The position numbers were made by a program, and so were the translations under genes. This document shows positions 1 through 64,000 of a stretch of 64,000 nt of DNA, one piece after another; the first letter of the stretch is position 1, and every line of letters begins with the position of its first letter. The notes beneath the pieces were generated by a model, which saw only the letters and a list, made by a program, of their open reading frames with translations, had not been told where the DNA came from and searched no databases. This DNA comes from Phocaeicola plebeius (GTDB taxonomy: Bacteria; Bacteroidota; Bacteroidia; Bacteroidales; Bacteroidaceae), in NCBI GenBank assembly GCA_022767125.1, contig JALEPZ010000069.1, positions 1 through 64,000 on the forward strand, in the 5' to 3' direction.

Positions 1-2
1 TA

Positions 3-281
3 CAATATTGCTGTAATCAGTACATAGAGCATCTGCGAGGAATCAATGCCACCATCAGCATGACGGAGGACTACAAGCCCACGGACAATGCCATAGCAGA
101 GCGCGTGAACGGCATCATCAAGCAGGAATGGCTTTATAAAATGAAACGTCCTCATGACCTTGAAGAAGCAAGATTGTTGATGACAGACATCATAGAGTTC
201 TACAATAGCAAAAGGCCACACAGAAGCAATCTGGATATGTTACCACCGAGGAGGATGAGGGAGTCGCTTCATGCACATTGA
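3..281 (+). CDS. IS3-family transposase OrfB, C-terminal part (5' end outside window)
   Basis: The reading frame is open from the window edge (first full codon at base 3) to a stop at 281, so the N-terminal part lies outside. The visible 92 residues match the end of the DDE integrase core of IS3-type OrfB proteins. NAIAERVNGIIKQEWL carries the catalytic Glu of the DDE triad, and the closing region with YNSKRPHRSNLDMLPP is the typical IS3 C-terminus. The enzyme would cut and join the ends of its own element. Whether the element is complete cannot be judged here. A small hairpin follows ten bases after the stop, and the next several hundred bases contain only element debris. Confidence 0.85.
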   Translation, partial: QYCCNQYIEHLRGINATISMTEDYKPTDNAIAERVNGIIKQEWLYKMKRPHDLEEARLLMTDIIEFYNSKRPHRSNLDMLPPRRMRESLHAH

Positions 282-290
282 AAAGCTCAA

Positions 291-309
291 TGGAGGCTTT
301 GCGCCTCCA
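291..309 (+). terminator. Small hairpin after the transposase gene
   Basis: A 7 bp perfect stem (291-297 with 303-309) and a 5-base loop start 10 bases after the transposase stop codon. No U-tract follows, so it may be a weak terminator or part of the element end rather than a standard intrinsic terminator. Confidence 0.4.
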
Positions 310-346
310 GCCGCAAGGCTTCCTCCGCAGTGTTTTTCATGATTCA

Positions 347-377
347 TTTGCATTGCTAAAGGAAATGCGTATCTTTG
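347..377 (+). promoter_or_regulatory. Consensus Bacteroidales promoter with no obvious gene
   Basis: TTTG at 347-350, a 19-base spacer and TATCTTTG at 370-377 fit the Bacteroides sigma factor consensus exactly. The first reading frame of any credibility downstream is the IS66 remnant at 772, so the promoter is either left over from a lost gene, an outward promoter of the neighbouring insertion sequence, or drives a non-coding transcript. Confidence 0.55.
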
Positions 378-547
378 CACTTGTGAACCTCATTAGGAAA
401 ACAAAACTATCTTGTAAAGCATCCTAGGAAGACATTACAGGAGGTGTGAAGTGAAACAGTAAATAAACAAATAATCTGTGAAGTAAAATCAGTCAAAGTC
501 ATAGATTACTGATCATTGGTTACTGATTGGAGGGTTCTCAAAAAGCG

Positions 548-613
548 CAGGTATCTGCGTTGGCTCTTGCAGGTATCTGCGATGGGCATCTCAGGTATCT
601 GCGTTGAGCATCG
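548..613. repeat. Three tandem 22 bp repeats
   Basis: Units start at 548, 570 and 592. Each begins with the invariant 12-mer CAGGTATCTGCG followed by ten variable bases. The exact 22-base period (about two helical turns) places the conserved cores on one face of the DNA. A perfect 19 bp inverted repeat starts ten bases after the third unit. Confidence 0.7.
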
Positions 614-623
614 CAGCCTGGAG

Positions 624-750
624 GGCGTGACAACGTGACAACATATACTATAAAAAACCGCGGAAATGGAAATTAACGAACTATATAGTAAGCGAATTTC
701 CCGTTTGGGGGATTTCCTATATATATATATCGTTGTCACGTTGTCACGCC
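624..750. repeat. Perfect 19 bp inverted repeat flanking an AT-rich core
   Basis: Bases 624-642 and 732-750 are perfect reverse complements. Each arm contains two copies of GTGACAAC in tandem (left arm sense). The roughly 90-base core between them is AT-rich and holds a TA-dinucleotide run near 717-730. This could be a small non-autonomous mobile element, a pair of protein binding sites, or a cruciform. No convincing gene lies within it. Confidence 0.7.
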
Positions 751-771
751 ACATGATCAGAATGGCAGTAA

Positions 772-870
772 GCAGTCATTTTAGGCCGTAATAATGAAGC
801 CTTTGTTTTCTACTCGAAGGATTACAGAAAGGTTCGTATCCTTCACTATGATGTGAATGGTTATATGTAA
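772..870 (+). pseudogene. Remnant of IS66-family orf2 (TnpB)
   Basis: A stretch without a start codon, bounded by a stop at 769-771 and one at 868-870, encodes about 32 residues. The segment EAFVFYSKDYRKVRILHYD resembles the conserved middle of IS66 Orf2 proteins, where a short F-x-F/Y strand is followed by a basic turn and K/R-I-L-H-W/Y. Both ends of the family are missing. The match is by eye from knowledge of the family. It fits the insertion-sequence debris in this stretch. Confidence 0.5.
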
Positions 871-937
871 TTGTTAACATAAATATTTAATAATCAGTTG
901 TTTTAGTGCAACTTTTAACATGTAAAAGGTTGGATAA

Positions 938-1036
938 ATGGACTATAAGGACTTGTTGGAGGTTATCAAACGCCGTACCTTCCTGCGTAACGAGATAATG
1001 ATATACTCAGACGATTTGATAGATGTTGAGATATGA
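938..1036 (+). other. Possible 32-residue reading frame, unrecognised
   Basis: An ATG at 938 opens a 32-residue frame ending at 1036. The product is charged (MDYKDLLEVIKRRTFLRNE...). It follows the IS66 remnant by 67 bases and may be another gene fragment. There is no close promoter or family match, so it may be chance. The rest of 871-1149 holds only the promoter of the next gene. Confidence 0.25.
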
Positions 1037-1079
1037 TTACCCAATCTCCAATCAATCATCACGTTTTTCTCCGATTTCC

Positions 1080-1110
1080 TTGCAAATCTCAGAATATCAA
1101 TGTATCTTTG
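1080..1110 (+). promoter_or_regulatory. Promoter of the Rpn-type nuclease gene
   Basis: TTG at 1080-1082, a 20-base spacer and TATCTTTG at 1103-1110 fit the Bacteroidales consensus. The start codon at 1150 lies about 35 bases beyond the expected transcription start. Confidence 0.65.
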
Positions 1111-1149
1111 CTACTAAAAGTATTTCAGAACAGCTAAAACCGAAGAGCC

Positions 1150-2192
1150 ATGATACTGTATATCGCGAATCCCATCTATGATACGGTGTTCAAGTACCTG
1201 ATGGAGGACGAGCGCATCGCCCGCATCCTTCTTTCCGCCCTGTTGAAGAAGAACGTGGTGAAGGTAGAGCAACGTCCTCACGAGTATGTCAACGTGTCGC
1301 GCACCGACATCTCGATGTTCCGCATCGACTTCGGGGCGACCATCCGAGAAGAGGACGGGCGTGAGCATCTGGTGCTCATCGAACTACAGAAGACGTGGCT
1401 GGAGACGGAAACCCTGCGCTTCCGCCAGTACCTGGGTGTGCAATACAGCCGCAAGGAGAACATCGTGGAGGAAAGCGCGGACAAGCATGCGCTGCCCATG
1501 GTGGCGGTGTACCTGCTGGGGCATCGGGTGGGTGACTTCACCACTCCAGTCATCTACGTGAACCATAAGACTTACGATTACGACGGGCGGGAACTCGTTC
1601 GGCATCATCCGGACCCCTTCGTGGAGAGCCTGACGCACGACAGCATCATCGTGCAGATTCCGCTGCTGCGCGACCGTGTGACGAACCGTCTGGAGAAGCT
1701 GCTCAGCGTGTTCCGGCAGACGGGCGACTCACGACAGGACCGTCAGACGCTCCGGGTGGAGGAGGATGCCTACGCCGGAGATGCGGACATGGAGTATATC
1801 CTGAGACGTCTGGTCTCTGCTGCCGCCAATCCGGAAGTGCGTCAGGACATGAACGTGGAAGACGAGTTCTTCAAGGCCATCGAGGACCGTGACACCACTA
1901 TCTTGCTGAGGGATAAGACCATCGAGGAGCAAGGCATAAAGATTGAGGAGCAAGGCATGAAGATTGAGGAGCAAGGCATGATGCTGGTAGAAAAAGAAAA
2001 AAGATTGAGGAAAAAGATAAGATGCTGGTAGAAAAGGAAAAAAAGATTGAGGAAAAAGATAAGATGCTGGAAGAGAAGGACCGGGCTATTGGCAATGCCA
2101 TCAGAAGAATGCTGTCCCAAGGAATGGAGGTGACTACGGTCGCTTCCCTGATGGATCTTTCCGAGGAAATGGTCCGCCGTTATCAAGCCTAA
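1150..2192 (+). pseudogene. Rpn/PD-(D/E)XK nuclease-family gene with a 1-base frameshift
   Basis: The product belongs to the Rpn group of PD-(D/E)XK proteins, often annotated as putative transposases or recombination-promoting nucleases. The nuclease core shows Asp60 (MFRIDFGATIRE) and the E78-x-Q80 motif (LIELQ). A coiled tail follows, with 7-residue repeats of the KIEEQGM type. The first frame stops at 2031. The next frame continues the family ending with IEEKDKMLEEKDRAIGNAIRRM and a helix-turn-helix-like tail to a stop at 2192. The break is a run of six A at 2008-2013, where the second copy of the same repeat has seven. The tail is therefore probably out of frame through slippage in a repeat array. 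It could also be a phase-variable state or a sequencing error. Confidence 0.75.
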
Positions 2193-2281
2193 AAAAACAA
2201 GCGTCACTGCAAGAACCGCTTCAGCGTACTTCAAATGTTAAAAATGAATTTTCTTGATTACGTATCTGCTTTATTCCCAAT

Positions 2282-3781
2282 ATGGTAGATAGAATAGAGT
2301 GCTTACCTATGATTACAATAAGAACCAAGACACCGGATTTAGCTATCCTATTTGCGGATGTGCTGAATGTCGATACAATCCAAAACCTGAAAGAAGGCCT
2401 TGGGATGATGGGAATGCGTTTCACAGGCAAACCCACCAAGGCTCATATAGTCAAGACCTACGACAAATACGTCAAGGAACATCCCGCCGAAGTGCTGCGC
2501 TGCCTCCGGCCTGAGGAACTGACGCTGATGGACAATATCCTGAAGCAAGGCCGGGGCAGCCATGTCACAGTGAAAGGCGTCGAGCTCTTCAACCAGTTGC
2601 AGAAGATGAATCTCGTTGTAAGCTATGAGGATAAAAAGGCAAACTCCACCGACATCTATCTCATCGACGAACTGCATGCTGTCTTTGCACCACATATCGA
2701 TATTGTCATCAGTAATCCTATCGATTACAGCACCGAAAAGACATTGAAGACCCCTCTAGACTCCGTCCTCTTTGAAGTCTCGTCTAAATGCCGTGATATC
2801 CTTGCATCCATCAATAAATGGTCGAAAAAACTTAAGGGGATCTCTCTTAATGAGTTAGATAGTTTTTCAGACGCACTCTTCGACTATGAAGACGAGCTGG
2901 ATGAATACGAAGGCAAACTCACCTCCCTTATAGCAGCCACGCCGCAAGGTTTCGCCGCCAGACAGGAAGACATCGACTCTCTTATGACAGTCGTCGGCCA
3001 AGTGCGCGCTACTATCATCAACATGCAGGAAGCGGTGGATGAAACCAGGGGCATTCCATCGGTTGAAGATGAAGAAGGCATTGACCCTGATGATAAGGAG
3101 CAGCTTGAAAAGCTCTTTAACAGCAAGACGGTCAAGGATACCATAGAGATGATCAAGAAAGACCGCATGGATGCCATGGAAGAGGCCATACGTGCAGAAA
3201 AGGAGGATGGCCCTGTCAAGTATCAGCCTGCCTTCACCAAGCATCCCGCCAAATTTCCTCCCAGGAACGAGTCCTATTGCGGCACACGACTGGTGCGCCC
3301 CCGTATTTTCGAGGTAACTCTCCCTATGGACGACGGTCTTTACTTCATCGTTTATTTCATCTATTTGGAGCAGAAAGGCTACACCCAGGTCACCTGCTAT
3401 TGGGGCAACATCTTCGACTTCGCCCAAAAGGCAGCCGCCGAACCCTATCCCGGTGCCGGCTATGTCATGCTGTCGAAGCCCTTCCGAAAGAAATATCCTC
3501 ATGTAGCTGCCGTCTATGGGATGCAAGAGGATAATGAGGACTGCACCCAACCCTACCTCACCACCATTGGATGGGACGGCCAGCCCAAGGAGTGGTTCCT
3601 TTCCGTCCGCCTCTGGGATTTCAACTATACCCGACTCATCACCCTCACTCCGCTCGACTGCCCGGAAGCCCTCGATGCCATTGATGCCCTCCGCGACGCC
3701 AGTCTCGCCATGATGCGCGACATTCAGCGTAGCGACGCCAAGCAGCCGAAGCAGTTGATGAAAGAGTTGTTCGGGGTATGA
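2282..3781 (+). CDS. Unrecognised 499-residue cytosolic protein
   Basis: I do not recognise this family. There is no signal peptide or membrane segment. Residues 1-130 are helical and include a segment (TGKPTKAHIVKTYDKYVKEH) that loosely recalls SAP/Rho-N or winged-helix folds. Residues 165-300 are rich in charged helices and probably coiled coil. The last 170 residues are richer in aromatic residues and strands (GLYFIVYFIYLEQ, TQVTCYWGNIF) and look like a separate globular domain. The next in-frame ATG is at 2309 and could be the true start. The gene stands alone between the broken nuclease gene and the polysaccharide locus, which suggests accessory DNA. Codon use resembles an ordinary expressed gene. 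Confidence 0.7.
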   Translation: MVDRIECLPMITIRTKTPDLAILFADVLNVDTIQNLKEGLGMMGMRFTGKPTKAHIVKTYDKYVKEHPAEVLRCLRPEELTLMDNILKQGRGSHVTVKGVELFNQLQKMNLVVSYEDKKANSTDIYLIDELHAVFAPHIDIVISNPIDYSTEKTLKTPLDSVLFEVSSKCRDILASINKWSKKLKGISLNELDSFSDALFDYEDELDEYEGKLTSLIAATPQGFAARQEDIDSLMTVVGQVRATIINMQEAVDETRGIPSVEDEEGIDPDDKEQLEKLFNSKTVKDTIEMIKKDRMDAMEEAIRAEKEDGPVKYQPAFTKHPAKFPPRNESYCGTRLVRPRIFEVTLPMDDGLYFIVYFIYLEQKGYTQVTCYWGNIFDFAQKAAAEPYPGAGYVMLSKPFRKKYPHVAAVYGMQEDNEDCTQPYLTTIGWDGQPKEWFLSVRLWDFNYTRLITLTPLDCPEALDAIDALRDASLAMMRDIQRSDAKQPKQLMKELFGV

Positions 3782-3917
3782 ACAAGATAGGCTTCTATAG
3801 TCCATTGATAATTTTCACACGGACAACACGGATGAAACGGAGGTCCGCAGGCGGACGGTGAGAACCCAAGTTTGATAGCTCGATTCTGATTTTTCTGAAT
3901 GGCATTTATAGGGTAGG

Positions 3918-3990
3918 AAAGAGGCCGCCCGTTGCTTCGTTACTCTTCGTGTAGCGATGGAAGAATAACGAAGCCGCGGACGGCCTCTTT
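3918..3990. terminator. Strong terminator hairpin at the end of the polysaccharide locus
   Basis: Arms 3918-3942 and 3966-3990 pair at 22 of 25 positions with a 23-base loop. It lies 37 bases beyond the last gene of the minus-strand locus. The plus-strand side also ends in TTTT, so the structure may stop transcription from both directions. Bases 3782-3917 hold nothing else I can name. Confidence 0.75.
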
Positions 3991-4027
3991 TAAGGTATGT
4001 ACTGCCCGCGCTTCGCAGGCAAGACCA

Positions 4028-5278
4028 TCAGTTGCCGATGGCATGGTCGGCCTTTACGTCTTCTCCGTTCCAGGCCTTCCAGCCTGTCCAGGGAGTGAAG
4101 GGGCCGATCCAGAAAGGATCGCTGTCGGGAAGTCCCAGCGCCAGGAAGCCAGAGGCGCACAGATAGGTGCTGCCTGTGTTGATGTACGTCTCGGACATGT
4201 TGATCTGACTGCCCGCGAAGCCGATGCGCAGCCAGCCCTTCTCGTCGAACGTTCCGGGGGCTGCGAACTGGCGGGCGATGATGGCCGTCAGCGCGCAACG
4301 CACCTGGGCAGGGGTCACCGTTGTGGGCAGGGCGTGGATGAGCGCGGCCTGGGACAGTGCGTGGAAGGCTCCCACACGATAGACGATGGAACGGCCTACC
4401 GCCGGATAGGTGCCTTCGGGCGAAACCATCCGCTCCAGCTGTTCCGCATAGCGGGACAGGCGTTCCGTCTGCACGGGCAGGAAGGCATCGGCACCTGCTA
4501 TCTGGTGCTTGGCCATGACGAGCAGGATGTCTGTCAGCATCGGGTGGATGACGAAGCTGTTGTAGTAGTCGGCATGGTACTTGGGACCGTCGGCATACAC
4601 GCCGTCGCCTACGTACCACTGGTCGCGGAAGGTGTCGATGCCGTATGTCAGACGCTCCATGTCACACTCGCCGGTGAACTCCAGCAGGGCAGCCTCGACC
4701 ATCGAGGAGAACAGCAGCCAGTTGTTCCGGGTGGGCTCGATGCCCCGCGAGCGTTTCAGCTCTGTAATCATGCGTTCGCGCGTCACATCGTCCATGCCGC
4801 CCCATAACTGCCGGGGCGCGCGCAACAGGCCCTGGGCCAGGAAGGCGGCGTCTACCAAGGGTTGCGAAGGGGTGCCGAAATCCAGGTAATCGGGCGAAGC
4901 GGGGTTTACCGCATTGGCCAGTCCCTTCAGCGTCATCCGGATGTATTTGTCGCGGAGCTGTCCTTCTTCCGTATCGTCTGCTCCCAGTTCCAGCCAGGGA
5001 GCGATGCCGCACACGGTGCGTCCCACCGCCTCCAGGTGGGAATATTTTCCCGCCCGGTCCTTATCCAGTGATTCTTGCGGCATGTTGGCCCGCAAGGTGT
5101 TGTCTGCCAGATTATTCAGTACGGGGTCGGCTATCTGGACCAGGGTGCTTACCCACACTCGGCGGTCGTCCGCCCCTGTGGAGGACTCCTTGGCCGTTGG
5201 TCTTTCGCTGCAGGCTGCCATCGTAACGGCGGCCAACGCACTGGCCGCATATACGGCCATTTTTCTTCTCACGTTCAT
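4028..5278 (-). CDS. DUF2264 lipoprotein (candidate GH154-type glucuronidase)
   Basis: A lipoprotein signal ends at Cys23 (TMAAC). The rest is the alpha-helical toroid of DUF2264, with characteristic segments near residues 145-165 (DFGTPSQPLVDAAFLAQGLL), NNWLLFSSMVEAALL and DGVYADGPKYHADYYNSFVIHPM. Some DUF2264 proteins have been assigned to GH154 as exo-acting beta-glucuronidases. The assignment here is by family only. It is the last gene of the locus, 12 bases after the GH88 gene, and both point to a uronic-acid-containing glycan. The enzyme would act in the periplasm or at the outer membrane. A terminator hairpin follows. Confidence 0.85.
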   Translation of the reverse strand: MNVRRKMAVYAASALAAVTMAACSERPTAKESSTGADDRRVWVSTLVQIADPVLNNLADNTLRANMPQESLDKDRAGKYSHLEAVGRTVCGIAPWLELGADDTEEGQLRDKYIRMTLKGLANAVNPASPDYLDFGTPSQPLVDAAFLAQGLLRAPRQLWGGMDDVTRERMITELKRSRGIEPTRNNWLLFSSMVEAALLEFTGECDMERLTYGIDTFRDQWYVGDGVYADGPKYHADYYNSFVIHPMLTDILLVMAKHQIAGADAFLPVQTERLSRYAEQLERMVSPEGTYPAVGRSIVYRVGAFHALSQAALIHALPTTVTPAQVRCALTAIIARQFAAPGTFDEKGWLRIGFAGSQINMSETYINTGSTYLCASGFLALGLPDSDPFWIGPFTPWTGWKAWNGEDVKADHAIGN

Positions 5279-5290
5279 GTCTGTCTTCTG

Positions 5291-6490
5291 TTATTTGGAT
5301 GAATAGATCTTCTGCAAGCGCATCAGTGCCTCCACATAATAATAGTCGGCGTAGCTCAGCGGAGCGTCCACCTCGCTGCCTGCCCTGAAGTGGCCGGTGG
5401 AGTGCATCAGGGCGAAGTGGCAGTTGGTGCCTTTCGCGGCCAGGTACGCAGGCGAGGTCAGGGACCGCAGCTGGTCCTCGGCATACGCCTGATAAGCACT
5501 CGCTTGGTCCGACTTGTCTAACTGGCTCAGCTCGATCAGGGCTGACGCCATGACGGCAGCTGCCGACGCATCGCGGGGCGCGTCGGGGATATCGGGCGTG
5601 TCGAAGTCCCAATAGGGCACCTTGTCTTCGGGCATACGGGGATGGTTCATCAGGAAGGCAGCAATGTGTCTGGCCTGGTTCAGAAAGGCCTCATCGCCCG
5701 TCTCGCGTGCCATCATCGTATAGCCGTATAAGGCCCATGCCTGTCCTCTGGCCCAAGCCGAATCGTCCGCATAGCCCTGATGGGTCTGCTTCTTCTCGGG
5801 CTGTCCGGACAGCGTATCGTAGGATACCACGTGATAGGAACTGTAGTCCGGACGGAAATGGTTCTTCAGGGTGGTGTGGGCATGTGTGGTGGCGATGTGG
5901 GTGAAGAGCGTGTCGCCCGTGGTCCGTCCCGCCCAGGTGAGGAGTTCCAGATTCATCATGTTGTCGATGATGACAGGATACTGCCAGTCGCCGAAGTCCC
6001 ACGAACGGATGGCCTTGACAGCGGGGTTGTAGCGGGTGCTCAACGAACGGGCCCCCTGGACCAGCACCTTCTGATAGTGTTCATCGGCGGTCAGCCGCAA
6101 GCCGTTGCCATAGCTGCAGTACAGCATGAAGCCTACATCGTGGTTGTTCGTCACATACTGCACGTTCTCCAGCCGCTGGGTATAGAGCTCCGCGTACTTC
6201 TTCAGTTCGGGACGGCCGGTGTATTCATAGAGGTACCACAGCTCGCCCGGGAAGAAGCCGCTGCACCACCAATAGCAGTCGCTGGTCTCCAGCTGGCCGT
6301 CCTTGATGCTTTTGGGCAGCCTGCCTTCCTGGTTTTCCAACGCTTCCGCCATCAGGACGGCCTGTTCGGTGGCCGCATCCAGCCCTCTGGCGATGACCTT
6401 CTCCATGGGCTCCACTTCCGGTTGGCCGGCACACGACGCCAGCACCAGGGTCACCCATGCACATACGTTTCTGATTGTCAATTTTCTCAT
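5291..6490 (-). CDS. GH88 unsaturated glucuronyl/galacturonyl hydrolase
   Basis: The length (399 residues) and sequence fit glycoside hydrolase family 88, which removes 4,5-unsaturated uronic acids left on oligosaccharides by polysaccharide lyases. The two active-site aspartates correspond to Asp118 (NNHDVGF) and Asp176 (IIDNMMNLEL). The C-terminal HFALMHSTGHFRAGSEVD segment is typical. A lipoprotein signal ends at Cys20 (VLASC). Its presence implies that a lyase produces the substrate. No classical lyase is seen in the locus, so the neighbouring beta-helix protein is the best candidate. It lies 32 bases after that gene and is probably cotranscribed. Confidence 0.93.
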   Translation of the reverse strand: MRKLTIRNVCAWVTLVLASCAGQPEVEPMEKVIARGLDAATEQAVLMAEALENQEGRLPKSIKDGQLETSDCYWWCSGFFPGELWYLYEYTGRPELKKYAELYTQRLENVQYVTNNHDVGFMLYCSYGNGLRLTADEHYQKVLVQGARSLSTRYNPAVKAIRSWDFGDWQYPVIIDNMMNLELLTWAGRTTGDTLFTHIATTHAHTTLKNHFRPDYSSYHVVSYDTLSGQPEKKQTHQGYADDSAWARGQAWALYGYTMMARETGDEAFLNQARHIAAFLMNHPRMPEDKVPYWDFDTPDIPDAPRDASAAAVMASALIELSQLDKSDQASAYQAYAEDQLRSLTSPAYLAAKGTNCHFALMHSTGHFRAGSEVDAPLSYADYYYVEALMRLQKIYSSK

Positions 6491-6522
6491 GTCAACTAAC
6501 TGTTTTTTAATGACTGACAGGC

Positions 6523-8664
6523 TTATGGTACCAGCTTGTCCCGCTGGAAGCCTATCTTTTCAAAAGGAATGGGCTGGAAATGCTCAATCCGGTCGAAGAC
6601 CGGAGCGTTGTCCACCCATCCTTCCAGGATGTTCTCTTCGTTCTTGAATCCCGGATTCTTCCGGGCGATGTAATTGTTCCACCAGTCTGCGTACGACCAT
6701 GCCCCCGCCAGTACGTTCTTGACTTTATAGAACAGGTTGCCGGCTATCTGATTGTTGCGGGGGAAGCTGGGGTCGCCTTCCCAGTAACCGGGCAACAGGG
6801 GATAGGCCGTGCTGTAAGGCGGCTGGTCATAGCGGACAGTGCGCAGGCGCTGGTCAAAAATGCCGTCCTTGTCCAGGGTGTTCTTCGACCAGTTCTGCAT
6901 GCGGTTGTCGATATGGATGGCCAGCGGCATATCGACAAAAATGTTGTTGCGGTACACATTGTCGTGTCCGCCGCCGATGAGGACAGGTACGGTCCCTGCC
7001 CGGTAATAGACGCAGCCGAACACTTCCATGCCACAGGCACCGTCGTCGTGGTAGGTGGCGGACACACGGTGCTTGGAGTCCAAGTGATGGAAATAACAAT
7101 AGCGCACTTTCAAGCCCAGTTCGGAAGGGTCGCGGCCATAGTACAGGGCCCCCTGGTCGTCCACCTCCTGGCATACATGATGGATGTCGCAATACTCCAC
7201 AGTATGGTCATTCCCGTTGATGAGCACGGCCATGCTGGGCGCATGGAAGATCTCGCAGTTCTTCACCCGGTTGCCGACTCCGTCTATGGAAATGCCCGGC
7301 CGATAGGATTTCTCAATGCGGTTGAAGTCATGAATCTGGCAGTTCTCCACATAATTGCCGGCCGGGGTCAGTGTCCGCCGGTCGCCTCCTCCCAAGCTGA
7401 TGCCGCCCGATCCTACCTGGCTGATCACACAGTTGGTCACCCCGTTGTGGGTCCCGGCATGCCGGTTGAACAGCCTGTCATCGTACAGGCGGCTGGACAA
7501 TGTGCCGATGACGCCTCCGACACCGTCCGTGTAGTGCCGGTCGGATTCGTGCTGCGCCTTGTAGATGTCACCGTCGGGCAAGTCGCCCCGGCCGATGGAC
7601 ACCGCCACATATCCCAGGTTTCTGAACCGGCAGTTGTCTATCTGCACGTGGTCTGATGTGTCCACATACACGCCCATCCCCCGGGAATACTCGAAGGTGA
7701 AGCCTTGTATCAGGACGTTCTCGGATGCTTCGACTGAAAACATGGGTTCCTCCAGGATGGAGATGTCCACTTGCTCCAGGCGCCCGTCTTCGGGAAGGAA
7801 ATAGATCTTTCCGTTTTTAGGGTCGATGACGTACTCGCCCGGTTGATCGATCTCTTCTACCAGATTCAGTGCATACCACCGGCGGAACGATGCGCCGGTG
7901 AGGAAGCCGTAGATGGTGGGAAGGGCGGCGGTGATGGTCTTCTCCTTGGGGTCTATCGATTTCAGAGGAATCATGTCGTCGGCATATCCGTAGGCGAAAT
8001 ACCCTGCTATCCATGCATCTTCCGTCGATTTCCACGATGACGGACGGTCTTCGAGGTATTCGAACACCGGGTCGCCTATCCCGTATTTCTTGTAACGCGG
8101 GATGTCGCCGGTGCAACGCACCTTGCCGATGAGCACGGTGCTGTCGTTGGGCCATCTGGAAAGGTGCAGGGGCTTTCCGTTGACGAACAGCTCGCTCCAG
8201 GAGGGGAGGGCGGCACGGCCGAATCCCTTGGGAGACAGTCCGGCCAGTTCCACTTGCATGGACCGCACATCAATTTCTTTCACCCTGTTCCGTACGGAGT
8301 CTTGCAGCCGGGACCTGACGGAGGGGTCTTGTACCGGCTTTATCCGGTTGCTGCCGACGGACAGGCCGCCTGTGAACGCGACCTGTTCTGACGCATAAGG
8401 GCGTAGGATAAGGTTCTTGCCCTTGATCCGGACACTTTCGGAGAGCGGGTACGTGCCGCCCCTGAAAAGAATCTCCACCGTGTCCGGCTGATGTGTTCCG
8501 GCAGCGGCCAACGCCTTCTGCACTGTTCTGAACGGACGGGCCAGTGTCCCTGCCGCATTGTCATTTCCCTTGGGTGATACATAGTACAGGTGCTTTTCGG
8601 CACCTGCTGTCCATGGCATCAGGACCATCAGCATGATCCCTATTAGTTTGAATTTTGTCCTCAT
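6523..8664 (-). CDS. Secreted right-handed parallel beta-helix protein (candidate lyase or hydrolase)
   Basis: I chose the start at 8664 because it begins directly with a signal peptide (MRTKFKLIGIMLMVLMPWTAGA). An in-frame ATG 39 bases upstream would bury that signal. The mature protein opens with YYVSPKGNDNAAGT and then a Pel9A/beta-helix-type region with repeated short strands and N/G turns (VENCQIHDFN, VKNCEIFHAP, VEYCDIHHV). The insert SWSELFVNGKPLHLSRWPND recurs in this family. Such proteins include polysaccharide lyases and glycosidases, and I cannot assign a catalytic residue. Its place next to GH88 favours an activity that yields unsaturated uronides, but this is inference. About 713 residues. 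Confidence 0.85.
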   Translation of the reverse strand: MRTKFKLIGIMLMVLMPWTAGAEKHLYYVSPKGNDNAAGTLARPFRTVQKALAAAGTHQPDTVEILFRGGTYPLSESVRIKGKNLILRPYASEQVAFTGGLSVGSNRIKPVQDPSVRSRLQDSVRNRVKEIDVRSMQVELAGLSPKGFGRAALPSWSELFVNGKPLHLSRWPNDSTVLIGKVRCTGDIPRYKKYGIGDPVFEYLEDRPSSWKSTEDAWIAGYFAYGYADDMIPLKSIDPKEKTITAALPTIYGFLTGASFRRWYALNLVEEIDQPGEYVIDPKNGKIYFLPEDGRLEQVDISILEEPMFSVEASENVLIQGFTFEYSRGMGVYVDTSDHVQIDNCRFRNLGYVAVSIGRGDLPDGDIYKAQHESDRHYTDGVGGVIGTLSSRLYDDRLFNRHAGTHNGVTNCVISQVGSGGISLGGGDRRTLTPAGNYVENCQIHDFNRIEKSYRPGISIDGVGNRVKNCEIFHAPSMAVLINGNDHTVEYCDIHHVCQEVDDQGALYYGRDPSELGLKVRYCYFHHLDSKHRVSATYHDDGACGMEVFGCVYYRAGTVPVLIGGGHDNVYRNNIFVDMPLAIHIDNRMQNWSKNTLDKDGIFDQRLRTVRYDQPPYSTAYPLLPGYWEGDPSFPRNNQIAGNLFYKVKNVLAGAWSYADWWNNYIARKNPGFKNEENILEGWVDNAPVFDRIEHFQPIPFEKIGFQRDKLVP

Positions 8665-8706
8665 GGTTGTATAGAAATTAGGTTCTATCATGGTCCGGAA
8701 CACGTC

Positions 8707-10587
8707 TTACGGATGGATGTGCAATACACCTCCCGAATTCTTCAGTATGCTGACAGAAAGACGTTCCGGAAGTTGGTTGAATTGTCTGACAGCGATCTTC
8801 TCCTGGGCTTTCTCTGAGGGCTGGCTGTAGAGTGTCGCCTTGTAGCGATGGGTGTCCACGAGCGATGCCAGGTCGATCTCGATTTCCTTCTTCTCGCCGG
8901 CATTCAGTAGGGCGATGTACCAGCTGGACGCTGAACGGCGGGCCACGACGGCGTAGTCGCCCATCTTGCCCTCTATGAACCGGGTCTCATCCCAGACCGT
9001 CGGGATGGAACAGTAGAAGGAAGTGATCTTATCGGTCCGGATGACCGATTCGGCAGCACCGGCTCCGCCCATTCTCACCGGCGAGCCGGAAGGACGGTCG
9101 TACCAGTAGATAAACTGCCAGGGGCTGTAGAGGGCCACCTTCTTGGCTAACTGTGCCGCGCGTCCGCCCATCTTGCCGGAGGTGACACGGTCGGCGAACC
9201 AGCAGTTGGTGTTGTCGCCGGCGCCGCAGATCATCCGGCTGAAGAAGGTATAGACCGACTGTTGGAGCGACGGGCTTTCTTCGTCCCCTCGGATGCCTTC
9301 CTGGGTGATGAGGTTGGGATAGGTCCGCGAGTAGCCGGTGGGCCGGTATTCGTCATGAATATCCACCATCAGCTCGTATTGGGCCGCTTTTCTCACGGCA
9401 TGGTGCAGCCATGCTGTGGAATACTGGTCTCCCACATCCACAAAACCATACTTCAGTCCCTTGACCCCCCATTTCTTGTAGAGCGGCAGGATCTCATCGA
9501 GCTGGTTCTCCAACGCCCGCATATTCACATACAGGATGATGCCCACCCCTTTCCGGGCGGCATAGTCGATTACTTTCTGCAAGTCCAGTTTGCCTTTCGA
9601 CCGGGCCGGGTCTACCGTTACGGTCGTCGCGTCGGACTGGGGGTCGTTCTCGGGTCCGTACCAGCCGGCGTCGAATTCCACATATTCAATGCCGTTGGCG
9701 GCGGCAAAGTCCACGCAGGCCATGCCCCCTTGTGTGGTGAGCGTCACCTCGCGGATCACATTGCCTGGTTTGATCCAGTCTGTCCGTTCGAGCTGGTTGG
9801 GCTCGTTCAGGTTCAGGACAAAGTAGTTGTTCTGCACTATCTTTCCCGGATGTTCTCCTACCATCACATACCGCCAGGGGGAGTGGTAGTCGGCCAGGTC
9901 CAGTTTTACCTGTCCCGACAGGTCCGACTGCAGGCCGAGACCGCTGTCGCTTTTCTTCAGCTTCATCCGTGAATAGTCCACCAGTGCGGCCTCCCCGACG
10001 GCCACATAGTGGGTGGGGGATACTTCCACCAGTTGCGGCCGGTCATGGGTTCCTTTCAGTTGGCTGAGCCGTGTCTCGTAGCAGGCCGACTGCGCGCTGT
10101 CCGTAGCCCAGGTCGTGCCGTCCGTGGCGAAAAGGAACTGTGTGTTTTCCTGCAGCAATGTGCGGTTCCAGAAGTCCAGCTCGTCGAAGCGGTATCTGAA
10201 AGCCAGTCCCTCATCGTAGAGCCGCACATCGACTGTCATGTCCTTGTCGTTGCCCGAAGAGGCCAGCTGCAGCGTCAGGCTGTTGTAGCAATCGGCGATG
10301 TGGCTGCTCTCGCCATAGAGCGGCTGCCAGCTGCTTCGTACCGCCTGTGTCGTATAGTTCTTCAGTTTCCATTCCCCTTGGATCACCTGTTTGTCGAGTA
10401 CGAACTGGAGTGTCCGGGTCTCGACCAGTTGCTGTTGTTCCGCATAGAGAGCGATGGAGACATGCTGTGCGCTTACGTTGATTTCAGCCTTCAGGTTTTC
10501 CGACGGGCTCACCAAAGGAAGACCTGGTTGCGCCCATGCGAGCAAAGGCTGTAACCATGCAATCAATAAATAATGGGGTTTTCTCAT
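8707..10587 (-). CDS. GH97 family glycosidase
   Basis: The protein has a signal peptide ending near AWAQ20, the GH97 N-terminal beta-sandwich (residues 25-280), a (beta/alpha)8 barrel containing GIEYVEFDAGWYGPE, GVKGLKYGFVDVGDQ and MVDIHDEYRPTGYSRTYPNL, and a C-terminal sandwich. GH97 enzymes are calcium-dependent alpha-glucosidases (inverting, SusB type) or alpha-galactosidases (retaining). In the retaining type a nucleophilic Asp lies on the strand corresponding to LKYGF. Here Gly381 sits where I would place it, which favours the inverting type. Glu430 (ITQEG) and Glu436 are candidate acid/base residues. The alignment was by eye. The gene follows susD after a terminator-like hairpin. Confidence 0.92.
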   Translation of the reverse strand: MRKPHYLLIAWLQPLLAWAQPGLPLVSPSENLKAEINVSAQHVSIALYAEQQQLVETRTLQFVLDKQVIQGEWKLKNYTTQAVRSSWQPLYGESSHIADCYNSLTLQLASSGNDKDMTVDVRLYDEGLAFRYRFDELDFWNRTLLQENTQFLFATDGTTWATDSAQSACYETRLSQLKGTHDRPQLVEVSPTHYVAVGEAALVDYSRMKLKKSDSGLGLQSDLSGQVKLDLADYHSPWRYVMVGEHPGKIVQNNYFVLNLNEPNQLERTDWIKPGNVIREVTLTTQGGMACVDFAAANGIEYVEFDAGWYGPENDPQSDATTVTVDPARSKGKLDLQKVIDYAARKGVGIILYVNMRALENQLDEILPLYKKWGVKGLKYGFVDVGDQYSTAWLHHAVRKAAQYELMVDIHDEYRPTGYSRTYPNLITQEGIRGDEESPSLQQSVYTFFSRMICGAGDNTNCWFADRVTSGKMGGRAAQLAKKVALYSPWQFIYWYDRPSGSPVRMGGAGAAESVIRTDKITSFYCSIPTVWDETRFIEGKMGDYAVVARRSASSWYIALLNAGEKKEIEIDLASLVDTHRYKATLYSQPSEKAQEKIAVRQFNQLPERLSVSILKNSGGVLHIHP

Positions 10588-10611
10588 ACTATTATCTATC
10601 GGGTAATAAAA

Positions 10612-10703
10612 AGAGACTATAATCCGGCCCTATACTTCTGCTCAAAAGTTCATCGTCGGGCCCGCCTTGACGGCGGCTGTACAGGACTCGGATGATAGTC
10701 TCT
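10612..10703 (-). terminator. Terminator-like structured spacer between susD and the enzyme genes
   Basis: Read on the minus strand, arms 10703-10690 and 10625-10612 pair at 13 of 14 positions. The 64-base interior holds a second small hairpin (CCGCC/GGCGG), and the outer stem is followed by TTTTTATT. This is the form of a large intrinsic terminator or attenuator. Located inside the locus, it would make the enzyme transcripts less abundant than susCD, or form the 3' end of a processed susCD message. Confidence 0.65.
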
Positions 10704-10735
10704 ATGGTTAGCACTTCTTCGTTGGAATCCTTTTT

Positions 10736-12442
10736 TTAATAGCCGGGATTCTGTACCAGTCCACCTTCCTTGTTGGCTTCAATCTCGGAGTTGGGGACGG
10801 GCAGCTTGTTGAGATGGTTATCCAGCTGGTAGCCGGCCTGAATGACTTTAGGATTGTACTTCATCAGGTATTCCGTCAGCTTGTTGGTTCTCATCAAGGT
10901 GTTGATTCGGTATTCCTCCATGAACAGCTCGCGGGCTCTTTCGTCCAGGATCAGGTCCATATTGACATCCGCTTCGGTGACCGGTGTGGCATGGGCTCTG
11001 CCACGGATTACATTGATGTCATCGGCGGCGGCCTTCAGGTCTCCCTTCAGCATATTGGCCTCGGCTCTCAGCAGGTAGGTCTCGGCCAGACGCATGATGT
11101 ACCAGTCCTTGTAGATACGTCCGTTATCGTGTGTCTCACCACTCGTGGCGTCTTTGAACTGTCCGTGGTGCTGGGCGGTGACCACCTTCATGAAGGTAGG
11201 CTGGGTGACGCGGAACAGTTCCGACTTGTCTCCCAAGGTCTCCTCGGTTATCAGCTGGCCATAGAAACGGCCGGACGGGTTGGTCCAGTAGTATTCGCGC
11301 TTCATGTTATACTTGGAGTTTCTCATGTCGCGGTCCCAGTCTCCCTTGTATTCCCAGATCTGGTTGCCGGCATAGTCGGTGATGGAAATCTGGTTGACGG
11401 GGCGTCCGCTCAGGATATCCTTCAGCCAGTTGACCTTACCGTCGGCGTCCTTGAGCAGCCACCAGCTGGTGCCGATCCACCGTTCCAGGCCGAAGTTACC
11501 GCCCGAGGTGCCTTCATTGCCGCCACCGACCAGTTCTACGTCGAACTGGACATTCCAGATACACTCCTTGTTTCCATCGATTCTGTTGAAGTTGTCTTCG
11601 CGGAACAAGTCCCAGTACACATCTCCCCAAGGCTCTTTCTCTCCTTGATAATCATAGCCTTCGAAGGTGAAATTGACCAGTTTTCCGAAGCGTTCGCGCA
11701 TCAGGGACATGGCAGGATTGTTGATGGCGCCCGAAGCTGCCCGAACGGCGCCGTCATAATCCTTCAGGCCGATCAGGATTTCGGCCAGCAGATGCTGTGC
11801 GGCCACCTTGGAGGCTCTGCCGCCCTTCTGGTCATCAATGTCCGGCATCCATTGGATGGCGAACTCCAGGTCTTCTTTGCACTGTTTGTAAATCTCTTCT
11901 TGGGTTGCGCTTTGGTAATTGAACTGCGGTGCTGTGGTTTCGTTCAGGACCAGCGGCGCGTTGCCCCACATGTTGGCCAGGAATCGGTAGGCAAATGCTC
12001 TCAGGAACTTGGCCTCTCCTACGATGGCGTTCTTCTCGCTGTCGGATACCCATTCGGCATACTGGCTGTCGGCGCGGTCGATGATGACATTGCAGCTGAA
12101 GATCATGGCATAAAACCGCGACCACCATTTCTTGCTGAAGCTATTGTCGGCATTCAAGGTGTTCCAGTAGAAATATTCCTGATAAGAGGTTTCTCCTGAC
12201 CGGGGGGAACACAAGTCAACATCGACTCCCAGCATGTCAAAACTCGACCAGGCATCGGCCGTAGCGTAGAAATAGGTCCTGACATTTGAATAGATGGCAG
12301 CCAGGGCGGCCTCGAATCCGTTCTTGTTCGTATACGAGTTTTCCGGAGTCAGGAAGTCGAGCGGCTTTTCTTCCAGCAAGTCATTACATGAAGCCAGGCC
12401 TCCCACAAGGGCCAGGGCGATACATATATTCTTTAGTTTCAT
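10736..12442 (-). CDS. SusD/RagB-family glycan-binding lipoprotein
   Basis: A lipoprotein signal ends at Cys19 (GGLASC) and leads into the SusD-type N-terminus (DLLEEKPLDFLTPENSYTN). The TPR-like helices, DINVIRGRAHATPV and LILDERARELFMEEYRI are standard for the family. SusD proteins cap the SusC barrel on the cell surface and help load oligosaccharide. The start is 11 bases after the susC stop, so both are translated from one message. The 568-residue length is normal. The ligand cannot be read from sequence. Confidence 0.96.
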   Translation of the reverse strand: MKLKNICIALALVGGLASCNDLLEEKPLDFLTPENSYTNKNGFEAALAAIYSNVRTYFYATADAWSSFDMLGVDVDLCSPRSGETSYQEYFYWNTLNADNSFSKKWWSRFYAMIFSCNVIIDRADSQYAEWVSDSEKNAIVGEAKFLRAFAYRFLANMWGNAPLVLNETTAPQFNYQSATQEEIYKQCKEDLEFAIQWMPDIDDQKGGRASKVAAQHLLAEILIGLKDYDGAVRAASGAINNPAMSLMRERFGKLVNFTFEGYDYQGEKEPWGDVYWDLFREDNFNRIDGNKECIWNVQFDVELVGGGNEGTSGGNFGLERWIGTSWWLLKDADGKVNWLKDILSGRPVNQISITDYAGNQIWEYKGDWDRDMRNSKYNMKREYYWTNPSGRFYGQLITEETLGDKSELFRVTQPTFMKVVTAQHHGQFKDATSGETHDNGRIYKDWYIMRLAETYLLRAEANMLKGDLKAAADDINVIRGRAHATPVTEADVNMDLILDERARELFMEEYRINTLMRTNKLTEYLMKYNPKVIQAGYQLDNHLNKLPVPNSEIEANKEGGLVQNPGY

Positions 12443-12453
12443 TGTAGTCGGTT

Positions 12454-15400
12454 TTAGAAATTAAAAGTTAGGTTCATTTGGTAAGTGCGGATAGAAGGAC
12501 GGGTGTTGATGGATAATCCTTGCCCTGTCTCTGCGTCGAGTCCGTCCCAGTGAGGAGAGTACTCGAACAGGTTGTCGGCGCTCAAGGACAGCTTCATGTT
12601 GTTCAAGCCGATGTTCTTGACCCATCTGGACAGGTTGTAGGTCAGTGCCACCTTCTGCAGCTTGATGAAGCTTCTGTCCTGGTACAAGGTTCCTCTATAA
12701 CGTGCGTTCTGTGTATAGTCCAGACGGGGGTATTTCGCGTCCACATTTTCGGGTGTCCAGTAATCCAGGACAGTCCGGTTATGGGCAGCGCTGTTGATGT
12801 ACTCGTCGGTATAAGGCGTGTTGGCTGACTGGAAATATCCATTGCCACCCCAGATGGAGTTGATGTAGATCATCAGTGACCAGTCCTTGTAGGTCAGGGT
12901 GTTCGTCATACTCCAGCGGAAGTTCTCCTTGGTGGTCCCCAGGAACTGGCGGTCGTTCGTCGAGTCGATTTTCCCGTCGCCGTTGACATCCTCCAGCTTG
13001 TAGTCGCCCGGACGCATCCCCTCCATAATGGTACCATTGTCCACGTCCTCTTGCTGCCACATACCTATGATCTTATAGCCATAGATGGTGCCGAGCGATT
13101 TGCCGATAAAGTACCCGGAATTGATCAGGTCATCTTCCTTGCCGTCGCCGTCATTGTCCTCACCGTAAATGGTTGCCACCTTGTTCCGGTTCAGGGAGAA
13201 GGCGAAGTCGGTGGACCAGGAGAAGTCCTTCTTTTGGATGTTCTGCGAGTGCAGGCTGATTTCGACACCTCTATTCTGTATCTTTCCCAGGTTAGAGGTG
13301 ATGGAAGACTTACCAGACACGGTAGGCAGCGCCAGGCTGAACAGCAGGTCGGTCGTATTGGTGAAATACGTGTCGATGCTACCGGACAGGCGGTTGTTGA
13401 AGAAGGCGAAATCCAGACCGGCGTTCAATCCTGTGGTTGTCTCCCAGCCCAGATCGTTGAGTGCGAACGACGAGATGGCTTGTGTGATGGAGTAGGAAGC
13501 GTCTCCGGCGAAAATGGTCTTGCCGGTCGACACGGTGGCCAATGTGGAATACGGGCTGATGGACTGGTTACCATTGGAACCATACGACAAGCGCAAGGCG
13601 AGGTTGCTGACCGGCTTGACATCTTTCATGAAGCCCTCGTGGGAAATGTTCCAGTTGAAGCCGCCGGAAGCGAAGGTGGCCCACTTCTTGTTCTTGCTGA
13701 ACGCAGAGCAGCCGTCACGGCGTACCGTACCCGTAAAGGAGTATTTGTTGTCGAACGTATAGGTGGCGCGTGCCATCATACCGATTGCCCCGCTTTCGCC
13801 GCTGCCGGTCGATACGGTCTGTGTCTTACCGTCTTCCAGCTTGTTGTCGCCCAAGATGGTGTTGTCGAAATTTTCCGCATACGCCGACATGCTGTTCCAG
13901 GTGCGATGTTCGCGGGAGTACAGCAAGGTGATGTCAATGTTGTGTACCTTGTTGAAGGTATTGTTGTACTTCACGATATTGTCCAGCAGCATGTGGTAAT
14001 TGTCGCTGTTTGTCCGTGCGCCCTTACCGTTCTTTCCTTGTCCGGCTGTGGTATATTCATTGTAGAAGTAGTTGTTCTGTGTCCAACGGAGGTTGTGCGA
14101 ATACACCATCTCGTACGACAGGCCCTTCACCCAAGGCACGGTCACCTTGGCGTTCAAGATGGCACCGAGGGTGTTGTATTTCTCCAGGTCATTCGTCTCC
14201 ATGCTCCAGAACGGACTTTCGAACGAGGTGGTTGTCTGCGGGTATTGCAGGTATTTGCCCGATTCGTCGTACAACGAGGCATATGGACTGAACTGGGCGG
14301 CTTTGTTGAGGCTGGGAGAGCTGCCCGAGTAGTCACGGATGCTGTAATTGGACTTCACGCCCACTTTCAGCCAGTCGGTCAGCTTGCTCTCTACGTTGAT
14401 ACGTCCCGAGAAGTTCTTGTAACTATCGTTCAGCACGACACCCTTCTGGTCGGTCAGGGACGCCGAGATATAGTAGGTGGCCATGTCGGAACTGTTGGAG
14501 ATGCTCAGATTGGCCTTTACGTTATAGGCGCTTTGGCGGAACAGGTCGTAGGGGTCGGTGAAGGTAGGCTGGTGGTCGGGAGTCGCATTGTAGTTCTCCG
14601 CCTCAATCGGCTGAAGGTACAAGGCCACCTTGTTGGGGTCTGCCTCCAGGCCATTGGCCGTACGGACATCGAGCAACTTCTGGATGTACCCGGCGGCGTC
14701 GTACACCTCCTGGCGTTTCAGCTCATGGCTGTATCCGTAGGACAGGTTGACATTGAACTCAGGCTTTTTGCTGTTGCTTCTGCCGCGCTTGGTCGTAATC
14801 AAGATGACACCATTGGCCGAGCGGCTGCCATAGACAGCGGCGGCGCTGGCGTCTTTCAAGACGGTCAGGTCCTCGATGTCTTCTGAAGGGAAGTCGGCCA
14901 GTGAGCCGTCGAAGATGGCGCCGTCGACGACAACGAGCGGTGTGTTGCCGCTGGGAGAGTTCTGGCCACGGATGGTGTATCCGCCCACGGCACCGGCGGT
15001 GTTCGTTCCACCGATGTTCAGTCCGGGGATAGATCCCTTCAAGGTTTCCATGATGTTGTTGGTGGACACATCGCGATAGGCGTCAATATTCGCCTTGATG
15101 ACAGAACCGGTGATGGCCTGCTTGTTGGTGGTTCCGTAACCTACCACCACCACTTCGTCCAGCAGTTTGGTGTCCTCTACCAGTTTCACCTGCAGGTGCT
15201 TCTGGCTGCCTACCTTTACGCTTGTAGTGGTATAACCGATGTACGAGATTTCCAGCACGTCATTGCCTTGTACATCCAGATTGAAGTGACCGTCCACGTC
15301 GGTGATGGTACCGTTTCCCGTTCCCTTCACCATCACATTGGCTCCGATGACCGGTTCACCTTTTGCATCGGTGATGACGCCGGTTACTTTCTGTCTCCGG

Positions 15401-15723
15401 TTTTGCTGGGGTGCGCCTGCCGCCTTCTTCGAGATGACGATCATCTTGCCCTGTATCGTATAGGTGACTCCATCCCCCAGGACGGTAGTAAGTACTTTCT
15501 CCAACGACGCGTCCTTGAACGACGCCGTTACCAGACGGTTTTCATCGACCACATCCTTTTTGTACATAATGGAGAACTTGGACTGTTTCTCCACTTCCTT
15601 CAACACGGTTTTCAAAGGTACGTTCTTAAACCGATACGTCACATTTTGTGCGTTCATGGTCAGTGTTCCGGACAGCAATAAAGCAGCCATCAGCGACCTT
15701 CCGAAATGTTTTCTGTCATTCAT
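12454..15723 (-). CDS. SusC-family TonB-dependent transporter with N-terminal signalling domain
   Basis: The domains are in order: signal peptide (residues 1-25), an STN domain (about 28-103; FKNVPLKTVLKEVEKQSKFS), a carboxypeptidase-like domain (about 115-195; VTGVITDAKGEPVIGANVMV), the TonB-box region with DEVVVVGYGT, plug and a 22-strand barrel ending in NLTFNF. It would import oligosaccharides across the outer membrane using TonB energy. The STN domain is the part that contacts a FecR-type anti-sigma, and the genes for FecR and a sigma factor lie directly upstream. Ligand transport is therefore likely signalled to the cytoplasm. The 186-base gap to fecR probably holds a sigma-dependent promoter, but I see no TAnnTTTG box. 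Confidence 0.97.
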   Translation of the reverse strand: MNDRKHFGRSLMAALLLSGTLTMNAQNVTYRFKNVPLKTVLKEVEKQSKFSIMYKKDVVDENRLVTASFKDASLEKVLTTVLGDGVTYTIQGKMIVISKKAAGAPQQNRRQKVTGVITDAKGEPVIGANVMVKGTGNGTITDVDGHFNLDVQGNDVLEISYIGYTTTSVKVGSQKHLQVKLVEDTKLLDEVVVVGYGTTNKQAITGSVIKANIDAYRDVSTNNIMETLKGSIPGLNIGGTNTAGAVGGYTIRGQNSPSGNTPLVVVDGAIFDGSLADFPSEDIEDLTVLKDASAAAVYGSRSANGVILITTKRGRSNSKKPEFNVNLSYGYSHELKRQEVYDAAGYIQKLLDVRTANGLEADPNKVALYLQPIEAENYNATPDHQPTFTDPYDLFRQSAYNVKANLSISNSSDMATYYISASLTDQKGVVLNDSYKNFSGRINVESKLTDWLKVGVKSNYSIRDYSGSSPSLNKAAQFSPYASLYDESGKYLQYPQTTTSFESPFWSMETNDLEKYNTLGAILNAKVTVPWVKGLSYEMVYSHNLRWTQNNYFYNEYTTAGQGKNGKGARTNSDNYHMLLDNIVKYNNTFNKVHNIDITLLYSREHRTWNSMSAYAENFDNTILGDNKLEDGKTQTVSTGSGESGAIGMMARATYTFDNKYSFTGTVRRDGCSAFSKNKKWATFASGGFNWNISHEGFMKDVKPVSNLALRLSYGSNGNQSISPYSTLATVSTGKTIFAGDASYSITQAISSFALNDLGWETTTGLNAGLDFAFFNNRLSGSIDTYFTNTTDLLFSLALPTVSGKSSITSNLGKIQNRGVEISLHSQNIQKKDFSWSTDFAFSLNRNKVATIYGEDNDGDGKEDDLINSGYFIGKSLGTIYGYKIIGMWQQEDVDNGTIMEGMRPGDYKLEDVNGDGKIDSTNDRQFLGTTKENFRWSMTNTLTYKDWSLMIYINSIWGGNGYFQSANTPYTDEYINSAAHNRTVLDYWTPENVDAKYPRLDYTQNARYRGTLYQDRSFIKLQKVALTYNLSRWVKNIGLNNMKLSLSADNLFEYSPHWDGLDAETGQGLSINTRPSIRTYQMNLTFNF

Positions 15724-15909
15724 ATTCTTCTGTTTTTCATTTTACATAAGTTAGATAAAATATCAACAATTGCGCGCTTGTTTTTCATCTTTTCATGAGA
15801 TATAACAATTGTCCGCCGTTTTACCCAACCCCTGTCGAATGATTTTTTTTACTAAAATGTGAATGAATGAAACAGGAAGTCCCTGCCGCCTGTCGGCAGC
15901 CACTGTCTG

Positions 15910-16935
15910 TCACTCTTTCTTGATATAGACCGATCGTCCCTGTTTCACATAAGAGAGGGGAATCATCTGGGTCAGTGCTTCCAGGATATCATCGATGGTC
16001 TCTTCGTTGCGGAGCGAGATGAGGAACACCATGTCCTTGCGTATGGCCTCATCCAGCCGGATGGTCACGTCGTACCGGCGGGCCAGGCGGTCTACCAGTT
16101 CCTGCAGCGAGATCTTGTCGTATTCAAACCGTCCTTCGGTCCACGACTTATACTGTTCGGCCTGCACTTTTTCCCTCGAGAACTGTCGTGTGTGCTTGTC
16201 CAGACAAACTTGTTCGTTCGGACGGACGGTGATGTGCCGGTTCTGATAGACAATGTCCACCGCCCCCTTCAACAGCGTCGTCACCACTCTTGGGTCTTCG
16301 GGGTAGGTGCACACGTTGAATTTTGTGCCTTTTACCTGCACGTCATAAAAATCGGTCTTCACCACAAAAGGGAGGTCCTCCTGTTGCTTGGACACCTCAA
16401 AATAGGCCTCTCCCGTCAGGCGGACCTCACGGTGTCCGTTGTTGAAATCGCCCGCATAGCTCAGTGTGGAGCCCGCGTTGAGATACACCACCGTGCCATC
16501 GGCCAGTAGCAGACGGGTTTTCTCGGCTCGTCCTGTCTCCAGGGTAAACAGGTTCTCGGCTGTCTTCAGGGACTGGTAATGCTCCATGCCCAGCCAGCCG
16601 GTCGTCAGAATGAGCAGTCCGGCCACAGCAGCAGCTACCGTTCTTCCCCACAGCGGCCAGCGTTTCCTGGCATTTTCGTCGGCCTGCTGCACCCTTCTCC
16701 TCCGCTGCAGGCGTTTCCATTCTTTATCGACCACCGGCAACAGCCGGGGCGAGGAAAGCCATTCTTCCTCCCACTGACGGAATAGTTGCTCGTTGTCCGG
16801 TGACTCTTTGACAAACCGGAAAAGTTCTTTCTCGCCCCCCGAATCGAGTTCGCCGTTCAGATAGCGGACGGTCAGGTTATAGTAATATGTAGAGTCTGCT
16901 TGCTTCATATCCTCTTCAGTCCTTATTATATTCAC
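15910..16935 (-). CDS. FecR-type anti-sigma factor
   Basis: The protein has a cytosolic N-terminus (about residues 1-90) with the sigma-binding YYNLTVRYLNGELD and FRQWEEEW motifs, one membrane helix (VAAAVAGLLILTTGWLG) and a periplasmic FecR domain (GRAEKTRLLLADGTVVYLNAGSTL and VKGTKFNVCTY) ending in a domain that meets the STN of SusC. It would hold or activate the adjacent ECF sigma factor depending on transporter occupancy. An in-frame ATG at 16908 (MKQADSTYYYN) is an equally plausible start. The gene lies 82 bases after the sigma gene. Confidence 0.95.
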   Translation of the reverse strand: MNIIRTEEDMKQADSTYYYNLTVRYLNGELDSGGEKELFRFVKESPDNEQLFRQWEEEWLSSPRLLPVVDKEWKRLQRRRRVQQADENARKRWPLWGRTVAAAVAGLLILTTGWLGMEHYQSLKTAENLFTLETGRAEKTRLLLADGTVVYLNAGSTLSYAGDFNNGHREVRLTGEAYFEVSKQQEDLPFVVKTDFYDVQVKGTKFNVCTYPEDPRVVTTLLKGAVDIVYQNRHITVRPNEQVCLDKHTRQFSREKVQAEQYKSWTEGRFEYDKISLQELVDRLARRYDVTIRLDEAIRKDMVFLISLRNEETIDDILEALTQMIPLSYVKQGRSVYIKKE

Positions 16936-17017
16936 TCTTTTTCACTCCTTCTGCTTTTCTCCCTCTTCTATGATAAAACAATCGAATGTGTTTTTTCCCC
17001 ACCTCCATTAATGTTTT

Positions 17018-17638
17018 TTAAGGGATTGTCGTCCACCACATCAGTAAGAGCAGATAGACATCGGGGGGATAGTGATTCTTGAAATGACCGGTGAAGGCTT
17101 TGAGGGCCTTCGAGATGTGTTTCTCTACGGCAGTGGTCGAAATCTGTAGTTTTTCGGCTATTTCCCGGTTCTTCAGATGTTGGAAACGACTCATGACGAA
17201 CACCTCCCGGCACCGATCGGGTAGCTGGCGGAGCACGTGTCGAATCTGGTCCTGCAACTCTTCGTACAACAGTTTTTGTTCGGGATCTGCCCCGAAATCC
17301 CAGCAATACAGCTCTTCTTGTCCCAGCACTTGGGCGATGTCTTCCAGCGGTTGTTGTTCCACCAGCTGTTTGTGCTTGAGGTAATTCAGACAGGCGTTGC
17401 GGACGATGACAAACAGCAGAGAGGTGACAGACACCGATTCGATCTGTCTTCTCCGCTCCCAAAAGTGCAGGAAGCATTCCTGCAGGATGTCGTTCGTTGT
17501 CTCCACATCGTCCACAAAACGGAGCGCATAGCCGCGCAAACGGGGGTAATAGCTTCTGAACAGGTATTCAAAAGCTTCCTCGTCGCTCTGCCTGACAGCC
17601 TGCAACAGCTCTTGTTCGTCTTTATACTTCCGTGGCAT
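17018..17638 (-). CDS. FecI-like ECF sigma factor (sigma-70 family)
   Basis: Region 2 (residues 20-85; AFEYLFRSYYPRLRGYALRFV and LQECFLHFWERR) and region 4 (about 130-185; LRQLPDRCREVFVMSRFQHLKNREIAEKL) are clear, and the short hydrophobic tail YLLLLMWW is common in Bacteroidetes FecI-type sigmas. It would direct RNA polymerase to the SusC promoter of this locus and perhaps to its own. Hybrid two-component and SusR-type regulators are absent, so this sigma/anti-sigma pair is the likely switch. Confidence 0.95.
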   Translation of the reverse strand: MPRKYKDEQELLQAVRQSDEEAFEYLFRSYYPRLRGYALRFVDDVETTNDILQECFLHFWERRRQIESVSVTSLLFVIVRNACLNYLKHKQLVEQQPLEDIAQVLGQEELYCWDFGADPEQKLLYEELQDQIRHVLRQLPDRCREVFVMSRFQHLKNREIAEKLQISTTAVEKHISKALKAFTGHFKNHYPPDVYLLLLMWWTTIP

Positions 17639-17685
17639 AGCACTTGTGTGATGGTATCGTCCGATATAATTCTGATAAACTTTGG

Positions 17686-17693
17686 CAAATATA
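17686..17693 (-). promoter_or_regulatory. -7 box upstream of the sigma factor gene
   Basis: TATATTTG on the minus strand fits TAnnTTTG and lies about 48 bases before the start codon. No good -33 match was found at the right distance. Confidence 0.45.
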
Positions 17694-17761
17694 AGGAAAA
17701 GTTTTCAGAAAAAGTATTTTTTCTCAATATAACCATCAAATCGTTTTGTTCCATGCCACTT

Positions 17762-17788
17762 CAGATTCTTCGCTGCGCTCAGAATGAC
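17762..17788. repeat. Half copy of the palindromic intergenic repeat
   Basis: This 27-base segment (begins CAGATTCTTCGCTG, ends CAGAATGAC) matches the right arm of the full-length palindromic repeats at 20942, 53098 and 61038. The left arm is absent here. Confidence 0.7.
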
Positions 17789-17927
17789 CATTAGATAGGC
17801 GACGCTGAATTTGACACACCCTCTTTGCACGTACGTCCTGCCCTTTGCGTCTTTGCGTTGAATGAAGGCTGTTCATCCGCTGTTTCCCAGGCGAACCATG
17901 AGCCGGAACGACCGCACTTATCAGCCA

Positions 17928-17992
17928 ACAAGAATGGCTGTCGTAAGAGGATTACGACAGCCATTATCAGCTGCTAACAACAGCCATTCTTG
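17928..17992. other. Hairpin with two alternative pairing partners
   Basis: Bases 17933-17946 pair perfectly (14 bp) with 17952-17965. Bases 17928-17940 can instead pair perfectly (13 bp) with 17980-17992. The two structures are mutually exclusive. It lies 86 bases beyond the end of xusC on the transcribed strand, so it may form the 3' end of that message, although a U-tract is lacking. The remainder of 17639-18077 shows no gene. Confidence 0.55.
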
Positions 17993-18077
17993 TAAAAGCC
18001 CCCCAGGTTAACGACGCTAAACGACGCTGGCCCGGCGGGCTTTCCCCTACTTTGCCACTGAGTTCTCCTGCGGGAGG

Positions 18078-19319
18078 CTATGCTTTTTTATGCCTCTTCT
18101 TCACCACGAGCCGGCGGATCCACAGGTAGTAGCCCGTCAGCGGGAGCGTGGCTCCCAGCAACGCAGACAGGAAGGTGAGGATACGTGTCAGCCCGCCGCC
18201 CCAGCTTCCCGTGTGGAGCATATAGACGGCCGAACGAACCTTGCCCGACTTGTCCTGCTCGTCGTAGGGCTGGAAGTCTGTGATTTCGCCGCTACGCGGA
18301 TGGAACTCGAACTTGTCCGTGGCACGGAGGCTGTTGCGCCCCTTGGGGACTACACTGGCTGTACCGTTCGAGAGGGTGATCTGACGGTAGTCGGGATAGC
18401 GACGGACCAGTTCGTCGTAGACGTCCTGCCAGCGCGCGTAGGACGAATGCCGATGGCCTTCACCGCCACCCCGTTCGCCATGCATTCCGCCATTCCGTTC
18501 TCCATTCCGTTCTCCATTCCGTCCGCCGCTCCGTTCGCCATGCATTCCGTTGCTCCGTTCACCGTTCTGTCCGTTGCTCCGTCCGTTGTTGCTCCGTTCG
18601 CCGCTTTGTCCGCTGTGCATTCCGCTTCCGGCTGTGGATTCTACTCCGAAGAGGCGGTAGAACCCGGTGCGGTACCAAGAGAACGACCAGGTAAGTCCGG
18701 TCAGGGCGATGAGCAGCAGGAAGAGGGTCGCATAGATGCCCCCTGCTACGTGCAGGTCGTGCCAGAAGCGGGTCCAGCCATGGGTGCAGGAAATGCGCAG
18801 GCTGGCCGCCAGCGGCTTGTGGCGGTTGGTCAGCCACATCAGCAGTCCGGTGAGCAGGATGATGACAAGCAGCAGGGTACTCGTGCCCACTAGCAGTTTG
18901 CCCCACAGGATGCCTTCTCCGCTCGATGCTCCCATCAGCCAGCGGTGGAGATGGAACATGACATCGAAGAAGGGCAGCCGCTCCGACCGGCCTTTAATGT
19001 CGCCTGTGTAAGGATCAACGAACACCGAGGCGCGGCGCGGCTGGGAGAGGCTCACCTGCCAGGTGCGGCCGGCATCGGGCGAGACGGTGAGACCGGTGGG
19101 ACGGACGCTGTCGGGCAGCGAGGCACTGACTTTTTCCATCAGTTCGTCGAGAGGCAGCGGTGCGGTGCCGGTGGAAGTGACGAAGTACCGCTCGGGATGG
19201 CACCATTCAGTCAGTTCTTTCTCGTAAACGAGAGTGGCTCCCGAGAAGCAGACGAGGGTGATGATGAGCCCGAAGGGGACGGAGAGCCAAAGATGTAGGG
19301 TACGGAAAATTTTTTTCAT
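18078..19319 (-). CDS. xusC: PepSY-family inner-membrane protein of siderophore uptake (XusC-like)
   Basis: Four membrane segments (residues about 12-33, 141-163, 190-212 and near 375-395) and PepSY domains between them mark the PepSY-TM family. Conserved histidines appear at HLW (9), FHLHRW (123, 125) and HDLH (187, 190). Homologues are thought to reduce or process ferric siderophores in the periplasm. In Bacteroides thetaiotaomicron the third gene of XusABC encodes such a protein, and the gene order here is the same. Residues 229-292 are an unusual low-complexity insert of Gly, Arg, Asn, Glu, His and Met, with GERNG repeats and three GMH motifs. The symbol rests on synteny and family. Confidence 0.85.
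   Translation of the reverse strand: MKKIFRTLHLWLSVPFGLIITLVCFSGATLVYEKELTEWCHPERYFVTSTGTAPLPLDELMEKVSASLPDSVRPTGLTVSPDAGRTWQVSLSQPRRASVFVDPYTGDIKGRSERLPFFDVMFHLHRWLMGASSGEGILWGKLLVGTSTLLLVIILLTGLLMWLTNRHKPLAASLRISCTHGWTRFWHDLHVAGGIYATLFLLLIALTGLTWSFSWYRTGFYRLFGVESTAGSGMHSGQSGERSNNGRSNGQNGERSNGMHGERSGGRNGERNGERNGGMHGERGGGEGHRHSSYARWQDVYDELVRRYPDYRQITLSNGTASVVPKGRNSLRATDKFEFHPRSGEITDFQPYDEQDKSGKVRSAVYMLHTGSWGGGLTRILTFLSALLGATLPLTGYYLWIRRLVVKKRHKKA
18444..18635 (-). repeat. Degenerate short tandem repeats encoding a Gly/His/Met-rich loop
   Basis: The segment is built of 12-15 base units encoding GERNG, GMHGER and GERSN variants, inside the xusC-like gene. The number of units is likely to vary between strains through slippage. 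All units are whole codons, so the frame is kept. Confidence 0.7.
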
Positions 19320-19347
19320 ATTCTCAGCTGTTTTTGGGGGACATGGT

Positions 19348-20790
19348 TTAATAATGTGTCAGTTTCCCGACAGCCGTCACGGTGTTGACCTCCAGGGTAA
19401 TGCCCTTGGTGGCAGTGGCTGTTGCCGGATCGATGCGGTAAAGGGCGGCGTAAGCATCGGACGACATGACAGGCATGTAGATGCAGCCGTCGGCTACGTA
19501 GGGCATCTTGCCGAAGTCGGTGATGGTGGAAGCTTCGGGCAGTCCGCTGACATAGGTCAGGCGGCCCGTATCGCCGTTGAAGATGGCCAGCTGGTTGGCC
19601 ACAGCCGTGCCTTCGGCAGTAAACGGACGGTCGTACATGCGCAGCAGGAAGTAGTTGCCGCCGGCATGCCAGCAGCGGAGGAACGACTTGCCGTCTGTCT
19701 GGGCTTCGAGGTTATAGTAGTAGTCGGGGTCGAAGTCGTCGGCTCCTGCCTTGATGCGGACCACGCCGGCATCGAGTTTCGTCTGCTGGCGGGAATCGGC
19801 GAGCGACTTGGCATAGCTGGGAGAGAACACGTAGAGGTCGCCGTTGTCGGCAGCCCAGATGGTCTGGTAGTACTGCGAGCGGTAGCGTCCGCAGGGATAG
19901 CTGATCTTGTCGGTGCGCAGGAGCTTCTTGCCTTCCAGGTGTTCGTTGTCGAAGATGGCCACCCAGCATTCATCGGGGTATTGGGTGCCTTGCAGTTCGC
20001 CCTTGGTATAGGCGCCCGAACCACTGCCGCCCGATTCCTGCTTCACGAGGTCTTCATTGCCCGGCAGGATGTACTGTCCGTTGCCGATGGCCGACCCGTA
20101 GGGGCTGAGTCCCATGCCTACCACGCCACAGTAGAGCTTGCCACCAGCTTCCTGGAAGCCGGAGAGCATGGTGTATTCGCCGTTGCCGAGGAAGTTCTCG
20201 GAGAGGAACTCATCGGTAGAGGGACTGGAAACGGCGGTTTCTGCCTCCACATCGAGGTAGGTGAGCAGGAACATCTTGGGCAGGTTGCCGGCCTCGTCGG
20301 CATAGCTGCTGGGAGCACTGCCGGTGGAGGAGGTAAGGAGGTAGGGACCGAACTTCCCGAAGGTAGTGAAACGGCTGACTTTGTATTCTGCCGAGCGGGC
20401 AGAGAGTTCTCCATTGTCTGCCATGACATACGAACGGGTGGTTCCCGCATTGCCTTGGTTGTAAGTCAGTGCGTAGAGGTAGCGGTCGGCGTAGAAGACC
20501 CATTCGGTGGCTCCGTCGTTCACCAGTCCGTTGCCTACCGGTGAGAGGGAGCCTTCGGTGAGGGTAGACGAGGTGAGCAGGAGGTTGGCGGTCTTGTCAC
20601 CGTCCTGTACGGAAGTGGCGAAGGCGAATCCGCTCACGGGGGCCGTTACATCTTCTCCCGGCTGGTCTCCGCTGCTGTCGGGCTGTTCCGGAGTAGTGGA
20701 GGGATTCGTTACTGGATCGTTGTCAGAGCAGGCCGCCAGTGTCAGGCTGAACAGGGCGGCGATAAAGAGTTGCTTGTTCATTTCTTTCAA
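19348..20790 (-). CDS. xusB: DUF4374 surface lipoprotein, siderophore-binding (XusB-like)
   Basis: A lipoprotein signal ends at Cys21 (TLAACSD). The mature part begins with a Pro/Ser/Thr-rich spacer and then a beta-propeller-like DUF4374 domain ([44 protein letters not shown]). In B. thetaiotaomicron the DUF4374 protein XusB binds ferric enterobactin at the cell surface and passes it to XusA. Position between the receptor and PepSY genes supports the same role. It is separated from xusA by 251 bases containing a tandem duplication and a palindromic repeat, and from xusC by 28 bases. An alternative start is at Met4 of the predicted protein. Confidence 0.87.
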
Positions 20791-20854
20791 TTTAAAATTT
20801 AAAATATAGAATTCTTTCTCTCTTGTTGGATTTTTCTTTTAATTTACAATATAA

Positions 20855-20890
20855 TAATCTGTTTTCCTGGTTTAATCTGTTTTCCTGGTT
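20855..20890. repeat. Perfect 18 bp tandem duplication
   Basis: TAATCTGTTTTCCTGGTT occurs twice in direct succession (20855-20872, 20873-20890) in the T-rich spacer between xusA and xusB, 51 bases before a palindromic repeat. Confidence 0.85.
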
Positions 20891-20941
20891 GCTTCATTCG
20901 TTTTTTTCTTCATTGTTTTTTTTCGTTCCTCGTTTTCTTTG

Positions 20942-21021
20942 TTGTCATCCTGAGCGAAGTGAAGGATCTGAATACACTCACTTAATGTTTACAGATTTTT
21001 CGCTGTTGCTCAAAATGACAA
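20942..21021. repeat. Palindromic intergenic repeat, copy between xusA and xusB
   Basis: About 80 bases with arms TTGTCATCCTGAGCG... and ...CTCAAAATGACAA, inverted with respect to each other and ending 20 bases from the xusA stop. It belongs to the same family as the copies at 53098 and 61038. Confidence 0.75.
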
Positions 21022-21041
21022 TGGAGGTCAATTTAAAATTT

Positions 21042-23417
21042 TTAATTTCCAAAGTGTACCCTCACCTTCCCGTAGAAGGCCCGTCCGGCCTTTTGCAGGC
21101 TGAAGTTGTCGTAGAGCCGTTCGTCGGTGAAGTTCCGGCATTCGAACGACAGGTTATAGCGTCCCTTCCCCATGCTGTAGGTCAGCGAGAGGTTGTGCGA
21201 GAACTGGTTGGGTACCACGTAGTCCCCCTTGTTCGAGCCGAGGTTCGACGAGTAATACGTGAAGCTGTGCAGGTACTGGTTGTCGTAGGTCAGTGTCAGC
21301 ACGTTGCCGCGCGTCCCGCAGTTGTGCCAGGTGAGGTTCACGTCAGAGTCGGCAAACAGATAGGGCAGGTTCGAGATGCGCTGCTTGTAGTTGATGTTGG
21401 CCGTGGAGCTGCCCATGGCCGTGGGCATATTGTCGCACACGTTCATCTTCGTGAAGTTGCCGCCCACGCTCAGCCACCGCGAGAAGCCGTAGCGGGCGGA
21501 GAGGTTGAAGCCTTTGGTGAGCACGCTGCCGTAGTTCACGTACGAGGCCGCATACTTGCCGCCGCTCATGCTGGCGATGTTGCGCTGGATATAGTCCTTC
21601 GTGTCGCGGTACACCAGTCCGCCTTCCACATAGACCGAGTGCTTGCCGAACGTGCGGGCATAGCTCAGGCTGAAGTTCACGTTATGGCTCCGCTCGGGGC
21701 GGATGCCGATATCGCCCATTTCGAGGTCTTCGTCGCCGAACATTTCCTCGATGGTCGGCAGGCGGCACGCCTTTTCGTACGACAGCTTCGCCTGCAGGCC
21801 CGGCAGCAAGAAATAGGTGCCGGCGGCGCCGTAGCCCCAAAAGTCAATGGAGCGGGTGGTGCGTTCGTATGCTTCGGCGTTCGAGGTAGTAGCCACCGGG
21901 CCGGCCACATACTGGCGGTAGTACTTTCCAAAGGCCGAGAAGTTCCAGCGGTCGGAGGGCAGGAAGCGGTAGGAGAGTCCCGAGATGTTCTTGCGGGTCT
22001 GCTTGTCGATGGGGTCGGTAACGGCTTCGGCGGTGAGCAGCGAGGTGTTGCGCCGGCGGAACGTGTTGAGCACGTGGTTGAAGGTAAACGTGTGGGCCGT
22101 CCCGATGCGGTAGTTGGCTGTCAGCGTGGCGTTCCAGTTCTGCTGCACGGCCTGCTGGTGCTGGTGCGACTGCTCGCCCGGCGAGTTGAGGAGGGCCTTC
22201 TCGCCCAGCCAGTTGTATTTATAGGAGGCAGTGTCGACATTGGTCGTCAGGTCGCGGTTGTAGTTGGCGGTGAGGGTCACCTCCAGTCCCTTGGTGAAGA
22301 GGTTGCGCTTGGCATATTCCAGCGAGGGCATCAGGGCGTGGCCGTGGCGGTGTTTCTCGCCGTAGACAATCTCCTGGCGCACCCCGTTCTGGATTTCCTT
22401 ATAGAGGTGAGAGTAGGTGAATCCCAGCAGCAGCCGGTCGGCCCATGATCGCCCCGTCAGTCCCACTTTGGCGACCAGTGCCTCGTTGTGGTACGTGTCA
22501 TTGAAGCGTTTCACGTGCTGTTTCAGGTCTCGGTCGATGCGGCCGGTCTCGAAGTCCTCTACGGGCGAGTCTATGTAGTAGCTGTTGTCAGAGTAGTTCT
22601 GGAAGGCATTGACTTCGTAAGTGAAGCCGTTGTCGAAGGTCTGGCCGAAGTGGAGGAACGACTTGTGGGTATTGAACGATCCATACGAGTAGGAAGCGTC
22701 GGCAAACCAGCCCTTGCGTTTCTTTTGTGTGACGATGTTCACCACGCCGCCGATGGCATCGGTGCCGAAGCCTACGGGGACAACCCCCTTGTAGACCTCG
22801 ATGCGCTGGGCATAGTTCACGGGGATGTTGTTCAGTCCGAACGAGGCTCCCACGCCCTCCTGGGGCACTCCGTCGATGAATACCTTGACATGCTTGCCGC
22901 TGAATCCGTCCATCATGAGCGAGAGGTCGGAGCCTACGCCGCCCGATTCACGCAGTTTCAGGCCGGGAGCCTTGGCCAGCGCGTCGCCCAGGTTCTTGGT
23001 AGAGTTCTGCATCTCTTTGGTGTCGACAGCCACGGTGTTGAAGGCCGAGCGTTTCACGCGTCCCACGCCATTGGCCATCACCACCACTTCGTCCAGCTCC
23101 ACTTCGGAAGCCGTCAGCAGGATGTTCATTTTCTGGCGCTGGTCGGTGAGGCGGATGGACTTTTCCACGGTCTCATAGCCGATGGCAGAGACCACCAGCG
23201 TGTAGGCTCCGGCGGGTGCATGGAGGTAGTAATAGCCGTCGTCGTTCGAGGCGCAGCCGTAGCTCGTTCCCTTGAGGTAGACGGTGGCAAAACCCACGGA
23301 AGATTTGTCTTTGGTAATGATTTTTCCCGAGAGGGAGGCTGACGGGGTCTGCCCGAGTGCTGTCAGGGCAATGAATCCTATCAGAAATAGGGTGAAAAAT
23401 GTTCTTTTTGTCATCAT
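21042..23417 (-). CDS. xusA: TonB-dependent siderophore receptor (XusA-like)
   Basis: The order is signal peptide (residues 1-23, TALGQ), a carboxypeptidase-like beta domain (about 27-105; GKIITKDKSSVGFATVYLKG), the plug (about 120-240; LGDALAKAPGLKLRESGGVGSD, IDGVPQEGVGAS, AIGGVVNIVTQ) and a barrel ending in FYGKVRVHFGN. It lacks the STN domain of the SusC protein and has the size of iron-complex receptors. Followed by DUF4374 and PepSY genes, it matches XusA, which imports xenosiderophores. Its promoter carries a 20-base inverted-repeat element shared with a putative small RNA gene. An alternative start is at Met2. Confidence 0.9.
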   Translation of the reverse strand: MMTKRTFFTLFLIGFIALTALGQTPSASLSGKIITKDKSSVGFATVYLKGTSYGCASNDDGYYYLHAPAGAYTLVVSAIGYETVEKSIRLTDQRQKMNILLTASEVELDEVVVMANGVGRVKRSAFNTVAVDTKEMQNSTKNLGDALAKAPGLKLRESGGVGSDLSLMMDGFSGKHVKVFIDGVPQEGVGASFGLNNIPVNYAQRIEVYKGVVPVGFGTDAIGGVVNIVTQKKRKGWFADASYSYGSFNTHKSFLHFGQTFDNGFTYEVNAFQNYSDNSYYIDSPVEDFETGRIDRDLKQHVKRFNDTYHNEALVAKVGLTGRSWADRLLLGFTYSHLYKEIQNGVRQEIVYGEKHRHGHALMPSLEYAKRNLFTKGLEVTLTANYNRDLTTNVDTASYKYNWLGEKALLNSPGEQSHQHQQAVQQNWNATLTANYRIGTAHTFTFNHVLNTFRRRNTSLLTAEAVTDPIDKQTRKNISGLSYRFLPSDRWNFSAFGKYYRQYVAGPVATTSNAEAYERTTRSIDFWGYGAAGTYFLLPGLQAKLSYEKACRLPTIEEMFGDEDLEMGDIGIRPERSHNVNFSLSYARTFGKHSVYVEGGLVYRDTKDYIQRNIASMSGGKYAASYVNYGSVLTKGFNLSARYGFSRWLSVGGNFTKMNVCDNMPTAMGSSTANINYKQRISNLPYLFADSDVNLTWHNCGTRGNVLTLTYDNQYLHSFTYYSSNLGSNKGDYVVPNQFSHNLSLTYSMGKGRYNLSFECRNFTDERLYDNFSLQKAGRAFYGKVRVHFGN

Positions 23418-23449
23418 CTTTGCAGTAGATTATCTTTGTTTTACGGCTG

Positions 23450-23497
23450 CAAAGGTAGGGTGGCGATGGCGACTCCCCAATACCTAAAAGTAGGTAT
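23450..23497 (-). promoter_or_regulatory. xus operon promoter with overlapping inverted-repeat operator
   Basis: On the minus strand, TTG at 23480-23478, a 20-base spacer and TACCTTTG (23457-23450) form the promoter. The 20 bases 23497-23478 (minus) read ATACCTACTTTTAGGTATTG, a 7+4+7 inverted repeat (ATACCTA/TAGGTAT with extension) that runs into the -33 box. A repressor bound there would block polymerase. An element identical at 18 of 20 bases sits in the same place at 27342-27361. Confidence 0.75.
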
Positions 23498-23566
23498 ATG
23501 TTTTCTTTTTCCGTTGCCCGGACTCACTACTCTGAGGTACTCTTCGCTTTCGGGGGCAGCCTGTTC

Positions 23567-24148
23567 CTACTGCTTCGGATACATGATTCTTCTGGTTTCC
23601 GCACGGGCCTCGCGCCACCGGGGAAAATACCGAGTCAGGAGGCGGCGGAAACGGTCGCTGTGGTCGGGGACCAGCAGGTGCACCAGCTCGTGCACTACCA
23701 CATGCTCGATGCACCACGTGGGCAGCAACAGGGCGTAGAGGCTGATGGTAATGTGGTTGCGGGCAGGAACGCAGTCTCCCCACTTCGAGATGAACGGCTT
23801 GTAGTCGATGAGTGGGGGCTCCACGTCCATCAGCGGAGCATAGCGGGCCACGAGGGGACGCACGATGCCGTCGAGCCGGGCGGCGGCTTCGGCCTGCTGA
23901 CGGGGCGTGCGGAGCGGCAGCTGGTCGTAGAAAGAGGTGCGCTGACGGTGCAGGCCCTCCATCTTCCGCAGGCTGTCCTCGATCCATTGACGGTGGTCGG
24001 CAATGAACTGCCTGATGGTGGTCTCGGGGGTGTGGAAGGGGGCACTGACGTTGACTTTTCCCGTAGGTGTGACCCGCAGCGACAGGCGCGATGTGCGGCG
24101 GTAGGTGACGGTTATCTGCATGGGGCCGAAGGCAGGGAGGTGATACAT
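23567..24148 (-). CDS. YgjP-type (DUF45) zinc metallopeptidase
   Basis: The protein shows the YgjP/WLM-like core. A basic beta-rich N-terminus (SLRVTPTGKVNVSAP) precedes VVHELVHLLVPDHSDRF, with HExxH at 153-157 and a third ligand His163. It is a predicted soluble zinc peptidase whose substrate is unknown. It overlaps the end of the GNAT gene by 37 bases with the start given. A start at 24121 (MQITVTYRR) would leave 8 bases between them and is about as likely. It is the last gene of a minus-strand run that begins with recR. Confidence 0.85.
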   Translation of the reverse strand: MYHLPAFGPMQITVTYRRTSRLSLRVTPTGKVNVSAPFHTPETTIRQFIADHRQWIEDSLRKMEGLHRQRTSFYDQLPLRTPRQQAEAAARLDGIVRPLVARYAPLMDVEPPLIDYKPFISKWGDCVPARNHITISLYALLLPTWCIEHVVVHELVHLLVPDHSDRFRRLLTRYFPRWREARAETRRIMYPKQ

Positions 24149-24663
24149 TGCAGCAGGCAGACATCCTGGTAGCCATGGCCCGTGAAGAGCCAGTCGTCCA
24201 GCCGGCCGGCGCAGACGAAGCCGCAGCGTTCGAACAGGCGGAGGCTGGGGGCATTGTCGGTCCGCACGTAGGCATAGAGTTGGTGCAGGCCCAGCCAGTC
24301 CAGGCAGTGGCGGACCATCAGCTGAAGGGCCTCAGTGCCCAGGCCGATGCGCCGGTAGGGGCGGGTCACCAGAATGCCCACCTCGGCCCGCCGGTGGCGA
24401 GGGTCGAAATTGAATACATCGATGATGCCGGCGATGGAGTCGTGTCCCCGGTAGTCGATGAGCAGTCGCAACTCGCGGTCGGCGAATAGGTCGTTGGTGT
24501 TTTGGCGGATGTATCGTACGAACTGGTGGCGCGAGTAGGGTCCTGTGGCCGCTGGGACCGCTTCCTGCTCGTCGGCCTCGTTCTCCAGTTGCAGCAGCCG
24601 GTCTACGTCCTCCGGTTCGGGAGCACGCAGACGGATCCGGGGAGTAGAGAGCTGCGGCTTCAT
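24112..24663 (-). CDS. GNAT-family N-acetyltransferase
   Basis: The start ATG at 24663 overlaps the stop of the upstream gene (ATGA type overlap), which supports both the start and translational coupling. The 183 residues follow the RimJ/RimL-like GNAT pattern: STPRIRLRAPEPEDVDRLL, the acetyl-CoA loop VTRPYRRIGLGTEALQLM (residues about 103-120), and NAPSLRLFERCGFVCAGRLDDW. It would transfer an acetyl group to an unknown protein N-terminus or small amine. Confidence 0.9.
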   Translation of the reverse strand: MKPQLSTPRIRLRAPEPEDVDRLLQLENEADEQEAVPAATGPYSRHQFVRYIRQNTNDLFADRELRLLIDYRGHDSIAGIIDVFNFDPRHRRAEVGILVTRPYRRIGLGTEALQLMVRHCLDWLGLHQLYAYVRTDNAPSLRLFERCGFVCAGRLDDWLFTGHGYQDVCLLQCITSLPSAPCR

Positions 24664-25136
24664 GACGCGGAAGCCTCCTTGTCGGACAGGGCGGGGAGCG
24701 ACAGCTCGTCTTCCATCCGCTTCTGTCCGGGAACACAGAACAGGGTGGCTGCCATCACCATTCCCGCGCAGAGCAGTCCGGTCGTCGAGAGGGTCCAGTA
24801 GTAGACCGTGAGGTTCGACAGGGCGGCCGTCAGCAGGAGGCACAGCCGCACTTCGCTCCACCGCCGGTAGCTGCGCAGGGCCTCGGTGAGCGGCAGCTGG
24901 CGGACATGGCGGGTGAGCGACAGCTGGAAAAGCCGCAGCGACAGGGGGATGAGGACGATGGCCAGCAGGATGCCGGCGGTCTGGAGCAGGTATTCGGCCT
25001 GGGGATGGTCGGCATAGATGCCGCGGGGCAGGACATCGCTCTCGTAGAGGACGGCCAGCAGGAGGGGCAATGCCCAAAGCAGGGCGTATTCGGCTTTCAG
25101 CCGGGTGAGGGGAAGCAGGTGGTTCATATTCTTCAT
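24660..25136 (-). CDS. Small membrane protein, unknown function
   Basis: I do not recognise a named family. The 158 residues hold four hydrophobic segments (ALLWALPLLLAVLY, LLQTAGILLAIVLIPLSL, LCLLLTAALSNLTVYYW, TTGLLCAGMVMAATLFCV), with charged connecting loops and a short acidic cytoplasmic tail. It lies 58 bases after recR and overlaps the GNAT start by four bases. The four genes therefore look like one transcription unit, without showing a common task. Confidence 0.85.
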   Translation of the reverse strand: MKNMNHLLPLTRLKAEYALLWALPLLLAVLYESDVLPRGIYADHPQAEYLLQTAGILLAIVLIPLSLRLFQLSLTRHVRQLPLTEALRSYRRWSEVRLCLLLTAALSNLTVYYWTLSTTGLLCAGMVMAATLFCVPGQKRMEDELSLPALSDKEASAS

Positions 25137-25194
25137 GTCTGTTTTCTTTTTGTTTCCGGAATCAGGGAGTCTGCGGGCATTGGAGGCACGCGGC

Positions 25195-25815
25195 CTACAG
25201 GGTGCCCGTGAAGACGGTACGGTTGGCGATGGAGCGGCCCAGGGTCACCTCGTCGGCATACTCCAGTTCGTCACCCATGGCGATGCCGCGGGCAATGAGG
25301 GTGATCTTCACGTCGGGGTAGGGAGCCAGCTTGCGGAAGATATAGAAGTTGGTGGTGTCACCTTCCATGGTAGGGCTGAGGGCCAGGATGACCTCCTTCA
25401 CCACGCCGCTTTTCACCCGTTCCACCAGGCTGTCAATCTGCAGGTCGGAAGGGCCGATGCCGTCCATGGGCGAGATGACGCCTCCCAGCACATGGTAGAG
25501 GCCGCGGAACTGCTGGGTGTTCTCCACGGCCATGACGTCGCGGATATTCTCCACCACGCAGACGGTAGACGCGTCGCGGGCGGGGTTGGCGCAGAGCTGG
25601 CAGATGTCGGTGTCGGAGATGTTGTGGCATACGCGGCAGTACTTCACCTCGTGTTTCAGTGTACTGATGGATTGGCTGAACGCGTCCACCCGTTCCGTGT
25701 CCTGGCGCAGCAGGTGCAGCACCAGGCGCATGGCTGTCTTGCGTCCGATTCCCGGCAGCTTGGCGAACTCGCCGACCGCTTTTTCGAGGAGTACCGATGA
25801 ATAGTGTTGGCTCAT
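25195..25815 (-). CDS. recR: Recombination mediator RecR
   Basis: RecR helps RecO load RecA at gapped DNA. The protein shows the helix-hairpin-helix ([18 protein letters not shown]), a four-cysteine zinc site (Cys60, 63, 72, 75; [16 protein letters not shown]) and the TOPRIM domain ([16 protein letters not shown]). The full length of 206 residues is normal. It is divergent from the symporter gene, with 79 bases between the start codons. Confidence 0.97.
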
Positions 25816-25867
25816 GTCTTTAGGTGCATTTTCAAATTCGGGTGCGAAGATACAAAATAAAAAGCAT

Positions 25868-25875
25868 TATCTTTG
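25868..25875 (+). promoter_or_regulatory. -7 box of the symporter gene
   Basis: TATCTTTG lies 19 bases before the chosen start codon. This excludes the upstream in-frame start at 25814, which would put the promoter inside the gene. Confidence 0.6.
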
Positions 25876-25894
25876 TGCCCCAAAACAGAAAAAC

Positions 25895-27355
25895 ATGAAC
25901 GGAACTTTTATTCTTCTTACCATTCTGGCCTATCTGGGCCTGCTGCTGCTCATTGCGCGGCTCACGGGGGCCCGCCATGCCGACAATGAAGCCTTCTTTC
26001 GGGGCAACCGCCAATCGCCCTGGTACATTGTCTCCTTCGGCATGATCGGGGCCTCGCTGTCGGGGGTGACTTTCGTGTCGGTACCCGGCATGGTGCGTTT
26101 CATCGACATGACCTACATGCAGACCTGCCTGGGGTTCTTCTTCGGCTATCTGGTCATTGCCCGTGTCCTGCTGCCCCTCTACTACCGGCTGAACCTGACT
26201 TCCATCTACACGTACCTCGGCGAGCGGTTCGGACCGGGCGCCTACACCACGGGGGCCTCGTTCTTCCTGCTCTCCAAGCTGCTGGGGGCGGCGGCCCGGC
26301 TCTATCTGGTCTGCGTCATCCTGCAGCATTTCGTGTTCGATGCCTTCCACATCCCCTTTGCGGTGACGGCGGTGGGTACGGTGCTGCTCATCTGGCTCTA
26401 TACGCGGCGCAGTGGCATCCGCACCATTGTGTGGACTGACAGCCTGCAGACCCTCTGCCTGCTGGCGGCGCTGGGACTGATTGTGTGGCAGGTGACGGCG
26501 GTGCTCGGGCTGGATGTCAGGGGAGCGGTCGACCTGGTGCGCGAGAGTCCTTACAGCCGCATTTTCGTCTTCGATGACTGGCAGTCCAAGCAGAATTTCT
26601 TCAAGCAGTTTCTGAGCGGCATATTCATCACTATTGTCATGACGGGTCTCGACCAGGACATGATGCAGAAGAACCTTTCGTGCCGGAACCTGAAGGAGGC
26701 GCAGAAGAACATGTGCTGCTACGGCATTTCGTTCGTCCCCGTCAACCTGCTGTTCCTGGCGCTGGGTATCCTGTTGCTGACGGCGGCCGGGCGGATGGGG
26801 CTGGAGTTGCCGGCCTCGGGCGACGACCTGTTGCCGCTTTTCGCGGCCGGCGGCCATCTGGGGTCTGCGGTACTGGTCTTCTTTACGGTGGGCATCATCG
26901 CCGCCGCCTTTTCCAGTGCCGACTCGGCCTTGGCCGCTCTGACCACCAGCTGTTGCATCGATTTGCTCAAGATTGGCCGCCTGGGCGAGGAGAAGGCCCG
27001 GCGCATCCGCCGGCAGGTCCATTTGCTGGTGTCCGTTGTGTTTGTGGCATGTATCCTGGTTTTCGAGGCGGTGGGCAGCCGGAGTGTCATCGACACCATC
27101 TATGTATTGGCTTCTTACACCTATGGCCCGCTGTTGGGCCTCTACGGTTTCGGACTGTTTACCCGTCGCCACCCTTGCGACCGCTATGTCCCTGTGGTGG
27201 CGGTGGCCTCTCCGCTGTTGTGTTTCGCCATCGACAGTTTCACCCGTTCCGCCACCGGCTACCAGTTTGGCTACGAGTTACTCATGCTGAACGGCCTGCT
27301 GACGGCGGGAGGCTTGTACCTGCTGAGCCTGCGCCCGAAAAATACCAATTTTTAG
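25895..27355 (+). CDS. Sodium:solute symporter (SSS family)
   Basis: The 486-residue protein has about 13 membrane segments and typical SSS features: a periplasmic N-terminus, ARHADNEAFFRGNRQSPW after the first helix, SFGMIGASLSGVTFVSVPG, LTSIYTYLGERFG, and the conserved FFTVGIIAAAFSSADSALAALTT segment that helps form the sodium site. The substrate (sugar, amino acid or carboxylate) cannot be read from the sequence. The last codons overlap the operator-like element of the downstream small RNA promoter. Confidence 0.9.
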   Translation: MNGTFILLTILAYLGLLLLIARLTGARHADNEAFFRGNRQSPWYIVSFGMIGASLSGVTFVSVPGMVRFIDMTYMQTCLGFFFGYLVIARVLLPLYYRLNLTSIYTYLGERFGPGAYTTGASFFLLSKLLGAAARLYLVCVILQHFVFDAFHIPFAVTAVGTVLLIWLYTRRSGIRTIVWTDSLQTLCLLAALGLIVWQVTAVLGLDVRGAVDLVRESPYSRIFVFDDWQSKQNFFKQFLSGIFITIVMTGLDQDMMQKNLSCRNLKEAQKNMCCYGISFVPVNLLFLALGILLLTAAGRMGLELPASGDDLLPLFAAGGHLGSAVLVFFTVGIIAAAFSSADSALAALTTSCCIDLLKIGRLGEEKARRIRRQVHLLVSVVFVACILVFEAVGSRSVIDTIYVLASYTYGPLLGLYGFGLFTRRHPCDRYVPVVAVASPLLCFAIDSFTRSATGYQFGYELLMLNGLLTAGGLYLLSLRPKNTNF

Positions 27356-27389
27356 GTATTGCGCAGCCGGCTTTCCTCCCGTATCTTTG
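27342..27389 (+). promoter_or_regulatory. Promoter of a putative small RNA with the xus-type operator
   Basis: TTG at 27359-27361, a 20-base spacer and TATCTTTG at 27382-27389 form a consensus promoter. Bases 27342-27361 (ATACCAATTTTTAGGTATTG) match the xusA promoter element at 18 of 20 positions, with the same position relative to the -33 and -7 boxes. The element overlaps the stop codon of the symporter gene. Confidence 0.75.
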
Positions 27390-27394
27390 CAGTG

Positions 27395-27518
27395 TTGTTA
27401 GTCATAGAGATTACGTGAACCACAAAATGTAGTAAAAAGTTAGTTAGTTGCAAAGTAAAGCACGATGTTTGGTCTGTTATCCTACGCGTGAGCGCAGGAT
27501 AACAGACCAAGCTTTTTT
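27395..27518 (+). ncRNA. Putative small RNA of about 125 bases, possibly iron-regulated
   Basis: A transcript from the promoter just upstream would run about 75 bases of A/U-rich, weakly structured sequence and then reach a 15 bp perfect hairpin with a U-tract. The only start codons inside are followed at once by stops (for example GTG AAC CAC AAA ATG TAG), so no protein is expected. The layout of an unstructured seed region plus an intrinsic terminator is that of a regulatory RNA. The start is estimated from the promoter and could be off by several bases. I did not recognise a known RNA family. Confidence 0.6.
27469..27518 (+). terminator. Intrinsic terminator with 15 bp perfect stem
   Basis: Arms 27469-27483 and 27496-27510 are perfect complements with a 12-base loop, followed by GCTTTTTTTA. 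It ends the putative small RNA and would also insulate the minus-strand genes beyond. Confidence 0.92.
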
Positions 27519-27578
27519 TATTACCTCTTCCTTTTTAATAGTATTCTTCTTGCAATGACAACCCGGGCGTGGCTTGTC

Positions 27579-27812
27579 CTATCCGTTCTCTCCCTTCAGC
27601 TTGTCCAGGATGCGGCGGAGCAAGATAATATACCCCTGCATGTTCGGATTATTGTGGTACAGGCGGGCTTGGTCGAACAGACATTCCACGGTGTGTGCCA
27701 CATGGGGAATATACATCGACTGGTCCAGCTGCAGCGATTCCGGTAGCGTCAGTGTGGCGAACTCTGTTTTCAGCGCTTCCAGTTCTTCGGCGGTAAGGTT
27801 CTTCTTTTCCAT
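27579..27812 (-). CDS. Small DUF6965-like protein
   Basis: A 77-residue soluble acidic protein without signal. The pattern ELEALKTEFATLTLPESLQLD followed by helices and a closing YIILLRRILDKLKG resembles the small Bacteroidetes family DUF6965 of unknown function. The family call is from memory of its pattern. It lies 39 bases after tamL on the same strand and is probably cotranscribed. Confidence 0.75.
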   Translation of the reverse strand: MEKKNLTAEELEALKTEFATLTLPESLQLDQSMYIPHVAHTVECLFDQARLYHNNPNMQGYIILLRRILDKLKGENG

Positions 27813-27851
27813 GTCAAGTATCTATTAGTAAATAAGTATATCCATCGTTGT

Positions 27852-30164
27852 TCAGAAAGGATAGCCCACGGCAAAGTGGAAGGCAAAGTCGCGGCTGAAG
27901 CGGGGGTGGAGCAGCGGATAGCGGTCGCGTCCCGAATACATGGGATTGACCGCCTTCATGCCACCATCGAAGCGGAGAATCAGGAAGTCCAGGTCGAAGC
28001 GGATGCCCAGCCCGTAGGCCACGGCCAGCTGGCGGTAGAAGCGGTTGAAGCGGAATGTGCCTTCCTGCTGGAAGCCCTGTTTGTCGCCGAAGTTCCACAC
28101 ATTGCCCACATCGATGAAGGCCGCCCCGTTGAGCTTCCAGAACAGGAAGGTCCGGTATTCCAGGTTCAGGTCGATCTTGATGTCTCCCGTATGGTTCACA
28201 TAGTCCAGTCCCCCCGACTCGCTGCGGTAGCTGCCGGGTCCCAGTGACCGCACGTGCCAGCCGCGCACGCTGTTGGCTCCCCCCGAGAAATACAGCTTCT
28301 CGAACGGCAGGGTCACGGAGTTGCCGTAAGGATAGCCCACACCCAGCCCAACGTGGAAGACCAGGCTGTTACGGTTGTCAATGAAGAAATTCCGGGCATA
28401 GTCGAAGTCTGCCTTCACGTATTGCGCGAAGAAGATGTTGGCCAGCCGGTAGGCCTTTCCATAGCGAGGCTTCGGGTTGAAGAGCTTCGAGAAGCCCCAA
28501 AGCAGGTTGCCCGATTCCTCCAGGTTGATGCGGACGGAATAGGAGTTGCGTTTGGCCGCCTGCATTGCATTGCCGCCCGCACTGTTGTAGGTATAGGTGT
28601 AGCCCAGTCGCACGATGAGCAGATCTTCATAGCTGTGGCGCAGCAAGGGGTTCACCTCGTCCATGCGCGTCAGGTACTCCTGGAAGGCTTCCGATGTATA
28701 GGGCATATAGACATAGTTGATGTCGAGTACGTCGAGACGGTGGGTCGCTTTCTGCCGTTTCGTCCACCGGTAGCTCCATGCCGCTGCCGCCAGGGTCCGT
28801 TCGAACTCCGGGCGTATCTGCGAGGTGTACTTTGCACTCACCTCCGAAGTGGCCCGGATGCGGCGGCGAAAATCCGACGAGAGGAAGGGAAACTTGAAGT
28901 CGGGGAAGTTGAGGCTGGTCTCGATGCCATATTCCAGGTAATTATCGTTGGTGTAGCCCTCCAGTCCGGTCACTGCCTCGTAGGCTCCTCTCAGTTTTGC
29001 CGTGAAGACCTCCGACCCTTTGAACAGGTTGCGGTGGGTGAACGACACGGAAGCAGCGGCTCCCAGGTCACCGGCCGAGTTCGTGCCTTCCACCTCGAAG
29101 GACAGCGACTTATTCTTGCCCTTGGCCATCGAGATATAGGCGTCTACCCAAGCCGAATCGGACCGGAGAATCTCGTTGAACCGGATATTGCTGTATTTCA
29201 AGATGCTCAGTCTCCCGAGCGACGTGTATGTACGCTGCACCTCCTGGCTGCTGTAGAGTTTTCCCGGCTGCAGGAAGTTATAGTTGGCCAGCATCTTGGG
29301 GCGGAGAAACGGTTCGCGGCTGTAGAAATAGTTCAGTCCCTGCCACGACATCGAGTCGAGCCCCGCCAGTCCGCGGTCGGCCAGCTGGCCCAGCTCTGTA
29401 TCCATCAGGAAGTTCACTTGGCGCAGGTGGTACTGCCGGTGTGGGGAGGGGGTATCCTCTTTCCGCCGCTGATAGGGCAGCAGCCGGAACGTCAGGTCCA
29501 CCTTGTTCGTATGGAGCATCGTGTCTGCCTGGAAAACGATGAAATCCTTGTTGAATCGGAAAAAGCCGTTGTCCTGCAGGTAGCGGGCGATGCGTTGCCG
29601 TTCCGCCTCCAGCAGGTTCACGTCGAACCGCATCCCCTCGTGCAGGCGGTTGGCCGCCGAGTCGGCATAGAGGTAGCTGCGCACATTCAGGTCGGGCACG
29701 TCATAGTGCAGATGTTCCACCACGTAGGGAGCTCCCGTACGGATACTGTAGCGCAGGTTCATCTTCCGCTTGTGCGGTTTCCGGGCCACCTCCACCTGTG
29801 CCCCCATGAATCCTATGTTGCGCACGGCCTTTTCCATCTCTTCTCGTGTCTCTTCGGCCGCCAGACTGTCGTAGACCACCGGCGCGTCGCCGATTTTCCT
29901 CCAGAGCCGGTTGGCCCATTTCGTCGAGTCGCGGCCCGAAACGCAGTAGAGGTACATGGGCAGTTTCACCATGCTGAACCATTTGGCGTTCGGGGTCTGC
30001 CGCACATACAGCTGCATGTCGCCCGTCTTTACCTCCTTGTTGTCAGATTCTATCCGCACGTTGTCCAGCAGGTAGCTGCCTTCGGGGATAAACTTTCCCA
30101 CCGAGCATCCCCCGCACATCAGGGCGCAAGCGCCCGCCAACAGATAGAAAACCGTTTTCTTCAT
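27852..30164 (-). CDS. tamL: TamL-type BamA/TamA-family outer membrane lipoprotein
   Basis: A lipoprotein signal ends at Cys20 (CGGCSVGKFIPEG). POTRA-like domains follow to about residue 400 (AVRNIGFMGAQVEV, IARYLQDNGFFRFNKDF), then a 16-strand Omp85 barrel with the conserved loop GGANSVRGWHVRSLGPGSY (the VRGF-type motif) and C-terminal aromatic FAVGYPF. Bacteroidetes carry a lipidated TamA variant, TamL, that works with TamB in placing outer membrane proteins or lipids. No tamB gene is seen in this window. It is divergent from miaA across 243 bases. Confidence 0.9.
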   Translation of the reverse strand: MKKTVFYLLAGACALMCGGCSVGKFIPEGSYLLDNVRIESDNKEVKTGDMQLYVRQTPNAKWFSMVKLPMYLYCVSGRDSTKWANRLWRKIGDAPVVYDSLAAEETREEMEKAVRNIGFMGAQVEVARKPHKRKMNLRYSIRTGAPYVVEHLHYDVPDLNVRSYLYADSAANRLHEGMRFDVNLLEAERQRIARYLQDNGFFRFNKDFIVFQADTMLHTNKVDLTFRLLPYQRRKEDTPSPHRQYHLRQVNFLMDTELGQLADRGLAGLDSMSWQGLNYFYSREPFLRPKMLANYNFLQPGKLYSSQEVQRTYTSLGRLSILKYSNIRFNEILRSDSAWVDAYISMAKGKNKSLSFEVEGTNSAGDLGAAASVSFTHRNLFKGSEVFTAKLRGAYEAVTGLEGYTNDNYLEYGIETSLNFPDFKFPFLSSDFRRRIRATSEVSAKYTSQIRPEFERTLAAAAWSYRWTKRQKATHRLDVLDINYVYMPYTSEAFQEYLTRMDEVNPLLRHSYEDLLIVRLGYTYTYNSAGGNAMQAAKRNSYSVRINLEESGNLLWGFSKLFNPKPRYGKAYRLANIFFAQYVKADFDYARNFFIDNRNSLVFHVGLGVGYPYGNSVTLPFEKLYFSGGANSVRGWHVRSLGPGSYRSESGGLDYVNHTGDIKIDLNLEYRTFLFWKLNGAAFIDVGNVWNFGDKQGFQQEGTFRFNRFYRQLAVAYGLGIRFDLDFLILRFDGGMKAVNPMYSGRDRYPLLHPRFSRDFAFHFAVGYPF

Positions 30165-30376
30165 GGTACTGCCAAATCAATTGTATTACTTAAGCGGCCA
30201 AAGATAGGCAATTCTCGCCGAATGCCGGCAAGAAACCGGGGAAAAAACATATTTTTTCGAAGAAAATGCCTACCTTGTCCGTAAGGGCAGCTCCCCGTGC
30301 AGGGAGCCCGTAGCGTGAAAAGCAGGGGATGAGGAAGATTTTTGCGCAAAATTTCGGGAAATGTGCGGAAATGAAT

Positions 30377-30384
30377 TATCTTTG
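30377..30384 (+). promoter_or_regulatory. -7 box of miaA
   Basis: TATCTTTG lies 24 bases before the miaA start, with a weak TTTCG at the expected -33 distance. Confidence 0.55.
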
Positions 30385-30407
30385 CTGCGCAAACCACCAA
30401 GAAGATC

Positions 30408-31349
30408 ATGATGAAAGAATATGACATGATAACGATTATCGGCCCTACCGCCTCGGGAAAGACCCCCTTGGCGGCGGCACTGGCGACGCGAATCGGGGCT
30501 GAAATCATCAGCGGAGACAGCCGCCAGGTGTATCGCCGTATGGATCTGGGAACGGGAAAGGACCTGGCCGATTATGTGGTGGACGGGCAACCGGTTCCTT
30601 ATCACCTCATCGATGTGGCAGAACCGGGATATAAGTACAACGTGTTCGAGTACCAGCGCGATTTCCTGCGGGCGTACGAGGATATCCGCCGCCGGGGGAA
30701 GATGCCCTTGCTGTGTGGGGGTACGGGACTTTATATTGAGGCGGTGTTGAAAGGTTACCGGCTGATTCCTGTTCCCGAGAATCCGGAACTGCGCGAACGG
30801 CTGGCTGACAAGTCGCTGGACGAACTGACTGCCATTCTTGCCAGCTATAAGCAGCTGCACAACACGACGGATGTGGACACCGTGAAGCGAGCCATCCGCG
30901 CCATCGAGATCGAGGAATACTATCTCCGGCAGCCGGTCGGTGCCCGCGAGTTTCCTGCCATCCGCAGCCTGCTGGTCGGGGTGGACATCGACCGTGAACG
31001 GCGCCGGGAGAAAATCACCCGGCGGCTCCGTCAACGGCTGGAGGAAGGGATGGTGGACGAGGTGAAGCGGCTGCTGGAGGAAGGCATCGCTCCGGATGAC
31101 CTGATCTACTACGGGCTGGAGTACAAGTTCCTGACGCAGTATGTCCTGGGGCAGCTGTCCTACGACGAGATGTTCTGCGGGCTCGAAACGGCCATCCATC
31201 AGTTTGCCAAGCGGCAGATGACCTGGTTCAGGGGCATGGAACGGCGAGGCTTTACCATCCGCTGGATCGATGCCACGCTTCCGATGGAGGAAAAGGTGGA
31301 GCGCATCCTGGCATGGGCCGGGCAAGAGGAAGCAAGCAATGATAGATAA
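30408..31349 (+). CDS. miaA: tRNA dimethylallyltransferase MiaA
   Basis: The enzyme adds a dimethylallyl group to A37 of tRNAs reading UNN codons. The P-loop GPTASGKT (12-19), the SGDSRQVYRRMDLGTGK segment with the tRNA-binding DSRQ, CGGTGLYIEAVLKG and the late QMTWFRGM motif identify it. Bacteroidales genomes often carry two miaA copies, and this may be either one. The start has two consecutive ATG codons at 30408 and 30411. It heads a plus-strand run with the lipid kinase and kdsA. Confidence 0.95.
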   Translation: MMKEYDMITIIGPTASGKTPLAAALATRIGAEIISGDSRQVYRRMDLGTGKDLADYVVDGQPVPYHLIDVAEPGYKYNVFEYQRDFLRAYEDIRRRGKMPLLCGGTGLYIEAVLKGYRLIPVPENPELRERLADKSLDELTAILASYKQLHNTTDVDTVKRAIRAIEIEEYYLRQPVGAREFPAIRSLLVGVDIDRERRREKITRRLRQRLEEGMVDEVKRLLEEGIAPDDLIYYGLEYKFLTQYVLGQLSYDEMFCGLETAIHQFAKRQMTWFRGMERRGFTIRWIDATLPMEEKVERILAWAGQEEASNDR

Positions 31350-31373
31350 ACTTTTAACGATACTTTGACGAAC

Positions 31374-32306
31374 ATGGCGGTAGACACTACACGTTGGGGC
31401 GTGATTTATAACCCCAAAGCAGGCAGCAAGAAGGCACAGCAACGCTGGGCGGACATCCGCGGCTACATGGAAAGCCGGGAGGTCCAGTTCGATTATGTGC
31501 AGTCGGAAGGATTCGGGTCGGTGGAACGGCTGGCGCGGACTATGGCGAACAATGGGTACAGGACTATTGTCGTGGTGGGAGGTGACGGAGCGTTGAACGA
31601 TGCCGTCAACGGAATTCTCCTGTCCGATGCCGAAGACCGGAACAACATTGCCTTGGGCATCATTCCCAATGGCGTGGGCAACGACTTCGCCAAGTTCTGG
31701 GGACTGGATTCTGATAACTACCGGGCGGCGGTGGACGCGCTGGTGGAACGCCGCACCCGACGGGTTGATGTGGGCGAGTTCTCCTACTTCGACGGAGAGA
31801 AGCATGTGCGCCGCCTGTTCCTGAACGCGGTTTATGTGGGACTGGGGGCCCGCATCGTGCGCATTACGAACGAGACCCGCCGGTTCTGGGGGATTCCGCT
31901 GATTTCCTACCTGGCGTCGCTCTTTCTGGTGGCGTTCGAGCGGAAGCTCTACCGGATGCATGTGAAGCTCAACGGCGAGCATATCCGGGGACGGATCATG
32001 GCGGTGGCGGTCGGCAGTGCACGGGGCTACGGACTGACACCGAGTGCCGTGCCCTACAACGGCTGGCTCGATGTGTCCTTCGTCTATCGGCCGGAACTGC
32101 GGCAGCTCATCTCCGGGCTGTGGATGCTCCAGCAGGGACGGCTACTGAACCACAAGACCGTGAAGCCTTACCGCTCGCGGATGATTCAGATACTGCGGGC
32201 GCAGAATGCAGAGATCAGTCTGGACGGCCGCCTGTGGCTCGACCGCCACTTCCCCATTGAGATTACTATTGCCCCGGAGGCATTGACATTGATTATTCCC
32301 AAATAA
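31374..32306 (+). CDS. YegS/BmrU-type lipid (diacylglycerol) kinase
   Basis: The ATG at 31374 gives MAVDTTRWGVIYNPKAGSKK, which places the NPKAGS nucleotide motif at the normal distance from the N-terminus. Further motifs are VVGGDGALNDAVNGIL (GGDG loop; Ala replaces the common Thr), IPNGVGNDFAKFWG and a C-terminal beta domain ending SLDGRLW. It would phosphorylate diacylglycerol or a related lipid at the membrane. It follows miaA by 24 bases and precedes kdsA by 12. Confidence 0.9.
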   Translation: MAVDTTRWGVIYNPKAGSKKAQQRWADIRGYMESREVQFDYVQSEGFGSVERLARTMANNGYRTIVVVGGDGALNDAVNGILLSDAEDRNNIALGIIPNGVGNDFAKFWGLDSDNYRAAVDALVERRTRRVDVGEFSYFDGEKHVRRLFLNAVYVGLGARIVRITNETRRFWGIPLISYLASLFLVAFERKLYRMHVKLNGEHIRGRIMAVAVGSARGYGLTPSAVPYNGWLDVSFVYRPELRQLISGLWMLQQGRLLNHKTVKPYRSRMIQILRAQNAEISLDGRLWLDRHFPIEITIAPEALTLIIPK

Positions 32307-32318
32307 CAGCAACAACGA

Positions 32319-33122
32319 ATGGCAACAATAGCAGATTTGCAGAACAGTGAGAACTTCTTCCTTCTGGCCGGACCTTGTGTCATCGAAGGAGAAGACATGG
32401 CGCTCCGCATCGCCGAGCGCGTCGTGAAGATAACCGACCGGCTGAACATCCCGTATGTGTTCAAGGGCTCTTACCGGAAGGCCAACCGCTCGCGCATCGA
32501 TTCTTTTACGGGCATCGGTGACGAGAAGGCCCTCCGGATATTGGCCAAGGTGAGGCAGACCTTTGGTGTGCCGGTGGTGACGGATATCCATGCGGCTCCT
32601 GAAGCGGCGATGGCAGCGGAATATGTAGATATCCTGCAGATTCCTGCCTTCCTCTGCCGTCAGACGGATTTGCTGGTGGCGGCGGCCCAGACCGGCAAGA
32701 TCGTCAACATCAAGAAAGGACAGTTCCTTTCGCCGGGGGCTATGCGCTTTGCTGCCGACAAGGTGGTGGAGGCGGGCAATCCGCAGGTGATGCTGACCGA
32801 GCGGGGGACGACGTTCGGATATACCGACCTGATTGTTGACTACCGGGGCATTCCGGAGATGCAGGCGTTTGGCCATCCGGTCGTGCTCGATGTGACGCAT
32901 TCCTTGCAGCAGCCCAATCAGACGTCGGGAGTCACCGGCGGTATGCCGCAGCTCATCGAGACAGTGGCAAAGGCCGGGGTGGCAGTGGGGGTCGACGGCC
33001 TGTTCATGGAAACGCATGAAAACCCGGCGGTGGCCAAGAGTGACGGTGCCAACATGCTGGCCCTCGATTTACTGGAGGGCCTGCTGGAGCGTCTGGTACG
33101 CATCCGTCAGGCCGTGCGGTGA
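32319..33122 (+). CDS. kdsA: 3-deoxy-8-phosphooctulonate (KDO8P) synthase
   Basis: KdsA condenses arabinose 5-phosphate with phosphoenolpyruvate to form the KDO precursor of lipopolysaccharide. The motifs LAGPCVIEGEDMALRIAE, FKGSYRKANRSRIDSFTG, ERGTTFGYTDLIVDYRG, DVTHSLQQPNQTSGVTGG and FMETHENPAVAKSDGANML are those of the family. The length of 267 residues is normal. It ends 2 bases before the convergent mnmA gene. Confidence 0.97.
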   Translation: MATIADLQNSENFFLLAGPCVIEGEDMALRIAERVVKITDRLNIPYVFKGSYRKANRSRIDSFTGIGDEKALRILAKVRQTFGVPVVTDIHAAPEAAMAAEYVDILQIPAFLCRQTDLLVAAAQTGKIVNIKKGQFLSPGAMRFAADKVVEAGNPQVMLTERGTTFGYTDLIVDYRGIPEMQAFGHPVVLDVTHSLQQPNQTSGVTGGMPQLIETVAKAGVAVGVDGLFMETHENPAVAKSDGANMLALDLLEGLLERLVRIRQAVR

Positions 33123-33124
33123 GG

Positions 33125-34192
33125 TCAGTGTACTCTGATTTCTCCACTGCCGATGCAGAGGTGAGCCTCCCGGTCATAGATGACACCGAACTGGCCGGGG
33201 GCGATGCCTTGGATTTTCTCCTCGCTGTAGATATGGTAGTTGCCGTCGGCGAGCGGAGTCAGCGTACCGGGGTGCCAGCCTTCTGTGTGGCGCACCTTGA
33301 AGCAGACGGGCCGGGGGGCAGGAGTGTCCCACGGGTTGTCGGTGATGAAATGAAAGTCTGTCAGTCGGAACTCATGGCCGTACTGCAGTTCGGTATCGTA
33401 GCCGTGTGAAACGTACAGGATGTTCTGTTCCACATCCTTGTCGATGACGAACCATGGACCTCCGCTCAGACCGAGTCCCTTGCGTTGTCCGATTGTGTGG
33501 AACCAGAAGCCTTTGTGTTCGCCGATGGTCTTTCCGGTCTCTTTCTCGATGACCTTGCCTGTGCGTTCACCCAGAAACCGGCGGATGAAGTCGTTGTAGT
33601 TAATTTTCCCCAAAAAGCAGATGCCCTGGCTGTCCTTGCGGGCGGCACTCGGCAGACGGGCTTCGCGGGCTATCTCGCGTACTTCGTGTTTCATCAGCCC
33701 TCCCAAAGGGAACCACAGCTTGGACACCTGCAGGTAGGTGATCTGGGCCAGGAAATCGGTCTGGTCCTTGACGGGGTCCTTGGCAGTGGCCAGCCAGGTC
33801 CGTCCGTCGATGACGCAGGTATCGGCATAATGTCCCGTCACGATTTTGTCGTAGGCATATCCTGCTTTTTCTTCGAAGCAGCCGAACTTGATGAGCCGGT
33901 TGCACATTACGTCGGGGTTGGGCGTCAGCCCTTGGCGTACCTTGTCGATGGTATAGGCCACCACGCGGTCCCAGTACTCCTGCTGCAGGTCAATGACCTC
34001 CAGAGGCAGGCCGTATTTCCGGGCCGTGGCCGTGGCCAGTTCGATGTCTTCCTCAGAGGTGCAGGTCAGTCCGTCGTCGGTGTCCATTCCGATTTTGATG
34101 TAGAACAGGTCAGGCTTGTAGCCTTGTTCGCACAGCAGGTGGACGGCGACGGCGCTGTCCACTCCTCCAGACAATAATGTTGCTATCTTCAT
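33125..34192 (-). CDS. mnmA: tRNA 2-thiouridylase MnmA
   Basis: MnmA thiolates U34 of Lys, Glu and Gln tRNAs. The PP-loop [10 protein letters not shown] starts at residue 8. The catalytic cysteines lie in [15 protein letters not shown] and [13 protein letters not shown], and the middle holds VTGHYAD and [10 protein letters not shown]. The length of 355 residues is normal. It is the third gene of a minus-strand unit with a small helical protein and the radical SAM gene, 10 bases after the latter. Confidence 0.97.
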
Positions 34193-34202
34193 CGTTGCAT
34201 AT

Positions 34203-36035
34203 CTATTTTACATACAGTTTCCGTATCAGGTCGTTCCGGCCGATGCGTTTCAGTTCGGCCAGGATGGCCCGCCGTTCTTCGGGCTTGTACCAGAAGAAGA
34301 ACATGCGTTGAGCCAGTTTCTCGCGGGGCGACCGGGCGGAGAAGACCGGCTGAAGCGTATAGGGGTGGAATCCCGTATACCAGGTTTCCGTAGCCACCGT
34401 CATCGGGGTCGGCGTGAAGTCCTGCACCTGTTCCAGGTGGAAATCCAGCTGCTTGGTGATGACCGCCAGTTCGGCCATGTCCTCTTCCGTACAGCCCGGA
34501 TGGCTGCTGATGAAATAGGGGATGAGCTGCTGCCGCAGGTTCAGCTCCTTGTTCAGCCGGTCAAAGATGCGCTTGAACTGGTAGAACTGCTCGAAGGGCG
34601 GCTTGCGCATGAGAGACAGCACCTGGTCGGAGGTATGTTCGGGGGCCACCTTCAGGCGGCCGCTTACATGGCGGGCAATCAGTTCGTGCGTATAGCAGGC
34701 CGTGCCGTTGTCGATTTCCGCATTCCCCGTCCGGTGCAGTAGCAGGTCGTAGCGTACCCCGCTGCCGATAAAGCTTTTCTTGATGCCCGGCAATGCGTCC
34801 ACAGCCCGGTAGATGTCGAGCAGGGGACGATGGTCGTTGTTCAGGTTCGGGCAGATTTTCGGGTGGATGCACGAAGGACGCTTGCAGCGTCGGCACAGGC
34901 TTTCGTCCTTGCCGTGCATGGCATACATGTTGGCCGACGGGCCGCCCAGGTCGCTCAGGTAGCCTTTGAAGTCGGGGAGAGCGGTGATGGCCTTCACCTC
35001 CTTCAGGATGCTCTCTTTGCTGCGGCTGACAATGAACTTGCCCTGGTGGGCCGAGATGGTACAGAAGGCGCAGCCGCCGAAGCAGCCCCGGTGGAGGTTG
35101 ACCGAAAACTTGATCATCTCGTAGGCCGGGATGCGCTTGCCCTTGTATTTGGGATGGGGAAGGCGGGTATAGGGAAGATCGAACGACTGGTCTAGTTCGC
35201 CCTGTGTCAGGGGTGGATAGGGCGGGTTGACCACCACGACCCGTTGGCCCACGGCCTGGCAGATGCGGGCTGCCTCGTATTTGTTCGATTCTTCTTCGAT
35301 ATGGCGGAAGTTCTGGGCCTGCTTCTTCTTGTCGGCCATGCATTCCTCGTGCGAGAAGAGCTGCAGGTCCTCGTCGAGTGGCTGGAACTCCGTTTTCCCC
35401 ACCATCCAGGCCGTCTGCGGCAAGTCGTGGGGCAGTGTGCCGGGCGTGGCTTCCAGCCGGCGCACCAGTTCGGTCACCGGTTTTTCGCCCATGCCGTATA
35501 TCAGCAGGTCGGCACCCGAATCAACAAGAACGGACGGGCGCAGGCGGTCTTCCCAATAGTCGTAGTGGGTGAGCCGACGCAGGGAAGCTTCGATGCCGCC
35601 CAGTACCACCGGCACATCGGGAAACAGCCGTTTCAGAATGGTGGTATAGACAATGCTGGGATACTCCGGCCTCAGGTCGTGGCGGCCGTCGGGCGTATAG
35701 GCATCCTCGCTGCGCAGGCGCTTGTTGGCCGTATACTTGTTCACCATGCTGTCCATGCAGCCCGGCGACACCCCGAAGAACAGCCGCGGACGGCCCAGCT
35801 TCTTGAAGTCGCGCAGATCGTCGCGCCAGTTGGGTTGGGGCACGATGGCCACCCTCAGTCCTTGCGCTTCGAGCAGCCGCCCGATAACAGCCGCGCCGAA
35901 CGAAGGATGGTCCACGTAGGCATCACCGCTGAACAGGATAACATCCAGCTCGTCCCATCCCCTCAACTCCACCTCCTTCTTGGTGGTAGGCAGCCAGTCG
36001 GTGAGGGGACGTTGTCGCGTCTCACTCATGTTCAT
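34203..36035 (-). CDS. YgiQ-family radical SAM protein
   Basis: The 610-residue protein has the YgiQ N-terminal domain ([27 protein letters not shown]), a radical SAM cluster motif [18 protein letters not shown] (CxxxCxxC) and an extra Cys-rich segment ([17 protein letters not shown]) that could bind a second cluster. The reaction is unknown. The family is widespread and conserved. The start overlaps the end of the upstream small gene by 14 bases, which indicates coupling. Confidence 0.93.
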
Positions 36036-36342
36036 TTCCCGACAGTTCTTTCCGCTGCTGCCAGTCGATGTAGAGCAGGATGAGCTGGTGCAGTCCGAAT
36101 GCCTTCATGTTGTTGTGGTAAATCACGTCAATACACAGGTCCAGCAGGTCCTTGCTGTTGGCTTCCGACGAAGCGATGAGCGAACGCAGGTTCAGTTTCA
36201 GCTTGTCCAGCACGCTTTCGTCCACGATGCCGTTGCTGTCAATCAGGTGTTGGAACAGGGAGTACTTCTCGATGGTCTGCAGATGCTCGTCCGAAATTTC
36301 CATGCTACGGGTGCCCGTAGGGTTTGTTTGTATGGTATACAT
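36022..36342 (-). CDS. Small all-helical protein, unknown function
   Basis: 106 residues without signal or membrane segments. Helical segments such as LLDLCIDVIYHNNMKAFGLHQLILLYIDW dominate. I do not recognise a named domain. It is the first gene of the ygiQ-like/mnmA unit and overlaps the second gene by 14 bases. An in-frame ATG at residue 14 (MEISDEHLQ) is an alternative start. TAACTTTG on the minus strand at 36391-36384 is the likely -7 box. Confidence 0.8.
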   Translation of the reverse strand: MYTIQTNPTGTRSMEISDEHLQTIEKYSLFQHLIDSNGIVDESVLDKLKLNLRSLIASSEANSKDLLDLCIDVIYHNNMKAFGLHQLILLYIDWQQRKELSGNEHE

Positions 36343-36475
36343 GTTTTTTCGTTCTTTAGGATGTTAGCGATTTTTTTTCCGAGCAAAGTTAGTGATTTTT
36401 TGCTGAATGCCAAGAGAGCAGGCTGTGAGATTTTGTTTTTTCCAGGATTTTCGGCAGGATGCACGGGTTTTTTCG

Positions 36476-36483
36476 TACCTTTG
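36476..36483 (+). promoter_or_regulatory. -7 box of mazG
   Basis: TACCTTTG lies 21 bases before the chosen mazG start. This rules out the far upstream in-frame starts that would run through the divergent gene. Confidence 0.55.
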
Positions 36484-36504
36484 CCCCGCTTAATAAGAAC
36501 CGAT

Positions 36505-37290
36505 ATGCATACAAGACAAGAACAACTGGAAGCCTTCGGGCGATTGCTCGATGTGCTCGACGAACTGCGGGTGAAATGTCCGTGGGACCGCAAGCAGACC
36601 AATGAGAGCCTGCGCCCCAACACCATCGAAGAAGTGTACGAACTCTGCGACGCATTGATGCGTAACGACGAGAAGAATATTTGCAAGGAACTGGGCGACG
36701 TGTTGCTCCACGTGCTCTTTTATGCCAAGATAGGCAGCGAGACCGGGGCGTTCGACATCAAGGAGGTGTGCGACCGCCTGTGCGACAAGTTGATTTTCCG
36801 CCATCCCCATGTGTTTGGCGAGGTGAAGGCCGATACGGCCGAAAAGGTGTCGGAGAACTGGGAGCAGATCAAGCTGAAGGAGAAAGACGGCAACAAGACC
36901 GTGCTGAGCGGGGTGCCTGCCGCATTGCCGTCGCTCATCAAGGCCTACCGCATCCAGGACAAGGCCCGCAATGTGGGCTTTGACTGGGAGGAACGCGAGC
37001 AGGTATGGACGAAGGTGAAGGAAGAGGTGGGCGAGTTTGAGGCAGAGGTAGCCCACATGGACAAGGAACAGGCCGAGGCGGAGTTTGGCGATGTGCTGTT
37101 CAGCCTGGTAAATGCCGCCCGTTTGTATAAAATCAATCCCGACAATGCCCTCGAACGCACCAACCAGAAGTTCATCCGTCGGTTCAATTATCTGGAGGAA
37201 CATACCCTCCGCGAGGGGCGTAACCTGAAGGATATGACGCTCGAAGAGATGGATGCTCTCTGGAACGAGGCCAAAAGCAAGGGACTCTGA
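36505..37290 (+). CDS. mazG: Nucleoside triphosphate pyrophosphohydrolase MazG
   Basis: MazG hydrolyses nucleoside triphosphates to monophosphates and pyrophosphate and is thought to clean the nucleotide pool. Two MazG-type helical domains are visible. Each has the EExxE...ExxD pattern (IEEVYELCDAL...KELGDVLLHVLFYAK and VKEEVGEFEAE...EFGDVLFSLVN). The N-terminus VKCPWDRKQTNESLRPNTIEE is typical. The ATG at 36505 gives 261 residues, the normal length. The gene converges on the hydrolase at 37314. Confidence 0.94.
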   Translation: MHTRQEQLEAFGRLLDVLDELRVKCPWDRKQTNESLRPNTIEEVYELCDALMRNDEKNICKELGDVLLHVLFYAKIGSETGAFDIKEVCDRLCDKLIFRHPHVFGEVKADTAEKVSENWEQIKLKEKDGNKTVLSGVPAALPSLIKAYRIQDKARNVGFDWEEREQVWTKVKEEVGEFEAEVAHMDKEQAEAEFGDVLFSLVNAARLYKINPDNALERTNQKFIRRFNYLEEHTLREGRNLKDMTLEEMDALWNEAKSKGL

Positions 37291-37313
37291 ACGAGCCCCT
37301 TGTCAGACTATCT

Positions 37314-38264
37314 TTACAGCCACGCCTGTAGGAAGCGGTCCACACGGGCGGTGTATTCTTCCGGTCGGAGCCAGTACGACCGGGCATGGGTGGCGCCGGG
37401 GACTATCCATAATTCCTTCGGGTCCGGCTTGGCCGCATAGAGCGGATAGACCATCCAGGTGGGGACGAAGTCATCGGCATCTCCATGGATGAACAGCATC
37501 GGCAACCGGCACCGGGCCACCTGACGCAAGGCAGAGGCCTCCCGGAAATTCCAGCCGTTTTGCCACTCGCAGAGGAGGCTGGCGACGTAGAGCAGGGGGA
37601 ACGCCGGAAGCGAGAACTGGTTGCGCAACTCTTTACTGAACTGGTCCCACACGCTAGTGTAGCCGCAGTCTTCCACGAAGCAGCGGACATGAGAAGGCTG
37701 CGGGTCGCCCGAAAGCATCAGGGTGGTGGCCGCTCCCATGGAGATGCCGTGTACCACTGTCCGCAACGTATCGCCGAACAAAGCCGGTGCTATCTCCAGC
37801 CATTGTGCCACATCCTTTCGGTCCAGCCATCCCATCTGGAAAGCATCGCCGCCGCTCAGTCCCGAATAGCGGAGGTCGGGCAGCAGGATGTTGCAGCCCA
37901 GCGAGCGATGGTAAAGATAGCCGATGTGGAGCATCCGAACGGCATTGTCCGTATAGCCGTGGACAATGACGGCCGTGCGGGCCGTCGGACGGTCGGCCGC
38001 CGCATAACAGGCATGCAGGCGGACCCCGTCAGGAGCCACAATGAACGTGTCGCACAAGGCGTGGGCCTTCTGCAGGCTGTCCGTCCAGGACACCAGCATC
38101 GGGTAGGTCTCGCGCATATACGCCCACGAGCCTGCCAGGTCCTTGCCCCGGTTGTCCGGACGCAAGGAATAGTCCAGCAGGTACAGGCTGCTGCCCACGA
38201 GCACCGCTCCGAGCAGCAGCACGATGGTCACTCCACCGGCTAGCAGCTGTTGGATCCGCTTCAT
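37314..38264 (-). CDS. Membrane-anchored alpha/beta hydrolase
   Basis: An N-terminal membrane helix (residues 9-31) is followed by an alpha/beta hydrolase domain of the serine aminopeptidase (S33) type. The oxyanion/HG region is VIVHGYTDNA, the nucleophile lies in HGISMGAATT (GxSxG), the Asp in FIHGDADDFVP and the His in GATHARSYW. The active site would face the periplasm. The substrate is unknown. It is the last gene of the phoH-purC-menG-aroE run, 9 bases after aroE. Confidence 0.88.
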   Translation of the reverse strand: MKRIQQLLAGGVTIVLLLGAVLVGSSLYLLDYSLRPDNRGKDLAGSWAYMRETYPMLVSWTDSLQKAHALCDTFIVAPDGVRLHACYAAADRPTARTAVIVHGYTDNAVRMLHIGYLYHRSLGCNILLPDLRYSGLSGGDAFQMGWLDRKDVAQWLEIAPALFGDTLRTVVHGISMGAATTLMLSGDPQPSHVRCFVEDCGYTSVWDQFSKELRNQFSLPAFPLLYVASLLCEWQNGWNFREASALRQVARCRLPMLFIHGDADDFVPTWMVYPLYAAKPDPKELWIVPGATHARSYWLRPEEYTARVDRFLQAWL

Positions 38265-38273
38265 ACAGCCTTC

Positions 38274-39017
38274 TTATTGGTTCCAGATGTCCCATGCACC
38301 GAACGCTTGCAGAAGCAGCATCTCCAGGCCGTTCTTCACCGTGGCCCCCTGGTCGGCACCGCGTTTCATGAACAGGGTCGTGTTGGGGTTGTAGAGCAGG
38401 TCGTAGAGCAGGTGCTGGGGAGTCAGCAGTTCGTAGGGGATGTCGGGACAGAGGTCTGCCTGCGGATACATACCCACCGGTGTACAGTTCACGATGACCT
38501 TGTAGGCCTCCATATATTCGGGCGTGAGGTCCGAATAGGTGATGGTCGATTCGTTGCGCCGGTTGCGCGATACGAACAGGGTGTCCAGCCCCAGTTTCCG
38601 GAGCGAGTAGTTCACGGCTTTCGAGGCCCCTCCCGTGCCCAGGATGAGGGCCTTCGTGTGGTGGTGTTCCAGCAGCGGTTCGATGGACTGGGTGAATCCC
38701 AGTACGTCGGAGTTATAGCCTTTCAGGAACACTTTGCCTTTGTTGCGGATGATGCGGATGACATTGACCGCTCCGATGCTGGCAGCGTCCTTGTCCAGCT
38801 CGTCCAGATAGGAAATGACTTTCTCCTTATAGGGAATGGTGACATTCAGTCCCACCAGGTGAGGGTGGGAGGCCACCACTTTGGGGAAATCCTCGATGGT
38901 AGGGATTTCGAAATTGACATACTCTGCATCGATGTTTTCTGAGTGGAACTTCTCGTTGAAGAAATTCTTCGAGAACGAGTGTCCGAGCGGATAACCGATC
39001 AGGCCGAATTGTTTCAT
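38274..39017 (-). CDS. aroE: Shikimate dehydrogenase AroE
   Basis: AroE reduces 3-dehydroshikimate with NADPH in aromatic amino acid synthesis. The motifs FGLIGYPLGHSFSKNFFNEKF (shikimate-binding Ser pair), GLNVTIPYKEKV with the catalytic Lys, DVLGF, and the NADP loop ILGTGGASKAVNYSL identify it. The length of 247 residues is normal. It lies 21 bases after menG. Confidence 0.96.
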   Translation of the reverse strand: MKQFGLIGYPLGHSFSKNFFNEKFHSENIDAEYVNFEIPTIEDFPKVVASHPHLVGLNVTIPYKEKVISYLDELDKDAASIGAVNVIRIIRNKGKVFLKGYNSDVLGFTQSIEPLLEHHHTKALILGTGGASKAVNYSLRKLGLDTLFVSRNRRNESTITYSDLTPEYMEAYKVIVNCTPVGMYPQADLCPDIPYELLTPQHLLYDLLYNPNTTLFMKRGADQGATVKNGLEMLLLQAFGAWDIWNQ

Positions 39018-39038
39018 GGTTGAATCTTGTTTATGGGG

Positions 39039-39776
39039 TTATTTTACGGCAAAATACAGCGTACAGATTCCCAACGTGAGCCGTTCGAACTCCACATGGC
39101 GGAAACCGGCCTTGCGGAGGATGTCGCGCATCACCTCTCCCTGCGGGAAAGCCTGGATGGATTCGGGCAGGTAGGTATAGGCGCTGCGGTCTTTCGAGAG
39201 CAGTTTGCCCAACGTGGGGATGACCAGGCGCGAGTAGAGGGCGTAGAGCTGTTTCATAGGAAAGCCCTGCGGTTCCGACAGCTCCAGGATTACCAGATGG
39301 CCGTCCGGCACCAGCACGCGGTGCATCTCGCGCAGGCCGGCATCGAGGTCCTCGAAGTTGCGGATGCCGAAAGCCACTGTCACTGCGTCGAAGCAGTTGT
39401 CAGCGAAGGTGAGGGCCGTACAATCCTCCTTGGCAAAGCGGATGCGGTCCTCCAGTCCGGCCTGGCGCACCTTCTCGCGAGCCACGTCCATCATCCCTTC
39501 CGAGATGTCGGTGCCTGTCAGTTCGTCGGGCTGCAGCAGGCGGCAGGCCTGGAGGGCAAAGTCGCCCGTACCGGTCGCCACATCCATGATGCGCCGCGGA
39601 CGGAACGGCACCAGCCGGCGGATTGCTTTCTTCCGCCACCGCTTGTCGATGCCCAGCGAGAGGGTATGGTTCAACCGGTCGTAGGCGGAGGCGATGTTAT
39701 CGAACATCTTCTCCACCTGTACGGCCTTGCTTTCGGCGTCGTTATAAGGCTTGACGCTTTCTTGCGGATATTTCAT
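39039..39776 (-). CDS. menG: Demethylmenaquinone methyltransferase MenG/UbiE
   Basis: A class I SAM-dependent methyltransferase of the UbiE/MenG group, performing the last step of menaquinone synthesis. It shows [21 protein letters not shown], the SAM loop [29 protein letters not shown], the [20 protein letters not shown] signature and the closing [13 protein letters not shown]. Menaquinone is the expected quinone of Bacteroidales, so MenG is preferred to UbiE. It lies 12 bases after purC. Confidence 0.95.
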
Positions 39777-39788
39777 GGGCCCGGCGTT

Positions 39789-40733
39789 TTATCCCAGATA
39801 GTCAGCAACGTTCTTCTCGATGCGTACGGCCAAGTTGTCGGTGTCGGCCTTCACGAAGGTTTCGCCGGTGATGTGCTCATACAGCTCGATGTATCGGTTG
39901 CTGATAGACTCCACGATGGCAGGTGTCATTTCGGGAACGGTCTGTCCCTCTTTGCCTTGGAATCCGTTGGCCATGAGCCATTCGCGGACAAACACCTTGG
40001 AGAGCTGCTTCTGCGGCAGTCCCTTCTCGAAGTTCTCCTCGTAGCCTTCCTTGTAGAAATAGCGGCTGGAGTCGGGTGTATGGATTTCGTCCATGAGGTA
40101 GATTTCCCCGTTGTGCTTGCCGAATTCATACTTGGTGTCCACAAGAATCAGGCCGCGTTCGGCTGCCATCTGGGTGCCGCGTTCAAACAGGGCGAGGGTA
40201 TAGCGTTCCAGCGTCTCGTATTCTTCGGGAGTAGCCAGTCCCTGGGCCAGGATCTCTTCCTTCGAGATGTCCTCGTCGTGCAGGCCCATCTCCGCCTTGG
40301 TAGTGGGAGTAATGATGGGAGTGGGGAACTTCTCGTTTTCACGCATGCCGTCGGGCAGGCGGACGCCGCAGATTTCACGGACACCGCTGCGATAGGCCCG
40401 CCAGGCACTGCCGCACAGGTAACCGCGTACAATCATCTCCACGGGGAAACCCTGACACATTACGCCTACAGTCACCATCGGGTCGGGAGTGGCTAGTTTC
40501 CAGTTCGGGCAAATGTCCTGGGTAGCATCGAGAAACTTGGCGGCAATCTGGTTCAGCATCTGTCCTTTGTAGGGGATGCCTTCGGGCAGTACGACATCGA
40601 ACGCCGAGATACGGTCGGTGGCTACCATCACCAGTTTCTCATCGTTGATGTTGTAGACATCGCGCACTTTACCGTGGTACACACTTTTCTGGTTGGAAAA
40701 GTGATAGTCTGTTTTTGTTAATGCTTTGCTCAT
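39789..40733 (-). CDS. purC: SAICAR synthetase PurC
   Basis: PurC joins aspartate to CAIR in purine synthesis. The protein begins with [29 protein letters not shown] and has [26 protein letters not shown]-like ([27 protein letters not shown]) and KVFVREWLM segments of the long (about 310 residue) Bacteroidetes form. It lies 70 bases after phoH and 12 before menG. Confidence 0.96.
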
Positions 40734-40802
40734 TTTTCTATACAGTTTTGATGGTTACAGTTATGTAGATTCCGCTACGAGGCCGAAAGGTACGAATTTT
40801 CT

Positions 40803-41810
40803 TCAAGATTCGGGTCGTTGTGAAACATAATTTTTCTCTTTTTCCGCTTTCAGCCGCAGTTTCTCTGCTTTGACCTGTTCGTCGAAGGCTTCGTAGGCTT
40901 CCACGATGCGGGTCACCAGTTTGTGGCGCACGATGTCCTTCTTGTCCAGTTCAACGAAACTGATGCCCTTCACGTGCTTCAGGATACGCAGGGCTTGCAC
41001 CAGTCCGGAGGTCTGTGCGGCAGGCAGGTCAATCTGGGTCATGTCGCCCGTCACAATCATCTTGGTGTTCATGCCCATGCGGGTCAGGAACATCTTGATT
41101 TGCTGGGTGGTGGTGTTCTGCGCTTCATCGAGAATGACGACAGCATCGTTGAGCGTGCGTCCGCGCATGAAAGCCAGCGGGGCAATTTGGATGATGTTCA
41201 GTTCCATGTATTCTTTCAGCTTGGCGGCAGGAATCATGTCCTGCAGTGCATCGTAGAGTGGCTGCAGGTAGGGGTCAATCTTGTCCTTCATGTCACCGGG
41301 CAGAAAGCCCAGCTTTTCACCGGCCTCTACCGCCGGTCGGCTCAAGATGATTTTCTTGATTTCCTTGTTTTTCAGGGCCCGTACCGCCAGGGCAATGGCT
41401 GTGTAGGTCTTCCCCGATCCGGCCGGACCGATGGCGAAGACCATGTCGTTGTGTTCGAACTCCTTCACCAGTCGCTGCTGATTCGGGCTGCGGGGCACAA
41501 TCGGCTTGCCCGTCACGCTGAACACAATGGCGTCACCCGCCTTCTCCACCGAAGGCGACTGGCCTTTCACGATGTCAAGAATGATTTCCTCGTTGAGCGA
41601 GTTGTAACGGGCGCAATGCTTTTCAAGGGCTGTAATGGCCTCCTCGAAGGCGCACATCTCCTCTTCGTCGCCCATTACTTTGATGACATCGCCACGGGCC
41701 ACAATGCGCAGTTTGGGGAACAATGCCTTGATCATGAGTATGTTGGCATTGTTGACGCCATAAAAGATGACGGGGTCGATGTCTTCTAGTACTATATGCT
41801 TTTCTATCAT
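40803..41810 (-). CDS. phoH: PhoH-family ATPase
   Basis: An N-terminal KH-like segment (residues about 15-65) precedes the PhoH P-loop ATPase with Walker A GPAGSGKTYTAIALAV (about 133-140) and Walker B VVILDEAQNTTTQQIKMFLTRMG. PhoH/YbeZ-type proteins are linked to RNA and ribosome metabolism. A minus-strand -7 box TAATTTTG at 41860-41853 lies about 43 bases upstream. The gene heads the run to purC, menG, aroE and the hydrolase. Confidence 0.93.
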   Translation of the reverse strand: MIEKHIVLEDIDPVIFYGVNNANILMIKALFPKLRIVARGDVIKVMGDEEEMCAFEEAITALEKHCARYNSLNEEIILDIVKGQSPSVEKAGDAIVFSVTGKPIVPRSPNQQRLVKEFEHNDMVFAIGPAGSGKTYTAIALAVRALKNKEIKKIILSRPAVEAGEKLGFLPGDMKDKIDPYLQPLYDALQDMIPAAKLKEYMELNIIQIAPLAFMRGRTLNDAVVILDEAQNTTTQQIKMFLTRMGMNTKMIVTGDMTQIDLPAAQTSGLVQALRILKHVKGISFVELDKKDIVRHKLVTRIVEAYEAFDEQVKAEKLRLKAEKEKNYVSQRPES

Positions 41811-41903
41811 TGGCTTTCTGATTCGCTGTTAGCGTCTTGTAATTTTCGACTGCAAAATTAATCATTCCTTTTGATTGTGGATGGGATTCTTCGATTTTTT
41901 CTC

Positions 41904-41911
41904 TACCTTTG
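41904..41911 (+). promoter_or_regulatory. -7 box of the DUF5715-truA unit
   Basis: TACCTTTG lies 32 bases before the DUF5715 start codon. It is divergent from the phoH promoter box at 41860-41853. Confidence 0.55.
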
Positions 41912-41943
41912 CCGCATCAATCAATAATTAGAGACCCAAAGAC

Positions 41944-42606
41944 ATGAAGAAGTTAACAAACTGGTGGGGCATCGCGCTTGTCCTTCTCTGCCTCGTGGCG
42001 TGCAAGGAGAAGGATATGTCGATGAAGATGAACAACCCACACAATATCCGGGGAGTTATCAGCTATAAGCGGAGCTTTAACGATCTGAACGACGTACAGT
42101 TGGCCACGGCCAAGAAAATCGGAATCCGTCCTATTGCCACGCGCGAGGATGCCGAGCACATTAAAGGGCGGTTGTTGGAAATTCAGGCGTGCGAGCGCTA
42201 CGGACTCGACTCGCTGACTCATTCCATCCCGTTCCTGATTCCCCAGGCGGTGGCCCTGCTCGATACCATCGGAGTGAATTTCCTCGACTCGCTGGAAGCC
42301 AAGGGGCTGAACCCCAACCGGGTCATTGTCACTTCGGTGACCCGTACGCGGCAGGATGTCAAGCGGCTGCGCCAGCGCAACACGAATGCGTCGGAGAACT
42401 CGTGTCATTTCTACGGGACGACCTTCGACCTCAGCTGGCGGCGGTTCGAAAAGGTGGAGGACCCCGACGGACGGCCCCTGCAGGATGTCAGTGCCGACAC
42501 CCTGAAACTGGTGCTTTCGGAGGTGTTGCGCGACTTGCGCAAGGCGGAGCGTTGCTACGTGAAGTACGAGCTGAAGCAAGGTTGTTTCCATATCACTGCC
42601 CGTTGA
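41944..42606 (+). CDS. DUF5715 lipoprotein
   Basis: A lipoprotein signal ends at Cys20 (LCLVACKEKD). The rest matches the Bacteroidales family DUF5715: an extended N-terminus, FLIPQAVALLDTIGVNFLDSL, VTSVTRTRQDVKRLRQRN and SCHFYGTTFDLSW. The last segments recall peptidase M15-like D-Ala-D-Ala folds (SxHxxGxAxD), so a cell-wall role is possible but unproven. The stop is 3 bases before truA, so the two are cotranslated. Confidence 0.87.
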   Translation: MKKLTNWWGIALVLLCLVACKEKDMSMKMNNPHNIRGVISYKRSFNDLNDVQLATAKKIGIRPIATREDAEHIKGRLLEIQACERYGLDSLTHSIPFLIPQAVALLDTIGVNFLDSLEAKGLNPNRVIVTSVTRTRQDVKRLRQRNTNASENSCHFYGTTFDLSWRRFEKVEDPDGRPLQDVSADTLKLVLSEVLRDLRKAERCYVKYELKQGCFHITAR

Positions 42607-42609
42607 GCC

Positions 42610-43365
42610 ATGCATCGCTACTTCATCGAACTGGCCTACGACGGCACTAACTACCACGGCTGGCAGATCCAGCCCAACGGCAACAGTGTTCAGGAAACGC
42701 TGATGAAGGCCTTGGCTACCTTCCTCCGCCAGCCGGTGGAGGTGGTGGGAGCCGGGCGGACCGACGCAGGGGTGCATGCCCGCAAGATGGTGGCCCATTT
42801 TGACTTCCCGGAAAAACTGGACGGAGCGACGGTGACCGACAAGCTCAATCGCTTGTTGCCGCCCGATGTGGCAGTGTACGGGGTGCGGGAGGTGCAGCCG
42901 GACGCACATGCCCGTTTTGATGCCCGCTCCCGTACCTATCAATATTATGTGACGACCCGCAAGGATCCGTTTGGACGGCAGTACGCCTGGCGGCTGTTCC
43001 ATTCCCTCGACTTCGGACGGATGAACGAGGCGGCGGCCACCCTGTTTGACTATACCGACTTTACCAGTTTCAGCAAGTTGCATACCGATGTCAAGACCAA
43101 CAACTGCCGCATTCTGCAGGCTCATTGGGACCCGCAGGGAGAGGGAGAGTGGGTGTTTACCATCCAGGCCGACCGCTTCTTGCGCAACATGGTGAGGGCC
43201 GTGGTCGGTACGCTGGTAGAGGTGGGTCGTGGCAAGCTTTCGGTCGAGGGCTTCCGCCGGGTCATCGAAGCGAAGAACCGGTGCAGCGCCGGGACTTCCG
43301 TTCCGGGACATGGGCTGTTTCTGGTGGATGTAGAATATGCCGCCGACATTGAGAAATACGATTGA
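42610..43365 (+). CDS. truA: tRNA pseudouridine synthase TruA
   Basis: TruA makes pseudouridine at positions 38-40 of the anticodon stem. [18 protein letters not shown] at the N-terminus, the catalytic Asp in [18 protein letters not shown], and [18 protein letters not shown] and [20 protein letters not shown] identify it. The length of 251 residues is normal. It follows the DUF5715 gene by 3 bases and precedes the epimerase gene by 21. Confidence 0.97.
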
Positions 43366-43386
43366 TAACCATAATTGAGCCAGAAT

Positions 43387-44349
43387 ATGAAAACTTTATC
43401 GAACGAAAACATCACGATTCAGGTTTCCGAACACGGAGCCGAACTGACCAGCATCGTGGCTGGTGGCAATGAATATTTGTGGCAGGCAGATCCTCGCTTC
43501 TGGGCCCGTCATTCACCGGTGCTTTTTCCCTTTGTGGGCCGCGTGTGGAACAACACCTACCGCCACAAAGGCAGGGAATACTCCATGGGGCAGCACGGAT
43601 TTGCCCGTGATATGGATTTCCAGCTCAGCTATGAGGAAGACAATGCCGTGGTCTACTCGCTGGAGAGCAACGAACAGACGATGGAGAAGTATCCGTTCCA
43701 CTTTGTGCTTGAAATCGGATACCGCCTCAAGGGTAACTGCATCGAGGTGCTGTGGAACGTGCAGAACACGGGCGACGAGGTGCTGCCCTTCCAGATCGGT
43801 GCCCATCCCGCTTTCTATTACCGCGACCTCGACCTGATGAGCGACGACCGAGGCTATTTGGACTTCGGACCCGGACACCGGCGGCTCGAGTACATTTGTC
43901 CCGTGGAGAAAGGGTGTGTGTCCCATCAGTTGCACACTTTGGACTTGCCCGACGGCAAGATGCCCGTCACCACGAGCACCTTTGCCTGCGACACCTATAT
44001 TTTCGAGAACAGCCAGCTGAAGCGCATTGCCCTGCTCGACAAGCAGCAGCGTCCTTACCTGGCTCTGACCTTTCAGTCGCCGTTGGTGGCCGTATGGTCT
44101 CCCAGTGCCGCCTGTCCCGATGTCCCCTTCATTTGTCTGGAGCCGTGGTATGGCCGCTGTGATTCGGTCGGCTATACAGGCAGCCTGGCAAAACGCGAAT
44201 GGATGCAGCTGTTGTCTCCGGGCAAGAGCTTCAATGCCAGCTACACCATCGAGTTGCTCGATATTTGTGGAATCATCGATGGGCATGGGGCAAAGAAGAA
44301 GTGCCGGCTAATGTTCCATCCGGACTGTCTTCAGCAAGGTGCCGTCTAA
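43387..44349 (+). CDS. Aldose 1-epimerase family protein with an extended C-terminus
   Basis: The ATG at 43387 gives MKTLSNENITIQVSEHGAEL, the usual start of LacX/YihR-type epimerase homologues. The galactose mutarotase-like fold is seen in FPFVGRVWNNTY, GQHGFARDMDFQL, IGAHPAFYY and CLEPWYGRCDS. It would interconvert sugar anomers or a phosphorylated sugar. Family members end near the FNASYTIEL segment (residue about 285). Here 30 more residues follow, and the last 42 bases overlap the end of the convergent yfcE gene, as if an original stop had been lost. Confidence 0.88.
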   Translation: MKTLSNENITIQVSEHGAELTSIVAGGNEYLWQADPRFWARHSPVLFPFVGRVWNNTYRHKGREYSMGQHGFARDMDFQLSYEEDNAVVYSLESNEQTMEKYPFHFVLEIGYRLKGNCIEVLWNVQNTGDEVLPFQIGAHPAFYYRDLDLMSDDRGYLDFGPGHRRLEYICPVEKGCVSHQLHTLDLPDGKMPVTTSTFACDTYIFENSQLKRIALLDKQQRPYLALTFQSPLVAVWSPSAACPDVPFICLEPWYGRCDSVGYTGSLAKREWMQLLSPGKSFNASYTIELLDICGIIDGHGAKKKCRLMFHPDCLQQGAV

Positions 44350-44856
44350 CCGATAGACGCGCAGCTCCTCGTTCTCGAAGACGGCGAAGGTGGGGACATT
44401 GCCTCCCTTGGGAAAGGTGATGGAGCCGGTGTTGCAGACCAGCGTGCCGGCCGCATCCGGTTCGAGTTTCCACAGGTGAGTGTGCCCGTAGAGGAAGACA
44501 TCGCAACTGCCTTTGGGCAGTCGGGCTTCGTTGTACACATGACCATGGGTCAGGAACAGCCGCCTGCCGTTGTCGACCAGCAGGGCATAATCGGCCAGGA
44601 TGGGGAAGTCGAGCAGCATCTGGTCTACTTCCGAGTCGCAGTTGCCCCGTACGGCGATGATGCGGTCGGACAGAGCATTGAGGCGTTTGGCAACACCCTG
44701 GGGGTCGAGTCCTTCCGGAAGCCCGTTGCGGGGACCGTAGTTGAGGATGTCGCCCAGCAGGCAGAGCATGTCGCAGTGTTCAGCAGTGTAGAAGGCCAGT
44801 ACCTGCTCGAGGGCAGGGAGTGAGCCGTGAATGTCGGAAACAATCAGGTATTTCAT
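44308..44856 (-). CDS. YfcE-type metallophosphodiesterase
   Basis: The calcineurin-like fold of the YfcE/MJ0936 group is shown by SDIHGSLPALEQVL (metal ligands D and H), LLGDILNYGPRN, VRGNCDSEVDQ, LTHGHVY and LYGHTHL. These enzymes hydrolyse phosphodiesters with manganese. The physiological substrate is unknown. The minus-strand -7 box (TATCTTCG, 44905-44898) abuts the nifJ terminator. The 3' end overlaps the epimerase gene. Confidence 0.93.
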   Translation of the reverse strand: MKYLIVSDIHGSLPALEQVLAFYTAEHCDMLCLLGDILNYGPRNGLPEGLDPQGVAKRLNALSDRIIAVRGNCDSEVDQMLLDFPILADYALLVDNGRRLFLTHGHVYNEARLPKGSCDVFLYGHTHLWKLEPDAAGTLVCNTGSITFPKGGNVPTFAVFENEELRVYRLDGTLLKTVRMEH

Positions 44857-44906
44857 GATGTATAGGTATGTTGTGAATGCGGATAAATTATTTGATGCGA
44901 AGATAC

Positions 44907-44947
44907 AAAAAAAGCAGCGGCCCTCGCGATAGGCCGCCGCTTTTTTT
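44907..44947 (-). terminator. Terminator of nifJ
   Basis: On the minus strand a GC-rich stem (44940-44932 with 44922-44914, one mismatch) is flanked by A and T runs of seven, so 15 of 16 positions pair. It lies 21 bases beyond the nifJ stop. Confidence 0.93.
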
Positions 44948-44967
44948 AGATATTCAGAACCATTCGA

Positions 44968-47900
44968 TTATTCTTCTGTCTTCTTGCTCCAGTCCATGGC
45001 AGCCATGCGGAGGTAAGAGTCGTAGCGTTTCTTAGCCATGTCTTCACAAGCCTTGAAGAGTTCGGCAGCTTCTCCCGGATACTGCTTGGCAACGGATGCG
45101 AAACGAACTTCACCCTTCAGATAATCCTGGAAGTTGCTCCAGTTCGGTTCCTTCGAGTCGAGCGAGAACGGGTTCTTGCCTTCAGCTTCCAGAGCCGGGT
45201 TGTAACGCCACAAGTGCCAGTAACCACATTCAACAGCCTTGGCTTCTTCAGCCTGGCTCTTGCCCATACCGGCCTTCAAGCCGTGGTTGATACACGGAGC
45301 GTAGGCGATGACCAACGACGGTCCGGGATAAGCTTCAGCTTCGCGGATGGCCTTCAGGGTCTGAGCCTGGTCGGCACCCATAGCAATCTGAGCCACATAT
45401 ACATAGCCGTAAGTAGTAGCAATCATACCCATGTCTTTCTTGCGTACGCGCTTACCGGAAGCAGCAAACTTGGCGATGGCACCGAGCGGAGTAGCCTTAG
45501 AGGCCTGACCGCCTGTGTTGGAGTAAACTTCGGTATCCAGCACGAGGATGTTCACGTCTTCACCGGAAGCAATCACGTGGTCGAGACCTCCGTAACCGAT
45601 ATCGTAGGAAGCACCGTCACCACCGATGATCCACTGGCTGCGCTTCACGAGGTAATCCTTGAATTCGGCAATCGTAGCGCAAGCACCACACTTGTCCTTG
45701 GCAGCTTCTACCAGCGGGATGATCTTTTCGGCAGCAGCCTTGCTCTTGTCGGCATCGTTGCGGCCGTCAATCCATTCCTGGAAGGCTTCCTTGTATTCAG
45801 CCGGAGTGCCTTCGGCAGCGATGGCCGTTGTCATGGCTTCTTCCAGACGGTTGCGCAACTTCTTGTTGGCAATTTCCATACCCAGACCGAATTCGCAGAA
45901 GTCTTCGAACAGGGAGTTCGCCCAAGCAGGACCCTGACCCTTTTCGTTGGTGGTGTACGGAGTAGAAGGTACGGAACCGGAGTAAATAGAAGAACAGCCG
46001 GTAGCGTTGGCCACCATTTCGCGGTCACCGAACAGCTGGGAGATCAGCTTCACATACGGAGTTTCGCCGCAACCGGAGCAAGCACCGGAGAACTCGAAGA
46101 GCGGAGTAGCGAACTGAGAGTTCTTCACGTTGGACTTGGTGTCTACCAAGTGCTGCTTGGAAGTAACGTTGGCCACGCAGTAGTCCCAGTTGGCAGCTTC
46201 GGGCAACTGGCTTTCGAGGTGTTTCATTACCAACGCCTTGCCGCCCTTCTTCGGATTGCCCGGACATACATCGGCACAGTTGCCGCAACCCAAGCAGTCC
46301 ATAACGTCCACCTGCATACGGAAGGTCATGCCGTCGAATACCTTACCGACAGCCTTCAGCATGGTGAAGTTGGCACCCTTCTGTTCTTCTGCGTCGAGCA
46401 CGAACGGACGGATGGCAGCGTGAGGACAAACGTAAGCACACTTGTTACACTGGATACAGTTCTCGGGATTCCATTCGGGAACGAAAGCAGCTACACCGCG
46501 CTTTTCAAATTTGGCGGTGCCGGCATACCACGTACCGTCTTCGATGCCCTTGAAGGCCGATACCGGCAGCAAGTCGCCGTCCTGGGCGTTGATGGGACGA
46601 ACCACTTCGTTGATGAAAGCAGGATCGTTGTTTTCTGCCTTCGGATCGTCCGGCAGGTTCACACATTCGGGATCGATAGCCAGCTGCTTGTATTCGCCAC
46701 CGCGGTCAACGGCTGCATAGTTCTTGTTCACCACGTCTTCACCTTTCTTGCCGTAAGACTTCACGATGAACTTCTTCATCTGTTCTACAGCCAGGTCAAC
46801 GGGGATAACGCCTGTAATGCGGAAGAAGGCACTCTGCAGGATGGTGTTGGTGCGGTTGCCCAGACCGATTTCCTGTGCAATCTGAGTGGCGTTGATATAG
46901 TAAACGGTGATGTTGTGCTGTGCGAAGTACTTCTTCACCTTATTCGGCAGGTTCTTGGCGAGTTCTTCGCCTTCCCAGATGGTGTTCAGCAGGAACGAAC
47001 CGTTGTCGCGCAGACCACGAGTCACATCGTACATGTGCAGGTAAGCCTGAACGTGGCAAGCCACGAAGTTCGGTGTGTTCACCAGGTAAGTGGAACGGAT
47101 AGGCGTATCACCGAAACGCAGGTGAGAGCAAGTGAAACCGCCCGACTTCTTGGAGTCGTAAGAGAAGTAAGCCTGACAGTGCTTGTTGGTGTTGTCACCG
47201 ATGATTTTCACAGAGTTCTTGTTGGCACCTACCGTACCGTCGGCACCCAGACCGTAGAACTTGGCTTCGAACATGCCTTCGCCACCGACAGCGATTTCGG
47301 CTTCCTGCGGCAGGGAAGTGAAGGTCACATCGTCTACGATACCCACTGTGAAGAGGTTCTTCGGCATGGGGAGTTCCATGTTCTTGTATACGGCGATGAT
47401 CTGGGCAGGAGTCGTGTCCTTCGAACCCAAGCCATAGCGGCCGCCTACGATGACCGGAGCGTTTTCTACACCGTAGAAGCAGTCTTTCACATCGAGGTAG
47501 AGCGGTTCGCCGTTGGCACCCGGTTCCTTCGTGCGGTCCAGAACGGTGATGATCTTCGCCGACTTGGGCACAGCTGCCAGGAAGTGCTTGGCAGAGAACG
47601 GACGATACAGGTGGACAGCTACCATACCTACCTTCTTGCCCTGAGCGGTCAGGTAGTCGATGGTTTCGCGGATAGCTTCTGTAACAGAGCCCATAGCGAT
47701 GATGACGTGTTCGGCATCTTCTGCACCATAGTAGTCGAACAGACCGTAGTTGCGGCCGGTAATCTTGTTGATTTCCTTCATGTAGTCTTCTACAATCTGG
47801 GGAACAGCGTCGTAGAACTTGTTGCAGGATTCACGGTGCTGGAAGAAGTGGTCGGGGTTTTCGGCCATACCACGCATAACGGGGTGGTTGGGGCTCAGTG

Positions 47901-48525
47901 CACGTTCACGGAATTCTTTAAGAGCTTCCTGATCGATAAGGGGAGCGAGGTCTTCGTTTTCAATCTTTTCGATCTTCTGGATTTCGTGAGAGGTACGGAA
48001 ACCGTCGAAGAAGTTCACGAAGGGTACGCGGCTCTTCAGGGTAGCCAGGTGGGCTACACCGGCCAGGTCCATGACTTCCTGTACGGAGCCTTCGCACAAC
48101 ATGGCGAAACCTGTCTGGCGGGTAGACATGACGTCCTGATGGTCACCGAAGATACACAATGCATGAGAAGCCAGTGTACGAGCCGATACATGGAAGACGC
48201 AAGGCAGCAGTTCGCCGGCAATCTTGTACATGTTGGGAATCATCAGCAGCAGACCCTGAGAAGCGGTATAAGTAGTTGTCAATGCACCAGCCTGAAGAGA
48301 ACCGTGTACGGCACCGGCGGCACCGCCTTCAGACTGCATTTCCTGAACCAAGACAGTTTCGCCGAAGATGTTCTTACGACCTGCGGCAGCCCATTCGTCT
48401 ACGTGCTCAGCCATGGTGGACGACGGGGTGATAGGATAGATAGCGGCTACTTCCGTAAACATGTACGAAATGTGAGCGGCAGCTTCGTTACCATCACAAG
48501 TGATGAATTTTTTTTGTTTAGTCAT
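44968..48525 (-). CDS. nifJ: Pyruvate:ferredoxin (flavodoxin) oxidoreductase
   Basis: This single-chain 1185-residue enzyme oxidises pyruvate to acetyl-CoA and CO2 and reduces ferredoxin, the main route in anaerobic Bacteroidales. The domains are in order: N-terminal pyrimidine-binding domain (YIFTEVAAIYPITPSS-like start), transketolase C-like and gamma domains (FRFGDTPIRSTYLV), two [4Fe-4S] motifs (CIQCNKCAYVCP, CLGCGNCADVCP), a further cluster site (FSGACSGCGETPYVKLISQL) and the thiamine diphosphate domain (GGDGASYDIGYGGLDH, DTEVYSNTGGQ). The base composition is less GC-rich than its neighbours, with codon use of a highly expressed gene. A strong terminator follows. Confidence 0.98.
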   Translation of the reverse strand: MTKQKKFITCDGNEAAAHISYMFTEVAAIYPITPSSTMAEHVDEWAAAGRKNIFGETVLVQEMQSEGGAAGAVHGSLQAGALTTTYTASQGLLLMIPNMYKIAGELLPCVFHVSARTLASHALCIFGDHQDVMSTRQTGFAMLCEGSVQEVMDLAGVAHLATLKSRVPFVNFFDGFRTSHEIQKIEKIENEDLAPLIDQEALKEFRERALSPNHPVMRGMAENPDHFFQHRESCNKFYDAVPQIVEDYMKEINKITGRNYGLFDYYGAEDAEHVIIAMGSVTEAIRETIDYLTAQGKKVGMVAVHLYRPFSAKHFLAAVPKSAKIITVLDRTKEPGANGEPLYLDVKDCFYGVENAPVIVGGRYGLGSKDTTPAQIIAVYKNMELPMPKNLFTVGIVDDVTFTSLPQEAEIAVGGEGMFEAKFYGLGADGTVGANKNSVKIIGDNTNKHCQAYFSYDSKKSGGFTCSHLRFGDTPIRSTYLVNTPNFVACHVQAYLHMYDVTRGLRDNGSFLLNTIWEGEELAKNLPNKVKKYFAQHNITVYYINATQIAQEIGLGNRTNTILQSAFFRITGVIPVDLAVEQMKKFIVKSYGKKGEDVVNKNYAAVDRGGEYKQLAIDPECVNLPDDPKAENNDPAFINEVVRPINAQDGDLLPVSAFKGIEDGTWYAGTAKFEKRGVAAFVPEWNPENCIQCNKCAYVCPHAAIRPFVLDAEEQKGANFTMLKAVGKVFDGMTFRMQVDVMDCLGCGNCADVCPGNPKKGGKALVMKHLESQLPEAANWDYCVANVTSKQHLVDTKSNVKNSQFATPLFEFSGACSGCGETPYVKLISQLFGDREMVANATGCSSIYSGSVPSTPYTTNEKGQGPAWANSLFEDFCEFGLGMEIANKKLRNRLEEAMTTAIAAEGTPAEYKEAFQEWIDGRNDADKSKAAAEKIIPLVEAAKDKCGACATIAEFKDYLVKRSQWIIGGDGASYDIGYGGLDHVIASGEDVNILVLDTEVYSNTGGQASKATPLGAIAKFAASGKRVRKKDMGMIATTYGYVYVAQIAMGADQAQTLKAIREAEAYPGPSLVIAYAPCINHGLKAGMGKSQAEEAKAVECGYWHLWRYNPALEAEGKNPFSLDSKEPNWSNFQDYLKGEVRFASVAKQYPGEAAELFKACEDMAKKRYDSYLRMAAMDWSKKTEE

Positions 48526-48616
48526 ACAATTACTAAAAATTAGTTGATAATGATACTTTAAAAGTAATTTCTCTCCAAATAGCGGACCTTCTGCCTCTCC
48601 GGAGGGTGTGCGGTTC

Positions 48617-49795
48617 TCAATAGAGGAACCCGAACAGCCACAACGGAATATGGTTTCCGTGTCCTATTTCCATTTTGTGCATGGCATACCATGTTTCCGG
48701 ATTCGGCTTGAACTTGTTGTATTCGCCGCAGATGCGGAACTGCGTTGTTCCGTCCACGAGGAAGGAACTTCCCTTGTCTCCTTTGTTGACCTTGTGGTCT
48801 TTCCACAGCGAGTTGACAAAGAAGGTCTCCCACACGTTCTGTTCTTCCACTTTCACCGGGTAGATGCTGTACATCAGGTTGGTGTTGTGCATCATAATCT
48901 TGGCCGGCTTCTTGGGGAAGACTTCGTCCTTCGGGTACACCATGTTAATCAGCCTGGCGTCGGCGAGGTACTTGATGTAGTTCATCACCGTGGCACGCGA
49001 GGTCTGGATGTCGGCGGCCAACTGGCTCACATTCGGAGCCACCGGTCCGTCAACCGCAAGCAAATATAGCAATTTTTTTATTCTCGAAAGATATTTCAGT
49101 TCAATTTGTTTGATTAAAAGTATATCCACTTCAATCATCATGTTCATGGTCTTGAGCAGGTTCTCTGAAAAGTTCCTCTTTTCGAGAAAAAAAGGATAAA
49201 AACCATGATGCAGATAGTCCTGAAAGTAATTCAGCGGGTGGACGTAGGGGAGGATGGTCTTGGCCAGGTGTTCGTGGTTGTTGAGGATTTCGTCGAGGGA
49301 GAACGGTGAAAAATGATTGTCGGTCTGCAGGTTCAGGTATTCGCGGAACGAGAAGCCGCGCAGGTTGTACGATTTGACAATGCCGTTCAGCTCGGGATTC
49401 TCGTCCTTCAGGCGCATGACCGACGAACCGGTGAAGACAATCTTCAGCTGCGGATAGCGGTCGTAGCAGGTGCGCAGGTCGTGGCTCCAGTGGGGCAGCT
49501 TGAAAACCTGGTCGATAAGCAACACCTTTCCGCCCCGGCGGACGAACTCGCCGGCAAAATCCACCAGACTGTATTGGGAAAAGTAAAAATTATTCATGTT
49601 GACGTACAGACATGAGCGGTCTAGTCCGAACTTTTCTTTGGCGTATTGGAGCAGGAAGGTCGTTTTACCCACTCCTCGGGTCCCCTTGATGCCTATCAAG
49701 CGGTCGTTCCAGTTGATTTCATCCATCAGTGCCCGACGAACGGGAGCGTTCGTATGATCCACCAAATAGCTATGTGTTCTGTAAAATGTTTCCAT
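48617..49795 (-). CDS. AAA ATPase of the DUF4143-type group
   Basis: The P-loop GTRGVGKTTFLLQYA (residues 38-45 central) and VFTGSSVMRLKDENPEL mark the archaeal-type AAA group seen widely in Bacteroidetes. A winged-helix segment (VSQLAADIQTSRATVMNYIKYL) and a C-terminal nuclease-like DUF4143 domain follow. Function is unknown. Proposed roles include toxin-antitoxin-like or mobile element functions. The Walker B stretch reads VLLIDQVFK, with Gln96 where the family normally has the catalytic Glu. A minus-strand -7 box TATATTTG at 49822-49815 gives a short leader. Confidence 0.9.
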   Translation of the reverse strand: METFYRTHSYLVDHTNAPVRRALMDEINWNDRLIGIKGTRGVGKTTFLLQYAKEKFGLDRSCLYVNMNNFYFSQYSLVDFAGEFVRRGGKVLLIDQVFKLPHWSHDLRTCYDRYPQLKIVFTGSSVMRLKDENPELNGIVKSYNLRGFSFREYLNLQTDNHFSPFSLDEILNNHEHLAKTILPYVHPLNYFQDYLHHGFYPFFLEKRNFSENLLKTMNMMIEVDILLIKQIELKYLSRIKKLLYLLAVDGPVAPNVSQLAADIQTSRATVMNYIKYLADARLINMVYPKDEVFPKKPAKIMMHNTNLMYSIYPVKVEEQNVWETFFVNSLWKDHKVNKGDKGSSFLVDGTTQFRICGEYNKFKPNPETWYAMHKMEIGHGNHIPLWLFGFLY

Positions 49796-49916
49796 GAATT
49801 CTGATTACTTGGTGCAAATATACGAAGTCTTCCTTATATTGCCAACTGGAGTTGACAAAAAATGAAGTTTTTTTCGGATTGCCCGTCCCAAAGAGGGTGG
49901 AATGTCTGAAAAAGTG

Positions 49917-49924
49917 TATCTTTG
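49917..49924 (+). promoter_or_regulatory. -7 box immediately before the ATP-grasp gene
   Basis: TATCTTTG ends four bases before the ATG at 49929. With the usual start of transcription several bases past the box, the message would have almost no leader. Confidence 0.6.
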
Positions 49925-49928
49925 TAGT

Positions 49929-51116
49929 ATGATGTATTGTTTTAACCCTGATCATGATATGGCCTTGGCGGACGGGCGGCCTTATTACCGTCCGCCTGCC
50001 GGTATAGCCGGGATGGAGCGCGACCTCTGTCTGCTGCCGGTATGGTATGCGCCTGCAGGCAGTGTGGTGAAGGTAGCCGATGAAGAATCGGCCCGCCGGT
50101 GGTTGGCGGAATTGCCCTTGCACGTGCCGGTGGAAGTAGCAGCGGAATGGCAGCCGGTTCCCATCATCCCCTGGGGATGGAACCCGGCAGAGGTGGAACG
50201 GTTGCGGCAGGCGGGGGTACCCAACGACTGTTGTCCCTCTCTGGGACAGCTGTCGCGCATCCGCTACCTTTCGTCGCGCGAACGCTGCATCGGCTTGCAA
50301 CAGTTGTTGCGTGCCTTGCCGGGAGTGGGTGGGGAAGCGGTGGCCTGTACCGACCTTCACGGAGTGCTCCGGCAGGTGATGGCATATGGAGATGCCCTGC
50401 TTAAGTCACCGTGGTCGGGGAGTGGACGAGGACTGGTCAGGGTATCGGCGGCATCGTGGACAGCGAATGTGGAGGGCTGGGCAGCGAGGGTCTTGCGGAC
50501 ACAGGGGACACTGATGGTGGAGCCTATATATAATAAGGTAAGAGATTTTGCTATGGAATTCCGGTGCGGGTCCGACGGGCAGGTGCGTTTCGGCGGTTAT
50601 TCGCTGTTCGAAACCGATGCACACGGCAACTATAAGCTCAATCTACTACTGCCGGACAAGGCCATCGAGGAACGCTTGTCGCGCGATGTGCCCCTTACGT
50701 TGCTGCATACCGTGAGGCAGCACCTGGCTGTCGGCCTCCAGGACCTCATCGGTTCTTCCTATACGGGTTGGCTGGGCGTGGACATGATGGTATGCCGTGG
50801 GGAGGACGGGGGGTGTTGGCTGCATCCGTGTGTGGAGGTGAACCTCCGCATGAACATGGGGGTGGTGGCCCGCAGCTTCTTCGACCGCTACGTGCATCCT
50901 GCTGCCTACGGACATTTCCAGGTAGAGTGTTTTTCCGCCGACGGAGATGCCTTGCGCAGCGACAGCGAGAGGAAGCGATGGGCTCCGCCGGTGGTGGAGG
51001 ACGGACGGCTGAAACGGGGCTATCTCAGCCTCACACCGGTAGAGGCGGCCACCCGCTATCAGGCGTTTGTCGTAGTGGATGATGCGAAACAGGGCTCTCC
51101 GGAGCTTATTTTATAA
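49929..51116 (+). CDS. ATP-grasp-like protein, unknown substrate
   Basis: About 395 residues with no signal. The start (49929 or 49932) follows the -7 box by a few bases. The in-frame ATG at 49902 lies upstream of that box and is excluded. The N-terminal part is MMYCFNPDHDMALADGRPYY. Residues about 160-330 contain an ATP-grasp pattern: LLKSPWSGSGRGL (Lys and glycine-rich loop), TLMVEPIYNKVRDFAMEF, and CWLHPCVEVNLRMNMG with acidic and Asn metal ligands. It probably ligates a carboxylate to an amine or thiol. Neighbouring genes do not reveal the substrate. A rhamnose mutarotase follows 20 bases later. Confidence 0.8.
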   Translation: MMYCFNPDHDMALADGRPYYRPPAGIAGMERDLCLLPVWYAPAGSVVKVADEESARRWLAELPLHVPVEVAAEWQPVPIIPWGWNPAEVERLRQAGVPNDCCPSLGQLSRIRYLSSRERCIGLQQLLRALPGVGGEAVACTDLHGVLRQVMAYGDALLKSPWSGSGRGLVRVSAASWTANVEGWAARVLRTQGTLMVEPIYNKVRDFAMEFRCGSDGQVRFGGYSLFETDAHGNYKLNLLLPDKAIEERLSRDVPLTLLHTVRQHLAVGLQDLIGSSYTGWLGVDMMVCRGEDGGCWLHPCVEVNLRMNMGVVARSFFDRYVHPAAYGHFQVECFSADGDALRSDSERKRWAPPVVEDGRLKRGYLSLTPVEAATRYQAFVVVDDAKQGSPELIL

Positions 51117-51136
51117 ACCTTAAAAATTTTGAATCG

Positions 51137-51472
51137 ATGAAACGTTTTTGTCAGACTTTAGAGCTTTATGACGACCCCGAGCTGATTGCAGCTTACGTGG
51201 AGGAGCATCGTCATGTGTGGAAAGAAATCAAGGATGGACAACGGGAGGTAGGTATCCTGGATATGCAGATCTATATCCACGGTACCACCTTGTTCATGAT
51301 CTGTGACACGGTGGATGAATTCGACTGGGTAAAGGACAACGAACGCCTGGCCCGGCTGCCGCGGCAGGCCGAGTGGGAGGCGCACATGTCGAAGTACCAG
51401 AAATCGCTTCCCGGCCAGCCTTCGCATGAGAAATGGAAGATGATGGAACAGATTTTCCATCTCAACGACTGA
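51137..51472 (+). CDS. L-rhamnose mutarotase family protein
   Basis: The 111-residue dimeric alpha+beta barrel protein interconverts anomers of L-rhamnose or L-fucose. EEHRHVWKEI carries the catalytic His, IYIHGTTLFMICDT is the central strand, and EWEAHMSKYQ is conserved. It lies 20 bases after the ATP-grasp gene and is likely cotranscribed. No rhamnose or fucose catabolic genes are in the window. Confidence 0.9.
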   Translation: MKRFCQTLELYDDPELIAAYVEEHRHVWKEIKDGQREVGILDMQIYIHGTTLFMICDTVDEFDWVKDNERLARLPRQAEWEAHMSKYQKSLPGQPSHEKWKMMEQIFHLND

Positions 51473-51514
51473 CCGAGGAAGAGTGTTGTTGTGTAACTAA
51501 TTGAAACACAGCAT

Positions 51515-51988
51515 TCAATAGGCGCTGTCGAAAGCGAAGGGCAGAAGGTACTTCATGCCTTTTATCCGATAAATCTCTTCGGTTCCTGTCAGCAGGATGG
51601 TGATGGGACGGCCAAAGCGTTGCTCGGTCTCCAGCATCACTTGCCGACAGGCGCCGCAGGGGGGGATGGGACGGGCCAGCAGGCCGGCTGCATGGCGGGC
51701 GGCAATGGCCAGGGTGAGGACGGCTGAGGTGGGGTAGCGGGAATTGGCATAGAACAACGTTGTCCGCTCGGCACATAGCCCGGAGGGGTAGGCCGCATTT
51801 TCCTGATTGGTGCCGCTCACCGTTTCACCGTTCTCCAGCAGGGCGGCGGCTCCCACTGAAAAATGGGAGTAGGGGGCATAGCTGCGGAGGGTAGCTTCGC
51901 GGGCTGTATCGACCAGCCGTTGGTCTTCGGCCGACAGTTCTTCGTAGCGGAGGACCTCGGCGAACAGGGATAGATGGATTTCTCGCAT
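51515..51988 (-). CDS. cdd: Cytidine deaminase
   Basis: The start at 51988 gives MREIHLSLFAEVLRYEELS and 157 residues, the usual size of the tetrameric type. Zinc is bound by Cys in LCAERTTLFYA (with the catalytic Glu) and by both Cys of PPCGACRQVM. YAPYSHFSVGAAALLENG is the substrate-binding start. It deaminates cytidine and deoxycytidine in pyrimidine salvage. Upstream in-frame ATGs would run into the promoter of the divergent gene. Confidence 0.95.
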   Translation of the reverse strand: MREIHLSLFAEVLRYEELSAEDQRLVDTAREATLRSYAPYSHFSVGAAALLENGETVSGTNQENAAYPSGLCAERTTLFYANSRYPTSAVLTLAIAARHAAGLLARPIPPCGACRQVMLETEQRFGRPITILLTGTEEIYRIKGMKYLLPFAFDSAY

Positions 51989-52092
51989 AACGGACAGTAT
52001 TGGTTTCCCTACAAAGGTAGGAAATCTGTCGGAATGCGCCAAGCATGCGGCAGGGAAATCTGGTCGTTGGCCTTGGGTTTTGAAATGTCCTG

Positions 52093-52124
52093 TTTGGCTG
52101 TTCGCACCAAAATATGTATCTTTA
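52093..52124 (+). promoter_or_regulatory. Promoter of the LysM glucosaminidase gene
   Basis: TTTG at 52093-52096, a 20-base spacer and TATCTTTA at 52117-52124 (one deviation in the -7) precede the start codon by about 20 bases. Confidence 0.5.
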
Positions 52125-52143
52125 CCGCCAAATCCTAAAACTG

Positions 52144-53037
52144 ATGACAACCATGAATATTCGTAAAGGGCTATTGCTGGCATGCCTGTTGGTGGCCTTC
52201 AGCCTGTCGGCCCAGCAGCGGAACAAGGCGTATGAAGACTATATCAAGAAATACCGTGAACTGGCCGTGCGAGAGATGAAGCACTATCACATTCCGGCCA
52301 GCATCACGCTGGCGCAGGGATTGCTGGAATCGGGGGCGGGCAAGAGCGAACTGGCCCGCAAGTCGCACAACCATTTCGGCATCAAGTGCGGGAGAGGATG
52401 GGACGGCCCGACAGTGAGCCACGATGACGATGCCCGCGGGGAGTGTTTCCGCAAGTACAAGCATCCCAAGGAATCCTACGAAGACCATTCGAAGTTCCTG
52501 CGCACAGGATCCCGCTATGCTTTTTTGTTCAACCTGAAGGTGACCGATTACAAGGGCTGGGCCCGGGGACTGAAAAGGGCGGGATATGCTACCGACCCGC
52601 GGTATGCCGACCGCCTCATCGGAATCATCGAACTGTATCACCTCGACCAGTACGACCGCAAGGGAGGCCTGCAGTGGATGAAAAAGGTGGGAGAGCCTCA
52701 CCAGCCGTATCTGGCGAATGACCTGGTGTATATTCTGGCTCGCCCGGGAGATACGTTCAGCCTCTTGTCCAAGGAGTTTGATATCAGTGCGCGAAAGCTC
52801 CGCTCATGGAACGATTTGCCGAAGAATTACCAATTCCGAGGTGGGGAAGTGGTCTATTTGGAGAAGAAGCGGCGGAAAGCGTCGAAGGAGCATTTCGTAC
52901 ATATCGTGAAGCAGGGAGATTCGATGTATTCCATTGCCCAGACCTACGGCATCCGTCTGGATAGGCTCTATAAACTGAACAAGATGGCGGCGGATGCTCC
53001 TGCCCCGGAGGTAGGGGACCGTATCTGGCTGCGATGA
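52144..53037 (+). CDS. Secreted glucosaminidase with two LysM domains
   Basis: I chose 52144 because the promoter lies just upstream. The ATG at 52153 (MNIRKGLLLACLLVAFSLSAQQ) also gives a good signal peptide. The mannosyl-glycoprotein endo-beta-N-acetylglucosaminidase-like domain covers about residues 40-185 (ITLAQGLLESGAGKSELARKSHNHFGIK, with catalytic Glu in LLESG). Two LysM modules follow (DLVYILARPGDTFSLLSKEFD and FVHIVKQGDSMYSIAQTYGI) that bind peptidoglycan. It would cut glycan strands of the cell wall in the periplasm. Confidence 0.93.
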   Translation: MTTMNIRKGLLLACLLVAFSLSAQQRNKAYEDYIKKYRELAVREMKHYHIPASITLAQGLLESGAGKSELARKSHNHFGIKCGRGWDGPTVSHDDDARGECFRKYKHPKESYEDHSKFLRTGSRYAFLFNLKVTDYKGWARGLKRAGYATDPRYADRLIGIIELYHLDQYDRKGGLQWMKKVGEPHQPYLANDLVYILARPGDTFSLLSKEFDISARKLRSWNDLPKNYQFRGGEVVYLEKKRRKASKEHFVHIVKQGDSMYSIAQTYGIRLDRLYKLNKMAADAPAPEVGDRIWLR

Positions 53038-53097
53038 GAGGGGCCATGCAAAGGCTGATATATATATATATCAAATTGTCTGGATGATATATACAAA

Positions 53098-53176
53098 TTG
53101 TCATTCTGAACGTAGTGAAGAATCTGTTAGCCCAACGTGGGTGTTTACAGATTCTTCACTATGTTCAGAATGACAA
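53098..53176. repeat. Palindromic intergenic repeat between convergent genes
   Basis: The arms begin TTGTCATTCTGAACGTAGTG and end with its near-perfect inverse (ACTATGTTCAGAATGACAA), with an inner GAATCTG/CAGATTC pair and a centre near GCCCAACGTGGG. It could fold into one long hairpin and act as a bidirectional terminator here. It is the best-conserved of the copies in this window. Confidence 0.85.
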
Positions 53177-53199
53177 CAAACTGAGGGCATCTTGCCTGT

Positions 53200-54555
53200 T
53201 TACCCGTAATTCTTGTGGAACTCTACCACCGCCTCGATTCCTTTGCGGAAGATATCGAGCGAGAAGCTCTCGTTCGGCGAGTGGATGGCATCGCTTTCCA
53301 GTCCGAAGCCCATCAGGATGGTCTTGATGCCCAGTATCTGTTCGAAATCACTGATGATGGGAATGCTTCCCCCACGGCGTACAGCCAGCGGTTGCTTGCC
53401 GAACGCTTTGGCGAATCCTTTTTCGGCAGCCTGGTAGGCAGGCAGGTCGATGGGGCACACATAGCCTTCCCCACCATGTAGGGGAGTGACTTTCACCTGT
53501 ACGTAGTCGGGGGCGATGGCTTCGATGTAGTCGACGAAGAGCTGAGAGATGATTTCGTGGCGCTGGTGGGGGACCAGACGGGTAGAGACCTTGGCATACG
53601 CCTTGGAAGGAAGGACCGTCTTCGAGCCTTCACCGGTATAGCCGCCCCAGATACCGCACACATCAAACGATGGGCGACAGCTGTTGCGCTCCAGGGTAGA
53701 GTAGCCGATTTCTCCTTTCAGCGCCTTCACGCCGATGGCCTTCTTGTATTTTTCTTCGTCGAACGGGATATGGGCAATCATGTCGCGCTCGGCAGCCGGT
53801 ACCTCCTCCACATCGTCGTAGAAATGAGGAATGGTGATGCGTCCGTCGGGATCGACCATCTGTGCCAGCATTTCGCAGAGTGTGTTGATGGGGTTGGCCA
53901 CAGCTCCCCCGAAATGTCCGGAATGCAGGTCGCGGTTCGGTCCCGTCACTTCAATTTCCCAGTAAGCCAGTCCGCGCAGTCCGGTGGTCAGCGAAGGCAG
54001 GTCGGCTCCCAGCATACTGGTGTCTGACACCAGGATGATGTCGGCCTTCAGCAGCTCCCTGTGCGCTTTCAGGAAGGCATTCAGGCTGGGCGAACCGATT
54101 TCCTCTTCGCCTTCAAAAATGAATTTCACATTGTGGGTCAGCAGTCCCTCGCGGACCAGGTATTCGAAAGCCTTCACCTGAATCATGGCCTGTCCCTTGT
54201 CGTCGTCGGCCCCTCGGGCATAGAGCCGGCCGTCGCGGATCTCCGGTTCGAAAGGCTGGCTTTTCCACAGCTCCAGCGGTTCGGCAGGCATCACATCGTA
54301 GTGGGCATAGACCAATACGGTGGGCGCGTCGGCGGCTATACGTTTCTCGGCAAACACCAGCGGATGGCCCTGCGAGGGCATGATGTACGCTTCGTCCGCC
54401 CCTGCTTCGAGCAGTAGCTGTTTCCACCGTTCGGCGCAGGCCAGCATGTCCTCCTTGTGTTGCGGCAGGGCACTGATGCTGGGGATGCGGATCAGACTGG
54501 ACCATTCGTCCAGAAACCGGGCTTCATTCTCCCGGATGTATTCCTTGATTTCCAT
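53200..54555 (-). CDS. M20-family dipeptidase
   Basis: A cytosolic zinc peptidase of 451 residues. Metal ligands lie in VLVYAHYDVMPAEP (His and its partner Asp), ARGADDDKGQ (bridging Asp), FEGEEEIGSP (catalytic Glu pair) and ILVSDTSM, with a last His near residue 420. The dimerisation domain carries NRDLHSGHFGGAVANP. It would hydrolyse dipeptides, as in the PepV/CNDP2 group. It follows aroC by 20 bases on the same strand. Confidence 0.93.
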   Translation of the reverse strand: MEIKEYIRENEARFLDEWSSLIRIPSISALPQHKEDMLACAERWKQLLLEAGADEAYIMPSQGHPLVFAEKRIAADAPTVLVYAHYDVMPAEPLELWKSQPFEPEIRDGRLYARGADDDKGQAMIQVKAFEYLVREGLLTHNVKFIFEGEEEIGSPSLNAFLKAHRELLKADIILVSDTSMLGADLPSLTTGLRGLAYWEIEVTGPNRDLHSGHFGGAVANPINTLCEMLAQMVDPDGRITIPHFYDDVEEVPAAERDMIAHIPFDEEKYKKAIGVKALKGEIGYSTLERNSCRPSFDVCGIWGGYTGEGSKTVLPSKAYAKVSTRLVPHQRHEIISQLFVDYIEAIAPDYVQVKVTPLHGGEGYVCPIDLPAYQAAEKGFAKAFGKQPLAVRRGGSIPIISDFEQILGIKTILMGFGLESDAIHSPNESFSLDIFRKGIEAVVEFHKNYG

Positions 54556-54575
54556 GGTATGTTGATGTTAGAGGG

Positions 54576-55649
54576 TTAGAGTCTTGTGGCTTTGTCCAGC
54601 AGGTAATGGTCGAGCAGGGTGATGGCGGCCATGGCTTCCACGATGGGGACGGCCCGCGGCAGGACACACGGGTCGTGACGGCCCCGTGCCTTCAGAATCG
54701 TCTCGTTGCCGTCCTTGTCCACGGTGGGCTGTTCCATCAGTACCGTGGCCACAGGTTTGAAGGCCACACGAAAATAGATGTCTTCGCCATTGCTGATGCC
54801 GCCCTGGATACCGCCCGAACGGTTGGTACGCAAGGCGATGCGTCCGTTGTCATTGTAGAAGATGTCATTCTGCTCGCTGCCCTTCCGCTCCATGTTGCCG
54901 AATCCCTGACCGTATTCGAAGCCTTTCACGGCATTGATGCTGAGCATGGCACTCCCCAGGTCGGCATGCAGTTTTCCGAATACGGGGGAGCCCAGTCCGA
55001 CAGGACAGCCTTGGATGACACAGCTGATGACCCCGCCGATGGTGTTGCCTTCTCCCTTGATCCGGTAGATGTAGTCTGCCATCTGTCGGGCCAGTTCCGG
55101 GTCGGGGCAGCGCACCGGGTTGCTCTCGATGGTCGAGAGGTCGTAATGTGTATAGTCTTTGTCCAGCTGGTAGGGACCTACCTGCGAAGTGAAGGCAGTG
55201 ATGCGGATGCCCACCTGTCGTAGGGCCAGTTTGGCCAAAGCTCCTGCCACGACGCGTGCCACGGTTTCGCGTGCCGAGGAGCGTCCTCCGCCCCGATGGT
55301 CACGGATGCCGTATTTCTGGGTGTAGGTATAGTCGGCGTGGGAGGGACGGAACACGTCCTTCATGTTGTCGTAGTCGTTCGAGTGTTGGTTGGTGTTCCA
55401 CACACAGAAGCCGATGGGGCAACCGGTAGACACACCGTCGTAGATGCCCGAGAGAAATTCCACGGCATCGGCTTCCTTGCGGGCCGTGGTAATGGCCGAC
55501 TGTCCCGGCCGGCGGCGGTTCAGCTCCTGTTGGATAAAGTCCGTGTCGATGGCAATGCCGGCGGGAAATCCGTCGATGACACCGCCGATGGCCTTCCCGT
55601 GGGATTCGCCGAAGCTGGTCAGTCGGAAAATGGTTCCTATTGTATTCAT
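54576..55649 (-). CDS. aroC: Chorismate synthase AroC
   Basis: AroC converts EPSP to chorismate with reduced flavin. I chose the start at 55649 because [22 protein letters not shown] is the conserved N-terminus. An upstream in-frame ATG adds 11 unrelated residues. The signatures [36 protein letters not shown] and [18 protein letters not shown] are complete, and 357 residues is normal. Confidence 0.97.
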
Positions 55650-55697
55650 ATTTTTTTTGCTGTTAGTGTATAGAAGTGTCAATGTAAGGGTGGGGGA

Positions 55698-56636
55698 TCA
55701 GAACCGGCTGCCGGCACCTCCTCCTCCGAAGCTGCCTCCCCCGAAGCTGCCGCCTCCAAAACTACCGCCTCCGAAACTGCCTCGTCCGAAACTGCCTCCG
55801 CCAAAGCCGCCCATGAACGGGCCGCTGCTGCTGCCCGGGTGGATATCATTGTCTTCGTTGCGGCGGCGTGTCTCCTTCTTGGTGTAGCCGCAATGGCTGC
55901 AGCGGTAGGTCACCTCCTCCGTACGTGACCCCAGGAAGCGGGACACCGTACGGACGGATACCTGATGCAGGGTGTGCTGACCGCACGACGGACATTTGGT
56001 GCGGTGGCGGTAGGCCAGCCACAAGATGGCACCGCTGCCCCCAATCAGGAAGACCAGCAGGGCCAGGAGGATCCACAGGTCCTCGTCGTCCGCCTTTTCC
56101 TCGCCCGGCGTGAATTCATCCGTGCCTTCCAGGATGTTCCTTACCGCTTCGATGCCGGCCAGCATGCCTTCGTCCCATCGTTCCTGGCCCAGCAGCCGGT
56201 TCATGTAGCGCACCTGAATCTGCTTGCAGGTAGCATCGGGCAATATCCCTTCCAGCCCGTAGCCGGTGGCAAACTGGATGCACCGTTCGCCGGTGACGAG
56301 CAGGATGACCAGGCCGCTGTTCTGCTCCTTGCGCCCTACTCCGTTGCGCTGTCCCAGCTGGTAGGCAAACTCAAAGCAGTCGCCGCCCTCGATGTGCTCA
56401 AGGACGGCCACCAGAACCTGGATGCCCGTTTTCTGTTCCAGTGCGAAAAGCGTGGTGTCGATGGCGGCAACGGCCTGTGCCGACAGGATGCCGTCGGGGT
56501 TGATGGCATAGCGTGAACGGTCCTGCAGGTGCACCATCGGGACCTCCTCCACCTTGTATTCCTTGGCGGAGAGTGTGGCCGGATGAGCCATGCAGAACAG
56601 CAGCCCGACAAGTGCGAAGAAGTGTTTCATGCGCAA
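55698..56636 (-). CDS. TPM-domain membrane protein with zinc ribbon and Gly-rich tail
   Basis: The order is signal peptide (1-24), TPM domain (about 33-175; ILSAQAVAAIDTTLFALEQKTGIQVLVAVL and RCIQFATGYGLEG), one membrane helix (ILLALLVFLIGGSGAILWLAY), a zinc ribbon (CPSCGQHT and CSHCGYTK) and a tail of GSFGG repeats ending GGGGAGSRF. TPM proteins pair with LemA proteins in many bacteria and are linked to membrane protein complex turnover. The active domain would be periplasmic and the ribbon cytosolic. It starts 8 bases after lemA. Confidence 0.9.
   Translation of the reverse strand: MRMKHFFALVGLLFCMAHPATLSAKEYKVEEVPMVHLQDRSRYAINPDGILSAQAVAAIDTTLFALEQKTGIQVLVAVLEHIEGGDCFEFAYQLGQRNGVGRKEQNSGLVILLVTGERCIQFATGYGLEGILPDATCKQIQVRYMNRLLGQERWDEGMLAGIEAVRNILEGTDEFTPGEEKADDEDLWILLALLVFLIGGSGAILWLAYRHRTKCPSCGQHTLHQVSVRTVSRFLGSRTEEVTYRCSHCGYTKKETRRRNEDNDIHPGSSSGPFMGGFGGGSFGRGSFGGGSFGGGSFGGGSFGGGGAGSRF
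55706..55805 (-). repeat. 15-base tandem repeats encoding GSFGG units
   Basis: Six or so units of 15 bases near the 3' end of the TPM-domain gene encode Gly-Ser-Phe-Gly-Gly with one Arg variant. The number of units is likely to vary. Confidence 0.75.
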
Positions 56637-56644
56637 GGGGGAGA

Positions 56645-57235
56645 TTAGAATTTCACTTCGGGAGCCTTTTCGGCACCCTCCTGCGCTTCAAAGTAAGGAC
56701 GTTTCTCAAAGCCGAACAGGCTGGCAAAGAGGGTACGCGGGAACTGGCGGATGGTGGTATTGTAGGTCCGGGCCACTTCATTGAAATTGCGGCGTTCCAC
56801 GCTGATGCGGTTTTCGGTACCTTCCAGCTGGGCCATGAGGGTCTGGAAATTCTCGTTGGCCTTCAGGTCGGGGTAGCTTTCCGTGACAGCCAGCAGACGG
56901 CCCAGCGCTGCCCCCAGCTCCCCTTGGGCCTTCTGGTAAGCCTGCATCTTTTCGGAAGTCAGGTCGTCCATGCTGATGGTCATCTGAGTAGCTTTGGCGC
57001 GTGCGCTGACCACGGCGTCCAGGGTCGTTTTTTCATGCTCGGCATATCCTTTCACCGTATTGACCAGATTGGGAATCAAGTCAGCGCGACGCTGGTATTG
57101 GTTTTCCACATTGCTCCATGCCGTGCTGACGGCCTCGTCTTGGATCACCATATCGTTGTACGAGCCTTTGCACCAGCTGAAGAGCCCGATGGCAACAATG
57201 GCAACGACAATCAGGATTATCCATGTTTTTTTCAT
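56645..57235 (-). CDS. lemA: LemA-family protein
   Basis: One N-terminal membrane helix (residues 5-22) is followed by the coiled LemA domain (MVIQDEAVSTAWSNVENQYQRRADLIPNLVNTVKGY, and VERRNFNEVARTYNTTIRQFP), 196 residues in all. The function is not settled. It is coupled to the TPM-domain gene 8 bases downstream. The minus-strand -7 box TATGTTTG at 57277-57270 gives the pair its own promoter, separate from the sigma operon upstream. Confidence 0.95.
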   Translation of the reverse strand: MKKTWIILIVVAIVAIGLFSWCKGSYNDMVIQDEAVSTAWSNVENQYQRRADLIPNLVNTVKGYAEHEKTTLDAVVSARAKATQMTISMDDLTSEKMQAYQKAQGELGAALGRLLAVTESYPDLKANENFQTLMAQLEGTENRISVERRNFNEVARTYNTTIRQFPRTLFASLFGFEKRPYFEAQEGAEKAPEVKF

Positions 57236-57315
57236 ACGTTGTAATTTTTATAATTGGTTAGTTTGTGGACAAACATACGAAAAAAACACGAAAACCACGA
57301 AGTATTTAAGGCTTT

Positions 57316-57762
57316 TTATTTCTTCCGTTTCCCGTTCGCATCCTTCAGCAGCTCGCGGTGGAAATGCATTTCGGCCTTTTGAAGCCGATAGATTTTCTGC
57401 GAGGACAGGAATTCCTTGTACCTCTTCAGGTATTCCAGTTCGAGTTCGTCGCTGGTGATGCGGCTTTTCAGGATACTCTCTACGATGCGGTCGTATTCTG
57501 CTTCCGTCAGGTTCACCTCTTTCCCTTTGCGCATCTGTTCCATGGCCTCGTGGTTCAGCCGGCCCTTCTTGTCCTGCAGCTCGAAGTAGAGCGGAAAGAA
57601 GCGGTCGGCTTCCTGAGAGGTCAGGTCGGCCTGTTGGGTGAAAAAGGTGCGTTGCCGCTCCCGGAACTCTTCGCGGGACAGGCGTTTGTTCTGTGCCAGG
57701 GCCGAAAGGCAGCCCAGCAGCACCAGCAGGCACGTGCATGTTGCAGTCTTCATTTTTTTCAT
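57316..57762 (-). CDS. Periplasmic Spy/CpxP-like helical protein
   Basis: A signal peptide ends near SALAQ24. The rest is helical and basic. EEFRERQRTFFTQQADLTSQEADRFFPLYFELQ has the LTxxQ-like pattern of Spy/CpxP chaperone-like proteins, and the tail is very basic (KDANGKRKK). Proteins of this kind sit beside ECF sigma genes in Bacteroidetes. It is the third gene of a unit with a sigma factor and a one-helix membrane protein, 14 bases after the latter. The role in envelope stress is inferred. Confidence 0.8.
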   Translation of the reverse strand: MKKMKTATCTCLLVLLGCLSALAQNKRLSREEFRERQRTFFTQQADLTSQEADRFFPLYFELQDKKGRLNHEAMEQMRKGKEVNLTEAEYDRIVESILKSRITSDELELEYLKRYKEFLSSQKIYRLQKAEMHFHRELLKDANGKRKK

Positions 57763-57776
57763 GGTATTCTCATTTG

Positions 57777-58151
57777 TTATTCGTGGTCAGACATATCAAA
57801 ATCAGCTTCCGTGAGGTATTGGTAGAGGGTGTAGTCGTCCATCAGTGTGTAGTCCATGATCGGTTCGATGTCATCGACAGGAATGCCGGCGATGGTCTCG
57901 CTGGTGCCCGTCTCCGGGGCTGGATCCGTACCGATGAGCGTACGGACAGAAAACATCAATCCCACAAACATGGCGGCCATGTACAGCCAGGGCTTTACCC
58001 GGTCCCACAGGCGGACGGGCGGTTCCTTCCTGTGCTCTTTTTCCGGCAGCTGCTCCATCAGCCGGTCGGCAAAGTTCTCGAAATAGCCGTCGGGAACGCG
58101 GAACGGAGTCTTCCTGCCGTGTCTTTTCAGTAAGTCTTTTTCTTCGTTCAT
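57777..58151 (-). CDS. Single-helix membrane protein, probable anti-sigma partner
   Basis: A 124-residue protein with a cytosolic basic N-terminus containing FRVPDGYFENFADRLMEQLPE, a segment often seen in Bacteroidetes proteins encoded beside sigma factors. One membrane helix (PWLYMAAMFVGLMFSVRTLI) and an acidic periplasmic tail (DDIEPIMDYTLMDDYTLYQYL) follow. Its position directly downstream of an ECF sigma gene suggests it restrains that sigma. It does not show a named anti-sigma domain. Confidence 0.75.
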   Translation of the reverse strand: MNEEKDLLKRHGRKTPFRVPDGYFENFADRLMEQLPEKEHRKEPPVRLWDRVKPWLYMAAMFVGLMFSVRTLIGTDPAPETGTSETIAGIPVDDIEPIMDYTLMDDYTLYQYLTEADFDMSDHE

Positions 58152-58212
58152 GATGAATCCTCCTTTTTTGTTAGATGCTTCTTTTTGTTAGATGCTTCCG
58201 AGTCCGGAAGGT

Positions 58213-58764
58213 TTAATGGTTGGCCTTTAAAAAATCTTCAATTTTCTTGACTGCCAGGTGGTAGGAGGCTTTCAAGGCTCCTACGGTCGTCCCTACAATC
58301 TCCGAGATGTCTTCGTACTTCATTTCCTGGAAATATTTCATGTTGAACACCATCCGCTGCTTTTCGGGCAACCGGCGGATCGCCTGCTCGAAGAGGAGCT
58401 GGGTCTCGTCGCCGTCGAAGTAGGCATCGCTTTCCAGCTGGTTCACCAGCGCGGCGTCGGCATCGTCAATCGACAGTTGGTTCTGTGCCCGCTGTCGGTT
58501 CAGGAAGGTCAGGGTCTCGTTCAGAGCGATGCGGTAGAGCCAGGTGGAGAGGCGGGCATCGCCCCTGAATTGTTCCAGACTGTTCCAGGCCTTCAGAAAA
58601 GTGTTCTGCAACACATCGTCGGCATCGTCGTGCGTCAGCCCCATCCGGCGGATCTGCCAGTAGAGTTGACGGCTGTAGGCATTCACCACTTCGGTGAAGG
58701 CGCTGCGCTGATGCTCGGGGGTGCGGAGCCGCTGTATGACGTCCTCTTCGTTATAGGTTTTCAT
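58213..58764 (-). CDS. ECF sigma factor
   Basis: The ATG at 58764 gives MKTYNEEDVIQRLRTPEHQRSAF and 183 residues. A longer frame would overlap the upstream gene. Region 2 (FTEVVNAYSRQLYWQIRRMGLTHDDADDVLQNTFLKAWNSL) and region 4 (AIRRLPEKQRMVFNMKYFQEMKYEDISEIVG) are complete. It is probably an envelope-stress sigma and, unlike the sigma at 17018, is not linked to a FecR or SusC gene. It is followed by a one-helix membrane protein and a Spy-like protein on the same strand. Confidence 0.94.
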   Translation of the reverse strand: MKTYNEEDVIQRLRTPEHQRSAFTEVVNAYSRQLYWQIRRMGLTHDDADDVLQNTFLKAWNSLEQFRGDARLSTWLYRIALNETLTFLNRQRAQNQLSIDDADAALVNQLESDAYFDGDETQLLFEQAIRRLPEKQRMVFNMKYFQEMKYEDISEIVGTTVGALKASYHLAVKKIEDFLKANH

Positions 58765-58841
58765 CGTTCGTTCATCTATCGGTTGACTATTTGTGGGTTG
58801 GATGGCTGACGGTAGGGGAAGTTTAATGCGTTTTAGTTTTT

Positions 58842-59756
58842 TTAAAGTTCGATGCAAAGATTCTCCTGAGCCAGTTGCGTGCGGGGGAAGATGGCCTGCG
58901 CCTCCTGGAGCAGCTCTGTCTCGTCGTTGTAGCGGGCGGAGTAGTGTCCGATGATCAGCCGTCCTACGCCGGCATCGCGGGCAATGGTGGCCGCCTGTCC
59001 GGCCGTGGAGTGCTGGGTCTGGCGAGCCCGTGCGGCATCCGCCTCCACGAAGGTGGCTTCGTGAAACAGCAGGTCGACTCCCTGGATCTGTTCCACGATG
59101 CGGGGCAGGAAGGAAGTGTCGGAGCAGTAGGCATAGGCCCGCGGCGGGTCGGCAGGCGTGGTCAGCCGTTCGTTGGCAATCACTTCTCCTTCGTCGGTCA
59201 CGTAATCCTCGCCGTTCTTGATGCGGTTCATCCAGCAGATGGGAATCCCGTAGAAGTCAATCATGTCCCGGCGGAGGTGGTTGGGCAGGGGCTTTTCCCG
59301 GAACAGGAAACCGCACGTGGGCATCCGGTGGCGGAGGGGAATGGTCGTTACGGTCATCGAGCGGTCTTCGTAGATGAGGGAGGCCGTGTTCGGACTATAG
59401 GGATGGAAGATTACGGAGTAGGGCATTCCCTTGCAGAAATAGTTCATCTGGGGGCGCAGCAGCCCCTCCAGGTCGGGATGGCAGTGGATGTGCAGATCGG
59501 CTGTCCGTTCCAGCATTCCGAACGTGGAAATCAGACCGATGAGTCCGAAACAGTGGTCACCGTGCAGGTGGGAGATGAAGATGTGTCCCAGCCGGCTGAA
59601 TTTCAGTTTTGAGCGTCGCAGCTGCACCTGCGTCCCTTCGCCGCAATCAATCATAAACAGTTTCTCGCGGATATTGAGGACTTGCGAGGTGGCTTGGTGA
59701 CGGGTGGTGGGCAGGGCCGATCCGCAGCCCAGTATGTTGACTTCGAATTTTTCCAT
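58842..59756 (-). CDS. rnz: Ribonuclease Z
   Basis: RNase Z trims tRNA 3' ends. The metallo-beta-lactamase fold shows LGCGSALPTTRHQATSQVL, MIDCGEGTQVQL and the zinc motif HLHGDH at 63-68, then YCSDTSFLP, LLFHEATF and IIGHYSARY. The length of 304 residues is the short bacterial form. It lies 30 bases after the porin gene. Confidence 0.96.
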   Translation of the reverse strand: MEKFEVNILGCGSALPTTRHQATSQVLNIREKLFMIDCGEGTQVQLRRSKLKFSRLGHIFISHLHGDHCFGLIGLISTFGMLERTADLHIHCHPDLEGLLRPQMNYFCKGMPYSVIFHPYSPNTASLIYEDRSMTVTTIPLRHRMPTCGFLFREKPLPNHLRRDMIDFYGIPICWMNRIKNGEDYVTDEGEVIANERLTTPADPPRAYAYCSDTSFLPRIVEQIQGVDLLFHEATFVEADAARARQTQHSTAGQAATIARDAGVGRLIIGHYSARYNDETELLQEAQAIFPRTQLAQENLCIEL

Positions 59757-59786
59757 AGATTCTTTCAGGGAGACAATATGGGAGGG

Positions 59787-60965
59787 TCAGAAAACAGGGA
59801 TGACATATTCCAGGCCAATGGAGATCCGTTGCGCATCTTGGTCAGCGGCACCGATGGATTGGGCGAGGCGGGTAGTTCCTGACTTCTTGTAAAGAAAGTG
59901 CATAAAGACCCGGAAATCTTCCCCCTGGATGGGAAAGTATTCGGCGCAGGCCTGGGCGCTCCAGGTTCGGGTGTACAGCCCTTTCTGGTAGCAGGCATTC
60001 GAGCGAAGCACACGGGCGGTTTCGTAGGCTCCTTTCACATAGAGGTTCCAGTGCGAATTGATGCGGTAGTCGAAGTTGGCGATGGCACTTAGGTACGATG
60101 CATACTGAGCCGTTGTTCCTCCTTCGGGACGACGGGCGGACAAGGTGCTGATCAGTCCCTTCGAATCGAGTCCCTCATAAGCATACATCAGGTCGAGGTA
60201 AGCCAGAATGGGCCCCTTCTCCCAGGTGTTGCCCATTGTCACGAAGACTTGCGGACGACCTTTTGCCAGGGGGCCTCCTGCCACGGCATATCGCAGGTTC
60301 AAGGCCCGGTCGGCAAAATAGCCGTCGTAGTTGAGGACGCTGATGAAGGGAGCTTCTGTCAGCGTTATTCCCGCAGGCAGTCCGTAAACATAATAAGCCT
60401 CTTCGGTGGCCAGCCGGTAGTTGAGGAATTGTAGGTTGAGCGTATGATTGGGATGCAGTCCGATGGCGGCATTGATACCCGTCTGATAACTCGACATGGT
60501 GCTGTTGAAGTCGGAGTAGAAGCGGACCCGGTTGGCGGCCACCCAAAATTCATAGCCGCCCAGCTGCATACACTGTTTGCCGATTTCCAGTTGGAGGCGA
60601 GGATGTACGTTCCACCCGATTTTCATCTGTTCCACCGCCATCGAGACATTATCCACCTCCATCGGGATAAAGTTCCGGGTGTACGACTGCCGGAAATAAT
60701 AGTTGAACTGCTCATGAAACTTGCCGTGGATCTCCATGCGTACTCCATTGATGGAGAAATGGGCATTGTCGAGCTTACCGTTGGTAAAGGGAACAGAAGC
60801 CATCGTGTTGAATTGCAGATTCATGTGGCTCGACAGGAGCGGCTTGTCTTCGCCAGTCAGTTTTTCTACCAAAGTCGTGCCTTCACCGGGAGTCACCAAC
60901 GGTTCTTGAGCGACTGCTGTCAGTGCCATAAATGAGCAGCAGCCAATATACCATGCGTTTTTCAT
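59787..60965 (-). CDS. Outer membrane porin-like beta-barrel protein
   Basis: The ATG at 60965 starts a clear signal peptide (MKNAWYIGCCSFMALTAVAQ). An in-frame ATG at 60977 is possible but would be almost leaderless, because the minus-strand -7 box TATATTTG lies at 60996-60989. The mature part has many alternating beta strands (NLQFNTMASVPFTNGKLDNAHFSINGVRMEIHG, LQLEIGKQCMQLGGYEFWVA) and ends in YVIPVF with the terminal Phe of outer membrane barrels. It resembles the phosphate-selective porin O/P group. The substrate is unknown. Confidence 0.87.
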   Translation of the reverse strand: MKNAWYIGCCSFMALTAVAQEPLVTPGEGTTLVEKLTGEDKPLLSSHMNLQFNTMASVPFTNGKLDNAHFSINGVRMEIHGKFHEQFNYYFRQSYTRNFIPMEVDNVSMAVEQMKIGWNVHPRLQLEIGKQCMQLGGYEFWVAANRVRFYSDFNSTMSSYQTGINAAIGLHPNHTLNLQFLNYRLATEEAYYVYGLPAGITLTEAPFISVLNYDGYFADRALNLRYAVAGGPLAKGRPQVFVTMGNTWEKGPILAYLDLMYAYEGLDSKGLISTLSARRPEGGTTAQYASYLSAIANFDYRINSHWNLYVKGAYETARVLRSNACYQKGLYTRTWSAQACAEYFPIQGEDFRVFMHFLYKKSGTTRLAQSIGAADQDAQRISIGLEYVIPVF

Positions 60966-61037
60966 ATTTACTTTCATTAGGAGTCCTGCAAATATACAAC
61001 TTTTTTTGAAACAAGTACCCAAAGCTTCCCTTTTTCC

Positions 61038-61115
61038 TGTCATTTCGAACAACGTGAGAAATCTGTTAGCGCAACGTGGATGTATTCAGATGCTTCACTC
61101 CGTTCAGCATGACAA
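61038..61115. repeat. Palindromic intergenic repeat upstream of the porin gene
   Basis: A diverged copy: arms TGTCATTTCGAAC... and ...GTTCAGCATGACAA, with the inner GAAATCTG/CAGATGC pair and the same centre as the copy at 53098 (GCGCAACGTGG). It lies about 40 bases beyond the porin -7 box. Confidence 0.75.
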
Positions 61116-61168
61116 TTTGATGGGCGGCTCACAATTTGATGGGTGGCTCACAATTGGATAGGTGGTCC
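61112..61168. repeat. Three 19-base tandem repeats
   Basis: Units at 61112, 61131 and 61150 read ACAATTTGATGGG(C/T)GGCTC. The first two differ at one base and the third has four changes. The array starts within the end of the palindromic repeat, as if the arm end had been amplified. Confidence 0.75.
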
Positions 61169-61184
61169 AAGGTTTCCGGACAGA

Positions 61185-61250
61185 CCCCTGATCTATAAAA
61201 AAAGGACCCTACCCAAAGAAAGTAGGATCCTTTTTTTTATAGATCAGGGG
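61185..61250 (-). terminator. Long terminator hairpin of rpsA
   Basis: Arms 61185-61212 and 61222-61250 pair over about 27 bases with one main mismatch and a 9-base loop. Internal A and T runs give it the form of a bidirectional intrinsic terminator. It lies 10 bases beyond the rpsA stop. Confidence 0.93.
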
Positions 61251-61259
61251 AGCAACCCA

Positions 61260-63044
61260 TTATTTCTTGCCTTCCAGCTGCTGCTTCAGAGCGGCCAGCG
61301 CATCAATGTCGCCCAAGGTAGTAGAAGCTGCCTGGTTCTGGATAACCGGAGTTTCTTCCTTCTTGTTGTTCTGCTTCTTGGCCTTTCTTTCTGCCTTTTC
61401 TTCTGCCTTTGCTGCATCTTCGAAGATGCGGCTGTGAGACAGGATGATGCGCTTGGCATCCTTGTTGAATTCAATCACCTTGAACTGCAGCTTTTCGTTG
61501 AGCTGTGCCTGCGTGCCGTCTTCCTTGACAAGGTGCTTCGGAGTAGCGAAGCCTTCCACGCCGTAGGGGAGAGAAACAACAGCACCCTTATCCAGCATTT
61601 CGATGATGGTACCTTCGTGGATAGAACCTACCGTGAAGACCGTTTCGAATACGTCCCAGGGATTGTCTTCCAACTGCTTGTGACCCAAGCTCAGACGACG
61701 GTTTTCCTTGTCGATTTCCAGAACCATTACTTCGATGTCGGCACCAATCTGCGTGAATTCAGAGGGGTGTTTAATCTTCTTGGTCCAAGACAGGTCGGAG
61801 ATATGGATCAGACCGTCTACGCCTTCTTCGATTTCCACGAATACACCGAAGTTGGTGAAGTTGCGTACCTTGGCAACGTGCTTGGAACCTACAGGATACT
61901 TCTCTTCGATAGTTTCCCAAGGATCAGCCTTCAGCTGCTTGATACCCAAAGACATCTTGCGCTCTTCGCGGTCGAGTGTCAGGATAACGGCTTCCACTTC
62001 GTCGCCCACCTTCATGAAGTCCTGAGCGGAACGCAGGTGCTGCGACCAAGACATTTCAGATACGTGGATCAGACCTTCTACGCCCGGAGCGATTTCGATA
62101 AAGGCACCGTAGTCAGCCATAACGACTACTTTACCCTTCACGTGGTCGCCCACCTTCAGGTTCGGGTCAAGGGCATCCCAAGGATGCGGAGTGAGCTGCT
62201 TCAGACCCAAAGCGATACGCTTCTTTTCGTCGTCGAAGTCGAGGATAACGACATTCAGCTTCTGGTCGAGCTGTACCACTTCGCGCGGGTCGCTTACGCG
62301 GCCCCAAGACAGGTCGGTGATGTGAATCAGACCGTCTACGCCACCCAGGTCGATGAATACGCCGTAAGAGGTGATATTTTTAACGGTACCTTCCAGTACC
62401 TGGCCTTTTTCGAGCTTGCTGATGATTTCCTTCTTCTGCTGTTCCAGTTCAGCCTCGATGAGAGCCTTGTGAGAAACAACAACATTCTTGAATTCCTGGT
62501 TGATCTTTACCACCTTGAATTCCATGGTCTTGCCTACGAATACATCGTAGTCGCGGATGGGCTTCACATCAATCTGCGAGCCGGGCAAGAAGGCTTCGAT
62601 GCCGAATACGTCGACAATCATACCACCCTTCGTGCGGCACTTGATGTAACCCTTGATGATTTCTTCGTTTTCCAGCGCCGAGTTGATGCGGTCCCAAGAG
62701 CGGGTAGCGCGGGCTTTCTTGTGAGACAGGATGAGCTGTCCCTTCTTGTCTTCCTGGTTTTCGATATACACTTCTACCGTGTCACCGATCTTCAGGTCGG
62801 GGTTGTAGCGGAATTCGCTCAGAGGAATGATACCATCCGACTTGTAGCCGATGTTCACTACCACTTCGCGCTTGTTCATGGCGATGACGGTACCGTCGAC
62901 AACCTCACGGTCGTTTACCTTGTTCAGGGTGCTGTCGTATGCCTTTTCCTGATCTTCCTTGCTGACCTGTGATACTTCACCACCATTTTCATAAGCATCC
63001 CAGTTGAAGTCTTCAATGGGCTGCACGTTCTTTAAGTTTTCCAT
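61260..63044 (-). CDS. rpsA: 30S ribosomal protein S1
   Basis: Six S1 (OB-fold) RNA-binding repeats are visible over 594 residues. The later copies have the strong pattern GxxxKVRNFTNFGVFVEIEEGVDGLIHISDLSW. The acidic N-terminus and Lys/Ala-rich C-terminal tail are typical of Bacteroidetes. S1 brings mRNAs to the ribosome, which matters in this phylum because Shine-Dalgarno pairing is rare. Base composition and codon use are those of a highly expressed gene. Confidence 0.98.
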   Translation of the reverse strand: MENLKNVQPIEDFNWDAYENGGEVSQVSKEDQEKAYDSTLNKVNDREVVDGTVIAMNKREVVVNIGYKSDGIIPLSEFRYNPDLKIGDTVEVYIENQEDKKGQLILSHKKARATRSWDRINSALENEEIIKGYIKCRTKGGMIVDVFGIEAFLPGSQIDVKPIRDYDVFVGKTMEFKVVKINQEFKNVVVSHKALIEAELEQQKKEIISKLEKGQVLEGTVKNITSYGVFIDLGGVDGLIHITDLSWGRVSDPREVVQLDQKLNVVILDFDDEKKRIALGLKQLTPHPWDALDPNLKVGDHVKGKVVVMADYGAFIEIAPGVEGLIHVSEMSWSQHLRSAQDFMKVGDEVEAVILTLDREERKMSLGIKQLKADPWETIEEKYPVGSKHVAKVRNFTNFGVFVEIEEGVDGLIHISDLSWTKKIKHPSEFTQIGADIEVMVLEIDKENRRLSLGHKQLEDNPWDVFETVFTVGSIHEGTIIEMLDKGAVVSLPYGVEGFATPKHLVKEDGTQAQLNEKLQFKVIEFNKDAKRIILSHSRIFEDAAKAEEKAERKAKKQNNKKEETPVIQNQAASTTLGDIDALAALKQQLEGKK

Positions 63045-63113
63045 TTAAGTTAATTAATTGTTTTTTTTTGATACTAATTGCGTTAGACTTTATGTTGATA
63101 ACTAATTCGGGCG

Positions 63114-63144
63114 CAAAATTACAATTAAATTCTTGAACTGCAAA
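63114..63144 (-). promoter_or_regulatory. rpsA promoter
   Basis: On the minus strand TTTG (63144-63141), a 19-base spacer and TAATTTTG (63121-63114) fit the consensus closely. The leader of about 60 bases is A/T-rich with a long A run (minus strand) before the start codon, as expected for an efficiently translated Bacteroidetes gene. Confidence 0.7.
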
Positions 63145-63214
63145 AGTTTTTCTCCGAATTTTCTCGAAGCCTCTCCGCTTTTTGTTCCTGCGTTCCGCTG
63201 CCGCCGCCGGGCGG

Positions 63215-63919
63215 TCAGTCTTCCAGTGAGTAGTCGATGGTCGTCACCACACGCACCTTTTTAATATACGGCGTGTTCGCATCGCGGTCGGTAATGCTGA
63301 ACTGTCCTTGGTTGGCATTCTGGATTTTGCCCAGCTCGCTGTCGGAGTCCTTGGCAAATTTCTCGCCAGCCTTGCGGGCATTCTTCGTGGCTTCCTCGAT
63401 CATCTGCGGCTTGATGCTGTTCAGGTCGGTGTACTCGTAGACCACGTTGTAACGGTAGTCGCTGGTGGTGATGGCAATGCCCCGCTTCAGCAGTTCTCCC
63501 TGTTCGCTGATCAGGCTGCGCACCAGGTCCACCTTCTTCGAGGTCACGGTGATGACCGTCGTGACATTGTAGCGGTATTGTGACGGGCGGTCGGTGCTGT
63601 AGCGGTCGGCCAGCTGGTCGTAGATTTCAGGGGCACCGATGCTGATTTCGCTGTCCTCGATGCCTTTCTCTTTCAGGAATTGTGCAATCGTCGTATTCAT
63701 GCGGTGTATGTCATTGTAGAGCGAGTTCAGGTCGCTCCCGAGGATCTTGTACACTAACGGCCACGTCACCTGGTTGGCGGGTACCTCCATTTCGGCCAGT
63801 CCCTTCACGCTGACCGTGCGGTTGCTGTCCATCCATGCACGGATGCCTTGTCTCACCATTACTCCCGACAGGAGCAGGCCGGCTGCGATGATGGCAGCCT
63901 CTGTTTTCCAACTTTGCAT
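63215..63919 (-). CDS. SIMPL (DUF541) domain protein
   Basis: An N-terminal membrane helix or uncleaved signal (AAIIAAGLLLSGVMVRQG) is followed by the SIMPL domain (VSVKGLAEMEVPANQVTWPLVYKI, then YRYNVTTVITVTSKKVDLVRSLI and ATKNARKAGEKFAKDSDSELGKIQNANQGQFSI). It ends in VRVVTTIDYSLED. The length of 234 residues is normal. The family is periplasmic and of unsettled function. It lies 170 bases upstream of rpsA and 30 bases after the partial gene at the window edge. Confidence 0.93.
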   Translation of the reverse strand: MQSWKTEAAIIAAGLLLSGVMVRQGIRAWMDSNRTVSVKGLAEMEVPANQVTWPLVYKILGSDLNSLYNDIHRMNTTIAQFLKEKGIEDSEISIGAPEIYDQLADRYSTDRPSQYRYNVTTVITVTSKKVDLVRSLISEQGELLKRGIAITTSDYRYNVVYEYTDLNSIKPQMIEEATKNARKAGEKFAKDSDSELGKIQNANQGQFSITDRDANTPYIKKVRVVTTIDYSLED

Positions 63920-63949
63920 ATTGTTACTGTTTTTTGAGGTTTCTCTGAT

Positions 63950-64000
63950 TCAGACGGTCCCATGGTAGCGGACCAGTCCTTCTATAGGTTTCTTAACAAA
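63950..64000 (-). CDS. C-terminal end of a gene cut by the window edge
   Basis: On the minus strand a frame open to the window edge encodes 16 residues (FVKKPIEGLVRYHGTV) and ends at the stop 63952-63950, 30 bases before the SIMPL gene. The spacing and strand fit an upstream operon gene. The fragment is too short to name. Confidence 0.4.
   Translation of the reverse strand, partial: FVKKPIEGLVRYHGTV

Follow-up and report, generated by a model that had tools for sequence, protein, structure and literature searches.

Does the stretch behind a sodium:solute symporter gene of Phocaeicola plebeius encode a small RNA that is produced together with siderophore uptake, and what would such an RNA regulate? 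The question was studied in a window of 64,000 nucleotides (contig JALEPZ010000069.1, positions 1 to 64,000) and in genomes of related Bacteroidales. The conserved RNA, the hairpin in relatives, the operator, the linkage with a hemerythrin-LuxR operon and the complementarity to target mRNAs were computed here; the transcription in P. plebeius, the iron response, the repression of the targets and the identity of the regulator are what we infer.

The RNA gene and its operator

The predicted gene is located between the symporter gene and a convergent DUF6965 gene, and its elements are listed in Table 1. The promoter (TTG, 20 nucleotides, TATCTTTG), about 125 nucleotides with no usable frame, and a hairpin followed by a T-tract, all described in the original prediction, were confirmed by the sequence; the frames after the promoter were all very short as judged by eye. 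The hairpin (27467-27512) consisted of 15 perfect pairs, a G-U and a G-C pair, and T7 followed at 27513-27519. The determined fold energy of the predicted RNA (27395-27518) was -40.4 kcal/mol in comparison with -22.9 ± 3.0 kcal/mol of 200 shuffles (z = -5.8), and most of it resided in the terminator hairpin of the drawn structure. In the folds of seven copies, the seed was predicted to be moderately to mostly unpaired (0.49–0.85). The generic scans for sigma-70 promoters and for terminators reported neither this promoter nor this terminator, and tRNA or tmRNA genes were not found in the 64-kb window. At the sequence level, the locus has a promoter and a terminator of its own, as a stand-alone non-coding RNA would. 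Besides the -33 box, the operator covers the last codons and the stop of the symporter gene.

Table 1. Elements of the predicted RNA gene, the xus-like operon and nifJ in the window.
Feature	Positions	Strand	Basis or remark
Xus-like operon	18078..23417	-	TonB receptor 21042-23417, DUF4374 protein 19348-20790, PepSY_TM protein 18078-19319
Same operator at xus promoter	23478..23497	-	sequence
Operator AATACC-N8-GGTATTG, near-palindrome	27341..27361	+	sequence; overlaps -33 box and symporter stop codon
Promoter	27359..27389	+	sequence; -33 TTG 27359-27361, 20 nt, -7 box TATCTTTG 27382-27389
Predicted small RNA	27396..27519	+	start inferred from -7 box, end from T-tract
Seed 1, TTAGTCATA	27398..27406	+	antisense to start regions TATGACTAA; conserved in A1 and A2
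Second conserved box, ATTACGTGAACCAC	27410..27423	+	its ATTAC could pair with GTAAT just upstream of nifJ start
Third stretch, AAGTTAGTTAGTTG	27437..27450	+	possible 7 bp with CAACTAA in nifJ leader
Terminator: 17-bp stem, cap CGC-GUGA-GCG, then T7	27467..27519	+	sequence and fold
nifJ, pyruvate:ferredoxin oxidoreductase (PFOR), predicted target	44968..48525	-	TIGR02176, 1935 bits
Predicted pairing site TATGACTAA over nifJ start codon, GTAAT just upstream	48518..48526	-	duplex -16.9 kcal/mol

The element at the RNA promoter, AATACCAATTTTTAGGTATTG (27341-27361), had been claimed to be nearly identical to the one at the xus promoter, ATACCTACTTTTAGGTATTG (23478-23497, minus strand), and the comparison bore this out, the RNA promoter and the xus promoter being the sole two places of exact ATACCNNNNNNTAGGTAT in the 3.12-Mb assembly. 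In the genus, AATACCNANNNNTAGGTATTG was detected in 41 of 61 genomes and, read backwards, in 0 of 61. The box TACC-N11-ATTG preceded the RNA in all 29 Phocaeicola loci fetched by similarity (28 of the 29 had TAnnTTTG as well), in all 38 named loci with enough upstream sequence, a set overlapping with the previous one, in 11 of the 13 loci L161-L174, and in 29 of 29 loci of genus g43. The same box preceded the hemerythrin gene in 31 of 34 loci, against a background of about 1.5% per region which is itself inflated by the RNA and hemerythrin loci.

The strict genus operator motif resulted in 63 rows, of which 32 were RNA promoters by our own reading and a few were without a clear gene; the operator was also located upstream of TonB receptor genes. 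The sites suggest a regulon wider than iron uptake. By eye, other strict-motif sites (e.g. L112, L115, L118, L123, L111) precede, in subsets of species, enolase, AhpC, TetR, HdeD-like and HmuY-like genes, and further sites precede porin-like and XusA-like genes.

The operator, TACCTA-N4-TAGGTA, bore no resemblance to the Fur consensus when compared by eye, and Fur control, which the comparison with RyhB implied, gained no support. Operators of NarL/FixJ (LuxR) regulators have the consensus TACYYMT-N2-inverted TACYYMT (7-2-7), and the operator, written as TACCTAT-TT-TTAGGTA, fits this site in shape. HcpR was rejected as the regulator, the HcpR2 consensus given in PMC1274295, GTAACnnnnGTTAC, being unlike the operator by eye.

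Conservation and gene neighbourhood

In a DNA search of 100 relatives, the RNA was matched (E ≤ 1e-4) in 33 of the 59 other genomes of the genus Phocaeicola by our own count, and the best match to the 5' half of the window RNA was 94% over 65 nt (E = 4e-20). The gene is carried by P. vulgatus ATCC 8482. In G011 and G041, only the promoter part was matched by this search, at a porin-like gene preceded by the operator, and the RNA was present elsewhere in both genomes. A sequence pattern was detected in 39 contigs titled Phocaeicola, Bacteroides, Prevotella sp. or unplaced Bacteroidales/Bacteroidaceae. In genus g43, probably the sister genus Bacteroides as judged from gene order, 86 of 119 genomes contained TTAGTCATA-N2-16-TACGTA-N1-2-CCAC, some of them twice. 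The covariance model R1 detected the family RNA in further Bacteroidaceae genera (32 of 251 genomes); scoring 16 candidates per genome, this search had a low sensitivity and missed many copies, the window copy included, and it was outperformed by exact patterns in g43. Over 393 Bacteroidales genomes, the exact pattern had 3 matches, all in Bacteroidaceae (3 of 6 genomes of the family); it was absent from all 387 genomes that belong to other families of the order. The predicted small RNA is common to many gut Bacteroidaceae and was detected solely in that family, the counted genomes being related by descent.

Two copies of the RNA pattern per contig were observed in 10 of 119 g43 genomes, 7–17 kb apart in nine of them and about 86 kb apart in G722. 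In L211 the copies are located at 3234 and 19800, and L213 and L214 are likewise doubled. In G016, a gene of the FopS sRNA (RF04319, 78 bits; L018:1200-1266, minus strand) was found about 190 nt downstream of the RNA.

The relatives have GTTAGTCATATAGAAATTACGTAAACCACAAAAGTAAAAAAGTTAGTTATTAGTT in common, apart from minor differences, and behind it a hairpin whose end is CGAA-GUGA-UUCG. The invariance of TTAGTCATA..CCACAAA is partly achieved by construction, because it was part of the search pattern; AAGTTAGTTATTAGT, which lies outside the pattern, was nearly as constant in Phocaeicola. In the family hairpin, changes on both sides were determined in 9 of 13 pairs with 96.6% of cells paired, a level reached in 0 of 500 shuffles, and by the count of pair types in 8 of 500; these shuffles ignore relatedness, and a wider sequence set was used for them. 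The hairpin and a T-run end the copies of the window, P. vulgatus and many g43 genomes, and a clear T-tract was missing after several Phocaeicola hairpins.

Of the elements of the original prediction, the promoter and the operator are kept in relatives and the family hairpin covaries, and the hairpin of the window differs from that of the family. The window copy retained the operator, the promoter and the 5' half, and has another terminator stem, still with a GUGA loop. The same genes surround the RNA in the sister genome G013 (symporter 84%, DUF6965 protein 51%, BamA-like protein 87%), whose copy, unlike that of the window, bears the family hairpin; therefore, the gene would have moved first and the hairpin would have been replaced later.

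The usual neighbour of the RNA is a two-gene operon of a hemerythrin-domain protein (PF01814), RIC/ScdA-like by eye with no ScdA_N match reported, and a LuxR-family regulator (PF00196). By our own count, the LuxR gene was found within about 1.5 kb of the RNA in 27 of 29 Phocaeicola loci, upstream on the same strand (exceptions G013 and G050), and in 25 of 29 g43 loci, where it is convergent. In the window assembly (92.8% complete), neither the hemerythrin-LuxR operon nor RIC was found, only LuxR paralogues, and this apparent lack counts against a tight link between the RNA and the LuxR protein. The LuxR-family protein is nevertheless the first candidate for the regulator, because the operator precedes the LuxR gene's own operon and has a NarL-type shape; most likely, the regulator is a LuxR-family homologue of CdhR. 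In G013 (L229, G013:C10), a fused hemerythrin-LuxR protein of 315 aa was observed with the operator at its promoter, and a similar fusion is described in Prevotella intermedia (PMC10434189).

The gene order of L211 (sugar transferase, glycosyltransferase, hexapeptide protein, RNA, LuxR, hemerythrin and, by eye, PurH-like) fits the BT_0519-0523 region of B. thetaiotaomicron, which would place a homologue of the RNA beside BT_0520. The BatR sRNA represses BT_0521 (PMC10861873), the probable neighbour of this homologue, which may be a coincidence. In L214, two RNA copies flank genes of a porin-like protein (by eye, no Pfam match), an M75 peptidase, a di-haem oxidoreductase and a CcsA/ResB-like protein (by eye). 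In many, not all, Phocaeicola, the next downstream gene is lutA-like with Cys-rich CCG domains (e.g. L075:2901-3674, L106).

Predicted targets and the iron response of related species

The seed TTAGTCATA is antisense to AUGACUAA start regions, and its reverse complement, TATGACTAA, reads as a start-codon context. In five genomes, WTATGACTAA occurred at 68 sites in comparison with 164 sites of the reversed control. Three omitted sites belonged to the RNA gene, and two of the 65 examined ones were again the RNA gene itself, leaving 63 non-self sites, at 19 of which, by our own count, an ORF no shorter than 80 aa is likely to start. The rule for a likely start (no more than 40 open codons in the upstream frame) was set after the list had been seen; at 30 codons, 18 sites were left and rubrerythrin dropped out. 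Iron enzymes accounted for 7 of the 19 sites (6 of 18 at 30 codons): nifJ in G108, G306 and G709, frdA in G306 and G007, and, both in G709, rubrerythrin and the beta subunit of a 2-oxoacid:ferredoxin oxidoreductase (korB-like), with the korB-like gene and the truncated frdA of G007 scoring under the curated cut-offs. The other 12 sites belonged to genes which are unnamed or not known as iron enzymes, e.g. PFP, PurT and an MmdA-like protein (by family). The iron-enzyme start regions to which the conserved seed is complementary are those of nifJ and, in some genomes, of frdA, rbr and the korB-like gene.

When 45-nt start regions were ranked, the nifJ of the window was 3rd of 671 for the window seed, and with the Bacteroides-type seed frdA was 1st and nifJ (L344) 4th, in a background that includes motif-picked loci and with several top ranks taken by non-iron genes. 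The wider duplex calculation did not single out nifJ, which ranked 5th of 47 ORFs of the window with 391 of 2132 windows being as good. The duplex energies of long stretches do not discriminate, since GC-rich, partly spurious ORFs outrank nifJ.

The nifJ start, TTAGTAATTGTATGACTAAACAA, is the only exact TATGACTAA in the window besides the RNA itself. That nifJ might be a target had been put forward from the window alone, and the seed proved to be complementary to the nifJ start in the window and in 17 of 18 other genomes. In these further sRNA-bearing Bacteroidaceae, TATGACTAA was present at the nifJ start in 17 of 18, and the exception, G149, has ATGGCTAA, which pairs with one G-U. Among 12 genomes of other families, TATGACTAA was found at the nifJ start in none, and ATGGCTAA, which would also pair with one G-U, in three (G066, G074, G088); this contrast of one family with others is confounded with descent. 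GTAAT, which can pair with the ATTAC box, was located just upstream of the nifJ start in 9 of 10 Phocaeicola, the window included.

Between the third stretch and the nifJ leader, pairings of 11 bp were determined in both g49 genomes, of 13 bp in g65 and of 11 bp in 3 of 4 genomes of one g43 clade, the sequences differing among the three. These pairings were above the shuffles, as were, weakly, those of G734 and G050. The pairing of the window (7 bp), of most Phocaeicola, and of G306 and G267 did not exceed the shuffles, and third-stretch pairing as a general rule was therefore rejected. The partner in the nifJ leader shifts with the RNA between clades: the own-clade assignment was the best of 120 by the longest stretch and the third by energy.

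The operator is shared with loci of kinds whose iron response in B. thetaiotaomicron is described in PMC10434189. In iron-depleted B. thetaiotaomicron, BT_0519-0520 (a hemerythrin protein and a response regulator), termed the counterpart of the CdhR operon, increased 16–20-fold, xus BT2063-65 489–676-fold in low iron, and a cluster of CcsA, porin, thiol oxidoreductase and M75 peptidase genes about 100–300-fold (PMC10434189). Neither PMC7366714 nor PMC10994844 refers to BT_0519-0521 in its main text. According to the abstract of PMC10434189, ferredoxin, rbr, sdh, vor and pfor are decreased in low iron; sdh, vor and rbr were lowered in all three species of that paper, and the change of pfor refers to P. 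intermedia. This list was met only after our target list had been made. P. gingivalis, too, lowers sdh, vor and rbr (PMC10434189), and as the RNA was detected in 0 of 387 genomes of other families, a search in which P. gingivalis itself was outside, another mechanism probably operates there. The RNA is probably not the sole route to the low-iron decrease of iron enzymes. The RNA bears on a question left by PMC10434189, namely by which regulatory systems the response of these bacteria to iron is governed.

Proposed role, alternatives and known systems

The RNA is likely a trans-acting antisense sRNA that is induced by iron limitation, pairs with the starts of iron-enzyme mRNAs and spares iron, resembling RyhB in role and not in descent. 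In iron limitation, a regulator at the AATACC-N8-GGTATTG operator would turn on or release the RNA promoter, so that the RNA would be switched on along with xus and further genes of iron acquisition. With its 5' part, which is weakly structured (TTAGTCATA, ATTACGTA and the third stretch), the RNA would pair with the translation starts of abundant iron-enzyme mRNAs, nifJ (PFOR) being the first target and frdA, rubrerythrin and the korB-like gene the targets in relatives. Ribosomes would thereby be kept from binding, the mRNA would probably become less stable, and iron would be spared as a result. The original prediction of an RNA that shares the operator of siderophore uptake and is a counterpart of RyhB in role is supported by the conserved RNA and operator, by the iron-induced counterpart loci and by the seed against nifJ.

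The 12 of 19 start-codon sites outside the known iron enzymes favour a different reading, in which a conserved sRNA of the same regulon has other main targets, e.g. outer-membrane receptors, and the AUGACUAA matches stem from an A-rich context that is common at the starts of highly expressed genes; the similarly built FopS acts on susC mRNAs (PMC11697453). However, WTATGACTAA was rarer overall than its reversed control (68 and 164 sites), the iron enzymes at 7 of the 19 start sites are of kinds that are decreased in low iron (PMC10434189), and the pairing with the nifJ leader changes in step between the clades, which makes this reading rather unlikely.

Less probable still is a cis-acting leader or attenuator of the downstream gene, lutA in many Phocaeicola, instead of a free sRNA. 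A same-strand lutA-like gene does follow within a few hundred nt in many Phocaeicola, and several hairpins at those loci are without a strong T-tract. However, the downstream genes vary, they are convergent in the window and in most g43 loci (with the exception of one L214 copy), and many copies, as stated above, end with a hairpin and a T-run. Equally improbable is a conserved block that serves solely as a promoter/operator region bound by protein, or as the 3' end of the upstream gene, with no functional RNA. In favour of this, no part is shared more widely than the operator, which overlaps the symporter stop, but the constant positions extend well past the -7 box and beyond the search pattern (AAGTTAGTTATTAGT in Phocaeicola), and the hairpin covaries.

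The iron-sparing antisense sRNA is accordingly the preferred reading, and it can tentatively be extended to a Fur-independent iron-sparing module. In this extension, whose chance we judge to be slightly below even, the hemerythrin-domain (RIC-like) protein and the LuxR protein of CdhR type would sense iron or the Fe-S state and bind TACCTA-N4-TAGGTA, whereby siderophore and heme uptake would be turned on and, with it, an sRNA that pairs with start codons and stops PFOR, fumarate reductase, 2-oxoacid oxidoreductase and rubrerythrin from being made. An iron-sparing small RNA would explain how dominant gut bacteria reduce central iron enzymes when inflammation deprives them of iron.

The literature search, whose scope was without most subscription papers, supplements and Theta-Base, found no iron-sparing small RNA of Bacteroidota, and an unnamed BTnc catalogue entry may exist at the RNA locus. 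The covariance-model search of Rfam, proposed along with the original prediction, was conducted for the window and 15 loci, and the family matched no model. At the gathering score there was no match in the window, the RyhB family included, and none to the RNA at E ≤ 1 in the 15 loci, L003 of the window among them. The models of GibS and FopS (RF04182, RF04319) did not match the window RNA or its family, the match in L018 being the separate FopS gene.

GibS (RF04182) and FopS (RF04319) of Bacteroides are similar to the RNA in having a single-stranded 5' seed, a terminator hairpin and targets in start regions; FopS has canonical sigma-ABfr promoters (PMC11697453). SnoA of B. thetaiotaomicron is likewise a stress-linked regulatory RNA in an iron context (PMC13370916), but it is antisense to the hcp promoter and acts with HcpR, and is set apart by this description. 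As described, GibS, FopS, MasB, BatR and SnoA are located at other places or have other targets; the comparison of sequences covered GibS and FopS, through their Rfam models. CdhR of Porphyromonas gingivalis regulates hmuYR, and its counterpart operon, BT_0519-520 (PMC10434189), is of the same make-up as the operon adjoining the RNA. CdhR differs in being a protein, and is a candidate regulator of the operator.

The closest likeness in role is to RyhB and its analogues PrrF, FsrA and IsrR, to which NrrF can be added: an RNA of low iron, as expected here, that pairs with the start regions of iron enzymes. No sequence relation to them was found, the operator is unlike the Fur box by eye, and the detection is confined to Bacteroidaceae. 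In contrast to these RNAs, the predicted seed of the window RNA spans the start codon itself, and the gene is linked with a hemerythrin-LuxR operon.
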